Shown piece after piece: positions 1 through 63,317 of a stretch of DNA of 63,317 nt (within the stretch, counting starts at the first letter, position 1; each line of letters starts with the position of its first letter). The DNA is taken from the NCBI GenBank assembly GCA_019746135.1, contig JAIESI010000100.1, positions 1 to 63,317 of the forward strand. The letters run 5' to 3'. The notes under the pieces were generated by a model. That model was not told where the DNA came from. It ran no database searches and worked only from the letters and a program-made list of their open reading frames with translations. This stretch comes from Xanthobacteraceae bacterium (lineage in GTDB: Bacteria; Pseudomonadota; Alphaproteobacteria; Rhizobiales; Xanthobacteraceae). Position numbers and translations under genes: made by a program.

Positions 1-1109
1 GCTGGCCGTGGCGCAGGCCGCGCGGCGGGCGCCGCAGGCTCGGGCCGCAACGGCCGGCCCTGCGCGTCGAAGCGCGGCTGCGACAGTTGCCTGGCCCGCT
101 GATCGTTGACGACGATGTCGCCCTGCTCGACGGTGGTGTCGTCGACGTTCTTCATCGTCTGCGCCCAGCTCTCGCCGGCCCGGCGACAGCTGCAATTGTT
201 GTCCCACGCCTGCCGGTATTTGAACGCGTTCGGCAGCGACGTGTAGAGCTGGCCGCCCGTGGTCGAGACCGCCTGGTTGATGTCCTCGCCGGGATTGCGG
301 TGCGAGAACAGCATCACCTCGGTGGCCGGGCACGACTTCTGGCAGGTCTTCTCGTCCTCGCCGAAGCGGCTCGAATTGGTCGAGAACGAGATCGGGTAGA
401 AGAAGCCGTCGCAGGTGCGCACACACACGGTGCGGTAGGCGCCGCTGCCGCCCGAAAAACCACCTTCTCCGGGGCTCGGTGCGAGGATCCCGCCCGGGCC
501 GGTGCCAAACAGCGCTTCAAACAGGTTGCCGCTCCGCTGCGGCGGCGGTGCCGATGCGACCGCCGCGCGGTATTGCGCGCCGCAATTGTTCTGGGCCAGC
601 GCGACCAGAATGGAGCGGCGCTGGCCTTCGCGCTCGGGCGCGGCACTGTCGCCGCGCAGCCGCTCGAGATCGGCGTTGATGCGGTCGAGATTGCCGCGCA
701 TCTGCGAGATTTTCGAATTCAGCGGTCCGCACTGCGGGTTCTGGCCGCCTTGGAACAGCGCAAAAAAGGCGTTGGCCTGGCAATTGAGACGCTGCGCCTG
801 CGCCTGCTGGCGGTTGAGCTCGTTCTGCTGGTTGGCCGCGGCCTCTTCGTATTTGCGGATCTGCTCGGCGCGGCCGGGGTCGTTGGAGCCGCGGTCGAAC
901 GCCGCCAGCTGGCCTTCCAGGCGGGTGCATACGGGGCTTGCCTGCGGCGACGGGCTTGCCTGGGGCGGCTGGCCGGACGGGGTCTGCTCCGCGGGCGACG
1001 GCAGCTGCTGCCCATAGGCCGGAATGGTGGCCGGAAGCGTCACCGAACCCGCCGCTGCGATTATCACCACGGCGGCCGGCGCGAGTACCCGGCGCAACAT
1101 TGAATTCAT
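1..1109 (-). CDS. DUF2865 domain protein, secreted (C-terminus cut by window edge)
   Basis: The reading frame is open from an ATG at 1109 down to the window edge, so the 3' end is missing; about 369 codons are visible. The N-terminus (MNSMLRRVLAPAAVVIIAAA and following, ending near AYGQQ) is a classical signal peptide, so the product is probably periplasmic or outer-membrane associated. It continues with a Gln/Asn-rich coiled-coil-like stretch (KYEEAAANQQNELNRQQAQ), then a Cys-containing domain with motifs YRTVCVRTCDGFFYPISFS and CQKSCPATEVMLFSHRNPGED, which I recognise as the DUF2865 pattern common in Hyphomicrobiales. Function is unknown. A second in-frame ATG lies at 1100. The tail visible near the edge is Ala/Pro-rich. 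Nothing links it functionally to the exporter gene downstream on the same strand. Confidence 0.8.
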   Translation of the reverse strand, partial: MNSMLRRVLAPAAVVIIAAAGSVTLPATIPAYGQQLPSPAEQTPSGQPPQASPSPQASPVCTRLEGQLAAFDRGSNDPGRAEQIRKYEEAAANQQNELNRQQAQAQRLNCQANAFFALFQGGQNPQCGPLNSKISQMRGNLDRINADLERLRGDSAAPEREGQRRSILVALAQNNCGAQYRAAVASAPPPQRSGNLFEALFGTGPGGILAPSPGEGGFSGGSGAYRTVCVRTCDGFFYPISFSTNSSRFGEDEKTCQKSCPATEVMLFSHRNPGEDINQAVSTTGGQLYTSLPNAFKYRQAWDNNCSCRRAGESWAQTMKNVDDTTVEQGDIVVNDQRARQLSQPRFDAQGRPLRPEPAAPAARPAPRP

Positions 1110-1255
1110 CGGCTTCCCCAGCCCCGGCAAGGGGCTCCGCTGCTGCTTCCGCCCGGAAGCGCGACCTTAGACTTCCGAATGGTGTCCAAAGTTTGGACGG
1201 GCGACGCGGCTACCGTCAAGATTCGGCCGTCCGTGCCGCCTGTTGGGCCCCCTTG

Positions 1256-2182
1256 TCAGACACCTTGGGCCTTCTCGGTGGCTGCGGCCGGCGCCGAGCG
1301 GCGCGATTCGGCGAACAGATTCCACGATACACCGCAAATGATCAGGCTTGCGCCGGCAAAGACGAAAATGTCGAGCGCCTCGCTGTAGAACAGCCAGCCC
1401 ACCAGGGCGATCAGCGGAATGCGCAGGAAATCGAGCGGCACCACCACGGTCGCGTCGCCGGAGCGAAACGCCTGCGTCAGGCAATAGTGCGAGGTGAGGC
1501 CGACGATGCCGAGCGCGAGCGCCGGGATCAGCAGGTCGGCTCCGAGCCGGAACACGAACAGCGACCGGCCGCCGGTCGCCGCGACATAGGCCGGGTAGGC
1601 GAGCGCCATCGGCAGTTGCATCGCGTTCATCCAGAAGATGATGTTCAGGGTGCTCACCCGGTTGGTGAGCTGCTTGGTGGCGATCAGCGAGATCGCGAAT
1701 GCGAATGCCGCAAACAGCACCAGCAGCGCGGTCGGCTGGAAGCTCGCGAGCCCCGGCCGCACGATCACCACGCCCCCGAGGAAGCCGAGGATCACGCTGC
1801 CGAGCCGGCTTCTGGTCATCCGCTCGCCGAGCACGAGCACGGCCAGCAGGGCGACCCAGGCCGGCGTCGTGAACTCCAGCGCAAACACGGTCGCGAACGG
1901 AAGGATCGTCACCGCCAGCGCCCAACTGTACTGGCCGACGAAATGCGTGGTGTTGCGCGCGATGTGGAACTTCATGTAGCGCGGCGCGATCTCGGAGCGA
2001 AGGTCCGGGCGGGCGACAATCAGCGCCACGAGCACGATCAGGCCTGTGCCCGAGCGGATCGTCAGCATCTCGAAGACGTTGAGCTGCTTGCCGAGCGCAC
2101 GGATCGCCAGCGCGCTCACCGAGAACGAGATGAGCGCGCCGGTCATCCACGCGGCGACACGGCCGATGTTCTGGCTGGCCAC
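1256..2182 (-). CDS. EamA/DMT-family inner-membrane exporter
   Basis: About 308 residues with ten hydrophobic segments in the duplicated EamA arrangement. Recognisable pieces are IRSGTGLIVLVALIVARP (repeat 1), FALEFTTPAWVALLAVLVLGE and, in the second half, FRSGDATVVVPLDFLRIPL followed by GWLFYSEALD. Members of this drug/metabolite superfamily export small metabolites or amino acids; the substrate cannot be read from sequence. I chose the GTG at 2182, which leaves 2 bp after the stop of maiA. An in-frame ATG at 2146 is the alternative, since homologs often begin near MTGALISF. The frame stays open upstream into maiA, but that stretch overlaps a clear gene and is not protein-like. Tight spacing suggests co-transcription with maiA. 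Confidence 0.85.
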   Translation of the reverse strand: MASQNIGRVAAWMTGALISFSVSALAIRALGKQLNVFEMLTIRSGTGLIVLVALIVARPDLRSEIAPRYMKFHIARNTTHFVGQYSWALAVTILPFATVFALEFTTPAWVALLAVLVLGERMTRSRLGSVILGFLGGVVIVRPGLASFQPTALLVLFAAFAFAISLIATKQLTNRVSTLNIIFWMNAMQLPMALAYPAYVAATGGRSLFVFRLGADLLIPALALGIVGLTSHYCLTQAFRSGDATVVVPLDFLRIPLIALVGWLFYSEALDIFVFAGASLIICGVSWNLFAESRRSAPAAATEKAQGV

Positions 2183-2184
2183 GA

Positions 2185-2820
2185 TTATTCGGCGTCGGGC
2201 TGATTTTCCGGTCGGGCCTTGTCGAAGGCCGGAAGCTGCATCAGCGCGGCGTCGGCGGCGACGAGCTTGGGAAACGCATCGAGCGGCGTCTTCAGCCGGC
2301 GCGCGTTGTACATCTGCGGCACCAGATAGATGTCGGCAAGGGTGACCGCCGCGCCGAAGCAATAGGGACCGGGCTCGATCATGGTTTCGAGCGCGGTGAA
2401 GCCCTCGATGATCCAGTGGTGATACCACGCGTCGATCGCCGGCTGCTCTTGCTTCAACACACGGCGCAGGTATTGCAGCGGCGCAAGGTTGTTGAGCGGA
2501 TGGATGTCGCAGCCGATCACCGCGGCGAAGGCGCGGACCTTGGCGCGCGCCACCGGGTCCTTCGGCAGGAACGGGGGATTGGGATGAACCTCGTCGAGAT
2601 ATTCGAGGATCGCCGGCGACTGCATCAGGATGGTGCCGTTGTCGAGCGTCAGCGACGGCACGCGGCGCTGTGGATTGATCGTGCGATATTCCGGCGAGTG
2701 CTGCTTGCCGCCGTCCTTGGTGAGATGGATGGAAATCTGTTCGGTCGTGATGCCTTTGAGGTTGAGCGCGATGCGCGTCCGATAGGCGGCTGACGAGCGG
2801 AAATAGGTGTAGAGCTTCAT
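2185..2820 (-). CDS. maiA: maleylacetoacetate isomerase (zeta-class GST)
   Basis: A 211-residue glutathione S-transferase fold protein that would isomerise maleylacetoacetate to fumarylacetoacetate, the step between hmgA and fahA in tyrosine/phenylalanine breakdown. Zeta-class landmarks are the N-terminal SSAAYRTRIALNLKGI motif, the glutathione-binding QSPAILEYLDE (residues about 66-76) and CDIHPLNNL in the helical domain. In characterised enzymes the active-site motif is SSCxxR; here the Cys is Ala, while the catalytic first Ser is kept. Length is normal for the family. It lies downstream of the MarR gene on the same strand and divergent from hmgA-fahA, completing the homogentisate pathway. 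The ATG at 2820 is preceded by an array of short repeats. Confidence 0.88.
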   Translation of the reverse strand: MKLYTYFRSSAAYRTRIALNLKGITTEQISIHLTKDGGKQHSPEYRTINPQRRVPSLTLDNGTILMQSPAILEYLDEVHPNPPFLPKDPVARAKVRAFAAVIGCDIHPLNNLAPLQYLRRVLKQEQPAIDAWYHHWIIEGFTALETMIEPGPYCFGAAVTLADIYLVPQMYNARRLKTPLDAFPKLVAADAALMQLPAFDKARPENQPDAE

Positions 2821-2846
2821 GGCGTCTCCCCGGCGCGTTCTCGGCT

Positions 2847-2920
2847 GGCTTGGCTCAAGTGGCTTGGCTCAAGTGGCTTGGCTTGGCCCAAATGCCTTGG
2901 CCCAATGCCTTGGCTCAAGT
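2847..2920. repeat. Short tandem array (GGCTTGGCTCAAGT units) upstream of maiA
   Basis: Two perfect 14-bp units at 2847-2860 and 2861-2874 are followed by three degenerate ones ending with a perfect GCCTTGGCTCAAGT at 2907-2920. The array starts only 27 bp from the maiA start codon, so it occupies the leader or promoter region. Its reverse complement (ACTTGAGCCAAGCC) resembles the 17-bp unit of the array at 52778-52856. Confidence 0.85.
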
Positions 2921-3023
2921 GTAGAGCGTGCCCTGCTATATTGGTATGCGCGACGGGCGTCGACTCATGGCAGCTCTGCCGCATTCCAGTCAGCAGACGG
3001 CCGCCAGGACGGTGTTCCCGAAT

Positions 3024-3602
3024 TCAGGGCTCGCCGCGGTCTTTGCCCCTCGCATATTCCGCCGCGAGCTTCGCCGAGCGTTCGGTCAGGCGCTCGACCG
3101 AGCGCTCGAAGGCGGCGCGGTCGGCCGGGTCCAGCGCATCGGCGAGCCGTCGCGCGAACTCGAGCGCGATCGGGGCGAGGTCGTCGTACATGGCGCGGCC
3201 GGACGGCGTCAGCGTCAGGAACGCCTCGCGCAGGTCGGCGCGGTTGGCGCGCCGTGCCAGGAGCTTGCGCGTTTCCAGCAGCGCCACCGCGCGCGACACC
3301 TTGGTCTTGTGCATGTGGCTGTGCGCGCCGATCGCCTTGCCGGTCATCATGCCGTATTGGCCGAGCGTCACCAGCACGCGCCACTCCGGGACGCCGATGC
3401 CGTAGCGGTCGGCATAGATGCGCGACAGCGCGTGCGATACGAGGCTCGCCACGACGTTGAGGCGATAGGGCAGGAATTGCTCGAGCTTCAGCGGTGCGGC
3501 GTCGCCACGGCCCGCCTCGAGTTGCCCGGCATCCGCCTGCGCCAGCGCCACAGTCGTCGCGCCCGCGTCGGTTGGATGGTCACTGGGAGTACCCCTGCTC
3601 AT
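3024..3602 (-). CDS. MarR-family transcriptional regulator of homogentisate genes
   Basis: A 192-residue winged-helix protein. The DNA-binding core is GVPEWRVLVTLGQYGMMTGK, then the recognition helix region HKTKVSRAVALLETRKLL and the wing RRANRADLREAFLTLTPSGR, all typical of MarR. A 35-residue low-complexity N-terminal extension precedes the dimerisation helix. It is divergent from hmgA, with 295 bp between the start codons and a palindrome inside that gap, and lies on the same strand as maiA. I infer that it represses the homogentisate genes and responds to a pathway aromatic such as homogentisate; the ligand is not visible in the sequence. The ATG at 3602 is the first start and follows a G-rich Shine-Dalgarno-like stretch. 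Confidence 0.85.
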   Translation of the reverse strand: MSRGTPSDHPTDAGATTVALAQADAGQLEAGRGDAAPLKLEQFLPYRLNVVASLVSHALSRIYADRYGIGVPEWRVLVTLGQYGMMTGKAIGAHSHMHKTKVSRAVALLETRKLLARRANRADLREAFLTLTPSGRAMYDDLAPIALEFARRLADALDPADRAAFERSVERLTERSAKLAAEYARGKDRGEP

Positions 3603-3790
3603 CGGTCGTTCCGCCCCCTCCGGGCCACGACTGCGGGCGGTCGGTTGGCCGGACCAGCCCGTCAGCTCAAGCTTGGATCATGTCCTGCCGCGCCGCAATC
3701 AGAGCGAGCGCGTCGGAACACAGGTCTAAGCCCGCATATTCATGTGCCCGCAAGGCCAGTTGTTCTCCAGATCACAAGCCGCTAGTCTTG

Positions 3791-3804
3791 GTTACATGCG
3801 TAAC
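3791..3804. promoter_or_regulatory. Candidate MarR operator GTTAC-ATGC-GTAAC
   Basis: A perfect 5-bp inverted repeat with a 4-bp spacer. It extends to the imperfect 20-bp palindrome 3788-3807 (TT-GTTAC...GTAAC-AA). It sits about 93 bp upstream of the hmgA ATG, in the only spacer between the divergent MarR gene and hmgA. This is the size and symmetry expected of a MarR dimer site. A weak TTGTTC (3760-3765), 17 bp, TAGTCT (3783-3788) promoter would place the operator over the transcription start. Confidence 0.6.
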
Positions 3805-3897
3805 TAAACCTATTCAAAACTACCGGGGCCCGGAGCGCAAGCGCAAAAGTGCGCCGGGGCGCCCGGCCAGCGCGGAACCGGGAACGAGGGTGCACTG

Positions 3898-5208
3898 ATG
3901 GCCGTGAGATACATCTCGGGGTTCGGCAACAGCTTCGAGACCGAAGCGCTGGCCGGGGCCCTTCCGGTGGGGCGGAACTCGCCGCAGAAGGTCAATTACG
4001 GGCTCTATGCCGAGCAACTCTCCGGCTCGCCCTTTACCGCGCCGCAGGCCGCCAACCAGCGAAGCTGGCTCTACCGCATCCGCCCGACCGTGCGGCACAC
4101 CGGCCGCTTCGAAAAGGTCGATCACGGCCTGGTCCGCACCGCGCCGGCGCTCGGCGAGAGCGACCTGCCGATCGGGCAGTTGCGCTGGTCGCCGACGCCG
4201 ATCCCGAAGCGTCAGCTCACCTTCGTCACCGGCCAGTTCACGATGACGACCGCGGGCGACGCCGAGGCGCAGGCCGGCATGGCGGCGCACGTGCTGATCG
4301 TGACCAAGTCGATGGAGCGCGAGCACTACTTCAACGCCGACGGCGAGCTGCTGATCGTCGCGCAGGAGAACAAGCTCCGCTTCCGCACCGAGTTTGGCGT
4401 GATCGAGATCGAGCCCGGCGAGATCTGCGTCATCCCGCGCGGCGTGATCTTCCGTGTCGAGCTGATCAACGGACCGGCGCGCGGCTATGTCTGCGAGAAC
4501 TACGGCGGCGCGTTCAAGCTGCCGGATCGCGGCCCCATTGGCGCAAACTGCCTCGCCAACGCCCGCGACTTCCTCTGCCCCGAAGCGGCCTATGAGGACG
4601 TCGAGAAACCCTGCACGCTCTATGTGAAGTGGGGCGGCGAACTGTTCCGCACCAAGGTGCCGCATTCGCCGCTCGACGTCGCCGCCTGGCACGGCAACTA
4701 CTATCCCTACAAATACGACCTGCGGCGGTTCTCGCCGGTCGGCGCGCTCCTGTTCGACCATCCCGATCCGTCGATCTTCACGGTGATGACCTCGCCGTCG
4801 GAGACGCCGGGCACCGCCAACATCGATTTCGTGATCTTTCCCGAGCGCTGGGCGGTGGCGGAGAACACCTTCCGCCCGCCGTGGTATCACCGCAACATCA
4901 TGTCGGAGTTCATGGGCCTGGTTTACGGCGTCTATGACGCCAAGCCCGAGGGCTTCGTGCCGGGCGGCATGAGCCTGCACAACCAGATGCTGCCGCATGG
5001 CCCCGACACCGATGCCTTCGAGCAGGCAAGCAACGCCGAGCTCAAGCCGGTGAAGCTCACCAACACGCTCGCCTTCATGTTCGAGACGCGCTATCGCCAG
5101 CGCATCACCAAATACGCAGCCGAGCTTCCGACCCGCCAGGACGACTACATGGACTGCTGGAAGGGGCTCAAGAAACACTTCAATCGCAAGCAGCGGAAAC
5201 CCAAATGA
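3898..5208 (+). CDS. hmgA: homogentisate 1,2-dioxygenase
   Basis: A 436-residue, full-length non-heme iron dioxygenase that opens the ring of homogentisate to maleylacetoacetate in the cytoplasm. The N-terminus [19 protein letters not shown] is diagnostic. The iron-binding region is conserved: [14 protein letters not shown] supplies the His and Glu ligands, and [12 protein letters not shown] supplies the second His. The ATG at 3898 gives the normal family start. Its stop overlaps the start of fahA by 4 bp (ATGA), so the two are translationally coupled. Control is likely through the palindrome at 3791 and the divergent MarR gene. Confidence 0.97.
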
Positions 5209-6212
5209 AACTGGCTTCTCTGAAAGGCGGCCGCGACGGGCGGCTGGTCGTTGTATCGCGCGATCTGTCGCGCGCGGCGGATGCGTCGGCTGTGGCCAAG
5301 ACCTTGCGCGAGGCGCTCGACGACTGGAGCGCCGCCGAGCCGCGCCTGCAGGAGATCGCCGACTCGCTCGAAGCCGGCCGCATCGCCCATGCGCCGTTCG
5401 ATCCGAAGAACTGCGCCGCGCCGCTACCGCGCGCGTTCGGCTGGGCCGACGGCTCGGCTTACGTCAATCACGTGGCGCTGGTGCGCAAGTCGCGCGGCGC
5501 CGAGGTGCCGGCGACGTTCTGGACCGATCCGCTGATGTATCGCGGCGCGGCCGATGCCTTCATCGGCCCGTGCGATCCGATCAAGGCGGCCGACACCGCC
5601 TGGGGCATCGACCTCGAGGCCGAGGTCGCGGTGGTCGTCACCGACGTGCCGCAGGGCGCGAAGCCGGAGGAGACCGCGAAGGCGATCAAACTGTTCATGC
5701 TGGTCGACGACGTGAGCTTGAGAAATCTCATTCCGGGCGAGCTCGCCAAGGGCTTCGGCTTCCTGCAGAGCAAGGGGCAGACCGCGTTTTCGCCGGTCGC
5801 AGTGACGCCCGACGAGCTGGGCTCCGCTTTCGACGGCAAGCGGGTGCATCTGCCGCTCGTCAGCCACATCAACGGCAAGCTGTTCGGCAAGCCCAATGCC
5901 GGGATCGACATGACCTTCGATTTCCCGACGCTGATCTCGCACGCGGTGAAGACCCGCCCGCTGATGGGCGGCACCATCATCGGCTCCGGCACGGTGTCGA
6001 ACCGCGATGCCGACGGCGGGCCGGGCAAGCCGGTTCCCGACGGCGGCGTCGGCTACTCGTGCCTCGCCGAAATCCGCACCGTCGAGACCATCCTGCACGG
6101 TGCGCCGAAGACGCCCTACCTCAACTTCGGCGACCGGGTGCGGATCGAGATGAACGACGCGCAGGGGCGCTCGATCTTCGGCGCGATCGATCATGAGGTC
6201 GTGAAGGTCTGA
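5205..6212 (+). CDS. fahA: fumarylacetoacetase (fumarylacetoacetate hydrolase)
   Basis: A 335-residue FAH-family hydrolase that splits fumarylacetoacetate into fumarate and acetoacetate, the last step of homogentisate breakdown. Metal-site and catalytic landmarks are [10 protein letters not shown] (paired acidic ligands), [11 protein letters not shown] (acidic ligand), the basic [11 protein letters not shown] region and [14 protein letters not shown] near the C-terminus. This is the shorter bacterial type of about 330 residues rather than the 420-residue animal type. It starts inside the hmgA stop codon, so it belongs to the same operon. Together with hmgA and maiA it makes the lower pathway complete in this window. 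Confidence 0.93.
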
Positions 6213-6348
6213 CCGTTCCCGGCGGTTGGGCCGCAACCCGCGCGCCAGGTTGCACCGCACGTCTGGTCACTGGCGCCGCCTGTCCCTTGTGTTAGCGTTG
6301 ATCGACGGGCCGCCGCCATAAGAGCGGCCCCGATCGGGGGAGGGCATC

Positions 6349-6798
6349 ATGAACAGGTACTACGTTCCCGCGCTTGGCGGTCTTTACGCGTCGCTTGATC
6401 GCTACATGTTGCCGATGCTGCGCATCGTGCTGGGCGTCATCCTGATCCCGCACGGCTGCCAGAAGTTGTTCGGCTGGTTCGGCGGCGCGGGCTTCACGCG
6501 CTTCACGCAGATCTTCGAAGGCATCGGCTACAAGCCCGGCTGGTTCTGGGTGACGCTGGTGGCGCTGACCGAGCTGGTCGGCGGGCTGATGCTGGTGTTC
6601 GGCGTCTTCACCCGTTTCGCCGCGCTCGCCGTCGTGATCTTCATGATCAACGCGGTGTGGGTCACCTCGGCCAAGGGCTTTTTCTGGACCGCCGGCGGAT
6701 CCGAGTTCTCGATCCTGCTGTTGGCCGTGGCGCTGGTCTTCATGATCCGCGGCGGCGGCGAGTGTTCGATCGACCAGCGGATGAGCAAGGAACTCTGA
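6349..6798 (+). CDS. DoxX-family membrane protein
   Basis: A 149-residue protein with four hydrophobic helices. The DoxX signature is visible: LRIVLGVILIPHGCQKLFGWFGG in helix 1, TELVGGLMLVFGVFTRFAAL in helices 2-3, and a final hydrophobic segment SILLLAVALVFMIRGGG. DoxX proteins are inner-membrane components tied to quinone or thiol redox chemistry; the exact role here is unknown. The start ATG follows a strong GGGGGAGGG ribosome-binding site whose left part belongs to a perfect 12-bp palindrome CCCCGATCGGGG (6328-6339); this could partly sequester the site. It stands alone between the fahA operon and a convergent gene. Confidence 0.88.
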   Translation: MNRYYVPALGGLYASLDRYMLPMLRIVLGVILIPHGCQKLFGWFGGAGFTRFTQIFEGIGYKPGWFWVTLVALTELVGGLMLVFGVFTRFAALAVVIFMINAVWVTSAKGFFWTAGGSEFSILLLAVALVFMIRGGGECSIDQRMSKEL

Positions 6799-6840
6799 GC
6801 GCGAGTCCGCGCCTGGCCATGCCAGGGCTCGGACCAGGCG

Positions 6841-7260
6841 TCAGGCCGGCATCCGCATCGCGGCCAGCATCGCGCTGCAGGCGTCCGCACAGGCAAGGCA
6901 TGCCTCGGCGCAGACCGCGCAATGCCGGTGCCGATCGCCATGCGCATCGCACACATCGGCGCAGGCGCGGCAGAACGCGACGCAGTTGGCGAGCTGCGCT
7001 TCGAGCAGCTGGCGGTGTCCGGCCTTGTTCGAGCGCGACATGATGCTGCCGGTGGCGCTGCACACCGCGGCACAGTCGAGATTGAGCCGGATGCAGCCGA
7101 CGAGGTCGGAAACGTCGCGCTCGGACAGGCAGGCATCGGCACAGGCGGTGCAAGTCTCGACGCAGTTGAAGCACGCGTCGATGCAGCGGCTCATGACCTC
7201 GGAGTGGGGCGGTTTTTCCGGGTGCGACCGGAACATGGCGCGGACGGCAACGGCGGACAT
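6841..7260 (-). CDS. four-helix-bundle copper-binding protein (DUF326/Csp type)
   Basis: 139 residues with a repeated CxxxC/CxxC pattern: CIDACFNCVETCTACADACLS, then CIRLNLDCAAVC, CVAFCRACADVCDAH and HCAVCAEACLACADAC. This is the DUF326 or copper-storage-protein pattern, in which Cys residues line a four-helix bundle and bind Cu(I). No signal peptide is evident, so I expect a cytosolic form. The ATG at 7260 is preceded by AGGAAGAG at suitable spacing, which decides the start; the frame continues upstream but that part is not protein-like. Copper chaperone genes lie far away at 47028-47964, so no direct link is shown. Confidence 0.85.
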   Translation of the reverse strand: MSAVAVRAMFRSHPEKPPHSEVMSRCIDACFNCVETCTACADACLSERDVSDLVGCIRLNLDCAAVCSATGSIMSRSNKAGHRQLLEAQLANCVAFCRACADVCDAHGDRHRHCAVCAEACLACADACSAMLAAMRMPA

Positions 7261-7408
7261 CGGTGATTCTCTTCCTGTTCGCCCCGGCAGAAAACCCGCA
7301 CGCGCCCGATTGGTTCCAGGACAGATTTTGCCGTTGCCGAATCTGCCGGGGTTCGGAACCGTGCGATGCGCGCGCCGGGTTCCGATGAGGATACGGCGCT
7401 TCGAACGC

Positions 7409-7432
7409 AAAAGCCCGGCGCGAACGCCGGGC
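7409..7432 (-). terminator. Rho-independent terminator of the 7463-7765 gene
   Basis: GCCCGGCG-CGAA-CGCCGGGC is a perfect 8-bp stem with a CGAA loop (7413-7432). Read on the minus strand it is followed by four U residues (AAAA at 7409-7412 on the plus strand). It lies 30 bp beyond the stop of the small secreted-protein gene. Confidence 0.75.
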
Positions 7433-7462
7433 GTTTCAATCAGGAAAAGCAGTGCCTGGCTG

Positions 7463-7765
7463 TCAGCGCGTGCACTCGATCGCGACGAACTGCTCGCACT
7501 GGCCGTTGGCGCACACGTTGCCTTCCGACGGGATCGCGCCGGTGATGTCGTCCTTGTCGACCTTGTGAAATGACACGGCCTGCGCGAACTCGCGCGACTT
7601 GCAGTAGGCATGCGCCGCGGCGGAGCCGCAACGCGAGCCGGTCGCAAGGCAGCGGTCGATGCCGTAGCCGTCGGCGCTGTTGGCGATGATGAAGACGCGT
7701 TTCTCGGCCTGGGCCACAGACACGCAAAGGACGGCACACGCCACGGCGGCGAACAGGGATCGCAT
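7463..7765 (-). CDS. small secreted protein of unknown function
   Basis: 100 residues starting with a clear signal peptide (MRSLFAAVACAVLCVSVAQA, cleavage before EKR). The mature part has six Cys residues (RCLATGSRCGS, AYCKS, NVCANGQCEQFVAIEC), suggesting a disulfide-stabilised periplasmic or exported protein. An alternative upstream ATG at 7804 would add 13 residues before the signal; the start at 7765 gives the better signal peptide. I do not recognise a named family. A terminator follows at 7409-7432 and a CtrA-like motif lies upstream at 7832-7846. Confidence 0.72.
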   Translation of the reverse strand: MRSLFAAVACAVLCVSVAQAEKRVFIIANSADGYGIDRCLATGSRCGSAAAHAYCKSREFAQAVSFHKVDKDDITGAIPSEGNVCANGQCEQFVAIECTR

Positions 7766-7831
7766 CGATGCGCTCAAACGGTTTACGGACCCGGACCGGC
7801 CCATGCGGTCGGTAGAATGTGAGGAAAATCG

Positions 7832-7846
7832 TTAAGTCTTGGCTAA
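7832..7846 (-). promoter_or_regulatory. Possible CtrA-type site TTAA-N7-CTAA
   Basis: On the plus strand TTAA, seven bases, then CTAA; on the minus strand TTAG-N7-TTAA. This is one mismatch from the alphaproteobacterial CtrA box TTAA-N7-TTAA. It lies 67 bp upstream of the secreted-protein start at 7765. Short motifs of this kind arise by chance, so this is tentative. Confidence 0.25.
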
Positions 7847-7947
7847 CCCACCGGTCTCAAGCCCACCCGACACCGGTCCGGCATGGCATAGGGGAGCTTG
7901 TGCGCTGCCGCAAGTCATTGGTTTTGCAGCAGGACCCCGCCGTGGAA

Positions 7948-8032
7948 AACGGCCAAAACGCGATCTGGCCCTTGACTGTTGCAACGGTGTTGGACCATTG
8001 TCCGGCCCCATGAACGGCCTTAACGCGATCTG
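7948..8032. repeat. 20-bp direct repeat pair upstream of cysS
   Basis: In the 373-bp spacer 7766-8138, AACGGCC-AAAA-CGCGATCTG (7948-7967) recurs as AACGGCC-TTAA-CGCGATCTG (8013-8032), with 18 of 20 bases identical and start points 65 bp apart. Between them is a possible promoter TTGACT (7972-7977), 18 bp, CATTGT (7996-8001) reading toward cysS. The repeats could be regulator sites or a small duplication. I see no protein-like frame in the rest of this spacer. Confidence 0.6.
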
Positions 8033-8138
8033 CGGCATTTGCCGGAAGATTATTGGCTAGCGCTCAACGCTGGCTGCGGCCGTCTTTTCTCAATCGAGAC
8101 CTGATAGACGCCCGGCCAGCAGGCCGAGGAATGTCATT

Positions 8139-9503
8139 GTGAATGCCACGGGTCCGATGCAACTGAAACTCTACGATACGCTGTCGCGCGAGAAGCGGGT
8201 GTTCGCGCCGATCGATCCGAACAACGTGCGGATGTATGTGTGCGGGCCGACGGTCTACGACTTCGCCCACATCGGCAACGCTCGCCCGGTGATCGTGTTC
8301 GACGTGCTGTACCGGCTCTTGCGCCACGTCTATGGCGCGAGCCACGTCAAATATGTCCGCAACATCACCGACGTCGACGACAAGATCAACGCGCGTGCGG
8401 CCGAGCGCGGCATCTCGATCCGCGATCTGACCGAAGAGACCTACAGGAACTTCAAGGAGGACGTCGCGGCGCTGGGCTGCCTGCCGCCGGACGTCGAGCC
8501 GCGCGCGACCGAGCATATCGACGAGATGAAGACGCTGATCGAGCGTCTCGTCGCGTCAAACCATGCCTACGTCGCCGAGGAGCACGTGCTGTTCAGCGTG
8601 CCGTCGATGCAGGAGTACGGCAAGCTCGCGCGCCGCTCGCTGGACGAGATGATGGCCGGCGCGCGCGTCGATGTCGCGCCCTACAAGCGCGATCCGATGG
8701 ATTTCGTCTTGTGGAAGCCGTCGAAGCCCGGCGAGCCGTCATGGCCTTCGCCGTGCGGCATCAAGACGCCGGGACGGCCGGGCTGGCACATCGAGTGCTC
8801 GGCGATGTCGTGGAAGCACCTCGGCGAGACCTTCGACATCCACGGTGGCGGCATCGATCTCGTGTTCCCGCACCACGAGAACGAGATCGCGCAATCGTGC
8901 TGCGCCTTCCACAAGCCGGTGATGGCGAACTTCTGGATGCATAACGGCTTCCTGCAGGTCGAAGGCGAGAAGATGAGCAAGAGCCTCGGCAATTTCGTCA
9001 TCATCCGCGAGGTGCTGGCGGACTGGCCGGGCGACGTGGTGCGGCTGGCGATGCTGGGCAGCCACTACCGGCAGCCGATCAACTGGACCGTGAAGGGCCT
9101 CGAAGAGGCCGAGAAGGCGCTGTCGAGCTTCTACGACGCCGCGTCCGCCGAGGCCGATCCGCGGCCGGCGCCCGGCGTGCTGGATGCGTTGCTCGATGAT
9201 CTCAACACGCCGAAGGCCATCGCCGAGATGCACGGCCTGAAGAATGCCGCGGGCCGCCGGGCACTCGCCGGCACGCTCGGCTTCTTCGGCTTCCGGCCGG
9301 AGGAGCTGAAGGCCTGGCAGGCCGCGCATGCGCCACAGCCGTCGCTCGCCAAGGAAGAGATCGAGAGCCGCATTGCTGCGCGCAACGCTGCGCGCAAGGC
9401 CAGGAACTTCGCCGAGTCGGACCGCATCCGCGACGAGCTCGCTGCGCTTGGCGTGGTGCTCAAGGATTCCAAGGACGGCACCACCTGGGAGATGGCGCGA
9501 TGA
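8139..9503 (+). CDS. cysS: cysteinyl-tRNA synthetase
   Basis: Class I aminoacyl-tRNA synthetase of about 454 residues that charges tRNA-Cys in the cytoplasm. Visible landmarks are the zinc-site start [19 protein letters not shown], which contains the HIGH-like HIGN signature, WHIECSAMS, the zinc-binding [14 protein letters not shown], and the KMSKS loop as KMSKSLGNF. The GTG at 8139 has GAGGA at proper spacing; the ATG at 8157 ([10 protein letters not shown]) matches the usual family start and is the alternative. The 3' end overlaps the GNAT gene by 4 bp (ATGA), beginning a chain of coupled genes to 12528. Confidence 0.96.
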
Positions 9504-10000
9504 TGGCGCGCGCCAAGCCGCAATTCGCCCTGCGGCCGTTCCTGCCGCAGGACACGCCGTTGCTGGCGGAAATCTTCCGCGCCAGCATCGAGCAGCTGAC
9601 CGAGGACGACTACACGCCGGCGCAGCAGGATGCCTGGGCGTCCGAGGCCGAAGACCTCGAAGCCTTCGCCGAGCGGCTCGGCAAGCATCTCGCGCTGATC
9701 GCCACCATGGACGGCTCGCCGGTGGGGTTCATCACGCTCGATGCGCCGACCAATATCGGCCTGTTCTACGTGCATCCTGCGGTGGCGGGGCACGGCGCCG
9801 GGCGCATGCTCTACGACGCCGTGGAGAAGATTTCCGCCTCGCGCGGCACGCCGCATCTCATGGTCGATGCGAGCGACACCGCGCGCGACTTCTTCGCCCA
9901 TCGCGGGTTTACGCCCGAGCAGCGCAACACCGTGTCGGTTGGCAACGAGTGGCTGAGCAACACCACGATGAAGAAGCAGTTCAAGAGGGCGGCGCCATGA
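9500..10000 (+). CDS. GNAT-family N-acetyltransferase
   Basis: 166 residues with the GNAT fold: an N-terminal [22 protein letters not shown] segment, the beta-4 region [22 protein letters not shown] and the acetyl-CoA pyrophosphate loop as [12 protein letters not shown], followed by [14 protein letters not shown] near the C-terminus. It would transfer an acetyl group from acetyl-CoA to an unknown amine. The start overlaps the cysS stop (ATGA), and its own stop overlaps the next tiny gene in the same way, so it is co-translated with cysS and cimA. Nothing shows whether the substrate is a protein or a small molecule. Confidence 0.88.
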
Positions 10001-10104
10001 GCGAAGCAGGACCGTTCGGACGGTTGCGCACCCACCATGTGGTGGTTGCAGCCGTTGCCCTCGTGGTCGCGGTGGCGATGGCGCTGAACTATTACCTCTG
10101 GTGA
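9997..10104 (+). CDS. 35-residue single-pass membrane peptide
   Basis: The frame starts at an ATG overlapping the GNAT stop (ATGA) and ends in TGA overlapping the GTG start of cimA (GTGA). The peptide has a basic N-terminal part ([14 protein letters not shown]), a 17-residue hydrophobic helix (VVVAAVALVVAVAMALN) and the end YYLW. The exact 4-bp overlaps on both sides, in a run of genes joined the same way, argue that it is translated. No function can be assigned. It is easily missed by length cut-offs. Confidence 0.6.
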   Translation: MSEAGPFGRLRTHHVVVAAVALVVAVAMALNYYLW

Positions 10105-11705
10105 GTGTGATGTCTCGTGAACGTCTCTATCTGTTCGACACGACACTGCGCGACGGTGCGCAGACCAACGGCGTCGATTTCACGCTGGCCGACAAGCTTG
10201 CGATCACGCGGATGCTCGACGATCTCGGCATCGACTATGTCGAGGGGGGCTATCCCGGCGCCAATCCGACCGACACGCAGCTCTTTGCCGAGCCGCGCAT
10301 GCTCAATGCCACGTTCACCGCGTTCGGCATGACGCGGCGGCCGGGCCGCTCGACCTCGAACGACCCGGGGCTTGCGGCGCTGCTCGAGGCCAAGGCCGAG
10401 GCGATCTGCTTCGTCGCCAAGTCCTGGGACTATCACGTCCGCGTCGCGCTCGAGACCACGCTGGAGGAAAATCTCGCCTCGATCCGCGACAGCGTGAAGG
10501 CCGCGCTCGGCAGGGGCCGCGAGGTGCTGCTCGACTGCGAGCATTTCTTCGACGGCTACAAGGCCAACCCCGGCTATGCGCTGGCCTGCGCCAAGGCCGC
10601 CTATGAGGCGGGCGCGCGCTGGGTGGTGCTGTGCGACACCAACGGCGGCGCGCTGCCGCACGAGGTCGAGGCGATCGTCCGCGAGGTGGTGAAGCACATC
10701 CCGGGCGCAAACGTCGGCATCCACGCCCACAACGACACCGAGCAGGCGGTGGCGAACTCGTTTGCCGCCGTGCGCGCCGGCGCACGGCAGATCCAGGGCA
10801 CGCTGAACGGTCTCGGCGAGCGCTGCGGCAACGCCAATCTGGTCTCGATCATCCCGACGCTGAAGCTCAAGCCCGAGTTCGCGGAGCTGTTCGAGGTCGG
10901 AGTGTCGGACGAGCAGCTGAAAAAGCTGGTCCACGTGTCGCACGAGCTTGACGAGCGCTTGAACCGCGCGCCGAACCGCCACGCGCCTTATGTGGGCGAA
11001 AGCGCGTTCGCGACCAAGGCCGGCATCCATGCGTCGGCGATCATCAAGGAGCCGGAGACTTACGAGCATGTTCGGCCAGAGACGGTCGGCAACAAGCGCA
11101 AGCTTCTGGTGTCCGACCAGGCCGGCCGCTCCAACGTGCTGGCGGAGCTGGAGCGCATCGGGCTGAAGATCGACCGCAACGACCCGCGGGTCGCGCGCCT
11201 ACTCGACGAGGTGAAGGAGCGCGAGGCGGTCGGCTATGCCTACGAGGCGGCGGACGCCTCGTTCGAGCTGCTGGCGCGGCGGATGCTCGGCACGGTACCG
11301 AAGTTCTTCGACGTGACCTATTTCGACGTCAAGGTCGAGCAGCGCGCGCAGAACGGCCACGGCAGCGAGGTGCTCACCACCGCGGTGGTGAAGGTGAAGG
11401 TCGGCAACGAGACCTTCATCAATGCCGCCGAAGGCAACGGCCCGGTCAATGCGCTCGACGTGGCGCTGCGCAAGGACCTCGGCAAGTTCCAGCGGTTCAT
11501 CGAGGGCCTGAAGCTCACCGACTATCGGGTGCGGATCCTCAACGGCGGCACGGGCGCGGTCACCCGTGTGCTGATCGAGAGCGAGGACGAGACCGGCGAG
11601 CACTGGACCACCATCGGCGTGTCGCCCAACATCATCGACGCCTCGTTCCAGGCGCTGATGGATTCCATCGTTTACAAGCTCGTCAGGTCCGGCGCGCCTG
11701 CGTAG
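10101..11705 (+). CDS. cimA: (R)-citramalate synthase
   Basis: 534 residues of the HMGL/LeuA superfamily. It would condense pyruvate and acetyl-CoA to citramalate, the threonine-independent route into isoleucine. The N-terminus LYLFDTTLRDGAQTNGVDF holds the catalytic DTTLRDG motif; GIHAHNDTEQAVANS carries the metal-binding HAHND; GTLNGLGERCGNANL is also conserved. A C-terminal LeuA allosteric-like domain follows (residues about 400-530), and the length fits the long CimA type rather than 2-isopropylmalate synthase. The GTG at 10101 overlaps the preceding stop; an ATG at 10110 is equally possible. Isoleucine feedback through the C-terminal domain is known for the family. Confidence 0.9.
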   Translation: MSVMSRERLYLFDTTLRDGAQTNGVDFTLADKLAITRMLDDLGIDYVEGGYPGANPTDTQLFAEPRMLNATFTAFGMTRRPGRSTSNDPGLAALLEAKAEAICFVAKSWDYHVRVALETTLEENLASIRDSVKAALGRGREVLLDCEHFFDGYKANPGYALACAKAAYEAGARWVVLCDTNGGALPHEVEAIVREVVKHIPGANVGIHAHNDTEQAVANSFAAVRAGARQIQGTLNGLGERCGNANLVSIIPTLKLKPEFAELFEVGVSDEQLKKLVHVSHELDERLNRAPNRHAPYVGESAFATKAGIHASAIIKEPETYEHVRPETVGNKRKLLVSDQAGRSNVLAELERIGLKIDRNDPRVARLLDEVKEREAVGYAYEAADASFELLARRMLGTVPKFFDVTYFDVKVEQRAQNGHGSEVLTTAVVKVKVGNETFINAAEGNGPVNALDVALRKDLGKFQRFIEGLKLTDYRVRILNGGTGAVTRVLIESEDETGEHWTTIGVSPNIIDASFQALMDSIVYKLVRSGAPA

Positions 11706-11706
11706 A

Positions 11707-12147
11707 ATGGGCGCCATGCGCCCCACTTGCTCCTGCACCCGCCGATCCGCGCTTGCGGTTCTCGCCGCGGCGGGCGCCGCAATCGCTACGAAAGCGAAAG
11801 CCGCGCCCGCCGAGCATCGCGAGTTCATCGCTGCCGCCTTCCGGATGAAAGACGAGGCGGTGCGCGCGGGCGATCAGGCCTATGGGGCCGTGGTGGTGAA
11901 GGGCGGCCGCATCATCGGCTTCGGACCGAGCCGCGTCGTTCTCAAGAAGGACTGGACCGCCCATGCCGAGCGCGAGGCGATGCGGGAGGCGCAGGCGCGC
12001 CTCGGCCGAAGCGATCTGTCCGGCTGCATCCTCTATTCCTCGTCGCGGCCCTGCTTCGAATGCCAGCGGGCGGCGGCCGCTGCCAACATCGACCGCATGA
12101 TCTTCGGCAGCGAGGCGACCGACGCGGGCAAGCCGAGAAAGTCCTGA
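11707..12147 (+). CDS. nucleoside deaminase-fold protein with Tat-like signal
   Basis: 146 residues. The zinc site of the cytidine/deoxycytidylate deaminase fold is complete: HAEREAM (His and catalytic Glu) and PCFECQRAAAAA (PCxxC). The unusual feature is the N-terminus: a twin Arg (CTRRSALAV) followed by a hydrophobic Ala-rich segment and KAKAAPA, which looks like a Tat export signal, whereas most such deaminases are cytoplasmic. It begins 1 bp after the cimA stop and ends exactly where the VOC gene begins. The ATG at 11716 is an alternative start. Substrate is unknown; guanine/cytosine-type deaminases are the nearest guess. Confidence 0.8.
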   Translation: MGAMRPTCSCTRRSALAVLAAAGAAIATKAKAAPAEHREFIAAAFRMKDEAVRAGDQAYGAVVVKGGRIIGFGPSRVVLKKDWTAHAEREAMREAQARLGRSDLSGCILYSSSRPCFECQRAAAAANIDRMIFGSEATDAGKPRKS

Positions 12148-12528
12148 ATGATCGATCACGTCTCTATCGCAGTACACGATCTGGCCGCTGCGGCGCGCTT
12201 CTATGAAGCGGTGCTGGCGACGCTCGGCCACAAGAAGCTTGCTGACCGTGCCGCGACCATCGGCTTCGGCAAGAAGTATCCGGAATTCTGGCTGAACGAG
12301 CGGCGCAACATGACGCCGGTCGATCCCGACAGCGGCGCGCACGTCTGCCTTCGCGCGCGCGATGTGGAGACCGTGCAGGCGTTCCATGCCGCGGCTCTGA
12401 AGGCCGGCGGCACGTCGGATGGTGCGCCAGGGCCGCGCTCGGGGCAGATCGGCGGTTACTACGCGGCGTTCATCCGCGATCCTGAAGGCAACAGGATCGA
12501 GGCTGCGACGTTCGCTGCGGCGACGTGA
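12148..12528 (+). CDS. VOC-family (glyoxalase/dioxygenase fold) protein
   Basis: 126 residues in one glyoxalase-like unit: start MIDHVSIAVHDLAAAARFYE, middle PEFWLNERRN and end YYAAFIRDPEGNRIEAA, the typical betaalphabetabetabeta metal-binding arrangement with His near the N-terminus and Glu near the C-terminus. Such proteins include lactoylglutathione lyase-like, bleomycin-resistance and fosfomycin-resistance types; specificity is not visible. The ATG directly follows the TGA of the deaminase gene, so it is the last member of the coupled run starting at cysS. It is convergent with the LOG gene 3 bp away. Confidence 0.87.
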   Translation: MIDHVSIAVHDLAAAARFYEAVLATLGHKKLADRAATIGFGKKYPEFWLNERRNMTPVDPDSGAHVCLRARDVETVQAFHAAALKAGGTSDGAPGPRSGQIGGYYAAFIRDPEGNRIEAATFAAAT

Positions 12529-12531
12529 GGC

Positions 12532-13134
12532 TCACATCCGTCCGGCCACCTCGGGTGCCATGGCCTTCTGGGCTTCGGCGCTCTGCGCTGCCGCTTCCGC
12601 CAGCGTCGGCAGCACGTCGTCGATGGCATCGGCGACGTAATACTTGAACAAGTTCGCTGAGTGGATGAAAGCCATCTGATCCATGTGCTCGAAGAGCCGC
12701 AAAAGCGGATCCCAGAATCCTTTGATGTTGGCAAGGAGGATGGGCTTCTGGTGGCGACCGAGCTGTGCCCAGGTCATCTGCTCGACCACCTCTTCGAGCG
12801 TGCCGATCCCGCCGGGCAGGGCGACGAAGGCGTCGGCGTGGTCGAACATCTGTTGCTTTCGCTCGTGCATGTCGCGCACGCGGACCAGCTTGCCACGGCG
12901 CATCATGTGCTCGCGGTTGGCGAGGAACTCGGGGATGATCCCGGTGACCTGGCCGCCGTGATCGAGCACGCTGTTGGCAAGCTCGCCCATCAGCCCGACC
13001 GAGCCGCCGCCATAGACGAGGCCGATGCCATTCTTGGCAAGCGTCTGCCCGAGCTTGCGTGCGGCGGTGGCGAAATCGGGGTCGCGGCCTGAGCCGGAGC
13101 CGCAATAGACGCAAATTCTTCGGATTTGGCTCAT
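12532..13134 (-). CDS. LOG-family protein (TIGR00730), cytokinin riboside 5'-monophosphate phosphoribohydrolase type
   Basis: About 200 residues of Rossmann fold starting RRICVYCGSGSGRDPDF. The family nucleotide-binding motif is intact: YGGGSVGLMGELANSV and ALPGGIGTLEEVVEQMTW, the latter being the PGGxGTxxE signature of LOG phosphoribohydrolases, which release free base from nucleoside 5'-monophosphates. In plant-associated bacteria this can activate cytokinins; elsewhere it is a general nucleotide hydrolase. The ATG at 13134 gives MSQIRRICVYCGS, the normal start; the open frame upstream overlaps the divergent spacer and is not conserved in appearance. The C-terminal 25 residues are Ala/Glu-rich. 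Confidence 0.9.
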   Translation of the reverse strand: MSQIRRICVYCGSGSGRDPDFATAARKLGQTLAKNGIGLVYGGGSVGLMGELANSVLDHGGQVTGIIPEFLANREHMMRRGKLVRVRDMHERKQQMFDHADAFVALPGGIGTLEEVVEQMTWAQLGRHQKPILLANIKGFWDPLLRLFEHMDQMAFIHSANLFKYYVADAIDDVLPTLAEAAAQSAEAQKAMAPEVAGRM

Positions 13135-13329
13135 TCTGACTCGTTTGTGCGAAGCGGTATGCGAATCGTCCGCAAAGAAGAAGGATATAGACACGAGCGG
13201 CGGTGCTGGCGAGGGCGGGGAAAATGCCCCGCCCATCGCTGTTTTGTGCCGCAGAATCCACTATATGAGGGACTTGCCGATGGCGCCTCCCTTTTTGCGC
13301 CGTCCCGACCGGGATTTCTAGACTTAACC

Positions 13330-15279
13330 GTGAGTGACCACGTCCGATCAGCGCACAGCATGAAGCGCGAAGTCTCCGCCGACCGCGGCGGCGCGCTGTT
13401 TCGCACGCTGGCGCGGTTGTGGCCCTATATCTGGCCGCACGACCGGCGCGACCTGCAACGCCGCGTCATATGGGCGACGCTGCTGCTGTTTGCGGCGAAG
13501 CTTGCGACCATTGCCGTGCCGTTCACCTTCAAATGGGCGGTCGACGCGCTGAGCGGGCAGGGCACTGCGCCGTTCGCGCCGGACTCGTGGCTCGCCTGGG
13601 CGATCGCCGCGCCGGTCGCGATGACCGTCGCCTATGGCGGCATGCGCATCCTGATGGGCGTGCTGACGCAGCTCCGCGACGGCGTATTCGCCAAGGTGGC
13701 GATGCACGCGGTGCGCAAGCTTGCGATCCTGACCTTCGAGCACATGCATGAGCTGTCGCTGCGCTTTCATCTGGAGCGCAAGACCGGCGGGCTTACCCGC
13801 GTGCTGGAGCGCGGGCGCAACGCGATCGAGACCATCGTCCGCATGGTCATTCTGCAGTTGCTGCCCACCATCGTCGAGGTGGCGCTGATTGCGGCCGTGC
13901 TGTTCTACCAGTTCGACTGGCGCTACGTGGTCGCGATCCTCATCACCGTCGCGCTCTACATGTGGTTCACGTATCTGGCGACCGAATGGCGTATCTCCAT
14001 CCGCCGCCGCATGAACGACAGCGACAATGACGCCAACACCAAGGCGATCGACTCGCTGCTCAACTATGAGACCGTGAAGTATTTCTCGGCGGAAGAGCGC
14101 GAAGCCAGGCGCTACGACCGCTCGATGGAGCGCTACGAAGCCGCAAGCGTGAAGTCCTACGTGTCGCTGAACGTGCTGAACGCGGGACAGGCGGTGATCT
14201 TCACCATCGGGCTGACCGCCACCATGGTGCTGTGTGCCTTCGGCATCCGGAACGGCAGCAACACCGTCGGCGATTTCGTCATGATCAACGCCATGATGAT
14301 CCAGCTCTACCAGCCGCTGAATTTCATGGGCATGGTCTACCGCGAGATCAAGCAGGCGACGATCGACATCGAGACGATGTTCAACATCCTGCAGCGGCCG
14401 CCGGAGATCGTCGACGCCCCGGACGCAAAGCCGCTTGCGGTGAGCGCCGGCAGCATCAGGTTCGAGGACGTCGGCTTTGCCTATGAGCGGGCGCGGCCGA
14501 TCCTCAAGGCCGTCAGCTTCGAGGTGCCGGCCGGCAAGACAGTGGCCATCGTCGGCCCCTCCGGCGCCGGCAAGTCGACCATCTCGCGGCTGATCTACCG
14601 CTTCTACGACGTGTCGGCGGGCCGCGTCCTGATCGACGGGCAGGACGTGCGCGATGTGACGCAGAAGTCGCTGCGGCAGGCCATCGGCATGGTCCCGCAG
14701 GACACCGTGCTGTTCAACGACACCATCCGCTACAACATCCGCTATGGCCGCTGGGAGGCGAATGACGCCGAGGTCGAGGAGGCGGCGCGGCTCGCGCAGA
14801 TCGACGGTTTCATTCGCATGTCGCCGCACGGCTATGAGACCGAGGTGGGCGAGCGCGGCCTGAAGCTGTCCGGCGGCGAGAAGCAGCGCGTCGCGATCGC
14901 CCGCACGATCCTGAAAGCCCCGCCGATCCTGCTGCTCGACGAGGCGACGTCGGCGCTCGACAGCCATACCGAGAAGGAAATCCAGGACGCGCTGGAGCGT
15001 GTGTCGAAGAACCGCACCACGCTGGTCATCGCCCACCGGCTTTCGACCATCGTCGGCGCCGACGAGATCATCGTGCTCGACAAGGGCGTGATCGTCGAGC
15101 GCGGCGGGCACCACGCGTTGCTCCGGCTTGGCGGGCTCTATGCCAGCATGTGGAACCGGCAGCGCGAAGCCGAGGCCGCCCGCGAGATGCTGGCGCAGGC
15201 CGAGGAAGACAAGGCGCAGCCGAACCGCAACCCGCCGCAGGTCGCCGATGACCTCGCCCCCGCGGCCGCGGCGGAATGA
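13330..15279 (+). CDS. ATM1/HMT1-type ABC exporter (fused permease and ATPase)
   Basis: About 649 residues. Six membrane helices (residues about 40-330) are followed by a nucleotide-binding domain with Walker A GPSGAGKST, Q-loop MVPQDTVLFNDT, signature LSGGEKQRVAIART and Walker B ILLLDEATSALD. The permease has the ATM1/ABCB7-like stretch NYETVKYFSAEEREARRYD, seen in exporters linked to Fe-S cluster assembly, glutathione conjugates or heavy metals. The GTG at 13330 is my choice; ATG at 13360 (MKREVSADRGG) is close. A frame-open upstream extension to 13126 overlaps the divergent LOG gene and is rejected. It is probably homodimeric in the inner membrane. Confidence 0.9.
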   Translation: MSDHVRSAHSMKREVSADRGGALFRTLARLWPYIWPHDRRDLQRRVIWATLLLFAAKLATIAVPFTFKWAVDALSGQGTAPFAPDSWLAWAIAAPVAMTVAYGGMRILMGVLTQLRDGVFAKVAMHAVRKLAILTFEHMHELSLRFHLERKTGGLTRVLERGRNAIETIVRMVILQLLPTIVEVALIAAVLFYQFDWRYVVAILITVALYMWFTYLATEWRISIRRRMNDSDNDANTKAIDSLLNYETVKYFSAEEREARRYDRSMERYEAASVKSYVSLNVLNAGQAVIFTIGLTATMVLCAFGIRNGSNTVGDFVMINAMMIQLYQPLNFMGMVYREIKQATIDIETMFNILQRPPEIVDAPDAKPLAVSAGSIRFEDVGFAYERARPILKAVSFEVPAGKTVAIVGPSGAGKSTISRLIYRFYDVSAGRVLIDGQDVRDVTQKSLRQAIGMVPQDTVLFNDTIRYNIRYGRWEANDAEVEEAARLAQIDGFIRMSPHGYETEVGERGLKLSGGEKQRVAIARTILKAPPILLLDEATSALDSHTEKEIQDALERVSKNRTTLVIAHRLSTIVGADEIIVLDKGVIVERGGHHALLRLGGLYASMWNRQREAEAAREMLAQAEEDKAQPNRNPPQVADDLAPAAAAE

Positions 15280-15326
15280 TATGATCGCAACGAACCTCTG
15301 ACAGCGCGGAGCGCCGACCACCACCC

Positions 15327-16025
15327 ATGTCCATCATCGACTCCATCAAATCCCAGGCCGTGCCCATCCATCCGCAGGGCTATCCCTTCGTTGGCGGCTT
15401 TGCGCTCGCAAGCCTGATCCTGTTCTGGATCTGGACGCCGCTCGGCTGGATCGGCACGATCCTCACGGTCTGGTGCGCCTACTTCTTCCGCGATCCGGTG
15501 CGGGTGACGCCGCTGCGCGACGGCCTTGTCATCGCGCCGGCCGACGGCCGGGTCAGCCGCGTGGTCAACGCGGTGCCGCCGCCCGAGCTGGGCCTGAGCG
15601 ACCGGCCGCTGCCGCGCATCTCGATCTTCATGAGCGTGTTCGACTGTCACGTGAACCGGAGCCCGATCGCCGGCCGGATCGAGCGCATGGTCTACAAGCC
15701 CGGCAAGTTCATCAACGCCGACCTTGACAAGGCGAGCGAGGACAACGAGCGCAACGGCTTCATCATCAGCGGCCCGCGCGCCCGCATCGGCGTGGTGCAG
15801 ATCGCAGGCCTGATCGCGCGGCGAATTGTCCCGTTCGTGCAGGAGGGGCAGACGATCACCGCCGGCGACCGCATCGGCATGATCCGGTTCGGCTCCCGCG
15901 TCGACGTCTACCTGCCGGAGGGCGGCCGGGCGATGGTGGCCGAAGGGCAGACCGCCTATGCTGGCGAGACCGTGCTGGCCGATCTTGCGGCCGCCGACCC
16001 CGGACGCACCTACCGGGTTGGTTAA
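15327..16025 (+). CDS. psd: phosphatidylserine decarboxylase (short archaetidylserine-type)
   Basis: 232 residues. It converts phosphatidylserine to phosphatidylethanolamine at the inner membrane. A hydrophobic N-terminal segment ([21 protein letters not shown]-type, residues about 24-45) anchors it. The proenzyme self-cleavage site is the RFGSR sequence near residue 190: cleavage before Ser makes the pyruvoyl group, replacing the LGST of the long E. coli-type enzyme. [19 protein letters not shown] is the conserved core. It is followed after 58 bp by pssA, giving both steps of phosphatidylethanolamine synthesis in one unit, a common arrangement in alphaproteobacteria. Confidence 0.93.
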
Positions 16026-16083
16026 CGGCACCAGGAACCTGGCGTGGCGGGGCGGCGTTGAAACCGCTATATTGGCCGGCATC

Positions 16084-16956
16084 ATGTTTTCGCCCTTTGA
16101 ACGCGATCGAATGGAAGCCCGGCGGCAGCGGTTCCGCGCGATCCCGGTGCGGACGCTTCTGCCCAACCTGATCACGCTTCTGGCGCTGTGCGCCGGTCTC
16201 ACCGCCATCCGGCTCGCCTTCGAGGGCAAGCTCGAATGGGCGCTGGCCGCGATCGTGTTCGCGGCGGGCCTCGACGGCATCGACGGCCGCATCGCCCGCA
16301 TGATCAAAGGGCAGTCCAAGTTCGGCGCCGAGCTCGACAGCCTTGCCGACTTCGTCAACTTCGGCTGCACGCCGGGCCTGATCCTCTACCTCTGGGGCCT
16401 GAACGGCGCGGGCAATGTCGGCTGGATCGCCGCGATGGTGTTCGCGATCTGCGGTGCGCTCCGTCTCGCGCGCTTCAATGTCATGGCCGAGGATCCGAAC
16501 CAGCCGGCATGGGCCGGCAACTTCTTCACCGGCGTGCCGGCACCCGCCGGCGCGCTGGTGGTGATGCTGCCGATTTACGTCGACCTGCTCGGCGGCCCCA
16601 AGGCCAACCCGACCGTGACGCTGCTTTACACGCTCGCGATCGCCTTCCTGATGGTGTCGCGGCTGCCGGTGTTGTCCGGCAAGCGCGTCGGCAAGCGGGT
16701 CAATCCCGACATGGTGCTGCCGGTGTTCGTGGTGGTGGTGCTGTTCTTCGCGCTGCTGATCGCCTATCCCTGGTGGGTGCTGAGCATCGGCACGGTGATC
16801 TATCTCGCCTGCCTGCCGCTCGGCTGGCACACCTACCGCGAATACGCACGCAAGGACCTGGAGGCCGCGCGGGCCGCCGCGGTGTCCGGCGAGATGCCGG
16901 ACGCGCTGCCGCAGCCAAAGCCGGACGAGCGCGACGACCGCCCGACCCACCACTGA
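16084..16956 (+). CDS. pssA: CDP-diacylglycerol-serine O-phosphatidyltransferase
   Basis: About 290 residues and multi-spanning. The CDP-alcohol phosphotransferase signature D-x2-D-G-x2-A-R-x8-G-x3-D-x3-D is present as LDGIDGRIARMIKGQSKFG followed by AELDSLAD. It transfers phosphatidyl from CDP-diacylglycerol to serine, making the substrate of psd just upstream. It has about eight hydrophobic segments and a charged tail (QPKPDERDDRPTHH). The ATG at 16084 (MFSPFERDRMEARR) is chosen because the open frame upstream overlaps the psd 3' end. Co-transcription with psd is likely. Confidence 0.93.
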   Translation: MFSPFERDRMEARRQRFRAIPVRTLLPNLITLLALCAGLTAIRLAFEGKLEWALAAIVFAAGLDGIDGRIARMIKGQSKFGAELDSLADFVNFGCTPGLILYLWGLNGAGNVGWIAAMVFAICGALRLARFNVMAEDPNQPAWAGNFFTGVPAPAGALVVMLPIYVDLLGGPKANPTVTLLYTLAIAFLMVSRLPVLSGKRVGKRVNPDMVLPVFVVVVLFFALLIAYPWWVLSIGTVIYLACLPLGWHTYREYARKDLEAARAAAVSGEMPDALPQPKPDERDDRPTHH

Positions 16957-17020
16957 GGCTGCGGCGTTCGCACGTTCTCCGGATTTCCTGTCTATCATCC
17001 CCGCCACCCAAGGATCGCCG

Positions 17021-17632
17021 ATGCCCCGCGCCACCCGCGTCGTCCCCGCAGCCGAGCGCAAGGACGCGCCCGTCGCCGATACGCTGATCCTGCCGCACGC
17101 CCAGCGTCAGGCGCAGAAGGGCTTCCTGTTCGGTATCAAGGGCACCTGCATCGAGCTCGATTTTGCCGAGCCGGTGCGGCTTCGCACCGACGACGCGCTG
17201 GTGCTCGACGACGGCGGGCTGGTCGAGGTGGTGGCCGAGCCCGAGCCGCTGATCGAGGTGCGCGCGGCCGATCTGCCGTCGCTGGCGCGGCTCGCCTGGC
17301 ATCTCGGCGATCGGCACGTGCCGGTGCAGATCATGGAGCGCAAGCTCAGGCTCAAGCGCGACGAGGCCATCGAGGCACTGCTGCAAGCCCTCGGCGCGAA
17401 GGTCGTGGCCATCGAGGCGCCGTTCGAGCCCGAAGGCGGGGCTTATGAGGCGGCCGCGGCGCATGATCATCACCATCATCACGGTCACGATCATCATCAC
17501 CATCATGATCATGGCCATGATCACCACCATGATCACCACCATCACGATCACAGCCACAGCCATGGCCACAGCCATGATCACGACCACCACGACCACCATC
17601 ACGGCCATTCGCACGATCACAAGCACGGCTGA
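17021..17632 (+). CDS. ureE: urease accessory protein UreE with long His-rich tail
   Basis: 203 residues. The N-terminal peptide-binding domain (residues about 20-90) is followed by the metal-binding domain with LAWHLGDRHVPVQI, which holds the conserved nickel-binding His. The C-terminal 57 residues contain 36 His, mixed with Asp, Gly and Ser, a nickel-sequestering tail known in some UreE proteins (Klebsiella) but longer here. UreE delivers Ni2+ to the UreG/urease maturation complex in the cytoplasm. No other urease gene lies in this window, so it is an orphan locus; the tail could also act in general nickel storage. It lies 9 bp upstream of an SDR gene on the same strand. Confidence 0.92.
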   Translation: MPRATRVVPAAERKDAPVADTLILPHAQRQAQKGFLFGIKGTCIELDFAEPVRLRTDDALVLDDGGLVEVVAEPEPLIEVRAADLPSLARLAWHLGDRHVPVQIMERKLRLKRDEAIEALLQALGAKVVAIEAPFEPEGGAYEAAAAHDHHHHHGHDHHHHHDHGHDHHHDHHHHDHSHSHGHSHDHDHHDHHHGHSHDHKHG

Positions 17633-17641
17633 GGCGGCCGG

Positions 17642-18364
17642 ATGGATCGGCTCAAGGACAAGATCGTTCTGATCACCGGCGCGTCGGGGGCGATCGGCGC
17701 CGCGGTGACCGAGGCGGTCGGCAGGGCCGGCGGCACTGCAATTACCAGCGATCGTCCGGGGCAGGGCGCGACCCACGCGCTCGACGTCACCTCCGAACCC
17801 GACTGGCTTGCGGTGGCGGCCGACGTCGGCCGGACCTATGGCCGGCTCGACGGTCTCGTCAACGCCGCGGGGATCGCCGCGCTCGGCAACATCGAGGAAA
17901 CCGATTTCGCCACTTGGCGGAAGGTCCTCGGCGTCAATCTCGACGGCACGTTCCTCGGTTGCAAGCACGCGCTTCCGTTGCTCAAGACCCGCGGCGGCTC
18001 GATCGTCAACCTCTCGTCGGTCGCGGGCCTGATCGGCGGGCACAATTTCGCCGCCTACAACGCCTCCAAGGGCGGGGTGCGGCTGCTCACCAAGTCGGTG
18101 GCGCTGCACGGCGCGCGGCTCAATCCGCAGGTGCGCTGCAATTCGGTGCACCCGGCCTTCCTCGAAGGGCCGATGGTCGACGACATCATCAAGGGAACGC
18201 AGTATCCGGACGCCGCCCGCGCGCGCCTGATGCGCGACATTCCGCTCGGCCGCCTCGGCACGCCGGCCGAGGTTGCCGATATGTGCGTCTATCTCCTGTC
18301 CGACGAATCCCGCTTCGTCACCGGCGCCGAGTTCGTCATCGACGGCGGCCTGACGGCGCGCTGA
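17642..18364 (+). CDS. short-chain dehydrogenase/reductase (SDR)
   Basis: 240 residues of classical SDR. The cofactor motif is TGASGAIG (residues about 13-20), the NAG motif VNAAGIAALG follows, and the catalytic set is Ser in VNLSSVAGL and YNASK. The C-terminus FVTGAEFVIDGGLTAR is the usual SDR ending. It would oxidise or reduce an alcohol or ketone with NAD(P); acidic residues after the second strand (SDRPGQ) lean toward NAD. No partner genes identify the substrate. Start ATG lies 9 bp after the ureE stop. It is convergent with the next gene, 3 bp away. Confidence 0.9.
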   Translation: MDRLKDKIVLITGASGAIGAAVTEAVGRAGGTAITSDRPGQGATHALDVTSEPDWLAVAADVGRTYGRLDGLVNAAGIAALGNIEETDFATWRKVLGVNLDGTFLGCKHALPLLKTRGGSIVNLSSVAGLIGGHNFAAYNASKGGVRLLTKSVALHGARLNPQVRCNSVHPAFLEGPMVDDIIKGTQYPDAARARLMRDIPLGRLGTPAEVADMCVYLLSDESRFVTGAEFVIDGGLTAR

Positions 18365-18367
18365 CGG

Positions 18368-18724
18368 CTATTTGCGCGATGTTCTGGTGGCGCGCCGGTT
18401 CAGGCGGCGGGCATTGGCCCGCGCCTTGCGCAGCGCCGGCCGCGTGGCGGCATCCGCGATCGCCGCGGCCGCGCTGGCGCTGGGCTTCACGCCGAGGGCT
18501 GCGCTCCACATCGTCCGCGTCGCCTCAAGACCGGCCTTCCAACTGCCCTCGTATGCGGCCGCGACCTTCTCGCTGAGCATCCGCGTGGCCTCGGCCTGCC
18601 GTTCGGCATGGGTCATCGCGGCGGCCGCGCCGAACCACGACAGGCGATGCCACATCGTTGTCGCGGCATAGGCGTTGGAAAGCGCCCAGTCGAAACCCAT
18701 GGCGGTGGTGCTGCGGCGTGCCAT
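18368..18724 (-). CDS. hypothetical protein, Ala-rich with basic tail
   Basis: 118 residues. The first half contains aromatic and Met residues (NAYAATTMWHRLSWFG) and then amphipathic helices rich in Ala/Glu (ERQAEATRMLSEKVAAAYEG). The C-terminal 30 residues are very basic (KARANARRLNRRATRTSRK). The helical, Ala-rich composition loosely recalls phasin-like proteins, but I do not recognise a family. It lies 42 bp downstream of the GST gene on the same strand, so the two may be co-transcribed. Confidence 0.6.
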   Translation of the reverse strand: MARRSTTAMGFDWALSNAYAATTMWHRLSWFGAAAAMTHAERQAEATRMLSEKVAAAYEGSWKAGLEATRTMWSAALGVKPSASAAAAIADAATRPALRKARANARRLNRRATRTSRK

Positions 18725-18766
18725 ATCGATACCAATGCGTGCCGCGGCGATCCGTTCCCGGCCGGA

Positions 18767-19414
18767 TCAGGCAAGCTGCGGCGGATATCCCGGCATCAGC
18801 TCGTAGGGATGCTTCCAGCCGGGCAGCGCCTTGATGCGCTCGAGCCAGGCGCCGATGTTCCTGTGGGTGCCGGCAATGTCGAAGCCGAACTCGTCCGCCG
18901 GATAGTAGAGATACGCGCAGAGCGACAGGTCGGCGATGGTCGGCCGCTCGCCGAGGATGAACGGGCGTCCGGCGAGCCGCTTGTCGACGATGGCGAGGTT
19001 GCCGTCGATGCGGCCCTTGAGAAACGCCATCACCGCCGGGTCGCCCGCCGGCCGGGCAAAGTTCTTCAGGAAGCGGTAGGGACCGAGGAAGCCGTTGACC
19101 TTCTGGTTGTCGAAGATGATCCAGCGCAAGGCTTCGAGCTTCTCCTCTTCGCTCTGCGGCTTGAACTTGCCGGTGAGGTCGGAGAGATAGGTCAGGATTA
19201 CGCCCGACTGCGTGAGCTTTTTTGCGCCGTGCGCCAGCACCGGCACCTCGCCCATCTCGTTGACCTCGGCGCGGTACTTCGGCGTGCGCGTCTCGCCGCC
19301 CTTGAAGAAGTCGACATAGACCGGCTGCCAGTCGGCGCCGATCAGGTTGAGCATCAGCGCCGCGCGATAGGCGTTGCCGGACTGGGCGAAGCAATAGAGC
19401 TGGTATTCGGGCAT
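18767..19414 (-). CDS. glutathione S-transferase family protein
   Basis: 215 residues. The N-terminal thioredoxin-like domain starts YQLYCFAQSGNAYRAALML, with the cis-Pro EMGEVPVLAHG and the glutathione-binding LTQSGVILTYLSD. The helical domain contains the N-capping/folding motif RPTIADLSLCAYLYY. It would conjugate or reduce substrates with glutathione in the cytosol; the class is not assigned with confidence. It is distinct from maiA, lacking the zeta SSCxxR motif. The downstream Ala-rich gene is probably in the same transcript. Upstream lies a block of direct repeats (19526-19717). Confidence 0.88.
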   Translation of the reverse strand: MPEYQLYCFAQSGNAYRAALMLNLIGADWQPVYVDFFKGGETRTPKYRAEVNEMGEVPVLAHGAKKLTQSGVILTYLSDLTGKFKPQSEEEKLEALRWIIFDNQKVNGFLGPYRFLKNFARPAGDPAVMAFLKGRIDGNLAIVDKRLAGRPFILGERPTIADLSLCAYLYYPADEFGFDIAGTHRNIGAWLERIKALPGWKHPYELMPGYPPQLA

Positions 19415-19525
19415 GGCTTTCCCCTTGTGGCCTGATCGCAGCAGACCACGGCCCCGCGGCGGGGAGAAATAGATTTTGCGAATGGATCGGCCGCGCGGCG
19501 ATGATGCGTAAGCCGGGGATCAGCA

Positions 19526-19717
19526 CGCCGGAACGGTTTTCCGGCGAAAGCCTGCCCCGGACTTGATCCGGGATGTGGAGCGGTTCGCCGAAGAAAAACG
19601 CGACCAAACCAAGAATCTGTCGCGCGTCAGCGCGCCGGAGCGGTTTTCCGGCGAAGTGTGGAGCGGTTCGCCGAAGAAAAACGCGACCAAACCAAGAATC
19701 TGTCGCGCGTCAGCGCG
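19526..19717. repeat. Tandem-duplicated dispersed-type repeat (61-bp unit plus CCGGAA...TTCCGG stem)
   Basis: A 61-bp unit at 19574-19634 recurs at 19657-19717 (83 bp period), identical except for the bases just outside. Each is associated with a 23-bp element, 19526-19548 and 19633-19655, that differs at one base and whose first copy has CCGGAA/TTCCGG inverted ends. The second copy runs into the 3' end of the lipoprotein gene and supplies its last codons and stop. It resembles the non-coding repeats scattered in Bradyrhizobium-like genomes; this likeness is from memory and needs a genome search. Confidence 0.85.
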
Positions 19718-20126
19718 ACAGTGCCACCGTCTCCCCCGCCGTCGCCTTGCCGTCGAAACGGCCGCCCGCGCCATTGAGCTGGGCGAGCGGCTGGCCGTTG
19801 TGATCGCGCATGGTGAGGCCGGTCTGGTCGTAGGTCCATTTCCGGCTCATGTAGAACTTTCCGGGGCAGCCGCCCTCGGGCGCGATGGTGCCCTCGGGCG
19901 CCTGCGCATTGGCGGCACCGAAGTTCATGTTGCACTGGCCGCGGCCGGGCTGGCTGAACAGCCAGCGCCCGGCCATCGCGGTCGGCGGGGTCGACGGCTG
20001 CGGCGTCGCGGCGTTCGGTCCCGACGACGGCGCGTTGGATCCCGTCAAATTGCAGCCGGCGCTCAGGGTCAGCGCCAGCAGCGCAACGGTCCGTGTGAAG
20101 ACGCGGGACACGGGTCGGATCAGCAT
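19710..20126 (-). CDS. lipoprotein of the AprI/Inh metalloprotease-inhibitor type
   Basis: 138 residues with a lipoprotein signal peptide ending in the lipobox LSAGC. After a Ser/Pro/Ala linker, the beta-barrel domain begins AGRWLFSQPGRGQCNMNF and has a second Cys in GGCPGKFYMSRKW, then TYDQTGLTMRDHNGQ. This two-Cys pattern matches the Inh/AprI family, small periplasmic inhibitors of secreted metalloproteases; no protease gene lies nearby. The final codons and TGA stop fall inside a repeat copy (19657-19717), so the natural C-terminus may have been replaced. It lies 9 bp downstream of mmsA on the same strand. Confidence 0.78.
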   Translation of the reverse strand: MLIRPVSRVFTRTVALLALTLSAGCNLTGSNAPSSGPNAATPQPSTPPTAMAGRWLFSQPGRGQCNMNFGAANAQAPEGTIAPEGGCPGKFYMSRKWTYDQTGLTMRDHNGQPLAQLNGAGGRFDGKATAGETVALSR

Positions 20127-20135
20127 GCCTTGTGC

Positions 20136-21632
<1,497 letters not shown>

Positions 21633-21833
21633 GATTTCCTCCTGCGGACCCAAGTTCTGCGCGCCTATGCTCGCCCGGTCGGTAGCGCCGCCGGGCGGTA
21701 AACGCTCGTTAACCCGTCAGATACCGCATGCCTTTGCTCGCGTGAAGCCCGCCGGCCGATATGCCGCAAAAGCGCAAATGCCAGGCGAATTGGTGACCGG
21801 CCGTTAGCCTTTACACGTCCTTAAGCGCGGCAG

Positions 21834-21878
21834 GGCTAAGGTCGCCAAGGCTAGGTTGCCAAGCGCGGTTGGCGCCAA
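21834..21878. repeat. Imperfect 14-16-bp tandem repeats upstream of the MotA-like gene
   Basis: Three units, GGCTAAGGTCGCCAA, GGCTAGGTTGCCAA and GCGCGGTTGGCGCCAA, lie end to end in the 282-bp spacer between mmsA and the MotA-like gene. The rest of the spacer holds no protein-like frame or obvious operator. Confidence 0.55.
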
Positions 21879-21914
21879 GTCCCGTCGTGCGCCGTTGTTG
21901 CGTTGGAGTGGTTC

Positions 21915-22700
21915 ATGGATCTGTCTACCGGCCTCGGGCTTGCGTTCGGCGGCGTCGTCCTCGTCACCCTGATCCTGATGGGCGGCGATCTCGGCATGTT
22001 CCTGGACATCCATGCCGTCATCGTCATCTTCGGCGGCGCGGCCGCCGCGACCTTGATCCGTTTCCCGCTGTCGAGCCTGTTCCACGGCATGCCGCTCGGC
22101 ATGAAGTACGCCTTCACCATGCGCCGCTGGACCCCGCGCGAGCTGGTCGACGAGATCGCCAACCTCGCCGACATCGTCCGCAAGAAGGGGCCGATCGGGC
22201 TGGAAAAGGTCGAGATCGAGGACACCTTCCTCGCCAAGGGCATGCGCTACGTCACCGACGGCTACGACGCCAACTTCATCCGCGACAATCTCGAGCGCGA
22301 CATGGACAATTTCTGCGCCCATCTCGACGAGGGGCAGAAGATCTACCGCGCCATCGGCGACTGCGCGCCGGCGTTCGGCATGGTCGGCACGCTGATCGGC
22401 ATGGTGCAGATGTTCGCCAACATGACCGACCCCTCAAAGCTCGGTCCGTACATGGCGGTCGCGCTGCTTGCCACGTTCTATGGCGCGGCGGTGTCGAACC
22501 TGTTCTGCCTGCCGATCGCCGATAAGCTGCAGCTCAAGCTGCACGACGAGCAGATCAGCCGCTCGCTGATCATCGATGGCGTGCTGATGATCCGCGACTC
22601 CAAGAGCCCGATGCTGGTGCGCGAAATGCTGCTGGCCTATCTGCCGGAAAAGCATCGCCATGCCGACGAAGAGGAAGCCACCGAGGCGGCTGCGGCCTAG
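21915..22700 (+). CDS. motA: MotA/PomA-type stator channel subunit
   Basis: 261 residues with four membrane segments. Landmarks are DLGMFLDIHAVIVIFGGAAA in the first segments, a cytoplasmic loop with RRWTPRELVDEIANLADIVRK (the rotor-contact region) and the last two helices APAFGMVGTLIGMVQMFANM and LLATFYGAAVSNLFCLPIADK. This is the PomA/MotP subtype of the MotA/TolQ/ExbB ion-channel family. The ATG at 21915 has GGAG at 6 bp; a TTG at 21903 is less likely. It is followed by the MotB-like gene after 42 bp. No flagellar genes are in the window, so whether it powers flagella or another envelope process is open. Confidence 0.85.
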   Translation: MDLSTGLGLAFGGVVLVTLILMGGDLGMFLDIHAVIVIFGGAAAATLIRFPLSSLFHGMPLGMKYAFTMRRWTPRELVDEIANLADIVRKKGPIGLEKVEIEDTFLAKGMRYVTDGYDANFIRDNLERDMDNFCAHLDEGQKIYRAIGDCAPAFGMVGTLIGMVQMFANMTDPSKLGPYMAVALLATFYGAAVSNLFCLPIADKLQLKLHDEQISRSLIIDGVLMIRDSKSPMLVREMLLAYLPEKHRHADEEEATEAAAA

Positions 22701-22742
22701 CTGAAGTTGTTGCATTCAACCACGGCTGCGTGACGCACGGAC

Positions 22743-23576
22743 ATGGCCAGAAAGAAGAAAGGGCACGCGGCACACGGCGGTGGTCACGGATGGTTCGTGA
22801 CCTTCGCCGACCTCATGGGCCTTCTGGTCGCGTTCTTCGTCATGCTGTGCGCGTCGTCGACGCAGGACACCAAGAAGCTGATGATCGTCGCGGGCTCGAT
22901 GCGCGACGCGTTCGGCACCCAGTCCATCACCCGCTATTCCGGCATCATCGAAAAGGATGGGCTGCCGACGCGGCCGCAGCTCAAGAGCGCGGAGAAGATC
23001 ACGCCGGAGGACTCGTCGGCGACGCCGAGCCCCGACGAGAAAAGCCGCCACAACAAGTTCGGTGCGCGCCTCGACAACGAAGGCAACTTCGCGCTCGCCT
23101 CGGCGTCACTGCGCCAGGCGCTGCAGGACATGCCGGAGATCGCCGACATCTCCAAGCACATCATGTTCGAGGAGACCAAGCAGGGCCTCAATATCGAGAT
23201 CATGGACCAGAACGGCAGCTCGATGTTTCCCGAAGGCTCGAAGGAGCCGTTCGAGCGCACGCGGCGGCTGGTGCAGCGGCTCGCTTCGGGCCTGAAGACC
23301 TTGCCGTACCGGATCACCATCGCCGGCCACACCGCGGCGACCCGCCAGCAGGGGCGCCCCGGCTACGGCTCCTGGGACCTCTCTGCCGACCGCGCCAACT
23401 CGATCCGCAGGGTGCTCGAGGAGGAGGGCGTGCCGGCCGCGAAATTTTTCATGGTGGCCGGGCGGGCCGACACCCAGCCGCTGTTCCCCGACGATCCGTT
23501 TGTTGCGGCCAACCGTCGCGTGACGATTACCCTGATGCAGGAAGCCCCGCCGCTTCCCAAATTCCTCAAGCCCTGA
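22743..23576 (+). CDS. motB: MotB/PomB-type stator subunit with OmpA peptidoglycan-binding domain
   Basis: 277 residues. One membrane helix, VTFADLMGLLVAFFVMLCAS, carries the essential ion-binding Asp at about residue 23. A linker of about 100 residues follows, then an OmpA-C domain: RITIAGHTAATRQQ, WDLSADRANSIRRVLEEEG and FVAANRRVTITL, which binds peptidoglycan. The N-terminus is short and basic (MARKKKGHAAHGGGHG). Paired with the MotA-like gene, it would form an H+- or Na+-driven stator unit. The FADLM context resembles the Na+-type PomB subgroup, but ion choice cannot be settled from this. The stop codon lies within a small hairpin. Confidence 0.86.
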   Translation: MARKKKGHAAHGGGHGWFVTFADLMGLLVAFFVMLCASSTQDTKKLMIVAGSMRDAFGTQSITRYSGIIEKDGLPTRPQLKSAEKITPEDSSATPSPDEKSRHNKFGARLDNEGNFALASASLRQALQDMPEIADISKHIMFEETKQGLNIEIMDQNGSSMFPEGSKEPFERTRRLVQRLASGLKTLPYRITIAGHTAATRQQGRPGYGSWDLSADRANSIRRVLEEEGVPAAKFFMVAGRADTQPLFPDDPFVAANRRVTITLMQEAPPLPKFLKP

Positions 23577-23609
23577 GGGCGCTCAGGCCCTGATCCCCTG
23601 GATTTTTTT
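23572..23609 (+). terminator. Possible terminator after the MotB-like gene
   Basis: CCTGAG-GGCG-CTCAGG (23572-23587) is a perfect 6-bp stem spanning the stop codon. An alternative smaller stem (CAGG/CCTG) lies directly before a run of seven T (23603-23609). Stem stability is modest. Confidence 0.35.
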
Positions 23610-23681
23610 CACTGATACCGGCGCGCTTTGCTGGTGTTGTTTTCGCATGGCCGGTGTATAAACCCGGCCCTTGATGTTGCG

Positions 23682-25625
23682 ATGCAACCGGCGACAATCC
23701 CACCTCCTATGACCAGCGCTGCAGGCGAAGCCAACCGGGCGGCGGAGCAAGCTGCGCCCGCCGCGAGTTCCGTCGGAAGCTTCTGGGCGCTGGCGCTCGG
23801 CAGCGTCGGGGTGGTCTATGGCGACATCGGCACGAGCCCGCTCTACGCCTTCCGGGTTGCGGCGAAGGCCGCCGCCGAGTCCGGCCAGGTGACGCGCGAC
23901 ACGGTGCTCGGCGTGCTGTCGATGATCCTGTGGTCGCTGATCGTCGTCGTCACCATCAAATACGTCGTCGTTCTCCTGCGCGCCGACAACAACGGCGAGG
24001 GCGGCACGCTCTCGCTCACTGCGCTGGCGACGCGGGCGCTGGGGCAGCGGTCCTGGTTCGTGCTGCTCCTTGGCATCGTCGGTGCCGCGATGTTCATCGG
24101 CGACTCGATGATCACGCCGGCGATTTCGGTGCTGTCGGCGGTTGAGGGGCTGTCGCTCGTGACGCCGGCCTTCGAGCACTACGTGATGCCGATCACCGTG
24201 GCGATCCTGATTGCGCTGTTCGCGGTGCAGCGCCGCGGCACCGCCCGCGTCGCGTCGTTCTTCGGCCCGATCATGGTGATCTGGTTCGTCACGCTGGCGA
24301 TCACCGGTGCGCTGCACATCTTGGACGATCCGCACGTGTTTGCGGCGATCAATCCGGCCTACGCGATTACCTTCATCTCGACCCACGGCACGATCGGCCT
24401 GATCACCCTCGGCGCGGTGTTTCTCGCGGTGACCGGCGGCGAGGCGCTCTATGCCGATCTCGGCCATTTCGGGCGAAAACCGATCCAGGTCGCATGGCTC
24501 GGGCTGGTGCTTCCGGCATTGCTGATCAACTACTTCGGGCAGGGCGCCCTGGTGCTCGCCGATCCGACGGCGATCGAGAACCCGTTCTTCAGGCTGGTCC
24601 CGGGCGCGCTGGTGCTGCCGATGGTGGTGCTGGCGACCGCCGCGACCGTGATCGCAAGCCAGGCGGTCATCACCGGTGCCTACTCGTTGGTGCGACAGGC
24701 CATTCAACTCGGCCTGCTGCCACGGCTCGCCATCGTGCACACGTCGGCCGAATATTCCGGCCAGATCTATCTGCCGCGCGTCAACAACGCGCTGCTGATC
24801 GGCGTGTTGCTGCTGGTGGGATTGTTCCGCACGTCGCACTCGCTCGCTGCTGCCTATGGCATCGCGGTCGCGACCACCATGGTGGTCGACGGCATCCTGG
24901 CCTTCATCATCATCTGGAAGCTGTGGCACTGGCCGGCCTGGAAAGCCGCGCTGCTGATGCTGCCGCTGGTGTTCGTCGACGCCTTCTTCTTCTCGGCCAA
25001 TCTGCTGAAGCTGCTCGAAGGCGCCTGGGTGCCGCTGCTGTTCGGCCTGGCGATGGTGATTCTGATCCTGACCTGGCGGCGCGGCACGCGCATTCTTGCC
25101 AACAAGACGCGCAAGACCGAGGTGCCGCTCGACGCGCTGCTGGCGAGCCTGGAAAAGAAGCCGCCGCATATCGTTCCCGGCACCGCGGTGTTCCTGACCA
25201 GCGATCCCGATTTCGCGCCGACCGCGCTCCTGCACAATCTCAAGCACAACAAGGTGCTGCACGAGCACAACGTCGTTCTCACCATCGTCACCGCGGACAC
25301 GCCGCGGGCGCGGGAGGACGAGCGCGTCACGATCACGCCGGTGTCGGATCACTTCGCCCGCGTGTCGCTGAAGTTCGGCTACATGGAAACGCCGAACGTG
25401 CCCAAGGCGCTTGCCATTGCCCGCAAACAGGGCTGGCAGTTCGACATCATGTCGACGTCGTTCTTCCTGTCGCGGCGGGCGCTCAAGCCCTCGGCCCAGT
25501 CCGGCATGCCGATCTGGCAGGACCGGCTGTTCATCGGCCTCGCCAAGAGCGCGTCGGACGCCACCGACTTCTTCCAGATCCCCACCGGGCGGGTGGTGGA
25601 GGTTGGGACCCAGGTCACGGTCTGA
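23682..25625 (+). CDS. kup: Kup-type potassium uptake protein (first of tandem pair)
   Basis: About 647 residues: twelve membrane helices (residues about 35-470) and a C-terminal cytosolic domain. The KUP/HAK/KT signature is clear: [56 protein letters not shown] and the C-terminal [12 protein letters not shown]. It is a low-pH K+/H+ symporter by family knowledge. The ATG at 23682 (MQPATIPPP) and that at 23709 (MTSAAGE) are both possible; neither has a strong ribosome-binding site. A paralog follows after 266 bp. Identical runs of 35-42 bases in both genes suggest duplication followed by gene conversion. Confidence 0.93.
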
Positions 25626-25667
25626 AAGTCACCGTCTGCAAGTCACCGTCTGCAAGTCACCGTCGAA
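25610..25667. repeat. Tandem repeat growing out of the kup stop region
   Basis: Three units of AAGTCACCGTCTGC (25626-25639, 25640-25653, 25654-25667, the last degenerate) follow the stop codon. The last codons of the gene, GTCACGGTCTGA, are themselves a near copy. The array occupies the start of the 266-bp spacer before the second kup gene; I see nothing else recognisable in that spacer. Confidence 0.75.
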
Positions 25668-25891
25668 AGTCGCGGTCTGATCGAGCTTGGCCACTTAGAC
25701 CTTTGAATCAGTTGGTTTATTGATCTTTTTGCGACGGCAGATCGCGCCTGCCGGCGACCGATTTTCTTGCATGGCTGGGCTGACCGGGCTGCGCCCCGCG
25801 CCCCTTCGCTCGCCGAGGGATTGGGCTATACATCCGCCATTCCGGCATTGTTGCAGTGCAGCATGCTCGTTGACAGGCGACCCCAGAGATC

Positions 25892-27817
25892 ATGAGCCAA
25901 ATTGCTGCGTCCCTTGCGGACGGTGCGCTGCCTCACGCCAATGGCGCGGGCGGCAAAAGCCGGTCCAGCTTCTGGTTGCTCGCGGTCGGCAGCATCGGCG
26001 TCGTCTATGGCGACATCGGCACGAGCCCGCTCTACGCATTGCGCGAAGCGGTGGCGGCCGCCGTCGGCGCCGAGGGCGCGCCGACCCGCGAGGCGGTGCT
26101 GGGCGTCCTGTCGCTGATCCTCTGGGCGTTGATCGTCATCGTCACGCTGAAATATGTCGTCATCCTGCTGCGCGCCGACAACCGCGGTGAGGGCGGCACG
26201 CTCGCGCTGATGGCGCTGGCGCAGCGCGCGCTCGGGCGCAGCACCGGCGCGGTGGTTCTGCTCGGCATCATCAGCGGCGCGCTGTTTTACGGCGACGCGG
26301 TGATCACGCCGGCGCTGTCGGTGCTCTCGGCGATCGAAGGTCTCAAGATCGTGACACCGGCGTTCGATCCCTATGTCGTACCGTTGACGGTCCTGATCCT
26401 GGTCGTGCTGTTTGCCGTGCAGTCGCGCGGCACCGCGCGGGTCGCCGCCTTCTTCGGTCCGGTGATGCTGGTATGGTTTGCGGCGATCGCGGCGGCCGGC
26501 ATCTGGCAGATCGCCGGCGATCCGCGGGTGCTCGCCGCGTTCAATCCGCTCTACGGCGCGAGCTTTCTCGCCAATCACGGGCTGGTCGGGCTCATCACGC
26601 TCGGAGCGGTGTTTCTCGCCGTGACCGGCGCCGAGGCGCTTTATGCCGACCTCGGCCATTTCGGGCGAAAACCGATCCAGGTCGCATGGATCGCGGCGGT
26701 GCTGCCGTCGCTGGCGCTGAACTATCTCGGGCAGGGCGCGCTGGTGCTCTCCAACCCGAGGGCCATCGAAAATCCGTTCTTCCTGCTTTATCCGGAATGG
26801 GCGCTGCTGCCGATGGTGGGGCTTGCCACCGTCGCGACCGTGATCGCGAGCCAGGCGGTCATCTCCGGCGCCTATTCGCTGACCCGGCAGGCGATCCAGC
26901 TCGGCCTCCTGCCGCGCTTCGAGATCCGCCACACCTCCGAGACGCAGGTCGGCCAGATCTACATGCCGCGGGTCAACGCGCTGCTGCTGCTCGGCGTGCT
27001 GCTGCTGGTGGCGCTGTTCCGCTCGTCCAGCGCGCTCGCCTCGGCCTATGGCATCGCCGTGACCGGCACCATGGTGGTGACCGCGACCATGGCCGTGGTC
27101 GTCATTCATAAAGACTGGCGCTGGCCGCTCTGGGCCGCGATCGCGCTGATCGCGCCGTTCCTGCTGATCGACGCCACGTTCCTCGGCGCCAATCTGCTGA
27201 AGGTTGCCGAGGGCGGCTGGGTGCCGCTTGTGCTCGGTGCCCTGGTGATGACGGTGATGTACACGTGGCGGCGCGGCAGCCGGGTCCTGTTCGAGAAGAC
27301 CCGCAAGAGCGAGGTGCCGCTCGACCCGCTGGTCGCGAGCCTCGAACGCAAGCCGCCGCAGCGCGTGCCCGGCACCGCCGTGTTTCTCACCAGCGATCCC
27401 TCGTGTGCGCCGACTGCGATGATGCACAGCCTCAAGCACTACAAGGTGCTGCACGAGAAGAACGTCATCCTCACCATCGAGACCGCGCCCGAGCCGCGCA
27501 TCGATCCGGCCGAGCGCGTGCACATCGAGCCGATCGGCGAGACCTTCCTGCGCGTGCGATTGCGGTTCGGCTTCATGGAACAGCCCAACGTGCCGAAGGC
27601 GCTCGCCATCGCCCGCAAGCTCGGCTTCCAGTTCGACATCATGTCGACGTCGTTCTTCCTGTCGCGGCGGACGCTGCGTCCCGCGGCCAGCTCCTGCATG
27701 CCGCGCTGGCAGGACCGGCTGTTCATCGGGCTTGCGCGCAGCGCCAACGACGCCACCGACTATTTCCAGATTCCCACCGAGCGGGTGGTGGAGGTCGGCA
27801 CGCAAGTCGCGATCTAA
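25892..27817 (+). CDS. kup: Kup-type potassium uptake protein (second of tandem pair)
   Basis: 641 residues with the same plan as its upstream neighbour: [54 protein letters not shown] and C-terminal [12 protein letters not shown]. The N-terminus ([20 protein letters not shown]) is different from the first copy. Nucleotide runs shared exactly with the first gene lie at 26651-26689 and 27629-27670. Two Kup paralogs side by side are common in Bradyrhizobium-like genomes and may differ in affinity or expression. The 3' end again shows a short duplication of the last codons (GTCGCGATCTAAA / GTGGCGATCTGA). Confidence 0.94.
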
Positions 27818-27921
27818 AGTGGCGATCTGACCAGCGGCTGTTTATGAGGCAGTCCGCCGCTTGCGCGCCACGCTTGCGCACCACGCTTGGGCGGCAGGCA
27901 GCGATGGCGTATAAGGTCGCG

Positions 27922-27945
27922 CCAAATCGCTGCCCAAATCGCTGC
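27922..27945. repeat. Two 12-bp repeats beside the rhodanese ribosome-binding site
   Basis: CCAAATCGCTGC occurs twice head to tail (27922-27933, 27934-27945), immediately before CCAGGAGAG, the ribosome-binding site of the rhodanese gene. A further degenerate pair (CTTGCGCGCCACG / CTTGCGCACCACG) lies just upstream near 27860-27885. Confidence 0.7.
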
Positions 27946-27961
27946 CCAGGAGAGCCGCATC

Positions 27962-28294
27962 ATGTCCGAGCCAAGAGATCCGCCGGTTCACGATCTGACG
28001 CCGGAGGACGTGGCGAAGGGCCTTGCCGAGGGCAAGGTCCTGCTGGTGGACGTGCGGGAGCTCAACGAGACGGCGGTCGAGCGCTATCCCGACGCGGTGG
28101 TCGTGCCGCTGTCGGGCTTCGACCCCGCGCAAATCCCCGATCCGCAAGGCAGGAAGGTCGTGTTTGCCTGCCGCTCCGGCCGCCGCTCGGTGACCGCTTC
28201 GCAGGCCGCACAGGCGTCGGGGCTGCCCTATGACTGCCATCTCGCCGGCGGCATCCTCGCCTGGAAGGCCGCAGGACTTCCCACCGAAAGCTGA
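27962..28294 (+). CDS. rhodanese-like sulfurtransferase domain protein
   Basis: 110 residues, a single rhodanese domain. The entry motif LLVDVRELNETAVERYPDAV and the active-site loop FACRSGRRSVTA (CRSGxRS, catalytic Cys) are intact, and the ending LAGGILAWKAAGLP is standard. It would carry a persulfide on Cys and move sulfur to thiols or cyanide in the cytosol. The ATG at 27962 has AGGAG at about 9 bp; the open frame upstream runs through the short repeats and is rejected. It lies 16 bp upstream of the binding-protein gene on the same strand, which suggests a shared transcript but not an obvious shared function. Confidence 0.9.
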   Translation: MSEPRDPPVHDLTPEDVAKGLAEGKVLLVDVRELNETAVERYPDAVVVPLSGFDPAQIPDPQGRKVVFACRSGRRSVTASQAAQASGLPYDCHLAGGILAWKAAGLPTES

Positions 28295-28310
28295 TCTTCT
28301 GGAGAATTCG

Positions 28311-29423
28311 ATGCTGCGCACGCTTGCCGCGTCTGCCCTGTCGTTTGTTGTCGTGGCAGGGGTGGCGTCCCCGTCCTTCGCCCAGGGCAGGACCGTCAAC
28401 GTCTACAACTGGTCGGACTACGTCGATCCTTCGGTCATCGAGAGCTTCACCAGGGACACCGGCATCAGGGTCAAGTACGACACCTTCGACGCCAACGAGA
28501 CGCTGGAGACCAAGCTCCTCGCCGGCAAGTCGGGCTATGACGTCGTCGTGCCGACCGGCTACTTCCTCGAGCGCCAGATCAAGGCCAATGTGTTCCAGAA
28601 GCTCGACAAGTCGAAGCTTGCGAATGTCGGCAACGTCTGGCCGGACATCGCCCAGCGGCTTGCCACCTACGATCCCGGCAACCAGTTCGCCGTGAACTAC
28701 ATGTGGGGCACGGTCGGCATCGGCTACAACGTCAAGAAGGCGCGCGAGGTGCTCGGCATCGCAGGGCCGGTGGGCGAGGCGATGGCCAGCTGGGACATCG
28801 TGTTCAAGCCCGAGCAGCTTGCGAAGTTCAAGGCCTGCGGCGTGCACATGCTCGACTCCGCCGATGACGTTTTTCCCGCGGCGCTGCATTACCTCGGCCT
28901 CGATCCCAACAGCAAGCAGCAGGCCGACCTGGAGAAGGCCGCCGACCTCGTGACCAAGGTCCGGCCGAACGTCGCCAAGTTTCACTCCTCGGAATATCTC
29001 AACGCGCTGGCGTCGGGCGAGATTTGCCTGGTGGTCGGCTGGTCGGGCGACATCAAGCAGGCGCAGAAGCGCGCGGCCGAGGCCAAGGCCGGCATCGAGG
29101 TCGGCTACGCGATCCCCAAGGGCGGCGCGCAGATGTTCTTCGACAATTTCGCGATCCCGAAGGATGCCAGGAACGTCAACGAGGCGCACGCCTTCATCGA
29201 CTACATGCTGAAACCGGAAGTGGCGGCGAAGAACTCGAATTTTCTCGGCTACGCCAACGGCAACCTCGCGAGCCAGAAGCTGCTCGACAAGGCGGTGCTC
29301 GACGACAAGACCGTCTATCCGGATGCGGCGACGCTCGCGACGCTCTACGTCGTCACCGCCCGCGACCAGCGCACCACGCGGCTTGCCAACCGGCTTTGGA
29401 CCAGGGTCAAGACCGGGCAGTAG
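28311..29423 (+). CDS. polyamine-type ABC transporter substrate-binding protein (PotF/PotD-like), orphan
   Basis: 370 residues. A signal peptide (MLRTLAASALSFVVVAG... SFAQ) precedes the PotD/PotF fold: TVNVYNWSDYVDPSVIESF, ETKLLAGKSGYDVVVPTGYF, FAVNYMWGTVGIGYNVKKA and GGAQMFFDNFAIPKDA. It would bind putrescine or spermidine in the periplasm. No permease or ATPase genes adjoin it; the next gene is convergent and unrelated. So it either serves a transporter encoded elsewhere or acts as a sensor. Start ATG has GGAG about 7 bp upstream. A hairpin follows at 29495-29514. Confidence 0.9.
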   Translation: MLRTLAASALSFVVVAGVASPSFAQGRTVNVYNWSDYVDPSVIESFTRDTGIRVKYDTFDANETLETKLLAGKSGYDVVVPTGYFLERQIKANVFQKLDKSKLANVGNVWPDIAQRLATYDPGNQFAVNYMWGTVGIGYNVKKAREVLGIAGPVGEAMASWDIVFKPEQLAKFKACGVHMLDSADDVFPAALHYLGLDPNSKQQADLEKAADLVTKVRPNVAKFHSSEYLNALASGEICLVVGWSGDIKQAQKRAAEAKAGIEVGYAIPKGGAQMFFDNFAIPKDARNVNEAHAFIDYMLKPEVAAKNSNFLGYANGNLASQKLLDKAVLDDKTVYPDAATLATLYVVTARDQRTTRLANRLWTRVKTGQ

Positions 29424-29494
29424 AACACGTCCGGAAGGCCGGGCCCGCTTTCGCGCAGACGAACGATGCGATCCGCGCGCCGCTCTCTCCGTTC

Positions 29495-29514
29495 GCCCCC
29501 GCGAAAGCGGGGGC
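29495..29514. repeat. Perfect hairpin between convergent genes
   Basis: GCCCCCGC-GAAA-GCGGGGGC, an 8-bp perfect stem with a GAAA tetraloop, lies between the ends of the binding-protein gene and the asparaginase-like gene. No T-run follows on either strand, so it is more a REP-like palindrome than a classical terminator. A related stem occurs at 61152-61169. Confidence 0.7.
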
Positions 29515-29538
29515 CCAGAGCCACGCATTCGATCGCTC

Positions 29539-31236
29539 TCAATGCGTGTCGAACACCGCCTGATAGGCGGCGACCGCCTTGCGCGTGGCGTCGAGCTCCG
29601 CCTTGGTCGGATTGTCGGGGTCTTGCGCCGGCGGCAGGCTGCCGAACTTGAGCAGGCAGGCCATCAGCAGGAAACGCGCCTTGTTCGCGGTGAGGTTGGT
29701 CGCGGCAATGTGGAAGTCGGTCGGGTCGGCGAAGCCCATCGGAGCGCCGCGTCCGGTCATCGCCACCGGAATGCCGCTGAGCACCGCCTTGCGCATCAGC
29801 TTCATGCGCGTGTGCGACGGCGAGCGGCCGTAGGGCACGAGCCCCTGGACCACGAAGCCGGTGAGCAGGCCCAGGCCCAGCTTGTGCTCGATCGAGGCGA
29901 TCAGGTCGATCTCCGGTGCGGTGTCATGGCCCACGCCCATCGCCGTGTAGCTGCCGTCGTTCGATATGGTGACGACCGGAATGGTGTCGGGCAGGAGCTT
30001 GCCGTTGCCGTCCTTCACCGCCACGTCGACGAGCCCGATTCCGCGTTCGCTTTTCTTTACGGCCTTCACGCTGTTCGGCAGCGTCGTGATCTTCAGCTCC
30101 GATTGATAGGTGTGCTTGAACAGCGGCAGATAGGTGAGCGCGATCCGCCCGGTGTGGCTGATGTTGCCGACGATGCCGCCATGGCCGCCCGCCGCGACGT
30201 AGCCGCCGGGCCGCGCATCGGCCTTGGTGACCTCGCGCGCGGCAAAGATCTGCTGCTCCTGGATCACCACGACGCCGCAGCGGTTGCGGCCCTGCTCGTC
30301 GGCCCAGATGCGTGAGCGGATGTAGCGCGCCGAGTCGACGATGTTGGCGGGTCCGTCGGCGCTGATCTGCCCCTGCGGCCGCTGCGCGGCGTTGCAGCAG
30401 ATGGGGTGGTCGGTGTCGATCAGCAGGTTGAACCAGTAGGCGCTCTCTTCGACCTGCGGGCTCCCCTGGGTCCAGATCACGCCGTCATAGTCGCTGCTCG
30501 ACACCAGCGTCTGCATGTCGTTGGTCGCCTTCGCCAGCGCCTGGCGCGGCGGGCCGACGCCGAGGTGGTAGGGCTTGTAGCCGAAGTAGTGCGTGCCGCG
30601 CACCTCGGGCGGAATGTCGCCTTCGCCTTTGTCCCTGCGCAGATGCGCCGGCAGCCCCTTGGTGAAGCCGCTCGGCGGCACGCCGCGGTAGAAGTCGATG
30701 CTGGCGATCGAGGAAAGAAGGCTCGCGCTGCCTTCGACGCCGATCGACAGGCGGTCGATCTCTTCGAAGCTTCGCGAGCCGTCCGGGAAGAAGCCCTGGC
30801 GGTGCACGGTCCCGCCCGGGGTGGTGCATTCCTCCTCCCAGGCCGAGCCGTCGGCCTGCCGCGCCATGTAGGGCAGGGGATAGAGGCCGTCCTCGGGCTT
30901 AAGCTCGATCTCATAGACCGGCTTGTCGCTCGGGCTCTGACGCTCCTTCCGGAACACGCCGTCCGCGCCGATATAGCCGTCGGGCGGCCCGTAAAGCTCG
31001 GCCGCGTCGGCTTCCAGCGGATGGGCGGAAAACTGCTCCACATAAACCTTCGCCGGAGCCGCAAGCCGCTGCGCGCGCAGCGCGTCGTGCTTCAGCGGCG
31101 CGTCGTCCACGTCCTTCAGCAGCGGCAGGCCGTGCCTCGCGCGCGCCTTGTTCGAGGTGACCAGCGGCGGCGTGTTCTGGATCGTGGCCGTGGGGCCGGC
31201 GAGATGGGCAATGCGGGTCTTGTTGCTCTGGTTCAT
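29539..31236 (-). CDS. asparaginase-superfamily protein, enlarged and divergent
   Basis: 565 residues, far larger than the usual 320-350. The asparaginase fold is marked by TRIAHLAGPTATIQNTPPL (N-terminal Thr loop), DYDGVIWTQGSPQVEESAYW, then DTDHPICCNAAQRPQG and ISADGPANIVDSARYIRS, and a C-terminal domain with YTAMGVGHDTAP and GFVVQGLVPYGRSPSHTRM. Between the first two lies an insertion of roughly 170 residues. In true L-asparaginases the second motif is GTDTxEE with catalytic Thr-Asp; here it is GSPQVEE (residues about 258-264), so that pair is missing. Amide hydrolase activity is therefore uncertain. ATG at 31236 gives MNQSNKTRIAH. No signal peptide is seen. Confidence 0.8.
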   Translation of the reverse strand: MNQSNKTRIAHLAGPTATIQNTPPLVTSNKARARHGLPLLKDVDDAPLKHDALRAQRLAAPAKVYVEQFSAHPLEADAAELYGPPDGYIGADGVFRKERQSPSDKPVYEIELKPEDGLYPLPYMARQADGSAWEEECTTPGGTVHRQGFFPDGSRSFEEIDRLSIGVEGSASLLSSIASIDFYRGVPPSGFTKGLPAHLRRDKGEGDIPPEVRGTHYFGYKPYHLGVGPPRQALAKATNDMQTLVSSSDYDGVIWTQGSPQVEESAYWFNLLIDTDHPICCNAAQRPQGQISADGPANIVDSARYIRSRIWADEQGRNRCGVVVIQEQQIFAAREVTKADARPGGYVAAGGHGGIVGNISHTGRIALTYLPLFKHTYQSELKITTLPNSVKAVKKSERGIGLVDVAVKDGNGKLLPDTIPVVTISNDGSYTAMGVGHDTAPEIDLIASIEHKLGLGLLTGFVVQGLVPYGRSPSHTRMKLMRKAVLSGIPVAMTGRGAPMGFADPTDFHIAATNLTANKARFLLMACLLKFGSLPPAQDPDNPTKAELDATRKAVAAYQAVFDTH

Positions 31237-31565
31237 CGCGTGCGGGACCACTCTCTCTATCTCTGGACCAAAGACGAATGATAGCCCACAGCCCGCAGGG
31301 CTGTTCAATCGCCACGTCGGCGCGCCGCCTCCGCCGCGAATGCATGCCTGAGTGTCTGGGCCAGGGACATGCCGGGTGCATGCCGGCGCCCAGTGTTTTC
31401 CGTTCACGGCCCAACCGGGCCCTTCCGAAGCATCCAGCCGAGCCCTACGATGGCTTCTGAGGGATGCTGCGGCGCGATTTTCATCAGACGGTTGCCGGCG
31501 TAGCGGTAACTTCGCAGCGTTGGCTCAGCGCCCGGCATTCGGATGATCGGGAATGGGAGGGGCCC
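31237..31565. other. Divergent spacer with palindrome ACAGCCC-GCA-GGGCTGT
   Basis: A 329-bp spacer between the divergent asparaginase-like gene and the RND operon. It contains a perfect 7-bp inverted repeat with a 3-base spacer at 31288-31304 that could be an operator or a leader hairpin, plus AGCATCC/GGATGCT arms around 31430-31466. No protein-like frame and no adjacent regulator gene (RND pumps often have a TetR) are visible. Confidence 0.5.
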
Positions 31566-32720
31566 GTGCGAGCAACAAGCCCGGTGGCCGCATTTGCCGC
31601 GATGTCCGTAGCGGTCCTGACGCTGGCCGCGTGCGAGGACAAGAACGCCTACGTGCCGCCGCCGCCTGCCAAGGTGGTCGTCGCCCAGCCGTTGCAGCAG
31701 CCGGTGACGCGTTACGTCGAATTCACCGGCAACACGCAGGCCTTCAATCAGGTCGATCTTGAAGCGCGCGTGCAGGGTTATCTCGAAAAGATCAATTACA
31801 AAGACGGCACGCTGCAAAAGAAGGGCACCGTTCTTTTCGAGATTCAGCAGAACACCTACAAGGCGCAACTCGATCAGGCGCGCGCCTCCGTGGTCGGCGC
31901 CCAGGCAGAGCTCAAGAAGTCGCAAGCGGAGTTCGAGCGCCAGGCCGACCTTCAGTCGAAGCAGGTCTCCACCCAGGCAAACTACGACAAGGCCCTGGCA
32001 CAGCGCGACCAGGACCAGGCCACGCTGCAGCAGGCGCAGGCGAACTCCGCCATTGCCGAGATCAATCTGGGCTACACCACCGTCACGGCGCCGTACGATG
32101 GCGTTGTGACACGACACCTTGTCGGCGTCGGGTCTCTGGTCGGCTATTCCGGTCCGACCAAGCTCGCCACCATCGTGCAGGTGGCGCCGATTTATGTCTA
32201 TTTCAACGCGAGCGAAACACTGGTGCTCCGGATCAAGGAGGAACTCGCCAAGCGCGGCAAGACGCTGCGTGACATCCCCGAAATCCCGGTCGAGATCGGG
32301 CTGCAGATCGAGACCGGCTATCCGCACAAGGGACGCCTCGACTACGTGTCGCCGAACGTCGACCCGGCGACCGGCACGCTCGAGGTGCGCGCCGTCTTCG
32401 ACAACACCGACCTGAGCCTGCTGCCCGGCCTGTTCGTGCGGGTGCGAATTCCGGTTCAGAATCTGGACAATGCACTGCTCGTGGCCGAGACCGCGATCGG
32501 TACGAGCCAGATCGGCAAGTACCTGCTGGTGCTCGGCAAGGACAACGCCGTCGAGCAGCGCCCGGTGAAGGTGGGGCAGCTATCCGGGGGGCTGCGGGTC
32601 ATCGAGGCCGGGATCAGCGCCGACGATTGGGTGATCACGCGCGGGATTCAGCGTGCCATTCCCGGCAACAAGGTTGATCCCGACCGGCAGAAGATGGCGG
32701 CTGCCGGTGAAGGGGGATAG
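31566..32720 (+). CDS. RND efflux periplasmic adaptor (membrane fusion lipoprotein)
   Basis: About 384 residues. The N-terminus is a lipoprotein signal with lipobox LTLAAC. The adaptor order is visible: beta-barrel/lipoyl start VTRYVEFTGNTQAFNQV, RVQGYLEKINYKDGTLQKKG, a coiled-coil hairpin (AQLDQARASVVGAQAELKKS to about residue 165), the second lipoyl part INLGYTTVTAPYDGVVTRH and the membrane-proximal domain. It links the inner-membrane pump to an outer-membrane channel. The GTG at 31566 is preceded by GGGAGGGG, deciding against the upstream in-frame start at 31464. The permease follows after 46 bp; no outer-membrane factor gene is present. Confidence 0.92.
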   Translation: MRATSPVAAFAAMSVAVLTLAACEDKNAYVPPPPAKVVVAQPLQQPVTRYVEFTGNTQAFNQVDLEARVQGYLEKINYKDGTLQKKGTVLFEIQQNTYKAQLDQARASVVGAQAELKKSQAEFERQADLQSKQVSTQANYDKALAQRDQDQATLQQAQANSAIAEINLGYTTVTAPYDGVVTRHLVGVGSLVGYSGPTKLATIVQVAPIYVYFNASETLVLRIKEELAKRGKTLRDIPEIPVEIGLQIETGYPHKGRLDYVSPNVDPATGTLEVRAVFDNTDLSLLPGLFVRVRIPVQNLDNALLVAETAIGTSQIGKYLLVLGKDNAVEQRPVKVGQLSGGLRVIEAGISADDWVITRGIQRAIPGNKVDPDRQKMAAAGEGG

Positions 32721-32766
32721 CCGCGCGACCGGCATATCGCGCGCACACCAGGTCCGGGGCAGATCC

Positions 32767-35700
32767 ATGTTCTCACGCTTTTTCATCGAGCGGCCGGTTC
32801 TGTCCAACGTGATCGCGTTGGTGATGGTTCTGATCGGCGTCGTCGCGCTGCTCCGGCTGCCGGTCGCGCAATATCCCAACGTCACGCCACCCACCGTGTC
32901 GGTGACCGCCCGCTATCCGGGCGCAAGCGCCATGACGGTCATGGAAACCGTGGCGCTGCCGATCGAGCAGCAGGTCAACGGCGTCCAGGGCATGCTTTAC
33001 ATGCAGTCGACCAGCGCCAGCGACGGCTCCTACAACCTGATCGTCACCTTCGCGATCGGGACAGATGCCGACATGGCGCAGGTGCTGGTCCAAAACCGCG
33101 TCTCGGCCGCGCTTGCGCAGTTGCCGCAGCCGGTGCAGGTGCAGGGCGTCAAGGTCCAGAAAAAATCGACCGCCGTCCTGATGTTCGTGACGCTGACGTC
33201 GGCCGACAACCGCTACGACAGTCTGTTCCTCGCCAACTACGGCGTCATCAACCTCCAGAACGAGCTTGCCCGCATCCCCGGCGTCGGCAACGTCAACGTG
33301 TTCGGCGCCGGCCAGTATGCCATGCGGATCTGGATGGACCCGGATCAATTGCAGGCGCGCGGCCTGACACCGAGCGACGTGATCGATGCGATCCAGCAGC
33401 AGAGCCAGGTCGTCACGCCCGGCGTGGTCGGCATGCCGCCGACGCCCACAGGCCAGAACTTCCAGTACACCGTCAATGTCACCGGCCGTTTCAATGACGT
33501 CAGCGATTTCGAGCAGCTCATCGTCAAGGTCGACAACCAGGCCGGCGGCCGCATCACCCGGATCCGCGACATCGGCCGGGTCGAGCTCGGGGCGCAAACC
33601 TACAGCCAGAGCTTCAAGCTCGACGGCGCGGCGGCCGCAGGCCTCGGCATATTCCAGCTGCCGGAGGCCAACGCCATCAACGTGGCCGAAGCGGTGCGAG
33701 CCAAGATGGATCAGCTCGCCAAGGCGTTCCCGCCGGGGCTCGTCTACAGCATTCCGTTCGACACCACCATGTTCGTGAAGGCCTCGATCAACGAGGTCTA
33801 CGTGACGCTGATCGAAGCCGCCATCCTGGTGCTGATCGTCATTCTGGTGTTTCTGCAGGACTGGCGCGCCATGCTGGTGCCTGCGACCACGGTGCCGGTC
33901 ACGATCATCGGCGCGTTCGCCGCCATGGCGGCCCTGGGCTTTGCCGTCAACCTTTCGACGCTGTTCGCCATCGTGCTCGCCATCGGCATCGTGGTCGACG
34001 ATGCCATCGTCATCGTCGAGGGCGTGGCGCGCCACATCGAGGGCGGCATGTCGGGGCGCGAGGCCGCCGTGAAGGCGATGGGCGAATTGTTCGGCCCGAT
34101 CGTCGGCATCACGCTGGTGCTGATGTCCGTGTTCATCCCGGCGGCCTTCTTGCCGGGGCTGACCGGGCAGCTCTATCAGCAGTTCGCGCTGGTGATTGCC
34201 GCAACCGCGCTGATCAGCGCCGTCAACGCGATGACGTTGAAGCCGACGCAGTGCGCGCTATGGCTGCGGGCGCCGGTGCCGCCGGCGCAGCGCAACGTGT
34301 TCTATCGGGGATTTAACGCGGTCTATGACGCGGCGGAGCGGTGGTACGCGAGATTGATCCGCCGCATGGTCCGGATCAGCGCCACGATGGTCGCGGTGGC
34401 GCTGATTTTGATCGGCCTCGCATTCTGGGGCATGACGCGAACCCCGACCGCGTTCATCCCGATCGAGGACCAGGGCTATCTGATGGTGAACGTCCAGCTC
34501 CCGGACGGCGCCTCGCTGGAGCGGACCGATCGCGTCCTCGACAACGTATCCAAGGTCGCCAAAGGCACGCCCGGGGTCGATCAGGTCATCACCATCAGCG
34601 GCATCTCGGTCCTGGACAACAACGCGACGCTTCCCAGCAGCGGGCTTGCCTACGTCATCCTCAAGAATTGGTCGGAGCGCGAAAAGGCCAAGGGGCAGGA
34701 TCTGTTGTCGCTGTTCCACGGCCTGAACGGCGCGCTCAAGGCGCAGGTGCTGGACGCCGCGACCACGATCATCCCGCCGCCGCCGATCCAGGGCGTCGGC
34801 AACTCCGGTGGCTTTACCCTGATCGTGGAAATGCGCGACGGCAGCGGCGACTTCCGCAAGCTGCAGAACGTCGCCAACGAGGTCGTGACACATGCCCAGT
34901 CGCAGTCGGCGCTGCAGGTCGTCTTCACCTCGTTCAGGGCGTCGACGCCGCAGCTCTACCTGGCGCTCGACCGCAACAAGGCCGAAACCCTGGGGGTGAC
35001 GGTCGGGCAGGTGTTCAGCGCGCTGCAAAGCTATCTCGGTTCGAGCTACGTGACCCAGCTCAACAAGTTCGGCCAGGTGTTCCAGGTCTACGTTCAGGCT
35101 GAATCGCAGTACCGGATGCGGCCGGACGACATCCGCAGCCTCAAGATCAAATCGCCCGCCGGGCAAATGGTGCCGCTCGGCACGCTGCTCGATATCCGCG
35201 AGGTCGAAGGACCGTCGCTGATCGGCCTCTACAACCTCTATCCCTCCGCGACGATCTCCGGCCTGCCTGCGGCGGGCTTCAGCTCCGGCCAGGTGATGGC
35301 GCTGCTCGAGCAGATTGCGGACAAGACCGTGCCGCCGGGCATGGGCATCGAGTGGTCGGCGATGTCGTATCAGGAGAAGGTGGTCGGCAACCAGATCTAC
35401 ATCGTCTTCGCGCTTGCCGTGCTGCTCGTTTACTTCGTCCTCGGCGGCCAGTATGAAAGCTGGTTGCTGCCGGTCTCGGTGATCCTGGCCGTGCCGCTCG
35501 CTCTGGTCGGGACCGTCAGCGTATTGCTGGCCCTGGGCGTGGCGAACAATCTCTACACCCAGATCGGCCTCATCCTGCTGATCGCGCTCGCCGGCAAGAA
35601 CGCGATCCTGATCGTCGAATATGCGCGCGAGAAACGCGCCGAAGGCATGGCGATCGTCGAGGCGGCCGTCGAAGCGGCGCGACTGCGGTTCCGCCCGATC

Positions 35701-35931
35701 CTGATGACGTCGTTCGCCTTCATCCTCGGCGTCTTGCCGCTGGTGCTCGCGACCGGCGCGGGCGCCAATGCGCGCCGTTCGATCGGCATCGCCGTGTTCA
35801 GCGGCATGCTGGCCTCGACCTGCCTCGCGGTGCTGTTCGTGCCGTCGTTTTACGTGATCATGCAGCGGCTCGAGGAATGGCGCCGGTCGCGCAAGATCGC
35901 AAAACCCGCGGCGCCCGCGCTCCGCGATTGA
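32767..35931 (+). CDS. HAE1-type RND multidrug efflux permease
   Basis: 1054 residues, the full length of AcrB/MexB-type pumps. The N-terminus MFSRFFIERPVLSNVIALVM is standard. The proton-relay residues are visible: paired Asp in GIVVDDAIVIVEGV (helix 4) and Lys in ALAGKNAILIVEYA (helix 10). The two large periplasmic loops (about residues 40-330 and 560-860) form porter and docking domains. It works as a trimer that exports drugs, solvents or metabolites using the proton gradient, together with the adaptor upstream. The open frame before 32767 overlaps the adaptor and is not used. Confidence 0.95.
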   Translation: MFSRFFIERPVLSNVIALVMVLIGVVALLRLPVAQYPNVTPPTVSVTARYPGASAMTVMETVALPIEQQVNGVQGMLYMQSTSASDGSYNLIVTFAIGTDADMAQVLVQNRVSAALAQLPQPVQVQGVKVQKKSTAVLMFVTLTSADNRYDSLFLANYGVINLQNELARIPGVGNVNVFGAGQYAMRIWMDPDQLQARGLTPSDVIDAIQQQSQVVTPGVVGMPPTPTGQNFQYTVNVTGRFNDVSDFEQLIVKVDNQAGGRITRIRDIGRVELGAQTYSQSFKLDGAAAAGLGIFQLPEANAINVAEAVRAKMDQLAKAFPPGLVYSIPFDTTMFVKASINEVYVTLIEAAILVLIVILVFLQDWRAMLVPATTVPVTIIGAFAAMAALGFAVNLSTLFAIVLAIGIVVDDAIVIVEGVARHIEGGMSGREAAVKAMGELFGPIVGITLVLMSVFIPAAFLPGLTGQLYQQFALVIAATALISAVNAMTLKPTQCALWLRAPVPPAQRNVFYRGFNAVYDAAERWYARLIRRMVRISATMVAVALILIGLAFWGMTRTPTAFIPIEDQGYLMVNVQLPDGASLERTDRVLDNVSKVAKGTPGVDQVITISGISVLDNNATLPSSGLAYVILKNWSEREKAKGQDLLSLFHGLNGALKAQVLDAATTIIPPPPIQGVGNSGGFTLIVEMRDGSGDFRKLQNVANEVVTHAQSQSALQVVFTSFRASTPQLYLALDRNKAETLGVTVGQVFSALQSYLGSSYVTQLNKFGQVFQVYVQAESQYRMRPDDIRSLKIKSPAGQMVPLGTLLDIREVEGPSLIGLYNLYPSATISGLPAAGFSSGQVMALLEQIADKTVPPGMGIEWSAMSYQEKVVGNQIYIVFALAVLLVYFVLGGQYESWLLPVSVILAVPLALVGTVSVLLALGVANNLYTQIGLILLIALAGKNAILIVEYAREKRAEGMAIVEAAVEAARLRFRPILMTSFAFILGVLPLVLATGAGANARRSIGIAVFSGMLASTCLAVLFVPSFYVIMQRLEEWRRSRKIAKPAAPALRD

Positions 35932-35946
35932 ACCGCCGCAGACGGC

Positions 35947-36768
35947 TCAGCGGCTGGCCCAGAGCAGGGCCCGCCGGCACCCGGGCGAGATCGACGCCTG
36001 GTTGGCGACGAGGCAGTCGACGATCCGGCCGCCGCCGGCGGGGACGCCACTGCAGAACTGCATCTGCTCGGCCCGGCAGATGTTGAGAATTTCCAGCCGG
36101 AACCTGACCGGCAACGGGCCGATCGGTCCGATCGCCGGTTCGGCGACGGGCGGGGGCGCTGCTGCGGGAGCCACGCTCGCGGCGGCTGCGCCGCCGATCA
36201 CGGCCAGGGCGGATCGGCAGCCGGCCGAAAGCTCAGGTGCATGACCTTGCAGGCATTGCAGGGCCTGGGCGCCGCCCGGCTGGACGCCTGCGCAACGGGA
36301 CAGGAAATCGCTTTGGCAGGCCTGGCGGATCGCCGCGCGCTGCGCGCTTGAGGGGTGCCGCGGCGGCGAGCCCGCGCTTTGGTGCGCAGGCGCTGCGGCA
36401 GGTGCCGGTGTCCGGTGCGGCGCAGGCGCCGCCCTGTGGCCGGCAGGAGGAGCGGCAGGTTCTGATGATGCGGGCGCTGCAGCCGGTTGTGCCGGAGGCG
36501 CCGCGGGGGCGGCTCGCGGGGTGATTGCGGCGACCGCGCCGCGGCACGCAGCCGATAATTTCGCCGAATTGTGCTGCAGGCATTGCAGCGCCTCGACGCC
36601 ACCGGGTGTGACGCTCGAGCAATTCGCCATGAAATCGGAACGGCAGTTGTTGCGGATCGCATTCTTCTGCGCATCCGTCGGCTGCTGCGCCACGGTCGCG
36701 CCCGCGCCCAAACAAACTGCCAGCGCAATCAGCGTCGCACTCAGAGCCTGCTCGCGCATCCTGGACAT
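35947..36768 (-). CDS. secreted Cys-rich repeat protein (three GLG1-like repeats)
   Basis: 273 residues. A signal peptide (MSRMREQALSATLIALAVCLGAG...VAQ) is followed by three Cys repeats of about 45 residues: IRNNCRSDFMANCSSVTPGG, IRQACQSDFLSRCAGVQPGG and LNICRAEQMQFCSGVPAGG, each continuing to a four-Cys unit with LQCL/VDCL and a final C-R. These match the cysteine-rich GLG1-type repeat often found in rhizobial exported proteins. Repeats 1 and 2 are joined by a long Ala/Pro linker. Function is unknown. ATG at 36768 has GGGAGG at about 6 bp. It is convergent with the RND permease gene. Confidence 0.8.
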   Translation of the reverse strand: MSRMREQALSATLIALAVCLGAGATVAQQPTDAQKNAIRNNCRSDFMANCSSVTPGGVEALQCLQHNSAKLSAACRGAVAAITPRAAPAAPPAQPAAAPASSEPAAPPAGHRAAPAPHRTPAPAAAPAHQSAGSPPRHPSSAQRAAIRQACQSDFLSRCAGVQPGGAQALQCLQGHAPELSAGCRSALAVIGGAAAASVAPAAAPPPVAEPAIGPIGPLPVRFRLEILNICRAEQMQFCSGVPAGGGRIVDCLVANQASISPGCRRALLWASR

Positions 36769-36930
36769 TGAACCCTCCCGACGAAAGTCCGGTCCAAAGA
36801 CTACTGAAACGCAGCGGCCGAGTCCTGGAGGTTGCGCGCTGAAGAATTCCGGCGAGCTTGCGAACGGGGGCACCAGCCCTCGCGCCGGCGGCGGTACCGT
36901 CGCGCGATGGGACGGTCGTCAGGGTCCGCG

Positions 36931-37809
36931 CTATTTGCCCAAAATTGCGTTGGCCATGGCCCTCGGATCGCGCGCCGGCCATTGTCCCAGGCCGGCCGCG
37001 TGAAGGAAGTCCGCGACGTGCTGGTTGAACGCGCTCGGCTCCTCCAAGTTGATCGTGTGGCCGGTGTTTGGCAGGACCACAAGCCCAGCCGTGGGAATCG
37101 TCCGCTTCATCAGCAGCGCCGGCTCGAGGCACGGCCAGTCCTCATCGCCGGTGATGACCAGGGTCGGGGCGGTGATCGTCTTCATCTGCTCCACGAGTTC
37201 GAACAGCGATGGCCTGCGTTTCTGCACCCCGCGCATGGTGAGCGCGGAGCCTTGGGTCGAATTGCCGGCCAACTGGTCGGCAAATTCCTGCCAGCCGCGC
37301 GGATCCTTGTTCTGGAACTGGACGCGCGACGGCGCGGTGGCGTAGCCGATCGCCGCCTTGCTCATGCCAATCTCCTCGAAACGCCTGGCGGCGGCCTCGG
37401 TCTCCTCGGCGAATTGCGCCCGCTTGTCCGGCGAGGCGCCGTAGCCGCAGCCGCCGATGACGAGAGACCACGTGCGTCCGGGGTAGGTAAAGCCGAAGTG
37501 CAGCGCGGCAAAACCGCCCATCGAAAGTCCTACGATATGCGCCTTGTCGAGCTTCAATGCGTCGAGCACCGCTTTGATGTCGTCGCGGGCGCGTTCTTGC
37601 GAATAGCGGTCGACGCTGTCGGGAATATCTGACGGCGGAAAGCCGCGCGCGTTGTAGGCGATGCAGCGATAGCGCCGCCCGAAGTAGCGCAGCTGGTGCT
37701 CCCACGAGCGATAATCGCCGGCGAACTCATGAACGAACACGATCGGGGCGCCTTCGCCGGTCTCCTGATAGTAGAGCTTCACGCCATCGTCGGTGGTGAG
37801 ATGGGGCAT
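36931..37809 (-). CDS. alpha/beta-fold hydrolase
   Basis: 292 residues with the alpha/beta hydrolase fold. The oxyanion region is IVFVHEFAGDYRSWE; the nucleophile elbow is VGLSMGGFAALHFG; the acid lies near TGDEDWPC; the catalytic His is in NTGHTINLEEP. The layout resembles 3-oxoadipate enol-lactonase and haloperoxidase-like esterases, but no partner genes confirm a pathway. The ATG at 37809 gives MPHLTTDDGVKLYYQ, the normal start for the fold. It is divergent from the ABC importer operon that starts at 38004, with 194 bp between, so its substrate might be related to the compound imported. Confidence 0.88.
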   Translation of the reverse strand: MPHLTTDDGVKLYYQETGEGAPIVFVHEFAGDYRSWEHQLRYFGRRYRCIAYNARGFPPSDIPDSVDRYSQERARDDIKAVLDALKLDKAHIVGLSMGGFAALHFGFTYPGRTWSLVIGGCGYGASPDKRAQFAEETEAAARRFEEIGMSKAAIGYATAPSRVQFQNKDPRGWQEFADQLAGNSTQGSALTMRGVQKRRPSLFELVEQMKTITAPTLVITGDEDWPCLEPALLMKRTIPTAGLVVLPNTGHTINLEEPSAFNQHVADFLHAAGLGQWPARDPRAMANAILGK

Positions 37810-38003
37810 TCGAATCTCCGGGAAAGACTTGCTGCCGAAACCTCTTGCAGTCGCCTGAGGCGCGCAGTCTTGGATAACCGATTTCGCCGACAGTGTCCTG
37901 CGCACGCTCGGCAGCCCGCCAATGCCTCCCCGTCGCCGTTGCGACGGAAATCGCCAACGACTATTCTTGCAGAAAATACCGATATCACCGGGAGGAGGCT
38001 GTC

Positions 38004-39011
38004 ATGAAGGCGATACGCACTCTGGTGCTCGCGTGCATTGCGGCGCTTACCGTGGGCGACGCGCTGGCACAGTCCGACCTGCGCGCGCCGTTGCCGCAGC
38101 CGGTCAAGATCAAGCAGGGCATGCTTAATGTGCCCGCGCTCTCTCCTCTCTGGCTGCTGCCCGAAGAGGCGGCCAAGTACAACATCCAAATCGAAACGGT
38201 GATGTTCCAGCGGTTCGCGGACGCGCGCACGGCGCTCGTCTCGGGCGACATCCATCTGACCGCTTTCGGACCGCAGGACATCTCGCTTGCGCTCGGCCAG
38301 GGAGCCAAGACGCTGGTCGGTGTGGCGGGCGTCGGATCGGGCAACGACTGCCTCGTGGTGCGCAAGGGCGAGGACATCAAGGACTGGACCGGCGTCGCGG
38401 ACAAGCGCATCGGCATCGGCGCCGGCTCCATCTCGTGGCTGAAGTTCGCCGCGTCGGTCCAGGAAAACGGGTTGCAGTACAACAAGCTGAAGATCGTCAA
38501 CATCGTTGGCGGCGGCGCCAACTACCTCAGGGCGGTGCAAGGCAAAGAGATCGACATGGCGGTGGTGTGGCAGCCGTTCTGCGCACAGGCGATCCTCGAA
38601 GGTTTCGGCGCCTACCCGACGCTCGACCACAACCGTTCCAAAACCGTCGGCGGCCTGATTGCAGTGCTGGCGGTGAACCGGCCCTTCATGGAGAAGAATC
38701 GTGACGCCGTGCAGCGCCTGGTGGTCTCCTACCTCGACGTGCTCGATCTCGCGCGCAAGGACAGTGCGCGCTGGGCCCGCATCTATGCCGAAAAAGCCGG
38801 GCTCGCCGAGAACGTGGCGGCCGAGGCGGTCCGCACCACCCAACTCGATCCGACGCTGCCGCTCGAATCGATCAGGCGTATCTCGAAGTTTCTGTCGGAC
38901 AATGGCGTCATCACGCGTGACGTGTCGGGCGAGATCGGCGAGCACTACGCCTACGATTTCCTGGCCAAGGCGACCGGCAAGTCGCCGGATCAGCTCGGCA
39001 TGAATCGGTAG
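38004..39011 (+). CDS. ABC importer substrate-binding protein (NMT1/SsuA type)
   Basis: 335 residues. Signal peptide MKAIRTLVLACIAALTVGDALAQ is followed by an NMT1/THI5-like binding fold: KIKQGMLNVPALSPLWLLPEEAA, LVSGDIHLTAFGPQDISLAL and AVQGKEIDMAVVWQPFCAQA. The family binds sulfonates, nitrate, pyrimidine precursors or aromatic acids. Start ATG follows a very strong GGAGGAGG. It is the first gene of a three-gene transporter with the permease (4 bp later) and ATPase. The ligand is not determined by sequence; the divergent hydrolase may be a hint. Confidence 0.9.
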   Translation: MKAIRTLVLACIAALTVGDALAQSDLRAPLPQPVKIKQGMLNVPALSPLWLLPEEAAKYNIQIETVMFQRFADARTALVSGDIHLTAFGPQDISLALGQGAKTLVGVAGVGSGNDCLVVRKGEDIKDWTGVADKRIGIGAGSISWLKFAASVQENGLQYNKLKIVNIVGGGANYLRAVQGKEIDMAVVWQPFCAQAILEGFGAYPTLDHNRSKTVGGLIAVLAVNRPFMEKNRDAVQRLVVSYLDVLDLARKDSARWARIYAEKAGLAENVAAEAVRTTQLDPTLPLESIRRISKFLSDNGVITRDVSGEIGEHYAYDFLAKATGKSPDQLGMNR

Positions 39012-39015
39012 CGGA

Positions 39016-39813
39016 GTGAAGCTGCGGCTGCCGAGACCCTGGTTTATCGTCCTGCCGCTTGTGCTGCTGGCGCTGTGGCACTTCGCGGTGGCTCTGCGGT
39101 GGGTGACGGAGGGCATCATTCCGTCCCCGGAGCAGGTTCTGCGCTCCTGGCACACCTGGATATTCGGTAGCAGCAAGGCGATGCTCTCGCCTTACTCGGG
39201 CACCTGGCTCGACAACGTTGCGTATTCGACACGGCGCGTGCTGCAGGGATTCGGGCTTGCCGCAGTGGTAGCGGTTCCGCTGGGGTTGATGATCGGCTGG
39301 AGCCGGCTTGCGGCGCGCTTGATCGACCCGACGGTCCAACTGCTGCGCCCTGTTCCGATCACGGCTTGGCTGCCCTTCGCTATCGCGGTGTTCGGCATCT
39401 ACGACGCGAGCGCGCTGTTTCTGATCGGTCTCGGGGCATTCTATCCGATCGTGGTGAACACCACGCACGGGGTGCGCGACACCAATCTGCTGCTGCTTCG
39501 CGCCGCGCGCATGCTCGGCGCCGGCACCATGACCGTGCTTGCCAAGGTCGTTTTTCCGTCTGCGTTGCCGTCGATCTTTACCGGTCTGCGGCTCGGCATA
39601 GGCGTTGCCTGGACGGCGGTGATCGTGGCCGAGATGATCGCCGTGAAGTCCGGACTGGGTTACGTGCTGTGGGACGCCTACTATGTCGGGCGGATGGATA
39701 TTTGCGTCGCTACGATGTTCTCGGTCGGGCTGCTCGGTTTCCTCTCCGATCGGATCATCGTTTGGAGCGGGCAGCTGGTGCTGCGCTGGCGCACGTTCGA
39801 GGCCCACGCATGA
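39016..39813 (+). CDS. ABC importer permease (SsuC/TauC type)
   Basis: 265 residues with six hydrophobic helices. The BPD-type EAA loop, which contacts the ATPase, is read as RAARMLGAGTMTVLAKVVFPSALPSIFTG-like sequence near residues 168-196. Other typical stretches are GLMIGWSRLAARLIDPTVQ and LRPVPITAWLPFAIAVFG. It starts with GTG 4 bp after the binding-protein stop and overlaps the ATPase gene by 4 bp (ATGA), so the operon order is binding protein, permease, ATPase. It would form a homodimeric inner-membrane channel. Confidence 0.92.
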   Translation: MKLRLPRPWFIVLPLVLLALWHFAVALRWVTEGIIPSPEQVLRSWHTWIFGSSKAMLSPYSGTWLDNVAYSTRRVLQGFGLAAVVAVPLGLMIGWSRLAARLIDPTVQLLRPVPITAWLPFAIAVFGIYDASALFLIGLGAFYPIVVNTTHGVRDTNLLLLRAARMLGAGTMTVLAKVVFPSALPSIFTGLRLGIGVAWTAVIVAEMIAVKSGLGYVLWDAYYVGRMDICVATMFSVGLLGFLSDRIIVWSGQLVLRWRTFEAHA

Positions 39814-40592
39814 TCGAGATCGAAGACGTCTGGAAGGAGTTCGTGAAAGGTGAGCGCCGCGTGCTCGCGATCGAGAACATCAGTCTCATGGTCGCCGAAC
39901 GAGAATTTGTCGCGATCCTGGGCCCCTCCGGATGCGGCAAATCGACCCTGCTCAATATGATCGCGGGATTCGACCGGCCAACGCGCGGCACAGTGAGGAT
40001 GGACAGCGAGGAGATCGTCGATCCGTCGCCGCGCCGCGCGGTCGTGTTCCAGGAGCCGGCACTGTTTCCCTGGTTCTCGGTCATGGAGAACGTGGTGTTC
40101 GGCCCCAAGACGCAAAAGCAACCGGCGGCCGAATACCGGCGCCACGCAGCGCAGATCCTCGAGCAGGTGGGGCTGCGCGGCTTCGAAACGAGCTATCCGG
40201 CGGAACTCTCCGGGGGCATGCGCCAGCGGGTCGGGATCGCGCGCGTGCTTATCATGCAGCCGCGGGTCCTGTTGATGGACGAGCCGTTCGGCAGCCTCGA
40301 CGCGCAAACGCGCATGCTGATGCAGGAGCTGCTGCTGCAGGTCTGGGAGCGGCACCATCAAACGGTGCTCTTCGTGACCCATGACATCGAAGAGGCGTTG
40401 CTGCTGGCCGATCGCGTCTGCGTCATGACCGCTCGCCCGGGGCGGATCAAGAAGATCATCGATGTGCGAATTCCCCGGCCGCGCGCCATCGAGGTGACCA
40501 CGTCGCCGGAGTTCAACGCGCTACGCCGCGAGGTGCTTGCGCTGATCCGTGAGGAAAGCGAACTCGCGGCGATGCCCTCAGCGGACCGCTGA
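39810..40592 (+). CDS. ABC importer ATPase (SsuB/TauB/NrtD type)
   Basis: 260 residues. The nucleotide-binding motifs are Walker A GPSGCGKST, Q-loop VFQEPALFPWFSV, signature LSGGMRQRVGIARVL, Walker B LLMDEPFGSLD and the H-loop VTHDIEEALLLADRV. The sequence and the three-gene order place it with taurine/nitrate/sulfonate importers. The ATG at 39810 overlaps the permease stop, giving tight stoichiometric translation. The C-terminal tail (EESELAAMPSADR) is short, without a regulatory domain. It is convergent with lpxXL, 9 bp away. Confidence 0.94.
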   Translation: MIEIEDVWKEFVKGERRVLAIENISLMVAEREFVAILGPSGCGKSTLLNMIAGFDRPTRGTVRMDSEEIVDPSPRRAVVFQEPALFPWFSVMENVVFGPKTQKQPAAEYRRHAAQILEQVGLRGFETSYPAELSGGMRQRVGIARVLIMQPRVLLMDEPFGSLDAQTRMLMQELLLQVWERHHQTVLFVTHDIEEALLLADRVCVMTARPGRIKKIIDVRIPRPRAIEVTTSPEFNALRREVLALIREESELAAMPSADR

Positions 40593-40601
40593 ATCGCGAT
40601 A

Positions 40602-41531
40602 TTAATCCTCGCGCCAGCGCCGGTGCAGCCACAGCCACTGCTCCGGGTGCTCGCGCACCCAGCCTTCGACCACGCTGGTGATCACCTGCATCGTGCCTTC
40701 GACGTCGATCTTGCCGCAGGCGTCGCGCTTGGGCTCGATCGCCTCGGTGACGCGGACCTGCAATCGCCCGTCCGGACCGCGCACCGCGCGGATGCCGTGG
40801 ATCGGGCATTCGATGTGGCGGGCGAGCCGGGCGATGGTCTGATTGGCCAGCGTCTTGCGGCCGAAGAACGTCACCGGCACGCCGGGCCCGTACCACTGGT
40901 CGACCAGCATCGCCACGTGCGAGCCCCGATCGAGCGCGTCGGCAAGCTTCACCGGCGCGTCCATGGTGGTCGGCAACAGCGTGCCCATGCAGCCGGCGCG
41001 CGCCTGCGCCACCTCGTCGGCCAGCGCCTTCAGGTTGGGGCGGCGATAGAGCACCGTGGTGTCGAGGCCGTACATCCGCGCGGCGATGGCCGGCAGCTCC
41101 CAGTTGCCGACATGGGCGGCGAACACCAGCGCCGGCTTGCCGTCGTCGCGCAGCCGGAACGCGATCGTCTCGCTGTCGTCGGAGCGCATGATCCGGCCGC
41201 TGCCTTGCAGCCTGTCGTAGTCCCACAGCTCGTCGATATGGGCGAACTCGGCGAAGACGCGGCCGAGATTGTCCCAGACGCCGAGCAGAATCCGTTCGAT
41301 CTCCTCGGCCGACTTCTCGGGGAAGGCCGCGGCCAATTGCGCCCGGCCGATGCGATGCTCGCGAAACAGCGGCCCGACGGTGCGAAGCAGCGCGGCCGCG
41401 GCATTCGACATCACGTGGAGCGGTATGAGCCGCCCGGCGCGCAGCGTGTGCACGGCGAGGAAGCCGGTGAGCGCGTTGGTCGCGCGCCGCAGGCGGATTT
41501 GAAGCTTGAGCTTGGTCGCGCGGAGGTCCAC
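40602..41531 (-). CDS. lpxXL: lipid A very-long-chain acyltransferase (LpxL/HtrB family)
   Basis: 309 residues. The catalytic HxxxxE/D motif is FAAHVGNWELPAI, followed by LYRRPNLKALADEVAQAR and DQWYGPGVPVTFFGRKT, typical of LpxL/HtrB acyltransferases. As the last gene of the acpXL cluster it is expected to move the C28 hydroxy fatty acid from AcpXL to the lipid A acyl chain at the inner-membrane face. A short N-terminal hydrophobic stretch may anchor it. I use the GTG at 41531, 8 bp after the adh2XL stop. The open frame upstream is only the antisense-frame extension into adh2XL. Confidence 0.92.
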   Translation of the reverse strand: MDLRATKLKLQIRLRRATNALTGFLAVHTLRAGRLIPLHVMSNAAAALLRTVGPLFREHRIGRAQLAAAFPEKSAEEIERILLGVWDNLGRVFAEFAHIDELWDYDRLQGSGRIMRSDDSETIAFRLRDDGKPALVFAAHVGNWELPAIAARMYGLDTTVLYRRPNLKALADEVAQARAGCMGTLLPTTMDAPVKLADALDRGSHVAMLVDQWYGPGVPVTFFGRKTLANQTIARLARHIECPIHGIRAVRGPDGRLQVRVTEAIEPKRDACGKIDVEGTMQVITSVVEGWVREHPEQWLWLHRRWRED

Positions 41532-41539
41532 GCCGGCGC

Positions 41540-42574
41540 CTAGAAGGTCACGACGATCTTGCCGAACACCTGCCGGCTCTCCAGCCGCGCGATGCCGCGT
41601 TCCAGGTCGGCAAGCCCGATCTCGGTGTCGATCACCGGCAGCATGCCGCCCGCCATCTTGGTGAGGCTGTCGCGGATGTTTTTCATCGAAGCGCCGAACG
41701 AGCCGAAAATCTTGTACTGCTGCTGGAACAGCTGCATCAGGTTGAAGGTGATGGTCGGGCCCGCGGTCGAGCCGCAGGTGACGAGCCGCCCGCCGCGCTT
41801 CAGCACCAGCAGCGAGCCGTTGAAACCTTCGCCGCCGACGTGCTCGAACACCACGTCGACGCCCTTCTTGTTGGTGAGCTTGCGGGTGATGGTCTCGAAC
41901 CGCTCCTTGCGGTAGTTGATCACGTGATCGGCGCCGAGCGCCTTGGCCTTTGCCGCCTTCTCGTCGTCGCCGACCGTGGTGATGACGGTGCAGCCGATGG
42001 CCTTGGCCATCTTGATCGCCACCGTGCCGATGCCCGAGCCGCCCGCCTGCACCAGGATGGTCTCGCCCGGCTGCAGCTTGGCGTTGTCGAACAGCATGTG
42101 CTCGACGGTCGAGAAGCCGATCGGCGCGCAGGCCGCATCGCGCAGGCTGACGCCCTTCGGCACCGGGATCACGAGGCGCGCCGGCATGTTGAGCCGGTCG
42201 CGGGCGAAGCCGTCGATGTGAAAGCCCATGATGCCGCCGACATTTTCGCAAAGGTTGTCGCGGCCCTCCCGGCAGGCCTTGCAGGTGCCGCAGGTCAGCG
42301 CGCCGTACATCACCACCGGATCGCCGGCCTTGAAGCCGGTGACGCCGTCGCCCACCGCGGTGATCTCGCCCGATGCCTCGACGCCTGCGACCTGCGGCAT
42401 CTTCCGCTTGGCGAAGGCCATGCCGCGGAAGCCCCAGAGATCCAGGTGATTGAGCGCGATGACCTTGGTCGCAATCTGCACCTCGCCCGGGCCGGGCGGC
42501 GGCGGGGCAGGGATCTCGGTCAGCGCGAGCTTGCGGTCCCCAAGCAGTTGGAGCGCGCGGATGGTCGCGGTCAC
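41540..42574 (-). CDS. adh2XL: zinc-type alcohol dehydrogenase/quinone reductase of the AcpXL cluster
   Basis: 344 residues of the medium-chain dehydrogenase/reductase family. The structural zinc site is intact: CGTCKACREGRDNLC (four Cys). The NAD(P)-binding GxGxxG region reads QAGGSGIGTVAIKMAKAIG. Position between fabF1XL and lpxXL, as in Rhizobium, argues for a reductive step in very-long-chain acyl synthesis (for example an enoyl reduction), although the exact reaction is not proven. The GTG at 42574 overlaps the fabF1XL stop (GTGA), so the two are coupled. Confidence 0.9.
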   Translation of the reverse strand: MTATIRALQLLGDRKLALTEIPAPPPPGPGEVQIATKVIALNHLDLWGFRGMAFAKRKMPQVAGVEASGEITAVGDGVTGFKAGDPVVMYGALTCGTCKACREGRDNLCENVGGIMGFHIDGFARDRLNMPARLVIPVPKGVSLRDAACAPIGFSTVEHMLFDNAKLQPGETILVQAGGSGIGTVAIKMAKAIGCTVITTVGDDEKAAKAKALGADHVINYRKERFETITRKLTNKKGVDVVFEHVGGEGFNGSLLVLKRGGRLVTCGSTAGPTITFNLMQLFQQQYKIFGSFGASMKNIRDSLTKMAGGMLPVIDTEIGLADLERGIARLESRQVFGKIVVTF

Positions 42575-43851
42575 GCGGGTTCGCGCCCCATCACCAGCGA
42601 GACGTTCTGCCCGCCGAAGCCGAACGAGTTGGAGATGACGTGCCGCACCTTGGCGTCGCGCGCCTGGTTCGGCACCACGTCCATCGGGATCGCCGGGTCC
42701 GGCACCTGGTAGTTGATGGTCGGCGGCAGGCGCTGGTTCAAGAGCGTCAGCAGCGAGAACACCGCCTCGACCGCGCCCGCGGCCGACAGCGAGTGGCCGA
42801 TCATCGACTTGTTGGACGACATCGGGATCGACTTGGCGCGCTCGCCGAACACCGCCATCACCCCCATCGCCTCCATCTTGTCGTTCTCGGGCGTGCCGGT
42901 GCCGTGCGGGTTGATGTAGTCGATCGCGTCGGGCGTAAGCCCCGAGTCGGCCAGTGCGTTGCGGATGCAGCCGATGATCGGCTTGCCGTCGGGGCTCGAG
43001 CGGGTGCGGTGGAACGCGTCGGCCATCTCGCCGCAGCCCTCGACCACGCCGAGGATCTTGGCGCCGCGCGCCCGCGCCGCCTCGAGGCTTTCGAGCACCA
43101 CCGCGCCCGCGCCCTCGGCCATCACGAAGCCGTCGCGGTTCTTGGCGAACGGCTTCGCCGCCTGGGCGGGCGGATCGGACGAGGTCGACAGCGCCGAGAG
43201 CAGCGAGAAGCGAATGAGCGACTCCTGGTTCACCGAGCCGTCGGAGCCTATGCAGAGCGCGGCATGGGTCTCGCCGCGGCGGATCGCCTCGACGCCCAGT
43301 TGAATGGCGGTCGCCCCCGACGCGCAGGCGGTCGAGAGCGAGATCGGCGAACCCTTGGTGCCGAACCGCTCGGCGAGGTTGTCGGAGACCGAATTGAACT
43401 GGAAACGCCGGTGATGATGACCGTATTTGCCACTCGCGGCGGTGCGCACGATGTCGGTGTAGGTGACATTGGCGTTCGCGCCGGAGGCGGACGCCATCTC
43501 GCGCCGCTGCGCCCATTCGATCTCGATCGGCGGCACGGCGAGGAACAGCGGGCCCGGGAAGTCGCCGGCGCGGCCGATGCCGGCCTCCGCCACCGCTTCT
43601 TCGGCGGCAAGGCCGGCAAGCTGCTCCGACAACTCGGGCGCCGACATCGGATCGGCCGGGATGAAATCGACCGTGCCGGCAAATTTCGTTTTCAGCCCGT
43701 CGGTCGGAAAGCGGGTGATGTTCTTGATGCCGGATTGGCCTGCCGTCAGCTTTTGCCAGTTCTCGGTCTTGCCGGCGCCGAGCGAGGTCACCACGCCCAT
43801 GCCGGTGACCACGACGATCGGGCGGCCGGCGCTGTCGAGATGGGACGGCAT
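42571..43851 (-). CDS. fabF1XL: beta-ketoacyl-ACP synthase II of the AcpXL cluster (catalytically complete)
   Basis: 426 residues of the FabF family. The catalytic triad is complete: Cys176 in STACASG, His316 in NPHGTGT and His353 in NKSMIGHS. The ending ISNSFGFGGQNVSLV is typical. It elongates acyl chains on AcpXL toward the C26-C28 hydroxy acid of rhizobial lipid A. It is transcribed after fabF2XL (11-bp gap) and before adh2XL (4-bp overlap). The neighbouring FabF2XL lacks catalytic residues, so this subunit probably carries all the condensing activity, perhaps as a heterodimer. Confidence 0.95.
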   Translation of the reverse strand: MPSHLDSAGRPIVVVTGMGVVTSLGAGKTENWQKLTAGQSGIKNITRFPTDGLKTKFAGTVDFIPADPMSAPELSEQLAGLAAEEAVAEAGIGRAGDFPGPLFLAVPPIEIEWAQRREMASASGANANVTYTDIVRTAASGKYGHHHRRFQFNSVSDNLAERFGTKGSPISLSTACASGATAIQLGVEAIRRGETHAALCIGSDGSVNQESLIRFSLLSALSTSSDPPAQAAKPFAKNRDGFVMAEGAGAVVLESLEAARARGAKILGVVEGCGEMADAFHRTRSSPDGKPIIGCIRNALADSGLTPDAIDYINPHGTGTPENDKMEAMGVMAVFGERAKSIPMSSNKSMIGHSLSAAGAVEAVFSLLTLLNQRLPPTINYQVPDPAIPMDVVPNQARDAKVRHVISNSFGFGGQNVSLVMGREPA

Positions 43852-43862
43852 GCAGCTCTCCT

Positions 43863-45071
43863 TCAGGGGGCGGCTTCGACCAGCGCCAAGCCTTCGCCGC
43901 GCCAGTGCCCCACCGCGGTGACGACCGCCTGCGTCAGCGGGCCGCTCATCGCCCGCTCGCTCGCGGCGCCGGGCGGGAACAGGCTACCACGGCTGACGGC
44001 CAGCGCGGCGAGGGCGACGTTCATGGGAAATTGCGGCTCCAGGGCAAAGCCCAGATAGGTGCCGGTGCCGCGGACGGCAATGTCGCCGTGCTGGGCGAGG
44101 AAGGCGCGCTCCTCGGCGGTCGCGGGCGCCGCGCCCGAGGCGCCGGAGATCACCGCGGCCTTTCCGGGCTGGAGCTTGTTTGCGACATGGCCCCACAGCT
44201 TGCCGAGCGTAGCGGTCACGTCGCCGGGGTTTCTCCGGCGCGACCAGTCGGAATGCACGGCGGTGAGGCGGGCGAGGCGCTTGGCGCCACGGGCCTCCGC
44301 ATGCTTGCGCGACTCGATCACCAGGAACGCGCCGAGCGAGCCGAGCGCGAAGCCGGGGCTCGCCTCGCGGTCCCACACCGGCACGAGCTTGTCTTTGAGG
44401 CTGAAGCCGCCGAACTCGTAGAGCATCAGGAGGTCGGGCCGCTCGGCGTTGTAGCCGCCGCCGACCAGCGCAATGTCGCTCTGGCCCGACGCGATCCGCG
44501 CATGCGCGATGCGGACCGCGTCGACCCCCGCGGCCTCTTCGCCCATGAAGGTGCGCGACGATCCGGTGACCCCGTGCACGATCGAGATGTTGCCGGCGAG
44601 CAGGTTGGAGAGCTGTGCGAGGAACAGCGTCGGCCGCAAGTCGCTCATCAGCCGTTCGTTGAGGAAGGCCTCCGGCTTCTCCGCCGTCGGCAGCCCGGAC
44701 AGGATCGCCGTGTCGGCGTTGATGTCGCGCTCGCCGCCGCCGGCGGCGACGATCATGTCGGTGCGGGCGAGGATTTCCGTGTTGCCCTTGATGCCCGCGG
44801 AGTCGAGCGCAAGGCCCGCCGCATAGGTGCCGATCCGCTGCCACGGCTCCATCTGCCGCTGATCGCCCTTCTTCGGGATCTGCTTGTCGAAGTCGATCGC
44901 CGCGATCTTGTGAATGATGTAGGGCGGGTAGGTGGTGGTGTCGGCCTGCGGCGCCCCGGAGCTGAGCCCCTGCCAATGCGCGTCGGGCCCCTCGCCGAGG
45001 CAGGAGACGATGCCGATGCCGGTGATGAAGGCCTCGCGGTCCTTTGCAACATCAGCCAAAGAATTAGCCAT
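43863..45071 (-). CDS. fabF2XL: degenerate beta-ketoacyl synthase-like protein of the AcpXL cluster
   Basis: 402 residues with ketosynthase fold (N-terminus AFITGIGIVSCLGEGPDAHW). At the active-site Cys position the sequence is HGVTGSSRTFMG (about residues 166-177), with Ser where FabF has Cys; PHGTGT has become VRGTGTYLG, losing His; and the NKSxxGH motif is absent. The protein therefore cannot act as a normal condensing enzyme. By position and degeneracy it resembles the chain-length factor of type II polyketide synthases. The start at 45071 overlaps the fabZXL stop by 8 bp. Degeneracy spans several sites while the frame stays intact, so it is not a recent pseudogene. Confidence 0.9.
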   Translation of the reverse strand: MANSLADVAKDREAFITGIGIVSCLGEGPDAHWQGLSSGAPQADTTTYPPYIIHKIAAIDFDKQIPKKGDQRQMEPWQRIGTYAAGLALDSAGIKGNTEILARTDMIVAAGGGERDINADTAILSGLPTAEKPEAFLNERLMSDLRPTLFLAQLSNLLAGNISIVHGVTGSSRTFMGEEAAGVDAVRIAHARIASGQSDIALVGGGYNAERPDLLMLYEFGGFSLKDKLVPVWDREASPGFALGSLGAFLVIESRKHAEARGAKRLARLTAVHSDWSRRRNPGDVTATLGKLWGHVANKLQPGKAAVISGASGAAPATAEERAFLAQHGDIAVRGTGTYLGFALEPQFPMNVALAALAVSRGSLFPPGAASERAMSGPLTQAVVTAVGHWRGEGLALVEAAP

Positions 45072-45537
45072 GCGGGACCGTCTCCAGCGGGAACGAGATG
45101 CGTTTGGCGACGGCAAGCATGTTGTCGAGGAACTCGCCCTTCGGGAAATCAACAATGCGGAAGGTGATGTCGGCGTTGCACACCGTCTTGCCGTCGACCG
45201 CGACGCGCGCCTCGGTCATCGCGAAGCCCGAGCCCTCGTGCACGATCTTGGCCGATACGGTGAGCGCCTGTCCCGGCGTGACGAAGGTGCGGAGCTTGGC
45301 CTCCTTGACCGCGGCGAGGAACGGCATCTTGTCGAACTTGTTCCTGGCGATGATCAGCCAGCCGGACGCCTGCGCCATGCTTTCGATCAGCAGCACGCCC
45401 GGCATCAGCGGCCGGCCGGGAAAATGCCCCTCGAAGATGGTGCTTTCGGCCGGGACGTTCGCCTCGACGCGGATCGTCAGGTCGTTCAGATTGAGGTCGA
45501 TGATCCGATCGATGAGCTGAAAATACTCGAGCCGCAT
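45064..45537 (-). CDS. fabZXL: 3-hydroxyacyl-ACP dehydratase of the AcpXL cluster
   Basis: 157 residues, hot-dog fold. The active-site block is FEGHFPGRPLMPGVLLIESMAQA, read in two halves: the catalytic His in GHFPGRP and the Glu in LIESMAQ. It would dehydrate 3-hydroxyacyl-AcpXL during chain elongation. It starts 13 bp after the acpXL stop and overlaps fabF2XL by 8 bp. The first residues MRLEYFQLIDRIIDLN are typical FabA/FabZ. Confidence 0.94.
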   Translation of the reverse strand: MRLEYFQLIDRIIDLNLNDLTIRVEANVPAESTIFEGHFPGRPLMPGVLLIESMAQASGWLIIARNKFDKMPFLAAVKEAKLRTFVTPGQALTVSAKIVHEGSGFAMTEARVAVDGKTVCNADITFRIVDFPKGEFLDNMLAVAKRISFPLETVPHG

Positions 45538-45550
45538 TGGGTGCCGGACA

Positions 45551-45832
45551 TCATTTGCCCTTGGCAGCGACCAGATCGTCGATGCGCGAGCACAGGTTCT
45601 TCAGCACGAAGTACTGTTCGGTCGTGGCCTTGCCGTCGTTGACCTCCTGGGTCCACTGCTCGAGCGGCAGCTTGATCCCGAACGCCTTGTCGATGGCAAA
45701 CGCGATATCGAGAAAGTCGAGGCTGTCGATGCCGAGGTCGTCGATCGCGTGGCTGTCGGGCTGGATCGTGTCGCGCTGGATGTCGCAGGTCTCGGCAATG
45801 ATGTTTGCCACGGTGTCAAACGTCGAAGGCAT
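45551..45832 (-). CDS. acpXL: acyl carrier protein for very-long-chain fatty acids
   Basis: 93 residues. The phosphopantetheine attachment site is [15 protein letters not shown] (Ser of DSLD). AcpXL is distinct from the housekeeping AcpP in sequence (start [18 protein letters not shown], ending [12 protein letters not shown]) and carries the 27-hydroxyoctacosanoyl chain for lipid A. First gene of the cluster, reading leftward through fabZXL, fabF2XL, fabF1XL, adh2XL and lpxXL. The ATG at 45832 follows AGGGA at about 8 bp; the longer open frame from 45997 is not protein-like. Confidence 0.95.
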
Positions 45833-46195
45833 CTCTAAGTCCCTGAATGGTAACGGATTTTTATCGCCGCGCCGAAGTTGGCGCCGCGTCGGGACCGACG
45901 GTCGTTCCGCCCGGTTTTCCCCACGGGTGAGCCGAGTGCCCGTATAGCGAACGCAGGCCCTTAGTTCAATGGCGGCAAGGTGTTGCAGGAATTGCACACA
46001 GGCCGGTTATTTCAGGCGATTTTCGCCTGCGCGGTACCCTGGCTGCTCGAATCGGCTTAACCGGCGCCCGGGGATCGTCTGGCGCTCGTGCGTGACCGTA
46101 ACGTCGCGTTGAACTGGTTAATCCGGCGGCCTTGCTCTCGCCACACTGCCCGTGTGTTTCCGCGCCTCCCCCCAACATCGCTGGAGTCCTATGGA
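45833..46195. other. Divergent spacer between acpXL and the RlpA-like gene
   Basis: 363 bp with no protein-like frame. It must hold the acpXL cluster promoter on the minus strand; an A/T-rich GATAAAAAT stretch near 45860 is the only candidate -10-like element I see. CAGGCG-ATTTT-CGCCTG at 46013-46029 is a perfect 6-bp hairpin. No recognisable operator. Confidence 0.4.
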
Positions 46196-46540
46196 ATGAT
46201 CGGAAGGTCGCTCGCCGCCATTTGCGTTTGTCTCACCGCCGCCGGGCCGCTCGCAGGCACCGCCCAGGCGGAAACCGGAATAGCCTCCGTCTACGGCTAC
46301 GATGGGCAGAAGACCGCAAATGGCGAACGGGCCAATTCGCGGGGGCTGACCGCGGCCCACCGGACCCTTCCGTTCGGCACCATGGTCACGGTGGTCAACA
46401 AGAACAACGGCCGCCAGGTGACGGTCCGCATCAACGACCGCGGCCCCTTCATTCGCGGCCGCATCATTGATCTCACGCCGGCGGCGGCAAGCCAACTCGG
46501 CTTCTCCGGCCTCGCGCCGGTGACGATCAGCTCGAACTGA
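46196..46540 (+). CDS. RlpA-like double-psi beta-barrel septal-ring-type protein
   Basis: 114 residues. Signal peptide (MIGRSLAAICVCLTAAG...AQA) then an RlpA-type DPBB domain: ASVYGYDGQKTANGERAN, LPFGTMVTVVNKNNGRQ, VTVRINDRGPFIRGRIIDL and the end SQLGFSGLAPV. RlpA proteins are periplasmic or outer-membrane peptidoglycan-interacting enzymes; the conserved Asp in NDRGPF is present. No SPOR domain is attached, so this is the short form common in rhizobia. The ATG at 46196 follows GGAG. It is convergent with the next gene. Confidence 0.9.
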   Translation: MIGRSLAAICVCLTAAGPLAGTAQAETGIASVYGYDGQKTANGERANSRGLTAAHRTLPFGTMVTVVNKNNGRQVTVRINDRGPFIRGRIIDLTPAAASQLGFSGLAPVTISSN

Positions 46541-46565
46541 CGCAAACCGACGGGCCGGCGGGATC

Positions 46566-46889
46566 CTAGCGCGGCGCGATCGGCACATTGACCGGCGTGC
46601 AGCCGGGCCGTCCGATCAGCACGCAGTCCTGGTCCTTGCGCATGTGCGCCATCACGTCGGCGATCCAGATGCCGCCGGCGACCAGCAGCACGGTGAAGCC
46701 CAGCGCCAGAACGTTCATCAGCATGCGGTGCCGGTACTCGCCCGGCTCCTCGGGCTCGCTCTCGAACTTCTTGAGGTCGGGGACTTGAGGCGAGGGAGGA
46801 GGAGGCGGGTGATGCACGAACAGCGAGCCCCCGCGCGGCCGGAATTGCAGGATCCGGCCCTCAGGCTCGTTTGATTGCTCGCTGGTCAC
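46566..46889 (-). CDS. small single-pass membrane protein, unknown function
   Basis: 107 residues starting with GTG at 46889 (GAGG about 9 bp upstream). Residues 1-25 contain RILQFRPRGGSLF, then a Pro run (HHPPPPPSPQVPD), an acidic stretch (KKFESEPEEPGEYRHR) and one membrane helix (MLMNVLALGFTVLLVAGGIW), with a short C-terminal tail CVLIGRPGCTPVNVPIAPR bearing two Cys. The layout, cytosolic Pro-rich head and periplasmic Cys tail, is of a kind seen repeatedly in Rhizobiales as a conserved hypothetical. The longer frame upstream is a shadow. Confidence 0.68.
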   Translation of the reverse strand: MTSEQSNEPEGRILQFRPRGGSLFVHHPPPPPSPQVPDLKKFESEPEEPGEYRHRMLMNVLALGFTVLLVAGGIWIADVMAHMRKDQDCVLIGRPGCTPVNVPIAPR

Positions 46890-47027
46890 GGCTTGGTACC
46901 TCGCCTGACGCGGACATAGTACCACGAGTCCTTGCTGGCAATCGGGGACATTTCGCGGCGGTAGCGGGCCACATCCGGTTTCCTGTTCCCGTGGACGGCT
47001 GCGGGGGGCGGGCCTATAGATGCGTGC

Positions 47028-47387
47028 ATGGACTTCCGCGCCATCCGCCGCGCCGTTGTCGCCCTGACCGCCGCCTACTCGATGGCGCTGCAGGCGCTGC
47101 TGCTGGCGTTCGCGGTGCCGCAGGTCGCAGCCCTCGCCGACCCGCTGACGGTGCTGTGCTCGACGATAGGCTTCGGAGATAGCGGCGCTCCGGCGCAGCA
47201 CGAGATTCCCTGTCCCGCGGTCTGCGCCGCGATGGGACACGGCCTGACCGGCGCGCTGCCGGCCGGCATCGCCGCCGTGGCATTGCTGCGCCAGGCCTAC
47301 GCCGCGGTCGTGTCGTGGGCCGGCTGGATCGCCCCGCTGGTCTTTGCGGCAGGTCCGCAGCCGCCGCGCGGCCCCCCGGCGGCCTGA
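47028..47387 (+). CDS. DUF2946-like membrane/secreted protein of the copper locus
   Basis: 119 residues with a hydrophobic N-terminus (RRAVVALTAAYSMALQALLLAFAV), a central Cys/His segment (VLCSTIG...HEIPCPAVCAAMGHG) and a second hydrophobic stretch (AGIAAVALLRQAYAAVVSWAGW). The HxxPCxxxC arrangement could bind copper. Genes of this DUF2946-like kind commonly precede PCu(A)C chaperones, as here (94 bp). I therefore infer a part in copper delivery to cytochrome oxidase, with moderate confidence. Confidence 0.7.
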   Translation: MDFRAIRRAVVALTAAYSMALQALLLAFAVPQVAALADPLTVLCSTIGFGDSGAPAQHEIPCPAVCAAMGHGLTGALPAGIAAVALLRQAYAAVVSWAGWIAPLVFAAGPQPPRGPPAA

Positions 47388-47481
47388 TTTTCCAAACTGC
47401 ATTGCTGCGTCGCGCGCCTTCGGGCGCGCAAGCGAACGCGTTCAGGAAACCGCGTTGAACCATTCCGATTGGAGCACTGTC

Positions 47482-47964
47482 ATGAAGTCTCTACTGCTGG
47501 CCATTGTCGTGGCGCCTGTCTTGGCCATCGCCGCGGGTGCGGCATCCGCCCACGATTACAAAATTGGTTCGCTGGAGATCCAGCATCCCTGGTCGCGCGC
47601 CACGCCCAAGGGCGCAACCGTCGCCGGCGGCTACCTGAAGATCGTCAACAACGGCACCACGCCCGACCGCCTGGTCGGCGGCTCGACCGAGGCCGCGCCG
47701 AAGTTCGAGATCCACGAGATGTCGATGGAAGGCGGCGTCATGAAGATGCGCATGCTGCCGAAGGGCCTCGAGATCAAGCCCGGGCAGACCGTCGAGCTCA
47801 AGCCCGGCGGCTATCACCTGATGTTCGTCGGCATCACCGCGCCGCTCGAGCAGGGCAAGCGCGTCAAGGGCACGCTCGAGTTCGAGAAGGCCGGCAAGGT
47901 CGAGGTCGAGTACGCGGTCGAGGCGATCGGCGCCACGCCGAGGGCTGGCGGCCATAATCACTGA
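47482..47964 (+). CDS. PCu(A)C-type periplasmic copper chaperone
   Basis: 160 residues. Signal peptide MKSLLLAIVVAPVLAIAAGAASA, then the cupredoxin-like domain with the copper-binding pattern H-x-M...H-x-M: FEIHEMSMEGGVMKMRML and GGYHLMFVGI. PCu(A)C proteins deliver Cu(I) to the CuA or CuB site of cytochrome c oxidase in the periplasm. The C-terminus RAGGHNH adds two His. It is preceded by the DUF2946-like gene on the same strand. A REP-like palindrome follows at 48001-48048. Confidence 0.92.
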   Translation: MKSLLLAIVVAPVLAIAAGAASAHDYKIGSLEIQHPWSRATPKGATVAGGYLKIVNNGTTPDRLVGGSTEAAPKFEIHEMSMEGGVMKMRMLPKGLEIKPGQTVELKPGGYHLMFVGITAPLEQGKRVKGTLEFEKAGKVEVEYAVEAIGATPRAGGHNH

Positions 47965-48000
47965 GCGCTTCGAGCCACGTCTGCTGCCACACGCACACTG

Positions 48001-48048
48001 TCATCGCCGGGCATAGCCGTCTTTCGGACGGCTATCCGCCGCCGATGA
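48001..48048. repeat. REP-like palindrome with ATAGCCGTC/GACGGCTAT stem
   Basis: A perfect 9-bp inner stem (48013-48021 with 48027-48035, loop TTTCG) is enclosed by TCATCG (48001-48006) and CGATGA (48043-48048) with imperfect pairing between. It sits between the convergent copper-chaperone and DedA genes, where it could act as a bidirectional transcription or exonuclease barrier. No T-run. Confidence 0.7.
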
Positions 48049-48105
48049 CGCGCCTGTGTATTGGCACAGCGGGAGTCGAGAACCCCGATCGGCGGTCCGC
48101 GCGTT

Positions 48106-48696
48106 TTAGCTTCGCTCGACGACGCGATCGAGTTTTTTGCTTAAAATCCAGGAGAGGCCAAGGAACGCGACCAGCATCACCAATCCCAGACCCGAAGAAG
48201 CATCGCTCATGACCTTCTCCGACAGCTGACCGAAGGCATAGCCGGCGCAAACGATGGCGCAGGACCACAGGCCCGCCGCAACGAAATTCAGCGCCAGGAA
48301 GGTGGACCAAGGCAGCCGCGACATGCCGTAGGCAAAACCCGCGACACCTCGAATACCGTGCGGGTAGCGATGCAACAGGATCATCCAGACATAGTGGCGG
48401 TTTGCCAGTTGGGCTGCAGTCTGGACGGCGCGTTCAATCCGGGGGAAGGGGCCGAGCCAGCGCGTGCCAAACCGTCGTCCGATCCAGAAGCGGAGCACAT
48501 CGCCGGTGAAGCTGCCGAACCAGCAAACCACGATGAGAGTGCCGAAATCCAGCGCGCCCGAATGCGCGGCGTAGCCCGCAAACAGCGCAAGCAGCAAGCT
48601 GTGCGAGGCTGCATACGCAAACATGATGCTGTAGGCCGCATCGCCGTGTTGGCGTATGAGGTCGAGGAATGACGTGAGGTCCGTCGGAAAAAGCAA
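48106..48696 (-). CDS. DedA-family (VTT domain) membrane protein
   Basis: 196 residues with five or six hydrophobic segments. The DedA/VTT pattern is visible: a conserved FWIGRRFGTRWLG block and the LHRYPHGIRGVAGFAYGMSR segment, where the Arg and Gly-Met are conserved. DedA proteins act as lipid scramblases or transporters of undecaprenyl-phosphate and phosphatidylethanolamine. The start appears to be TTG at 48696, with AGGA about 9 bp upstream; no ATG or GTG is available in frame. Upstream lies 255 bp without a recognisable gene before the AKR remnant. Confidence 0.8.
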   Translation of the reverse strand: MLFPTDLTSFLDLIRQHGDAAYSIMFAYAASHSLLLALFAGYAAHSGALDFGTLIVVCWFGSFTGDVLRFWIGRRFGTRWLGPFPRIERAVQTAAQLANRHYVWMILLHRYPHGIRGVAGFAYGMSRLPWSTFLALNFVAAGLWSCAIVCAGYAFGQLSEKVMSDASSGLGLVMLVAFLGLSWILSKKLDRVVERS

Positions 48697-48951
48697 AATC
48701 GGCCATCCTGATCGCTTCGTGCCGGTTCCCGGGATTGGGATCGGTACAGCGACCGTTCTATCAGGGTGCGGGCACTTAGCGCTTGGCGGACGTGCCAGCC
48801 CGTCAGCCGAATATCCGGCTCGAGGGTAAAGAAATACACGGACTGGACGAAAAGCCGAGCTTGGCGCGGGTTAGGATAATCTGCCGCGTTGGCCGGCCCT
48901 GCGCTGGTGGCGCCACTCGGCGGCGCGGCCCGTCCGGGCTGAGCAAGGGAA

Positions 48952-49077
48952 ATGATCATGCAGAAGCGGACATTCGGCCGGAGCGGCATGCAACTCTCGC
49001 AGCACGGTCCGTTGTCACCGGCCGCGTTGGACCGTCTGTCAGCGCTGCAGCAGGCGTTTGCTGGAGAGGCGCGCTGA
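48952..49077 (+). pseudogene. Aldo/keto reductase remnant with internal deletion
   Basis: An open frame of 41 codons preceded by AAGGGA. Residues 3-17 (MQKRTFGRSGMQLSQ) match the start of aldo/keto reductases (M-x-x-R-x-L/F-G-R-S/T-G-x-x-V/L-S), and residues 20-41 (PLSPAALDRLSALQQAFAGEAR) look like the C-terminal LSPxxLxxLxxL tail of the same family. The roughly 280 residues that should lie between are gone, without breaking the frame. So this is most simply an in-frame deletion relic rather than a functional small protein. Confidence 0.6.
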
Positions 49078-49188
49078 GCCGGGGGCTTTCCGCTGTTGGC
49101 ATCTGGCGTACATTCAGTGCGCGACCGAGCGAACGACTGAAAATCCATCCAGGCACGCGCAGCACCAGTGGTTACGGAGACCGAATTC

Positions 49189-49770
49189 ATGAACATTCTT
49201 GATCCCAACAAAACGATCCTTACAGGCGAAAATCCATTTATCCGCATCAGTCCCAAGGACGGCGATCCGAATTCGACAAACGCAAGTTTTTGGCGAATCG
49301 TATTCTCGCCAGCCGGGCCCGGCCACGTTCTTTATCTGAAGAGCGAGCTCACCGAGGATCGCTGGCGCATCTATTCTGACAATATCGCGATGGCGCGCTG
49401 GCTGCAGTCGACCGTGCAAGGAATGCTCAACGCAGAACTCGCCGATACCACAATCCTCTGTGCAGATGCGCAATTCAGCAAGACTGGAGATCCTCGTTAC
49501 TTTTGGACCGAGCACATCAAGTCGTATGGCGAAGATATCTCGCTGACGTGGTTTGATATCGGCGAGCCGCTGCTCATCCATACCCAGCCCAATCAAATTC
49601 CGGACCGGCGCTATGGCTTATGTACCGTACTCATCCCCGCGCTGAGCACGCGACTGGTCCGGAATGGCATAGAAGCCAAAGGGCGGTCATGGCCGCGCGA
49701 ACGGGAAGGGCGGCCATTCTCGACCTCGGCGCTGGCATTTTCGGAAAGTTGGACAAAGGTCCGACCGTGA
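49189..49770 (+). CDS. hypothetical protein, low G+C, with foreign-looking C-terminus
   Basis: 193 residues. The ATG at 49189 follows CGGAGA. Residues 1-150 form a globular, aromatic-rich sequence (NPFIRISPKDGDPNSTNASF, YLKSELTEDRWRIYSDN, HIKSYGEDISLTWFDIGEP) that I do not recognise. Base composition is visibly lower in G+C than the neighbours, which suggests recent acquisition. The last 35 residues (SWPREREGRPFSTSALAFSES) come from a segment that looks like an intergenic repeat and are probably a read-through tail, so the original protein may be truncated. It lies beside an AKR remnant in a scar region. Confidence 0.6.
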   Translation: MNILDPNKTILTGENPFIRISPKDGDPNSTNASFWRIVFSPAGPGHVLYLKSELTEDRWRIYSDNIAMARWLQSTVQGMLNAELADTTILCADAQFSKTGDPRYFWTEHIKSYGEDISLTWFDIGEPLLIHTQPNQIPDRRYGLCTVLIPALSTRLVRNGIEAKGRSWPREREGRPFSTSALAFSESWTKVRP

Positions 49771-49798
49771 CACAAAGCGAGAGTGGGCGCAGCGGAGG

Positions 49799-51208
49799 TC
49801 AAGAACCGCGATACCCCGGAATGAACTCCGCCATATCGATCGACTGAAACCCGGGCACCGAAATCTCGTCCGGATAGTTCGCCTTCCGCGTCGCGTCGAT
49901 CCCCATCTTGGTGACGAGGTTCGAGCCGCCCGCCGGATCGTACGACGCCGGATCGAGCGGCGAGCCCTTGGCATAGGGCACCATGAAGGTGTCGGTGTCG
50001 GCGCGCACGCGCGTGGCGATCGCGTGCAGCACGTCGGTATCGCTGTTGATGTCGACGTCGTGGTCCACCACCACGACGAACTTCAGGAACGGGTCGGCGA
50101 CGAACGCCGCCATCGCCGCAAGCTTCGCCTCGCCCTCCTGCATCTTTTCCAGCGCGATGTAGCAGACGAAGCGGAAGCGGCCCGAGCGCGGCACGTTCAC
50201 GCCGCGCACCGTCGGGCAGGCGATCTTCACCGTCTCCTCGATGAAGCTCGTGCGGATCAGCCCCGACAGCAAAAGGTTGTCGGCGTGGCCGACGAAGGCG
50301 TTCTGGTAGAGCGGGTTCTTCCGCCGGGTGATCGCCTTGATCTCCAGCACCGGGTTCATCCGCTGCGGCCCGTAGGTGCCGGGATGCTCGCCGAACGGCG
50401 CCTCCATGCGCCGCTCCACCGGCCGGATCTCGCACTCCAGCACGATCTCGGCGTTGGCCGGCACGTCGAGCGGGATGGTCTTGCAGCGCACGAGTGGCAC
50501 CGGCCGCTGCAGCATGCCGCCGGCGATCCTGATCTCGTCGGAGTCGAGCGTCGAGAAGCACAAGGAGCCGACGAAGAACGCCGGATGGTGGCCGATGACG
50601 ATCGCGACCGGGCAGGGCAGGCCGCGCTTCTCGTATTTCTTCCAGATGATGTTGCCGTCGGCGGTCTCCGACAGCTGCACGCCGAGCAGGTTCTTCTCGT
50701 GCACCTGGTGCCGGTAGATGCCCACGTTGTTGATGCCGGTCTCGGGATCGCGCATCACCGCGAGCCCCGCGGTGATGTACTTGCCGGCGTCCTTCTCGTG
50801 ATAGGTGCAGATCGGCAGGTCCTCGACGCTCACGTCCTGGCCGAGGAACACCTCCTCGTGCACCGGCGCGTCGGTCACCATCACCGGATCGATCGGATTA
50901 GCCTGCCGCGCCGCGCATTCCTTGACGAACGCCCTCACGTCGCCGGTCTCCATGCCGAGGCCGAGTCGCAGCCGCTCGAAGCTCGCGTGCATGTTGGCAA
51001 TCAGCGGAATCTTCGAGCCCTTGACGTTTTCGAAGATCACCAGCGGGAATTTTTCGTCGCGCTCCAGCCGCTCGAGGATGCCCGACACGCCGAACTTCGG
51101 GTCGACCTCCTTCTTGATCCGCACGATGTGCTCGGGATGCTCCTTCTCGAGGAACTCGATGAAGCCGCGCAGGTCCGGCGTGTAAGGGGAGTTGGACGGC
51201 GTGGTCAT
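49799..51208 (-). CDS. UbiD-family (de)carboxylase
   Basis: 469 residues. UbiD enzymes use prenylated FMN to decarboxylate or carboxylate aromatic and alpha,beta-unsaturated acids. The prFMN/catalytic region reads RRMEAPFGEHPGTYGPQ, with the acid pair of the E-x4-E/D signature, preceded by AEIVLECEI; INNVGIYRHQVHEKNLLG is the other conserved block. The ATG at 51208 gives MTTPSNSPYTPDLRGFIEFL, the normal start. It is the third gene of a leftward unit after the CMD-family and TrpF-like genes, with 186 bp before it. No UbiX gene for cofactor supply is present here. An aromatic-acid substrate is inferred only from family. Confidence 0.92.
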   Translation of the reverse strand: MTTPSNSPYTPDLRGFIEFLEKEHPEHIVRIKKEVDPKFGVSGILERLERDEKFPLVIFENVKGSKIPLIANMHASFERLRLGLGMETGDVRAFVKECAARQANPIDPVMVTDAPVHEEVFLGQDVSVEDLPICTYHEKDAGKYITAGLAVMRDPETGINNVGIYRHQVHEKNLLGVQLSETADGNIIWKKYEKRGLPCPVAIVIGHHPAFFVGSLCFSTLDSDEIRIAGGMLQRPVPLVRCKTIPLDVPANAEIVLECEIRPVERRMEAPFGEHPGTYGPQRMNPVLEIKAITRRKNPLYQNAFVGHADNLLLSGLIRTSFIEETVKIACPTVRGVNVPRSGRFRFVCYIALEKMQEGEAKLAAMAAFVADPFLKFVVVVDHDVDINSDTDVLHAIATRVRADTDTFMVPYAKGSPLDPASYDPAGGSNLVTKMGIDATRKANYPDEISVPGFQSIDMAEFIPGYRGS

Positions 51209-51394
51209 GCCTTTGACGGTCTCGCACTGAAACAGGCTCGCACGGCGCATGCCGCACGGGCCCGTAACATGGCACGTCCGGCAAAGCGTCACCAAGGCTC
51301 GCGCCGTCGCAGCAGCCATGACCTGGTCGCGCCACCACCGGCGGTTTCAAGGCCATGCGCGGTCGCGCGTGTCGAACGAGCGTGGCTTGCCGGA

Positions 51395-52063
51395 TCACCG
51401 CGCGGGACGCGATTTCGCCTGAGCGACAAAGCGCCGGACCTTTTCCAGGTCCTTCGTGTGGCTCCCGTCGTCTCGATCCGTCCTGGTCTTGGAGTCGACG
51501 CCGGCCGGCCGCACTGTTCTGATGGCATCGGCAACATTGTCGGGCCCGAGCCCTCCGGCAATGACGACCGGGATGCGCACGGCCTCGACGATCTTCCGGT
51601 CGATGTCCCAATTGTGGGTCACGCCCAGCGCGCCAATCTGGATGTCGCCCGGCCGGTGGCTGTCCAGCAGGAGCCAGTCGGCGGTCCCGTCATAGCTCTG
51701 GGCAACGGCAATGCTGGCGTCGCCGGTCACCGGGATTCTTCGCATCACGGTCAGCGGCCCGCACCGCGTTCTGAGCTGCTGCACCTCGGCTGGCGTCAGC
51801 AGATCGGTCGACGCGCCGAGGTGCACGATCGAAGGCTTCAGCTCCGAAATGGCCTTTTCGAGAAACCGGACATCGGCGGACAGCAGCAGCGCGACGGCTA
51901 CCGAGGATGACGGGATCGCGGAAAATATCCGCTGCGCCTGTTGCACGGACTGCTCGCGCGGGAACGTTCCATCCCCGACCAGGACCCCGACGTGATCGAC
52001 GCCGAGGTTGCCGAGGGCGCGGGCCTCTTCGGGGCTGCTGACCTCGTAGATCTGGACGAGCAT
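51395..52063 (-). CDS. TrpF-like (phosphoribosylanthranilate isomerase fold) protein lacking catalytic Cys
   Basis: 222 residues of TIM-barrel. The C-terminal phosphate-binding pattern of TrpF is clear: VVIAGGLGPDNVADAIRTVRP followed by AGVDSKTRTDRDDGSHTKD, and TADWLLLDSHRPG holds the Asp position. At the N-terminus the family motif K-x-C-G is replaced by VQIYEVSS, so the general-base Cys is missing (Tyr6). It lies in a putative operon between the CMD-family gene (30 bp upstream) and ubiD (186 bp downstream), not with trp genes. I infer a re-purposed paralog rather than a tryptophan enzyme. Confidence 0.78.
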   Translation of the reverse strand: MLVQIYEVSSPEEARALGNLGVDHVGVLVGDGTFPREQSVQQAQRIFSAIPSSSVAVALLLSADVRFLEKAISELKPSIVHLGASTDLLTPAEVQQLRTRCGPLTVMRRIPVTGDASIAVAQSYDGTADWLLLDSHRPGDIQIGALGVTHNWDIDRKIVEAVRIPVVIAGGLGPDNVADAIRTVRPAGVDSKTRTDRDDGSHTKDLEKVRRFVAQAKSRPAR

Positions 52064-52093
52064 CAGCGATGCGCCCCGAACGAGCGCCGGCGG

Positions 52094-52705
52094 CTAGGCC
52101 GGCTCCTTGAACGGCAGCGGCATGTCCGCGGGGATTTCCGCGCGGAACACGTTGAGCGTCATCGAGATCAGCGCGTAGTAGCCGCAGATCCCGACCAGCT
52201 CCACCATGCCGGCGTCGCCGAACAGGCCGTGCAGCCGCTTGTAGGTTTTGTCGCTGACGCGCTTGGTCTTGTAGAGCTCCTTGACGAAATCGATGATCGC
52301 CTTTTCGTCCTTCTGCGCCGATTTCGGTTCGCGGCCGGCCTGGATCGCCTTGATGGTTTCGGGCTTCACGCCCGCCTTCAGCGCCTGGTCGGCGTGCGCC
52401 ACCCACTCGTAATGCGCCTTCCAGTGATGCGCCGTCGCGCAGATCGCGGTCTCCGACTGCCGCGGCGACAGCGTGGTCTTGTAGCGGCAGTGCGCGCCGA
52501 GCGCCTGCGCGAGCAGTCCGAGCTCCGGCGAGTTCAGCCAGATCTGGAACGGGCCGGTGAGCTTCTTGCGGATGCCGCGCGGCCCCGAATAGATCGCATC
52601 GCGCAGCGATTTCTGCACCGCGCTCATCTGCTCGTCGCCGATCTCCGTCAGGCGATAGGACGGACGCTTCTCGGCGCGCTTGGCGGCAGCTTTTTTGGCC
52701 ATCAT
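52094..52705 (-). CDS. carboxymuconolactone decarboxylase-family protein
   Basis: 203 residues. The AhpD-like helical core is visible as LSPRQSETAICATAHHWKAHYEWVAHADQ: the Glu and the His residues of the CMD family are there, but not the CxxC of peroxiredoxin-type AhpD. The N-terminus is basic and Ala/Lys-rich (MMAKKAAAKRAEKRPS), likely disordered. It would act on a lactone or other catabolic intermediate; the reaction is not determinable. It is the first gene of the leftward unit CMD, TrpF-like, UbiD. Its upstream region carries a tandem array (52778-52856). Confidence 0.85.
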   Translation of the reverse strand: MMAKKAAAKRAEKRPSYRLTEIGDEQMSAVQKSLRDAIYSGPRGIRKKLTGPFQIWLNSPELGLLAQALGAHCRYKTTLSPRQSETAICATAHHWKAHYEWVAHADQALKAGVKPETIKAIQAGREPKSAQKDEKAIIDFVKELYKTKRVSDKTYKRLHGLFGDAGMVELVGICGYYALISMTLNVFRAEIPADMPLPFKEPA

Positions 52706-52777
52706 TCTCTCTCGGGGCGTTGGTTTGGGAAGAACAAGGAAGGAATTGAGCGTCTTTTCTAACATGACGCCCGAGCG

Positions 52778-52856
52778 GTTTGACAGCCCAAGCCGTTTGA
52801 CAGCCCAAGCCGTTTGACAGCCCAAGCCGTTTGACAGCCCAAGCCGTTTGACAGCC
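52778..52856. repeat. 17-bp tandem array between divergent CMD and FAD-reductase genes
   Basis: Four perfect units of GTTTGACAGCCCAAGCC (52778-52845) and a partial fifth (52846-52856). Each unit contains TTGACA, the -35 consensus, on the plus strand; no matching -10 follows the last one at normal spacing. It occupies most of the 207-bp intergenic space, 57 bp from the FAD-reductase start. Confidence 0.95.
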
Positions 52857-52912
52857 TCTAGCGCGTCGGCCATCCATGCACGGGACACGATCGGGCTTTC
52901 AGCGGGCGGACC

Positions 52913-54100
52913 ATGGCGGCTGGTATTCTCATCCTCGGCGCCGGACAGGCGGCGGCGCAACTCGCCATCAGCCTGCGGCAGGGCGGCTATGCCGGCGCGA
53001 TCCGCATGGTCGGCGACGAGCCCTATGCGCCCTACCAGCGTCCGCCGCTGTCGAAGGCGTTCCTCAAGGACAAGGCGTCGATCGACACGCTGCTGCTGCG
53101 GCGCGAAAGCTACTGGGCCGACCATCAGGTTGCGCTGGAGCTTGGCGCGGCGGCGGCCGCCGTCGACCGTGGCGGCAAGCGCGTGACGCTGCGCGACGGC
53201 CGGACGTTCCCCTACGACACCCTGGTGTTTGCCACCGGCACGCGGGCCCGCGACCTGCCGCTGCCGGGCATCAAGCTCGACGGTGTGCACTCGCTCCGCA
53301 GGATCGACGACGTGAAGCGGCTGCGTCCGGCGCTCGATGCCGCGCGCCGCGTCGCCATCGTCGGCGCGGGCTACATCGGCCTCGAGGTCGCGGCGGTGCT
53401 GCGGCAGGAGGACCGCGCGGCGACCGTGGTCGAGGCCGAGGCGCGGGTGATGAAGCGCGTCGCGGGCGAGGAGGTGTCCGCCTTCTTCGACCAATTGCAC
53501 CGCTCGCGCGGCGTCGACATCAGGCTTGGCGCGAGGCTTGCGGGCATCGAAGGCGAGGGGCGGGCGGTGGGCCTGGCGCTCGCCTCCGGCGAGAAGATCG
53601 CGGCCGACGTTGTGCTGGTCGCGACCGGCGCCCGCGCCAATGACGATCTGGCGATGGCGGCGGGCCTCGCCTGCGAGGACGGCGTCGTGGTCGACGATGT
53701 CGCCCGCGCGGCGCCCGACGTCTACGCCATCGGCGATTGCGCGCGCTTCCACTCGCATCGCTACGGCCGCAGGATCCGGCTCGAATGCGTGCAGAACGCC
53801 ATCGATCAGGCCAAGGCCGCGGCACAGGCGATCCTGGGCAAGCCCGTGCCCTACGATCCGGTGCCGTGGTTCTGGTCCGACCAGTACGAGATCAAGCTGC
53901 AGATCACCGGCCTGCTCGACGGCTACGACGCCTGCGAAACCGTCGGCGTTCCGGACGAAGCCCGCTTCTCGGTGGAGTATCGCAAGGCCGGCAAGCTGAT
54001 CGCGGTCGACGCGATCAACGACGGCCGTGCCCACATGCTCGGCCGCCGCCGCATCGCCGCCGACCTGCCGGAGCGCGCCGCGGCGCTGCCGGTGTCCTGA
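52913..54100 (+). CDS. FAD-dependent ferredoxin/rubredoxin reductase-type oxidoreductase
   Basis: 395 residues. FAD-binding GxGxxA motif as ILGAGQAAAQLAISLR at the N-terminus; RPPLSKAFLKDK is typical of ferredoxin reductases of Rieske or P450 systems; NAD(P)-binding GAGYIGLEVAAVLR in the middle; and second FAD motif VYAIGDCARF. The C-terminal domain (WFWSDQYEIKLQITG) is the reductase type. It would pass electrons from NAD(P)H to a ferredoxin, which is not encoded nearby. It is divergent from the CMD-TrpF-UbiD unit across the 17-bp array and may share control with it. Confidence 0.92.
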   Translation: MAAGILILGAGQAAAQLAISLRQGGYAGAIRMVGDEPYAPYQRPPLSKAFLKDKASIDTLLLRRESYWADHQVALELGAAAAAVDRGGKRVTLRDGRTFPYDTLVFATGTRARDLPLPGIKLDGVHSLRRIDDVKRLRPALDAARRVAIVGAGYIGLEVAAVLRQEDRAATVVEAEARVMKRVAGEEVSAFFDQLHRSRGVDIRLGARLAGIEGEGRAVGLALASGEKIAADVVLVATGARANDDLAMAAGLACEDGVVVDDVARAAPDVYAIGDCARFHSHRYGRRIRLECVQNAIDQAKAAAQAILGKPVPYDPVPWFWSDQYEIKLQITGLLDGYDACETVGVPDEARFSVEYRKAGKLIAVDAINDGRAHMLGRRRIAADLPERAAALPVS

Positions 54101-54165
54101 AGCTGTTTCGGCGATGTCGAGTCGGTTCTGGTGGCGGACAATGCATCCACCCGGGCAGTCGAACG

Positions 54166-54690
54166 CTATCTGCTGATCAGCGATCGAACCGTTTCGATTG
54201 GCATCAGCATGACACGTTCGCCCAGTGGAGAGCGAACAAAGCCGTGGCGTGCGTAAAAATCGACGGCCATGTCGTCGATGGCATGGGCCACCACGCCCCT
54301 CGCTCCCGCGATCTCCGATGCTGCAAAACAGCGCTTTAAGGCATCGACCAGAAGCGCGGATCCGACCCCTCGGTTGCGCCATTCGGCGTCGACCGCGAGG
54401 CGCCCGATGAGGAGCAGCGGCACTTGCTCCGGCAGGCCGCGGCGGAGCTTTGCCGAAGGCAGCGCATTCCGCTGCTCGACGGCCGTTGAAATCGAAAAAT
54501 AGCCAATAACCCGATCCGGCTCGTCGGTGGGGCATGCCACGTAAGTGCGCGCCGAGAGGCCTTCGCTGGCGCGCGCCCGCTCACGCAGCCATTGATCAAG
54601 GGAGGGGTGAATGCCGTTGGAGAACCGCGATACGTCGTGCCTGGCCGTGAGCGGTTCGGGAGCGCAAAGCGCCGCCGCGCCGGCGCTCAT
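54166..54690 (-). CDS. GNAT toxin of TacT/AtaT type
   Basis: 174 residues. The acetyl-CoA motif is WRNRGVGSALLVDAL, the start IGRLAVDAEWRNRG is typical of TacT/AtaT-like toxins, and FYARHGFVRSP supplies the conserved Tyr near the C-terminus. These enzymes acetylate the amino group of charged tRNAs and stop translation. The ATG at 54690 overlaps the antitoxin stop (ATGA); the upstream GTG at 54699 is therefore rejected. The antitoxin gene is first in the operon, as is usual for this type. Confidence 0.88.
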   Translation of the reverse strand: MSAGAAALCAPEPLTARHDVSRFSNGIHPSLDQWLRERARASEGLSARTYVACPTDEPDRVIGYFSISTAVEQRNALPSAKLRRGLPEQVPLLLIGRLAVDAEWRNRGVGSALLVDALKRCFAASEIAGARGVVAHAIDDMAVDFYARHGFVRSPLGERVMLMPIETVRSLISR

Positions 54691-54968
54691 GCCTCCCACG
54701 GCGCTTTCCGGCCAAACCGGGCGCGGATCTTGGCGGTCGGCTTGGGAGGTGAATCGAGCAACGCAAGAAAGCGTGCATGCGCCTTGTCGTCCAGGAAGAA
54801 CGTGCGCTGGTCGAGAATGGTCTCCTCCGCCTGCCGTCGGGCGCTCTCCAGCATGAACTCCGACAGCTTCTGGCCTCGCAGCGCAGCCGCTCGGTTGAGA
54901 ACGGCCTTTGCTTCCGCCGAAGCGCGAATTTGGATCACATCGTCTTTACGTCGAACGGGTGCAGGCAT
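54687..54968 (-). CDS. DUF1778-type ribbon-helix-helix antitoxin
   Basis: 93 residues. The RHH DNA-binding part is RRKDDVIQIRASAEAKAVLN, followed by the DUF1778 helical segment GQKLSEFMLESARRQAEETI and a C-terminal toxin-wrapping part (RTFFLDDKAHARFLALLDSP). It neutralises the GNAT toxin and should repress the operon through the site at 54998-55030. The ATG at 54968 is the right start; the open frame before it runs through the promoter. Confidence 0.9.
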   Translation of the reverse strand: MPAPVRRKDDVIQIRASAEAKAVLNRAAALRGQKLSEFMLESARRQAEETILDQRTFFLDDKAHARFLALLDSPPKPTAKIRARFGRKAPWEA

Positions 54969-54997
54969 GGCTGGCCTCGACGATCTCGAGACGAAAA

Positions 54998-55030
54998 CAA
55001 ATAGCCCCTGTACCGACATTGTCAATACAA
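54998..55030 (-). promoter_or_regulatory. Toxin-antitoxin promoter and operator
   Basis: On the minus strand: perfect -35 TTGACA (55020-55025), 16 bp, -10 TATTTG (54998-55003), about 30 bp before the antitoxin ATG. The -35 lies inside the symmetric TTGT-N4-ACAA element (55019-55030), suited to binding by the RHH antitoxin for autorepression. Confidence 0.55.
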
Positions 55031-55173
55031 GGTCCCTGCCGACGCCCTTCGCCTGATCGGGAGCGGGCACAGGCGGTGGCGCACGCGGCCTGAGGCGGTG
55101 CGGGATTGGCGGCAAATTCGCGCGTCACGATGCCCGGCATGGCGCGGCACGGGCTTCTCGGTTATGACGAGAC

Positions 55174-55521
55174 ATGCGCGCTTTTCTCACGCTATTGCTG
55201 CTCGTGGCGTCGATCGCACCTTCGCTTGCCGACATCAGGCCGGGCGCCATCAGAGTCGTAAGGCCCAACTCGATCTGGTTTGAGGACGGGGCGAAGCTGA
55301 CGGAATGGCAAAAATTGAGGAAGAGCAGCGGTGTCGCTGCCTTCATGTCTTATCAGAAGAACATCCTCGGGAGGCGTGACGCCTTGCAGTTCATCAATCC
55401 GCGTTTGGTCAAAATTCTTGGCTACGAGCGCCGGACAAATCAGATCACGGTCGAGCTGACATCCGAGGGCCGGTTGCAGGGCAGCAAATGGTTTCTCGAC
55501 GCCGGTGCCCTGACGCGTTAG
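55174..55521 (+). CDS. small secreted hypothetical protein
   Basis: 115 residues. Signal peptide MRAFLTLLLLVASIAPSLA, then a basic mature part with IRPGAIRVVRPNSIWFEDGAKLTEW, a helical stretch and a final segment NQITVELTSEGRLQGSKWFLDAGALTR. I do not recognise the family. The 3' end overlaps the convergent AraC gene by 4 bp. No clear partner genes. Confidence 0.65.
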   Translation: MRAFLTLLLLVASIAPSLADIRPGAIRVVRPNSIWFEDGAKLTEWQKLRKSSGVAAFMSYQKNILGRRDALQFINPRLVKILGYERRTNQITVELTSEGRLQGSKWFLDAGALTR

Positions 55522-56549
55522 CGCGCGGCGTCGGATCCATTGCGGCATTCGCTTGGGGTTTGACCGAAGCGCGCCCGGAACGCCTTGTTGAAGTGCGACA
55601 GGTCGTTGAAGCCCGACCGGTAGGCGACCTCGGAAATGCCTAAGCCCCGGCGGCCGGGGTCGCGAAGCGCGATGCGGCTGGCTTCGAGCCGGTTTTCCAG
55701 GAGCCATCGGCCGAACGTCTGACCGGTCCTCCTGAACCGCAGTTGCAGCGTTCGAACCGAGATGTTGAACCGCGCGGCGGCCATCGCTGCGGAGAGTTCG
55801 GGATTGGCGAGCTGCTGCCGGCAGAACATGAGCAGCGCGGCGAGCTGCAGGTCAGGCCTCGCCATGCGCGCCGTCGTGTCGCGGGCGATCGACAGCGCCA
55901 GCAGATTGAAAAGATTGCCGGCGAGAACATCGATCTCCAGCTCGCGAAGCTCGTGCGAGGTGTTCGCAAGCTCGAGCAGATGCTGCCGGGTCAGCGCGGC
56001 GAACGGCGATTGCCTGCGGATCTTGAAATTCGATGCATTCCGCAGCGAGGGGGCGAAGGCTTCGAGCGCATGTTTGGGAACCACTGCAAGCACGCGGCTG
56101 ACCGGCTGTGGAAAGACGACGCGAAACGGCTGCTGGCCGTCGACGATCGCGATCTCGCCGGGATCGAGCAGGAGATCGTCGTTGTTCTGGCTGATGTGGC
56201 AGCGGCCGCCGTATTGCAGGCTGATGAGATAGTTGTCGGCCGGGGCGCTGGTCAGCAGTCGCTGGTTGCGGACAATTTGATGGCTGCTTGAATCGAATGC
56301 GGCAAACCGAAACTCGCCGAATTTCCGGCCGGAGATGCGCGCCCGGAACTGTTCGGGACGCGATTCCGTCGCGACATTGAGGACCGTCTGGCAGACGACC
56401 TCGCGCCAATACGAAAAGCGTTCGCCGGGGGGCACCGAGTCCGTCGTCCAGGACACCACCTCAGGGGAAACCACCTCAGGGGAAACCACTTCAGGGGAGA
56501 TCGCTTCAGAATTGAACATTTCAGACGTGCCCATTTCACAGGCGGCCAT
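55518..56549 (-). CDS. AraC-family transcriptional regulator
   Basis: 343 residues. The N-terminal sensor (residues about 40-210) resembles AraC_binding_2 (FeaR-like): SYWREVVCQTVLNVATE and DNYLISLQYGGRCHISQNN. The C-terminal double helix-turn-helix contains FNISVRTLQLRFRRTGQTFG and the second helix ISEVAYRSGFNDLSHFNKAF, the AraC signature. Residues 17-33 hold three exact copies of SPEVV from a 15-bp repeat, an odd low-complexity leader. Target genes and ligand are unknown; it is divergent from the LuxR gene. Confidence 0.9.
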   Translation of the reverse strand: MAACEMGTSEMFNSEAISPEVVSPEVVSPEVVSWTTDSVPPGERFSYWREVVCQTVLNVATESRPEQFRARISGRKFGEFRFAAFDSSSHQIVRNQRLLTSAPADNYLISLQYGGRCHISQNNDDLLLDPGEIAIVDGQQPFRVVFPQPVSRVLAVVPKHALEAFAPSLRNASNFKIRRQSPFAALTRQHLLELANTSHELRELEIDVLAGNLFNLLALSIARDTTARMARPDLQLAALLMFCRQQLANPELSAAMAAARFNISVRTLQLRFRRTGQTFGRWLLENRLEASRIALRDPGRRGLGISEVAYRSGFNDLSHFNKAFRARFGQTPSECRNGSDAAR

Positions 56550-56819
56550 TGCAATTATCTCCGGATGCGGAGCGCGCGCCTGGCTCGGGGCGACGCAATT
56601 TCGTTTTCAACCAACCGCTTTACGCGCGGCGCCAAGACCGTCGCCGCGCGAGCAGGTAGAACTTGGGTTGTTGCAGACCAAAAAACCCTGACTGATTGCT
56701 TTATTCCAGCCGATTTCGAAATGACCGCAGGCCGCGGCCAGCGGTCGCAGTCATCCGATCGAATGATGCGCAGCGCCCAGCCGTCTGACCGAAAGCGTTT
56801 CGTTGACGCGGAGCGTGAG

Positions 56820-57953
56820 ATGCCGGACGCCGAAGCGCTCTCCAGCCTGATCGCCGAAATTTATGACGCGGCGCTCGATCCGGCGCTGTGGCCCGGCGTG
56901 CTGGCCAAGGCGGCCCGCTTCCTCCCCGGCTTCTCGGCCGTGATCTACGCCAAGGACGCCGCCAACAAGGCGGGCAACGTCTACTACGACGACGGCGGGA
57001 TCTCGTCCCACTACAAGGCCATCTATTTCGAGGAATACGTCAAGATCGATCCGGCGAACGCCGCGCACTTCTTCTCGGACATCGAGGTGCCGGTGTCCAC
57101 GACCGATATCATGCCCTACGACGAGTTCGCCGACACCCGGTTCTTTCGCGAGTGGGTCAAGCCGCAGGGCCTGGTCGATTTCATCAGCGCCCCGCTCGAA
57201 CGGACGGCCACGAGCGCGGCGCTGTTCGGCATCTTTCGCGGCAGGGCGCACGGCATCATCGACAATGAAGCGCGGCGCCGCATGCGACTCATCGTGCCGC
57301 ACGTGCGGCGCGCGGTGCTGATCGGCAAGGTGATCGATCTCAGGACCCTGGAGTCCGCGACGCTCGCCGACACGCTCGATGGCATCGTCGCCGGCATGTA
57401 TCTCGTCGACGCCCGCGGCCAGGTCGTGCACGCCAATGCCGCCGGCCACGCCCTGCTGGTCGCCGACGAGATCCTGCGCGCGCCCGGCGGTCGGCTGACC
57501 GCGGCCGATCCGCAGGCCGACCAGGCGTTGCGCGAGGTGTTCGCGTCCGCGGGCAGCGGCGACGCCGCCGTCGGCACCCGCGGCGTCGCGATCCCGCTGC
57601 GCGGGCGCGACGGGCAGCATCACGTCGCCCATGTGTTGCCGCTCACCTCGGGCGCGCGGCGGCAGGCCGGCGCGGTCTATGCGGCGGTGGCGGCGGTGTT
57701 CGTGCGCAAGACCCGGCTCGAAGCGCCGGCGATGCCCGAGGTTGTCGCCAGGCTCTACGGCCTGACGCCGAGCGAGCTGCGCGTGCTGCTCGCGGTGTTC
57801 GAAACCGGCGGCGTCGCCGACCTCGCCGCGGCGCTCGGCATTTCCGAGGCGACGGCGAAGACCCACCTGCGCCGGCTGTTCGAGAAGACCGGAACCCGGC
57901 GGCAGGCTGATCTGGTCAGGCTTGTGGCCGGCTTCGCGGTGCCCGGCGGCTGA
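56820..57953 (+). CDS. LuxR-family regulator
   Basis: About 377 residues. The C-terminal HTH_LUXR domain is clear: LYGLTPSELRVLLAVFETGG, LGISEATAKTHLRRLFEKTG, TRRQADLVRLVAG. The N-terminal two thirds contain a GAF/autoinducer-like part (AEIYDAALDPALWPGVLAKA) and a PAS-like segment (IVAGMYLVDARGQVVHANAAG). The ATG at 56820 has GGAG at 6 bp; starts at 56763 and 56721 are possible but lack such a site. The next gene on the strand is an outer-membrane barrel after 151 bp, a plausible target. Confidence 0.85.
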   Translation: MPDAEALSSLIAEIYDAALDPALWPGVLAKAARFLPGFSAVIYAKDAANKAGNVYYDDGGISSHYKAIYFEEYVKIDPANAAHFFSDIEVPVSTTDIMPYDEFADTRFFREWVKPQGLVDFISAPLERTATSAALFGIFRGRAHGIIDNEARRRMRLIVPHVRRAVLIGKVIDLRTLESATLADTLDGIVAGMYLVDARGQVVHANAAGHALLVADEILRAPGGRLTAADPQADQALREVFASAGSGDAAVGTRGVAIPLRGRDGQHHVAHVLPLTSGARRQAGAVYAAVAAVFVRKTRLEAPAMPEVVARLYGLTPSELRVLLAVFETGGVADLAAALGISEATAKTHLRRLFEKTGTRRQADLVRLVAGFAVPGG

Positions 57954-58104
57954 CCTGTGGAAGCGCGCGCGCATCAACCGAAAGGGTGATGCGCGCGTGT
58001 GCGCTCTTGCCCGAGGTTCATGCGCGAGAAATCGGCGGAGCGTCGATGCCGGGCAAAGGCATCGTCAAACAAGAAATTGCAGCAGAGCAGGTGGGAATTT
58101 GCGA

Positions 58105-59448
58105 ATGGGCGATCGATTTGAAAAGGCAATCGTTGCCGGGCGCGCTGTGGCGGCGGCTGCTGCGTTCGCGTGGGCTTCGTCCGCGGCTGTGCCGGCCGGC
58201 GCGGCCGACGTCACGGTGGTCGAGAAGGCGCCACGCGTTGCCGTGGCACCGGAGAAGCGCTGGAGTGCGGCGCTCGCCAGCGAAGTCCGCTACTACTCCT
58301 GGACCGGCACGCGCGGCTCGCCCACCAACGTCAACGCCAACCCGGGCAGCGGCAGCCAGATCTACGTGCCGTATGCGATGCAGCTTGTCGGCGCGCCGAA
58401 CGACCTGTTCAAGGTCGAGCTGCTCGGCCGCGGCGGTTGGGTCCGCTCGCGCCAGACCACGTTCGGCCTGAGCGGAGAGGTCGACACCATCACCGACACG
58501 GTGGCGAACGGCACGCTGACCTATCTCGGGCTCAACGGCATCCAGCCGTTCGTCTCGCTCAACCTGAACGTCCCGACCGGGCGGTCGGCGCTGTTCGGAA
58601 CGGCGATGAACGCCCGCATGGACCCGGACCTGGTCGAGATCAGCAGTTTCGGCGAAGGCTGGAACGTCGGGCCGACCGCGGGCTTCAATCTGCCGCTGAC
58701 GCCGTCGGTGCTTGTGACGCTGGCCGCCGGATACACCTGGCGCGGGGTGTTCGACCGGGAAAATTCGCTCACCGCGGTGGCCAACCAGCGCGACCTCCAG
58801 GCGCTGACCCGGGTCGATCCGGGCGACGTGCTGACCGGCACGGCCTCGCTCGCCTACGCGAGCGGCCCTTGGGCCGCCTCGATCGTCGGCACGGTCTCGG
58901 AGGAGACGACCAGCACGCAGAACGACGCGGCGCTTTACCGCGCCGGCCGCCGCTATCTCGCGAGCGGCACGCTCGGCTACGTCTGGCCGGAGCGCTACGG
59001 TGCGACGACGCTCACCGCGTCCTGGGCGCGTTCCAACCGCAACGAGGTGCAATTTCTCGGTGCGCAGCAACTCGTCACCGAGCCGTTCAACACCAACTCC
59101 ACGCTCTATCGCGTCGGCCTCCAGCATCTGTGGCCGGTCCGATCGCTCTGGCTCGGGCCGGTCGCAAGCTTTCTCTATCGCGACAACAACACCTACGACG
59201 CCGCAACGCTGCAGTTCGTCCCGGCCAAGGACCGCTACGCCGCGGGCCTGCTGGCGCGATATGCGGCAACCGACATCCTCTCGTTCAACCTGCGCGCCGA
59301 GCACGTCTGGACCCGCGAAGGCGAGCGCGACGCCATCAACGGCCAGATGTTCAGCGTGCTGGCGAACGGCTTTGTCCTGAGCGATGCGGTGCCGGTGGTG
59401 AAAAGCAGGGGCTGGCAATTGGCCGGCGGATTCAACGTCAGATTTTGA
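58105..59448 (+). CDS. outer-membrane beta-barrel protein
   Basis: 447 residues. A signal peptide (MGDRFEKAIVAGRAVAAAAAF...AGAAD) is followed by alternating amphipathic strands, for example RWSAALASEVRYYSWTGTRG and GWQLAGGFNVRF. It ends in Phe, the BamA-recognised outer-membrane C-terminal residue. I see no autotransporter passenger or TonB box. It may be a porin or poorly characterised barrel. The start has a G-rich ribosome-binding region. A small secreted-protein gene follows 16 bp later, so the two are probably co-transcribed. Confidence 0.8.
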   Translation: MGDRFEKAIVAGRAVAAAAAFAWASSAAVPAGAADVTVVEKAPRVAVAPEKRWSAALASEVRYYSWTGTRGSPTNVNANPGSGSQIYVPYAMQLVGAPNDLFKVELLGRGGWVRSRQTTFGLSGEVDTITDTVANGTLTYLGLNGIQPFVSLNLNVPTGRSALFGTAMNARMDPDLVEISSFGEGWNVGPTAGFNLPLTPSVLVTLAAGYTWRGVFDRENSLTAVANQRDLQALTRVDPGDVLTGTASLAYASGPWAASIVGTVSEETTSTQNDAALYRAGRRYLASGTLGYVWPERYGATTLTASWARSNRNEVQFLGAQQLVTEPFNTNSTLYRVGLQHLWPVRSLWLGPVASFLYRDNNTYDAATLQFVPAKDRYAAGLLARYAATDILSFNLRAEHVWTREGERDAINGQMFSVLANGFVLSDAVPVVKSRGWQLAGGFNVRF

Positions 59449-59464
59449 GGAAGGAGACGGTTTC

Positions 59465-59989
59465 ATGAAGACGATCTTCAAGACGCTCTTTCACGGTTTC
59501 TCCGGCCGGGCGCGTGGCCTCTGGCTGTCACGGCTGGAGCCCGGTGCTCCGTCCTGGGCGGCCGCCGCGATCATCCGCTCGATCCCGGGTGGCTGCGGCG
59601 GAGCCGAGGCATACGGGCAGCAATGGCAGTGCGCGCGACCGTCGGCCCTGGTGCGCGGCCTCGGCCGGGCGCGGCGACCGGAGCGCAGGCTGTCGGCGGC
59701 ATCGCTCTTCCACGGTGCGGCGCTCCTCGCGTTGTGGTTCATGCTCGCCGGCGCGGCGCCATCTGGCGCGCAGGCCTGGTGCGGCGAGGGCCGGACGGCG
59801 GGCGGGCTCTGCGCCAACGCAGCGCTGGCGCAGGCGATGCGGCAGACCGCGAACATCTTCTCGCAGCCGAAGATTTCCTACACGGCCTATCCGGTGATGC
59901 CGTCGGAGGATGCGCGCTTCCGCTATCCGCACGAGCTCAATCCCAATCCGCAGCCGCCGAGCGCGACCGGCACGCTGGCGCCGAACTGA
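59465..59989 (+). CDS. hypothetical exported protein following the barrel gene
   Basis: 174 residues from the ATG at 59465, which has an excellent GGAAGGAGA site. The first 75 residues are basic and not protein-like; a hydrophobic stretch (FHGAALLALWFMLAGAAPSGAQA) then looks like a signal, and the real globular part begins at WCGEGRTAGGLCANAALAQA. A GTG at 59651 would give a more usual signal peptide. The mature end (PVMPSEDARFRYPHELNPNP) is unfamiliar. Probably co-transcribed with the barrel. Confidence 0.55.
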   Translation: MKTIFKTLFHGFSGRARGLWLSRLEPGAPSWAAAAIIRSIPGGCGGAEAYGQQWQCARPSALVRGLGRARRPERRLSAASLFHGAALLALWFMLAGAAPSGAQAWCGEGRTAGGLCANAALAQAMRQTANIFSQPKISYTAYPVMPSEDARFRYPHELNPNPQPPSATGTLAPN

Positions 59990-60177
59990 GCGGCATAAAG
60001 GCGGGACAAAAGGTCACGAATCTGAGGGGCAGGCGGACCTCACTGCAACATGAAAAGGAGCCTGCAATGCAAAAATGCGACTTTACGAAAATCGTGTCGG
60101 CGTCCCGGTCGCGCAATTTTTGCGTTCCCCGCGTTCTGTATCCCGGCGCGCGGGACTTCGTGTCGAGGACGGCGCGA

Positions 60178-60591
60178 ATGATGATTTTTCGGATGTCCGG
60201 TTCCAAGATCTCCACTGGAATTGCTTTGGCCAGCCTTGCGCTTGTGTTCTCTCTCGGCAATTCCCCAACCTGCGCCGCCAAGAAAGACGATCCGTCCTGC
60301 ATAAAAAAGCACAACGGTTGCAACGCTCGCTGCGACCGGGTGTTCGAGAAGAAGGATCGCATCGAGGCGTGCAAGATTAGATGCGAAAGGGCGTTTATGA
60401 ATTGCGAGGAGCCGCGGTCCAAGGACGGCAAGCTGGAGCAGGTCGACCCGTCGTTGCCCCCGCACGTCCCGAAGGGCAAACCGCTGCAGGACGGCGGCCT
60501 CCTCGACACGAGCCGTCCGAATTTCATGCCAACGTCGCCGGCGGCAACGGGCACGCGCGCGCCGGCCTCGTCCCCGCAACAAATCCGCTGA
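60178..60591 (+). CDS. small secreted Cys-rich protein
   Basis: 137 residues from the ATG at 60178 (GAGG about 9 bp upstream). Signal peptide SGSKISTGIALASLALVFSL...CAA; the mature part starts KKDDPSCIKKHNGCNARCDR and has six Cys in a C-x5-C-x3-C...C-x3-C-x6-C pattern, ending in a Pro/Ser tail. An earlier ATG at 60067 has AAAAGGAG and would add 37 residues before the signal; it is possible. Family unknown. It lies 188 bp beyond the previous small gene. Confidence 0.6.
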   Translation: MMIFRMSGSKISTGIALASLALVFSLGNSPTCAAKKDDPSCIKKHNGCNARCDRVFEKKDRIEACKIRCERAFMNCEEPRSKDGKLEQVDPSLPPHVPKGKPLQDGGLLDTSRPNFMPTSPAATGTRAPASSPQQIR

Positions 60592-60846
60592 GTGGCTTCT
60601 AGTCCAAACACGCAAGCCGCTGCGCGCTCCCCCGGCGCGCGGCGGCCGGGGTTAAACGTCGGCAGCGCATGTGCCGCAAGCTCGATCTCAGGTTCGCAGC
60701 AACCAAGCCGGGGCCGTACCAATTGCGGCGGTGAAATTCGCGCCACGAGCCGGCGCGAGCGAAGCGGCTCACCGAGCTGCGCCGGCCGGAATTTCTTCGC
60801 AAACACAAGCGGATAAGGCAGGGCAGACCGCTGGCTGGTTGATGGG

Positions 60847-60891
60847 TTGACAGCGATCCGATCGGCGCTAATGTTCGTTCTTTCTTTGTTC
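60847..60891 (+). promoter_or_regulatory. Predicted sigma70 promoter with LexA-type SOS box
   Basis: TTGACA (60847-60852), 16 bp, TAATGT (60869-60874), then GTTC-TTTCTTT-GTTC (60877-60891), the alphaproteobacterial LexA box GTTC-N7-GTTC. The box overlaps the expected start of transcription, as in LexA-repressed genes. An extra GTTC lies just before it. No intact gene follows; the structured element begins 69 bp downstream. Confidence 0.6.
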
Positions 60892-60960
60892 TCTTGAGGT
60901 GCCGTCGATCGCGGCGTCCGACGAGGGAGCAGAATGCGGTGCCCGACAACTGGCATCGCG

Positions 60961-61205
60961 TTGGAGCGCCGGGAGGCGCCGGGGCCCCTCGCAAGGGCCC
61001 CGCGCCCCGGGACCCCCACCCCCCTCAAAGCCTATGGGTCCCGGAATCTTGGCGCGGACCGGCCGATCGCAAGGCCGGTCCGGGAGCCTTCGCAAAGCTC
61101 CCGGCGCCTCCCGGCGCTCCAACCCCTCTTTTCGAGGGGAAGGAAAAGCGGTCCCCGCGAAGGCGGGGAAGGAAACGGCGGGCCGGCCCGGGCGCCCGAA
61201 TTCAA
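60961..61205. repeat. Large self-complementary multi-hairpin element
   Basis: A perfect 23-bp inverted repeat (60961-60983 with 61100-61122) encloses further perfect stems: 60981-60987/60995-61001 (loop CTCGCAA), 61007-61015/61036-61044 extended by CGCGCC/GGCGCG (61001-61006, 61051-61056), 61056-61064/61073-61081 (loop GATCGCAA) and 61080-61087/61097-61104 (loop CTTCGCAAA). More stems follow at 61123-61139 and 61152-61169. The three shorter loops share TCGCAA. No coding function. Candidate structured RNA or palindromic repeat element. Confidence 0.85.
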
Positions 61206-61274
61206 AGCCCCGGGACGATGACGCTTGAGACAAGGCGGCCTGAGGAAATACGGAGCGTGGCCCGGGTGAGGCGA

Positions 61275-62081
61275 TCAGGTCCCGACCGCGAGCGGCGCGT
61301 GCATCTTGCGCAGCATCGCGATCACCGACAGCGCGACGTTCTTGCCGGTCTTCGGGTTTTCCGACGGGATGTTCTCGATCGACAACGTAAACCGCGCGCT
61401 GTCGGAATCGACCTCGATCGAATGGCAATTCCGCGTCACCGCCGGGTCGGCATAAATGTCGATCATGGTGCGGTCCGGCCCGATGCCGGCCAGCGACAGC
61501 GCCGCCGCGACGTTGACGTTTGCGGGAAAGCCCGCGGCCGCCTCGCGCGCGGTGCCGCTGAACACGAGCTTTGCGGTGTTGAGCCCTTCGACCGAGATGT
61601 TGTTCTTCACGAGATGAGGCGCGCCGACCAATCCGATCGGCGGCTTCCGCGTCGTCATCTTCACCGAATGGATCGTGCCCTCGGCCGCGGCCGCCACCGC
61701 ATCGAGGCCGAGCAGCGCGCCGGTCGGCACGATGATCCGCCCGCCGTGGGCCTTGGCGAGGTCGATCAGGTCCTGCCGCGGCAGCAGCGCGCCGCAGGAC
61801 AGCACCATCACCTGCTTGCCGGCCTCGAGCATCGGCTTGCAGATGCGCTCGATCAGCGAGGCCGGCGCGCACTCGACCGCAAGGTCGGCGTGCTTGGGGA
61901 ACTCGTCGAGCTCCACCACCGGGCAGTCGATCTTCTGTTCCTTCAGCCAGCCGCGCGCCTTGTCGGCGTTGCCGGTGGCGATGGCGGCGAGGCTCAGTCC
62001 GGGGAGGCCGTCGGTGAGGCGCCGTGCCACGGCACGGCCGATCGCGCCGAGGCCGGCGATGGCAATTCGGGTTGTTTTCAT
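61275..62081 (-). CDS. nadX: aspartate dehydrogenase (NadX-type)
   Basis: 268 residues. NAD(P)-binding start TRIAIAGLGAIGRAVARRL, then family motifs VECAPASLIE, VLSCGALLPRQDL and the C-terminal AspDH block NVNVAAALSLAGIGPDRT. It oxidises L-aspartate to iminoaspartate, an entry to NAD synthesis, or reduces the reverse reaction. It is divergent from a Bug-type receptor gene; AspDH genes commonly lie beside tripartite tricarboxylate transporter genes, so a role in catabolism of an imported acid is possible. Start ATG at 62081 is the natural one. Confidence 0.88.
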   Translation of the reverse strand: MKTTRIAIAGLGAIGRAVARRLTDGLPGLSLAAIATGNADKARGWLKEQKIDCPVVELDEFPKHADLAVECAPASLIERICKPMLEAGKQVMVLSCGALLPRQDLIDLAKAHGGRIIVPTGALLGLDAVAAAAEGTIHSVKMTTRKPPIGLVGAPHLVKNNISVEGLNTAKLVFSGTAREAAAGFPANVNVAAALSLAGIGPDRTMIDIYADPAVTRNCHSIEVDSDSARFTLSIENIPSENPKTGKNVALSVIAMLRKMHAPLAVGT

Positions 62082-62203
62082 GGTGTCACCTTATGCGAAG
62101 GCGGGCGGCCGTGCCAATATCGGCCGCGCAGGGCTGCTTGACGCTGTGGGGCTTCTGTCGCATGTGTCGGCCAGCCCGGCAAACAAACCAGCGGGAGACG
62201 CTC

Positions 62204-63181
62204 ATGAAGATGAGATTGATGGGTACGGCCCTGGCCGGCCTCCTGGTGCTGACGGCGGGCGCTGCGGCGCAGAATTATCCGAGCCGTCCGATGACGATGA
62301 TCATTCCGTTTGCGGCGGGCGGGCCGACCGACGTGCTCGGCCGCATCGTCGGCGCGCGGATGAGCGAGCTGCTCGGCCAGCAGGTGGTGATCGAGAACGT
62401 CGGCGGCGCGGGCGGCATGACCGGTTCCAAGCGCGTCTCCGACGCGCAGCCGGACGGCTACACCTTCGGCATCGGCACCGTGGGCACCCACGCCCAGGGC
62501 CAGACGCTCTACAAGCGCCCGCTCTACAATTCGCAGACCGACTTCACGCCGGTCGCGCTGCTCGCGCAGGTGCCGATCCTGCTGACCGTCCGCAAGGACC
62601 TGCCGGTGAAGGACTTCAAGGAGTTCGTGGCCTACGCCCAGGCCAACCAGGGCAAGATGCAGTTCGGCTCGGCCGGCGCGGGCTCGGCGACGCATCTCGG
62701 CTGCGTGCTGCTCAACTACATCCTCAAGACCAACATCACCCACATCCCGTTCCGCGGCACCGGCCCGGCGATGGGCGAGCTGCAGGCCGGCCGCATCGAC
62801 TTCCTGTGCGAGATTTCCTCGACCGCGAAGCCGCACGTCGACGGCGGCACGGTGCGCGCGCTGGCGCTGTTCCAGGACAAGCGCTCGCCGGCGCTGCCGG
62901 ACCTGCCGACCGCCAAGGAGCAGGGCACCGACGGGCTGATCGCCTACACCTGGAACGCGATCTTCCTGCCGAAGAACACGCCCGCGCCGATCGTCGAGCG
63001 GCTGAACAAGGCCGCGGTCGACGCGATCAATACGCCGGCGGTGAAGGAGAAGCTCGCGGGGCTTGGCGCCGAGATCGCCACCGGCAACGAGACCACACCC
63101 GCCTATCTCGCCAAGCTCGTCAAGGACGAGACCGAGAAGTGGGCGGTGCCGATCAAGGCGAGCGGCGTGTCGGTGGACTGA
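62204..63181 (+). CDS. tripartite tricarboxylate transporter (Bug) substrate-binding protein
   Basis: 325 residues. Signal peptide MKMRLMGTALAGLLVLTAGAAAQ, then the Bug fold: MTMIIPFAAGGPTDVLGRIV, VVIENVGGAGGMTG, ADAQPDGYTFGIG-type block (DAQPDGYTF) and GSAGAGSATHLGCVLL. Bug receptors bind carboxylates such as citrate, tartrate or aromatic acids for a TctAB membrane pair; none is in this window, as is usual for the many orphan Bugs in such genomes. ATG at 62204 follows GCGGGAGA. A strong terminator follows at 63211. Confidence 0.92.
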   Translation: MKMRLMGTALAGLLVLTAGAAAQNYPSRPMTMIIPFAAGGPTDVLGRIVGARMSELLGQQVVIENVGGAGGMTGSKRVSDAQPDGYTFGIGTVGTHAQGQTLYKRPLYNSQTDFTPVALLAQVPILLTVRKDLPVKDFKEFVAYAQANQGKMQFGSAGAGSATHLGCVLLNYILKTNITHIPFRGTGPAMGELQAGRIDFLCEISSTAKPHVDGGTVRALALFQDKRSPALPDLPTAKEQGTDGLIAYTWNAIFLPKNTPAPIVERLNKAAVDAINTPAVKEKLAGLGAEIATGNETTPAYLAKLVKDETEKWAVPIKASGVSVD

Positions 63182-63210
63182 GCGTCGCGCGCAAGAGCGG
63201 ATTGGAAATG

Positions 63211-63246
63211 ACGAGGGCGGCCGAAAGGCCGCCCTCGTTGTTTCTT
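63211..63246 (+). terminator. Rho-independent terminator after the Bug gene
   Basis: ACGAGGGCGGCC-GAAA-GGCCGCCCTCGT is a perfect 12-bp stem with a GAAA loop (63211-63238), followed by TGTTTCTT. It lies 30 bp past the stop. The remaining 71 bp to the window end show no feature. Confidence 0.88.
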
Positions 63247-63317
63247 GGTGCGCCCGGCATGGGCATCGACTTGGAGGTGGAAGTCCTCTCGTGAGCTGGT
63301 CACAGTGAGCGAAGCGA

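What the first reader, a model, noticed from the sequence alone, without database searches (positions are those of the whole stretch)
60847..61205. Predicted SOS promoter directing transcription into a large multi-stem element with no gene
TTGACA-N16-TAATGT is followed at once by GTTC-N7-GTTC, the alphaproteobacterial LexA box. 69 bp downstream begins a 160-bp segment in which nearly every base can pair: an outer 23-bp perfect stem enclosing at least four perfect inner stems, three of whose loops share TCGCAA. No intact open frame follows. This combination would fit a DNA-damage-induced structured RNA. It could instead be a palindromic repeat element that landed behind an old SOS promoter (a truncated SOS gene start, for example imuA-like).
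Basis: partly seen in the sequence, partly recalled or inferred. Interest (0 to 1): 0.72.

Follow-up and report, generated by a model that had tools for sequence, protein, structure and literature searches.

The report
Multicopy damage-switched structured RNA genes
The window holds one of about thirty intact copies, scattered through this bacterium's genome, of a small gene that seems to make a highly folded RNA instead of a protein and that carries its own DNA-damage switch.

Summary
In detail: TTGACA-N16-TAATGT (60847-60874), GTTC-N7-GTTC (60877-60891) and a 160-bp multi-stem element (60962-61121). It is not unique. The host genome has both arms of the element at 32 places, 30 of them intact, and the promoter with its LexA box belongs to the repeated unit: exact boxes in 32 of 34 copies examined, against 1 of 846 flanking windows. 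The box occurs in three geometries relative to the promoter. It is the box that precedes lexA (11 of 11 genus genomes) and recA (8 of 8 with a readable recA start). The fold, a leader hairpin plus an outer stem enclosing usually four hairpins, recurs in 56 cores from nine species while inner sequences change, with compensatory changes; G-U cells far outnumber A-C. That points to selection on the promoter-read RNA. In eight other species of the genus another shared promoter (TTATCCCC) stands where the LexA box would be; in two or three locus pairs the promoter type differs beside the same gene. Rfam has no match. Best reading: a dispersing family of self-contained structured-RNA genes, SOS-controlled here and in the complete genome G080. 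Transcription was not tested; the molecular function is inferred only.

The parts
60847..60852 (+). -35 hexamer TTGACA
   Evidence: Read directly; TTGAC upstream of all 21 leader-type and 13 class-C copies of this genome
60869..60874 (+). -10 region TAATGT (weak; TATAAC in several sister copies)
   Evidence: for sister copies; simple promoter scan finds no site here
60877..60891 (+). LexA box GTTCTTTCTTTGTTC
   Evidence: exact box in 20 of 21 leader-type and 12 of 13 class-C copies of this genome, 1 of 846 flanking windows; same box upstream of lexA and recA
60892..60981 (+). Conserved leader, P0 hairpin and 5' arm matched by covariance model R1 (97 bits; the window copy was in the training set)
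60936..60959 (+). P0 leader hairpin GCGGTGCC / loop CGACAACT / GGCATCGC
   Evidence: 5 of 8 pairs with changes on both sides, 93.7% of cells paired, covariation above all 500 shuffles
60960..60983 (+). P1 5' arm (24 bp perfect with 61100-61123)
60981..61001 (+). P2 inner hairpin, loop with TCGCAA
61002..61055 (+). P3 inner hairpin (long, with internal loop)
61056..61081 (+). P4 inner hairpin, loop GATCGCAA
61082..61102 (+). P5 inner hairpin, loop with TCGCAA
61100..61123 (+). P1 3' arm
61123..61139 (+). P6 3' hairpin CCCCTC...GAGGGG followed by AAGGAAAA
   Evidence: Read directly; a hairpin of changing sequence in the same place in the other copies (by eye)
61187..61214 (+). P7 3' hairpin CCCGGGC...GCCCCGGG near the 3' end of the unit
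   Evidence: Read directly; equivalents in many other copies (by eye); no intrinsic terminator found

Best explanation
60847-61221 is one copy of a dispersed family of self-contained RNA genes. Each copy has its own promoter with a LexA operator and a roughly 330-nt RNA made of a leader hairpin (P0), an outer stem (P1) closing a junction of usually four hairpins (P2-P5), and 3' hairpins. Shown at sequence level: the parts travel as one unit, the operator is kept while surroundings and geometry change, and the fold is kept, with a bias to the promoter-read strand. Inferred: LexA represses the copies, RecA-triggered LexA cleavage derepresses them together, and a burst of folded RNA follows. Inferred and weakest: the RNA works in trans, most likely by binding or sequestering a partner through repeated identical loops (TCGCAA or TACGTCAYT) and the almost invariant P1; copy number would raise the dose. 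New copies arise in intergenic gaps by an unknown route.
For: Multicopy: 73 arm matches with at most 1 mismatch on 41 contigs (reversed-pattern control: 8 at up to 2 mismatches); 32 contigs hold both arms, the 9 single arms all lie within 150 nt of a contig end; two of the 32 are shortened or interrupted. LexA box: 20 of 21 leader-type and 12 of 13 class-C copies in G000, 7 of 12 in the complete genome G080, 1 of 846 flank windows; box plus leader pattern 23 hits against 0 for the reversed pattern in G000, 20 of them this family. Different geometries: box 29-30 nt from TTGAC (after the -10), 10-14 nt (between -35 and -10), opposite orientation over the -10 in class C, and in G080 5 of the 7 exact boxes enclose TTGAT where a -35 would lie. 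Genuine box of the genus: lexA 11 of 11; recA 8 of 8 whose start was held; Caulobacter motif GTTCN7GTTC (PMC12700426, one passage). RNA: P0 covariation; second subfamily 98.8% of cells paired, 64 cells with double changes vs 22.6 in shuffles, 0 of 500; window subfamily 97.7% paired, 34 vs 9.0, 0 of 500; 48 of 56 cores fold with four branches inside P1; G-U 161 vs A-C 16 cells, and the promoter-read strand is the more stable in 49 of 56 whole elements and 40 of 56 cores. Spread: R1 in 10 of 11 genus genomes (nine of them gave training sequences) and 24 of 248 family genomes. Gain: the G151:C95 site lacks the element in 8 other genomes, the G151:C142 site in 2. Not a leader of the next gene: called downstream gene convergent in 35 of 51 copies.
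Against: No transcript has been seen. The window copy's -10 is poor and it has no recognisable terminator. In eight of ten carrier species of the genus the LexA box is absent (0 of 38), and 5 of 12 G080 copies have only an imperfect box or none, so SOS control is not a general property of the family. Copies are related by descent, so their boxes are not independent (only the differing geometries are). Not every covariation measure stands out: for the second subfamily the number of pairs with double changes (11 vs 9.1, reached by 36 of 500 shuffles) and further pair types (30 vs 28.5, 110 of 500) do not, nor further pair types for P0 (52 of 500). P1 hardly varies, so it is not supported by covariation. 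The G-U count used structures predicted on the promoter-read strand, which favours G-U; by columns it is 35 vs 11, and in the P0 alignment 2 vs 3. The sequestering function rests only on repeated loops.
Confidence: 0.68

Rival explanations
1. A selfish, non-autonomous mobile element: the promoter and fold serve its own spread (for instance an RNA or single-stranded intermediate handled in trans), with SOS timing making it move under damage; no benefit to the host.
For: High copy number, few shared positions between species (8 strong pairs with a shared neighbouring gene), sites without the element in relatives, truncated remnants next to relatives of the window's dehydrogenase gene (L142, L152; by eye), several near-identical copies within G118.
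Against: No transposase or reverse transcriptase seen in the unit; no target-site duplication could be defined; the fold is held in different subfamilies, and at one locus pair the RNA is kept beside the same gene while the promoter differs.
Confidence: 0.35
2. A DNA-level palindromic repeat of the REPIN/BIME or MITE kind, with the promoter as a passenger.
For: Each P1 arm is itself a small palindrome (GCGCC-GGGA-GGCGC) and the two arms are inverted, as in a REPIN; intergenic and dispersed.
Against: No arm occurs alone except at contig ends; Y1-type transposase family not found in six of the ten carrier genomes including the complete G080; the arms are internal to the conserved unit; G-U to A-C asymmetry; promoter and operator conserved.
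Confidence: 0.08
3. A palindromic element that landed behind the remnant of an old SOS gene start.
For: In the window alone the two parts could be unrelated; box not significant on its own.
Against: The exact box precedes 32 of 34 copies examined in the genome, with the leader model R1 matched in 10 of 11 species.
Confidence: 0.02
4. A small protein gene or the 5' leader of the next gene, with the stems as incidental.
For: A 95-codon frame starts at ATG 60934; ATG/GTG alternate at that place in several copies; stop-free stretches have a median of 107 codons.
Against: Single-base indels in the leader and core lengths in all three classes mod 3 break any common frame; the called downstream gene runs convergent in 35 of 51 copies.
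Confidence: 0.04

Closest known systems
Alphaproteobacterial SOS regulon genes (LexA box GTTC-N7-GTTC; recA, lexA)
   Same: Same operator half-sites and spacing next to a promoter; the box stands before lexA and recA of the same genomes
   Different: The regulated unit is a multicopy structured RNA, not a repair gene; no expression evidence
SOS-linked small RNAs and type I toxin loci (SymE/SymR, TisB/IstR-1, DinQ/AgrAB; seen only as listings with abstract starts)
   Same: Small loci tied to LexA control
   Different: Those pair a toxin or peptide with an antisense RNA; here no kept frame and no antisense partner was seen
Large ornate bacterial RNAs (GOLLD, ROOL, OLE; PMC12286853, abstract and outline seen)
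   Same: Intricately folded noncoding RNAs of unsettled role
   Different: Shorter (about 330 nt; a longer sister form exists), multicopy, no Rfam match; 7 exact arm matches in viral contigs, none with a second arm or the P0 loop beside it
REPINs / BIMEs with RAYT transposases (PMC3116915, passages seen)
   Same: Inverted pair of small palindromes, intergenic, dispersed
   Different: Own promoter and leader, internal arms, strand bias, no Y1-family hit in six of ten carriers
CsrB/CsrC-type sponge RNAs (recalled)
   Same: Repeated identical hairpin loops in one RNA
   Different: Loops are TCGCAA or TACGTCAYT, not GGA motifs (recalled); no partner known

Membership tests
LexA (SOS) regulon of this genus | LexA operator in the promoter | tested here: met
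   Exact box at 60877-60891; 32 of 34 copies examined in G000; same box at lexA and recA
LexA (SOS) regulon of this genus | Transcription induced by DNA damage and raised without LexA | not testable with these tools
   No expression data available
Structured noncoding RNA family | Compensatory changes keep a common fold | tested here: met
   (not on every measure, and not for P1, which hardly varies); 48 of 56 cores with four branches
Structured noncoding RNA family | Selection on one strand (G-U kept, A-C not) | tested here: met
   161 G-U vs 16 A-C cells, 35 vs 11 columns, with the caveat that structures were predicted on that strand
Any described Rfam family | Match to a covariance model | tested here: not met
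   0 at gathering threshold in the window; in ten loci at E up to 5 only a tRNA in a flank and weak matches far below gathering
REPIN/BIME | RAYT (Y1-type) transposase in the genome | tested here: not met
   PF01797: none in G080, G055, G134, G152, G149, G011, all of which carry copies (some of these genomes are incomplete); G000 has three matches over the cut-off, G151 two, G150 and G118 one each
REPIN/BIME | REP singlets as well as inverted doublets | tested here: not met
   9 single arms in G000, all within 150 nt of a contig end
MITE | Terminal inverted repeats at the ends of the mobile unit | tested here: not met
   In the window the arms lie about 110 nt inside the promoter end and about 95 nt inside the 3' end of the shared unit
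MITE | Target-site duplication | tested here: inconclusive
   Sites without the element found but flanks too divergent
GOLLD/ROOL/OLE-type ornate RNAs | Match to these Rfam models | tested here: not met

The most novel reading that the evidence does not exclude
An RNA-only gene family that multiplies as complete transcription units and whose switch is exchanged between species: LexA operators in two species, a shared TTATCCCC promoter in eight. Nearly all copies of a genome share one kind of switch, so the genome answers one signal (DNA damage here) with a simultaneous burst from dozens of RNA loci, possibly a dose-dependent sponge or scaffold that acts when DNA is broken or a resident element is induced.
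Probability: 0.35. Interest if true: 0.85.

Novelty: new variant of a known kind. Interest (0 to 1): 0.72.

Why it matters
From general knowledge, known SOS outputs are mostly proteins or single small RNAs. Dozens of LexA-controlled copies of one folded RNA in a genome would be a new kind of SOS output, and the exchange of nearly the whole set of promoters between related species would be an unusually clean case of regulatory rewiring that can be tested directly. The family has no match in Rfam 15.

Tried and rejected
Uniqueness of the element: rejected. Promoter as passenger: rejected. Plasmid origin: no match to 60847-61240 in 72,556 plasmid records. Viral origin: 7 exact arm matches in viral contigs, none with a second arm within 260 nt or CGACAA within 60 nt upstream; by eye they look like coding sequence. 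RAYT mobilisation. Protein coding. Pattern GTTCN7GTTC-N0-30-GTCGATCG in 149 family genomes: hits in 40; by eye only those of G000 and G080 look like this family, but I did not check the others one by one. A contact between leader GATC and a loop GATC was looked at: 31 of 45 copies with leader GATC also have a loop GATC against 4 of 11 without; too weak to claim. The 3' motif GCTGTTTGA-N4-TGAATC in many copies resembles, from memory, rRNA boxA; a paper search found none, and it is absent from the window within 2 mismatches.

Rows dropped or limits of counts: A1 used 26 of the 32 leaders listed, and no class-C leader. Of 72 R1 matches, 1 lay outside fetched loci and 15 more had no 3' arm found (contig ends, disrupted copies or arms too different for the pattern), leaving 56 cores. 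Class C (13 copies), the contig-end pieces and the longer sister RNAs are not in the R1 counts. For class C the box was sought in 130 nt, for the other copies and the control windows in 90 nt. A2 left out 6 of the 27 window-type cores of my filter (L002, L230, L232, L223, L247, L244) and added L005 and L007; A3 used 18 of the other 29. Gene orientation used rough codon-composition calls; 5 of 56 copies lacked a call on one side. Paper searches list at most 10-15 of the papers found.

Full report
What is there. The outer arms are perfect over 24 bp, and the 281-nt region folds 6 standard deviations better than its shuffles. On its own the single GTTC-N7-GTTC means little: 1.79 are expected in a window of this size, and the -10 is too weak for a consensus scan.

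It is one copy of many. A BLAST search of the window's own genome (G000, 7.74 Mb, 395 contigs, 8.5% contamination) gives near-complete copies at 91-100% identity and many of other subfamilies. The arm, with at most one mismatch, occurs 73 times on 41 contigs: 32 contigs hold both arms in inverted order, and the nine single arms all lie within 150 nt of a contig end (the reversed pattern gave 8 hits at up to 2 mismatches). Two of the 32 are not intact: C332 has only 23 nt between the arms and C147 carries an insertion. So there are about 30 intact copies and no solitary arm.

The promoter is part of the unit. Upstream of all 34 copies examined lies TTGAC and, with two exceptions, an exact LexA box: 20 of 21 leader-type copies and 12 of 13 copies of a second class with another leader. 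In 846 flanking 90-nt windows of G000 and G080 the box occurs once, in 1,166 of the other species twice. The pattern box-N0-30-GTCGATCG has 23 hits in the genome (20 of this family) and 0 for the reversed pattern. The box is not simply copied along. In class A (as in the window) it starts 29-30 nt from TTGAC, after the -10; in class B 10-14 nt, between the hexamers; in class C it is in the opposite orientation (GAAC-N7-GAAC) over the -10. In the complete genome G080, 7 of 12 copies have an exact box; in 5 of these it encloses TTGAT where a -35 would lie (the -35 assignment is mine). The same box stands before lexA in 11 of 11 genomes of the genus and before recA in all 8 whose recA start was held (G118 had only a fragment, G152 and G150 no recA hit). 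GTTCN7GTTC is the published Caulobacter motif (PMC12700426, one passage seen).

A fold held by selection. From 26 leaders of nine species I built a model (R1). The P0 hairpin has changes on both sides in 5 of 8 pairs (2 of 500 shuffles reach this); 93.7% of cells pair, and the covariation score exceeds all 500 shuffles and all slid versions; further pair types do not stand out (52 of 500). R1 finds 72 copies in 10 of 11 genus genomes: 21 in G000, 12 in G080, 8 each in G118 and G134, 6 in G151, 5 in G055 and 3 each in four others; none in G101. Nine of these ten genomes had supplied training sequences. Of the 72, 56 from nine species could be followed to the 3' arm; folded one by one, 48 have exactly four branches inside P1, six have five and two have three, though inner sequences differ between subfamilies. 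For the second subfamily (18 sequences, six species) 98.8% of cells pair, with 64 double-changed cells against 22.6 in shuffles (0 of 500), while the number of pairs with double changes (36 of 500) and pair types (110 of 500) do not stand out. The window's own subfamily (23 sequences, six species) pairs in 97.7% of cells, with 34 double-changed cells against 9.0 and every measure above all 500 shuffles; the changes sit in P4 and P5, while P1-P3 hardly vary. Over the three alignments there are 161 G-U against 16 A-C cells (35 against 11 columns; in the P0 alignment 2 against 3), and the promoter-read strand folds more stably than its complement in 49 of 56 elements and 40 of 56 cores. This bias argues for RNA and against a DNA cruciform, with the caveat that the structures were predicted on that strand.

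Other species, another switch. In the eight other carrier species of the genus 0 of 38 copies have the LexA box; 35 have TTATCCCC or a one-letter variant in its place, often after an A-rich stretch. The pattern CTTATCCCCG-N10-22-TTATNTT has 24 hits in the genus and 0 reversed. Thirteen are R1 copies. The other eleven lead into a longer sister RNA with a similar leader start, P1-like arms and 3' hairpins and a large extra domain. So all 24 hits of this pattern belong to this RNA superfamily. Neighbouring-gene comparison gives eight strong shared positions between species. At one, G080 (LexA box) and G118 (TTATCCCC) carry the RNA next to the same gene (87% identity over 463 residues) with different switches; G149/G151 and G011/G080 also differ in promoter type. 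In most of these pairs the shared gene was found on one side only, so identity of the site is likely, not proven.

Gain and loss. Flanks of four copies were searched in ten genomes. For G151:C95 one alignment runs through the site in G011, G055, G134 and G152, and in G080, G150, G118 and G101 the two flanks lie 59-184 nt apart, too close for the unit of about 390 nt; for G151:C142 one alignment runs through in G150 and G101 (aligned for six of these). The intergenic parts are too diverged to define target duplications. Of the nine closest relatives of the window's dehydrogenase gene (61275-62081, minus strand; named genome contigs), two have only 3' remnants behind the gene (L142, L152), and in the 720 nt shown I saw no element in the other seven (by eye). 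The called downstream gene is convergent in 35 of 51 copies (rough gene calls), so the units are not leaders of the next gene.

Range. R1 finds 24 of 248 family genomes: ten of the genus and 14 others at weaker scores, seven of them in genus g34. Of nine of those loci that I read, seven have both arms within 3 substitutions and two have one such arm; a hairpin stands in the P0 position in all nine by eye. No Rfam family matches, no plasmid, and no copy among the seven viral contigs with an exact arm.

Mechanism. Shown: unit structure, operator, fold. Inferred: LexA repression and damage induction of the copies at once. Guess: the RNA acts in trans by binding a partner through repeated identical loops (three TCGCAA in the window type; TACGTCAYT in others) and the nearly invariant P1, with copy number raising the dose. 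A selfish element timed by SOS is the main rival and is not excluded.

Literature. Searches listed nothing that describes this family; several lists were cut at 10-15 papers. I saw passages of PMC12700426, PMC3116915 and PMC3927594 and the abstract and outline of PMC12286853; the rest only as listings. The likeness to boxA and the remarks on CsrB are from memory.

Noticed in passing
L276, L282, L286, L290, L294, L277, L295, L280, L296, L297, L298: A longer sister RNA (over 400 nt) with the same CTTATCCCCG promoter, a similar leader start, P1-like arms and 3' hairpins but a large extra domain before P1; no Rfam match for the five of eleven tested.
   Followed up: partly
Upstream of copies in G118, G134, G151, G152, G150, G149, G011, G055: A shared promoter CTTATCCCCG-N-TTATNTT, often after an A-rich stretch; all 24 pattern hits in the genus lead into this RNA superfamily. 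The regulator or sigma factor is unknown.
   Followed up: partly
G055:C39, G055:C10, G151:C2, L316; also L054, L057-L059: Some copies have TTGACA followed by ATTCCT and a (partial) AGGAA repeat, another possible operator, in place of or next to the LexA box.
   Followed up: no
3' ends of many copies, e.g. L003, L005, L019, L057, L115: A recurrent motif like GCTGTTTGA-N4-TGAATC at or just after the 3' end, which from memory resembles rRNA boxA; the window copy lacks it.
   Followed up: partly
L013 (G000:C318) versus window 60700-61340: By eye homologous flanks on both sides, but different inner subfamily and promoter class; G000 may mix two strains (8.5% contamination) or copies may exchange parts by gene conversion.
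   Followed up: no
L062 (G000:C147): A class-C copy is interrupted in its P2 loop by roughly 180 bp with inverted ends (CTGTCGTATTCACAC ... GTGTGAATCCAACAG), perhaps a small mobile element.
   Followed up: no
L098/L260 (G149:C82): A copy interrupted within P1; the inserted sequence looks like an insertion-sequence transposase (by eye only).
   Followed up: no
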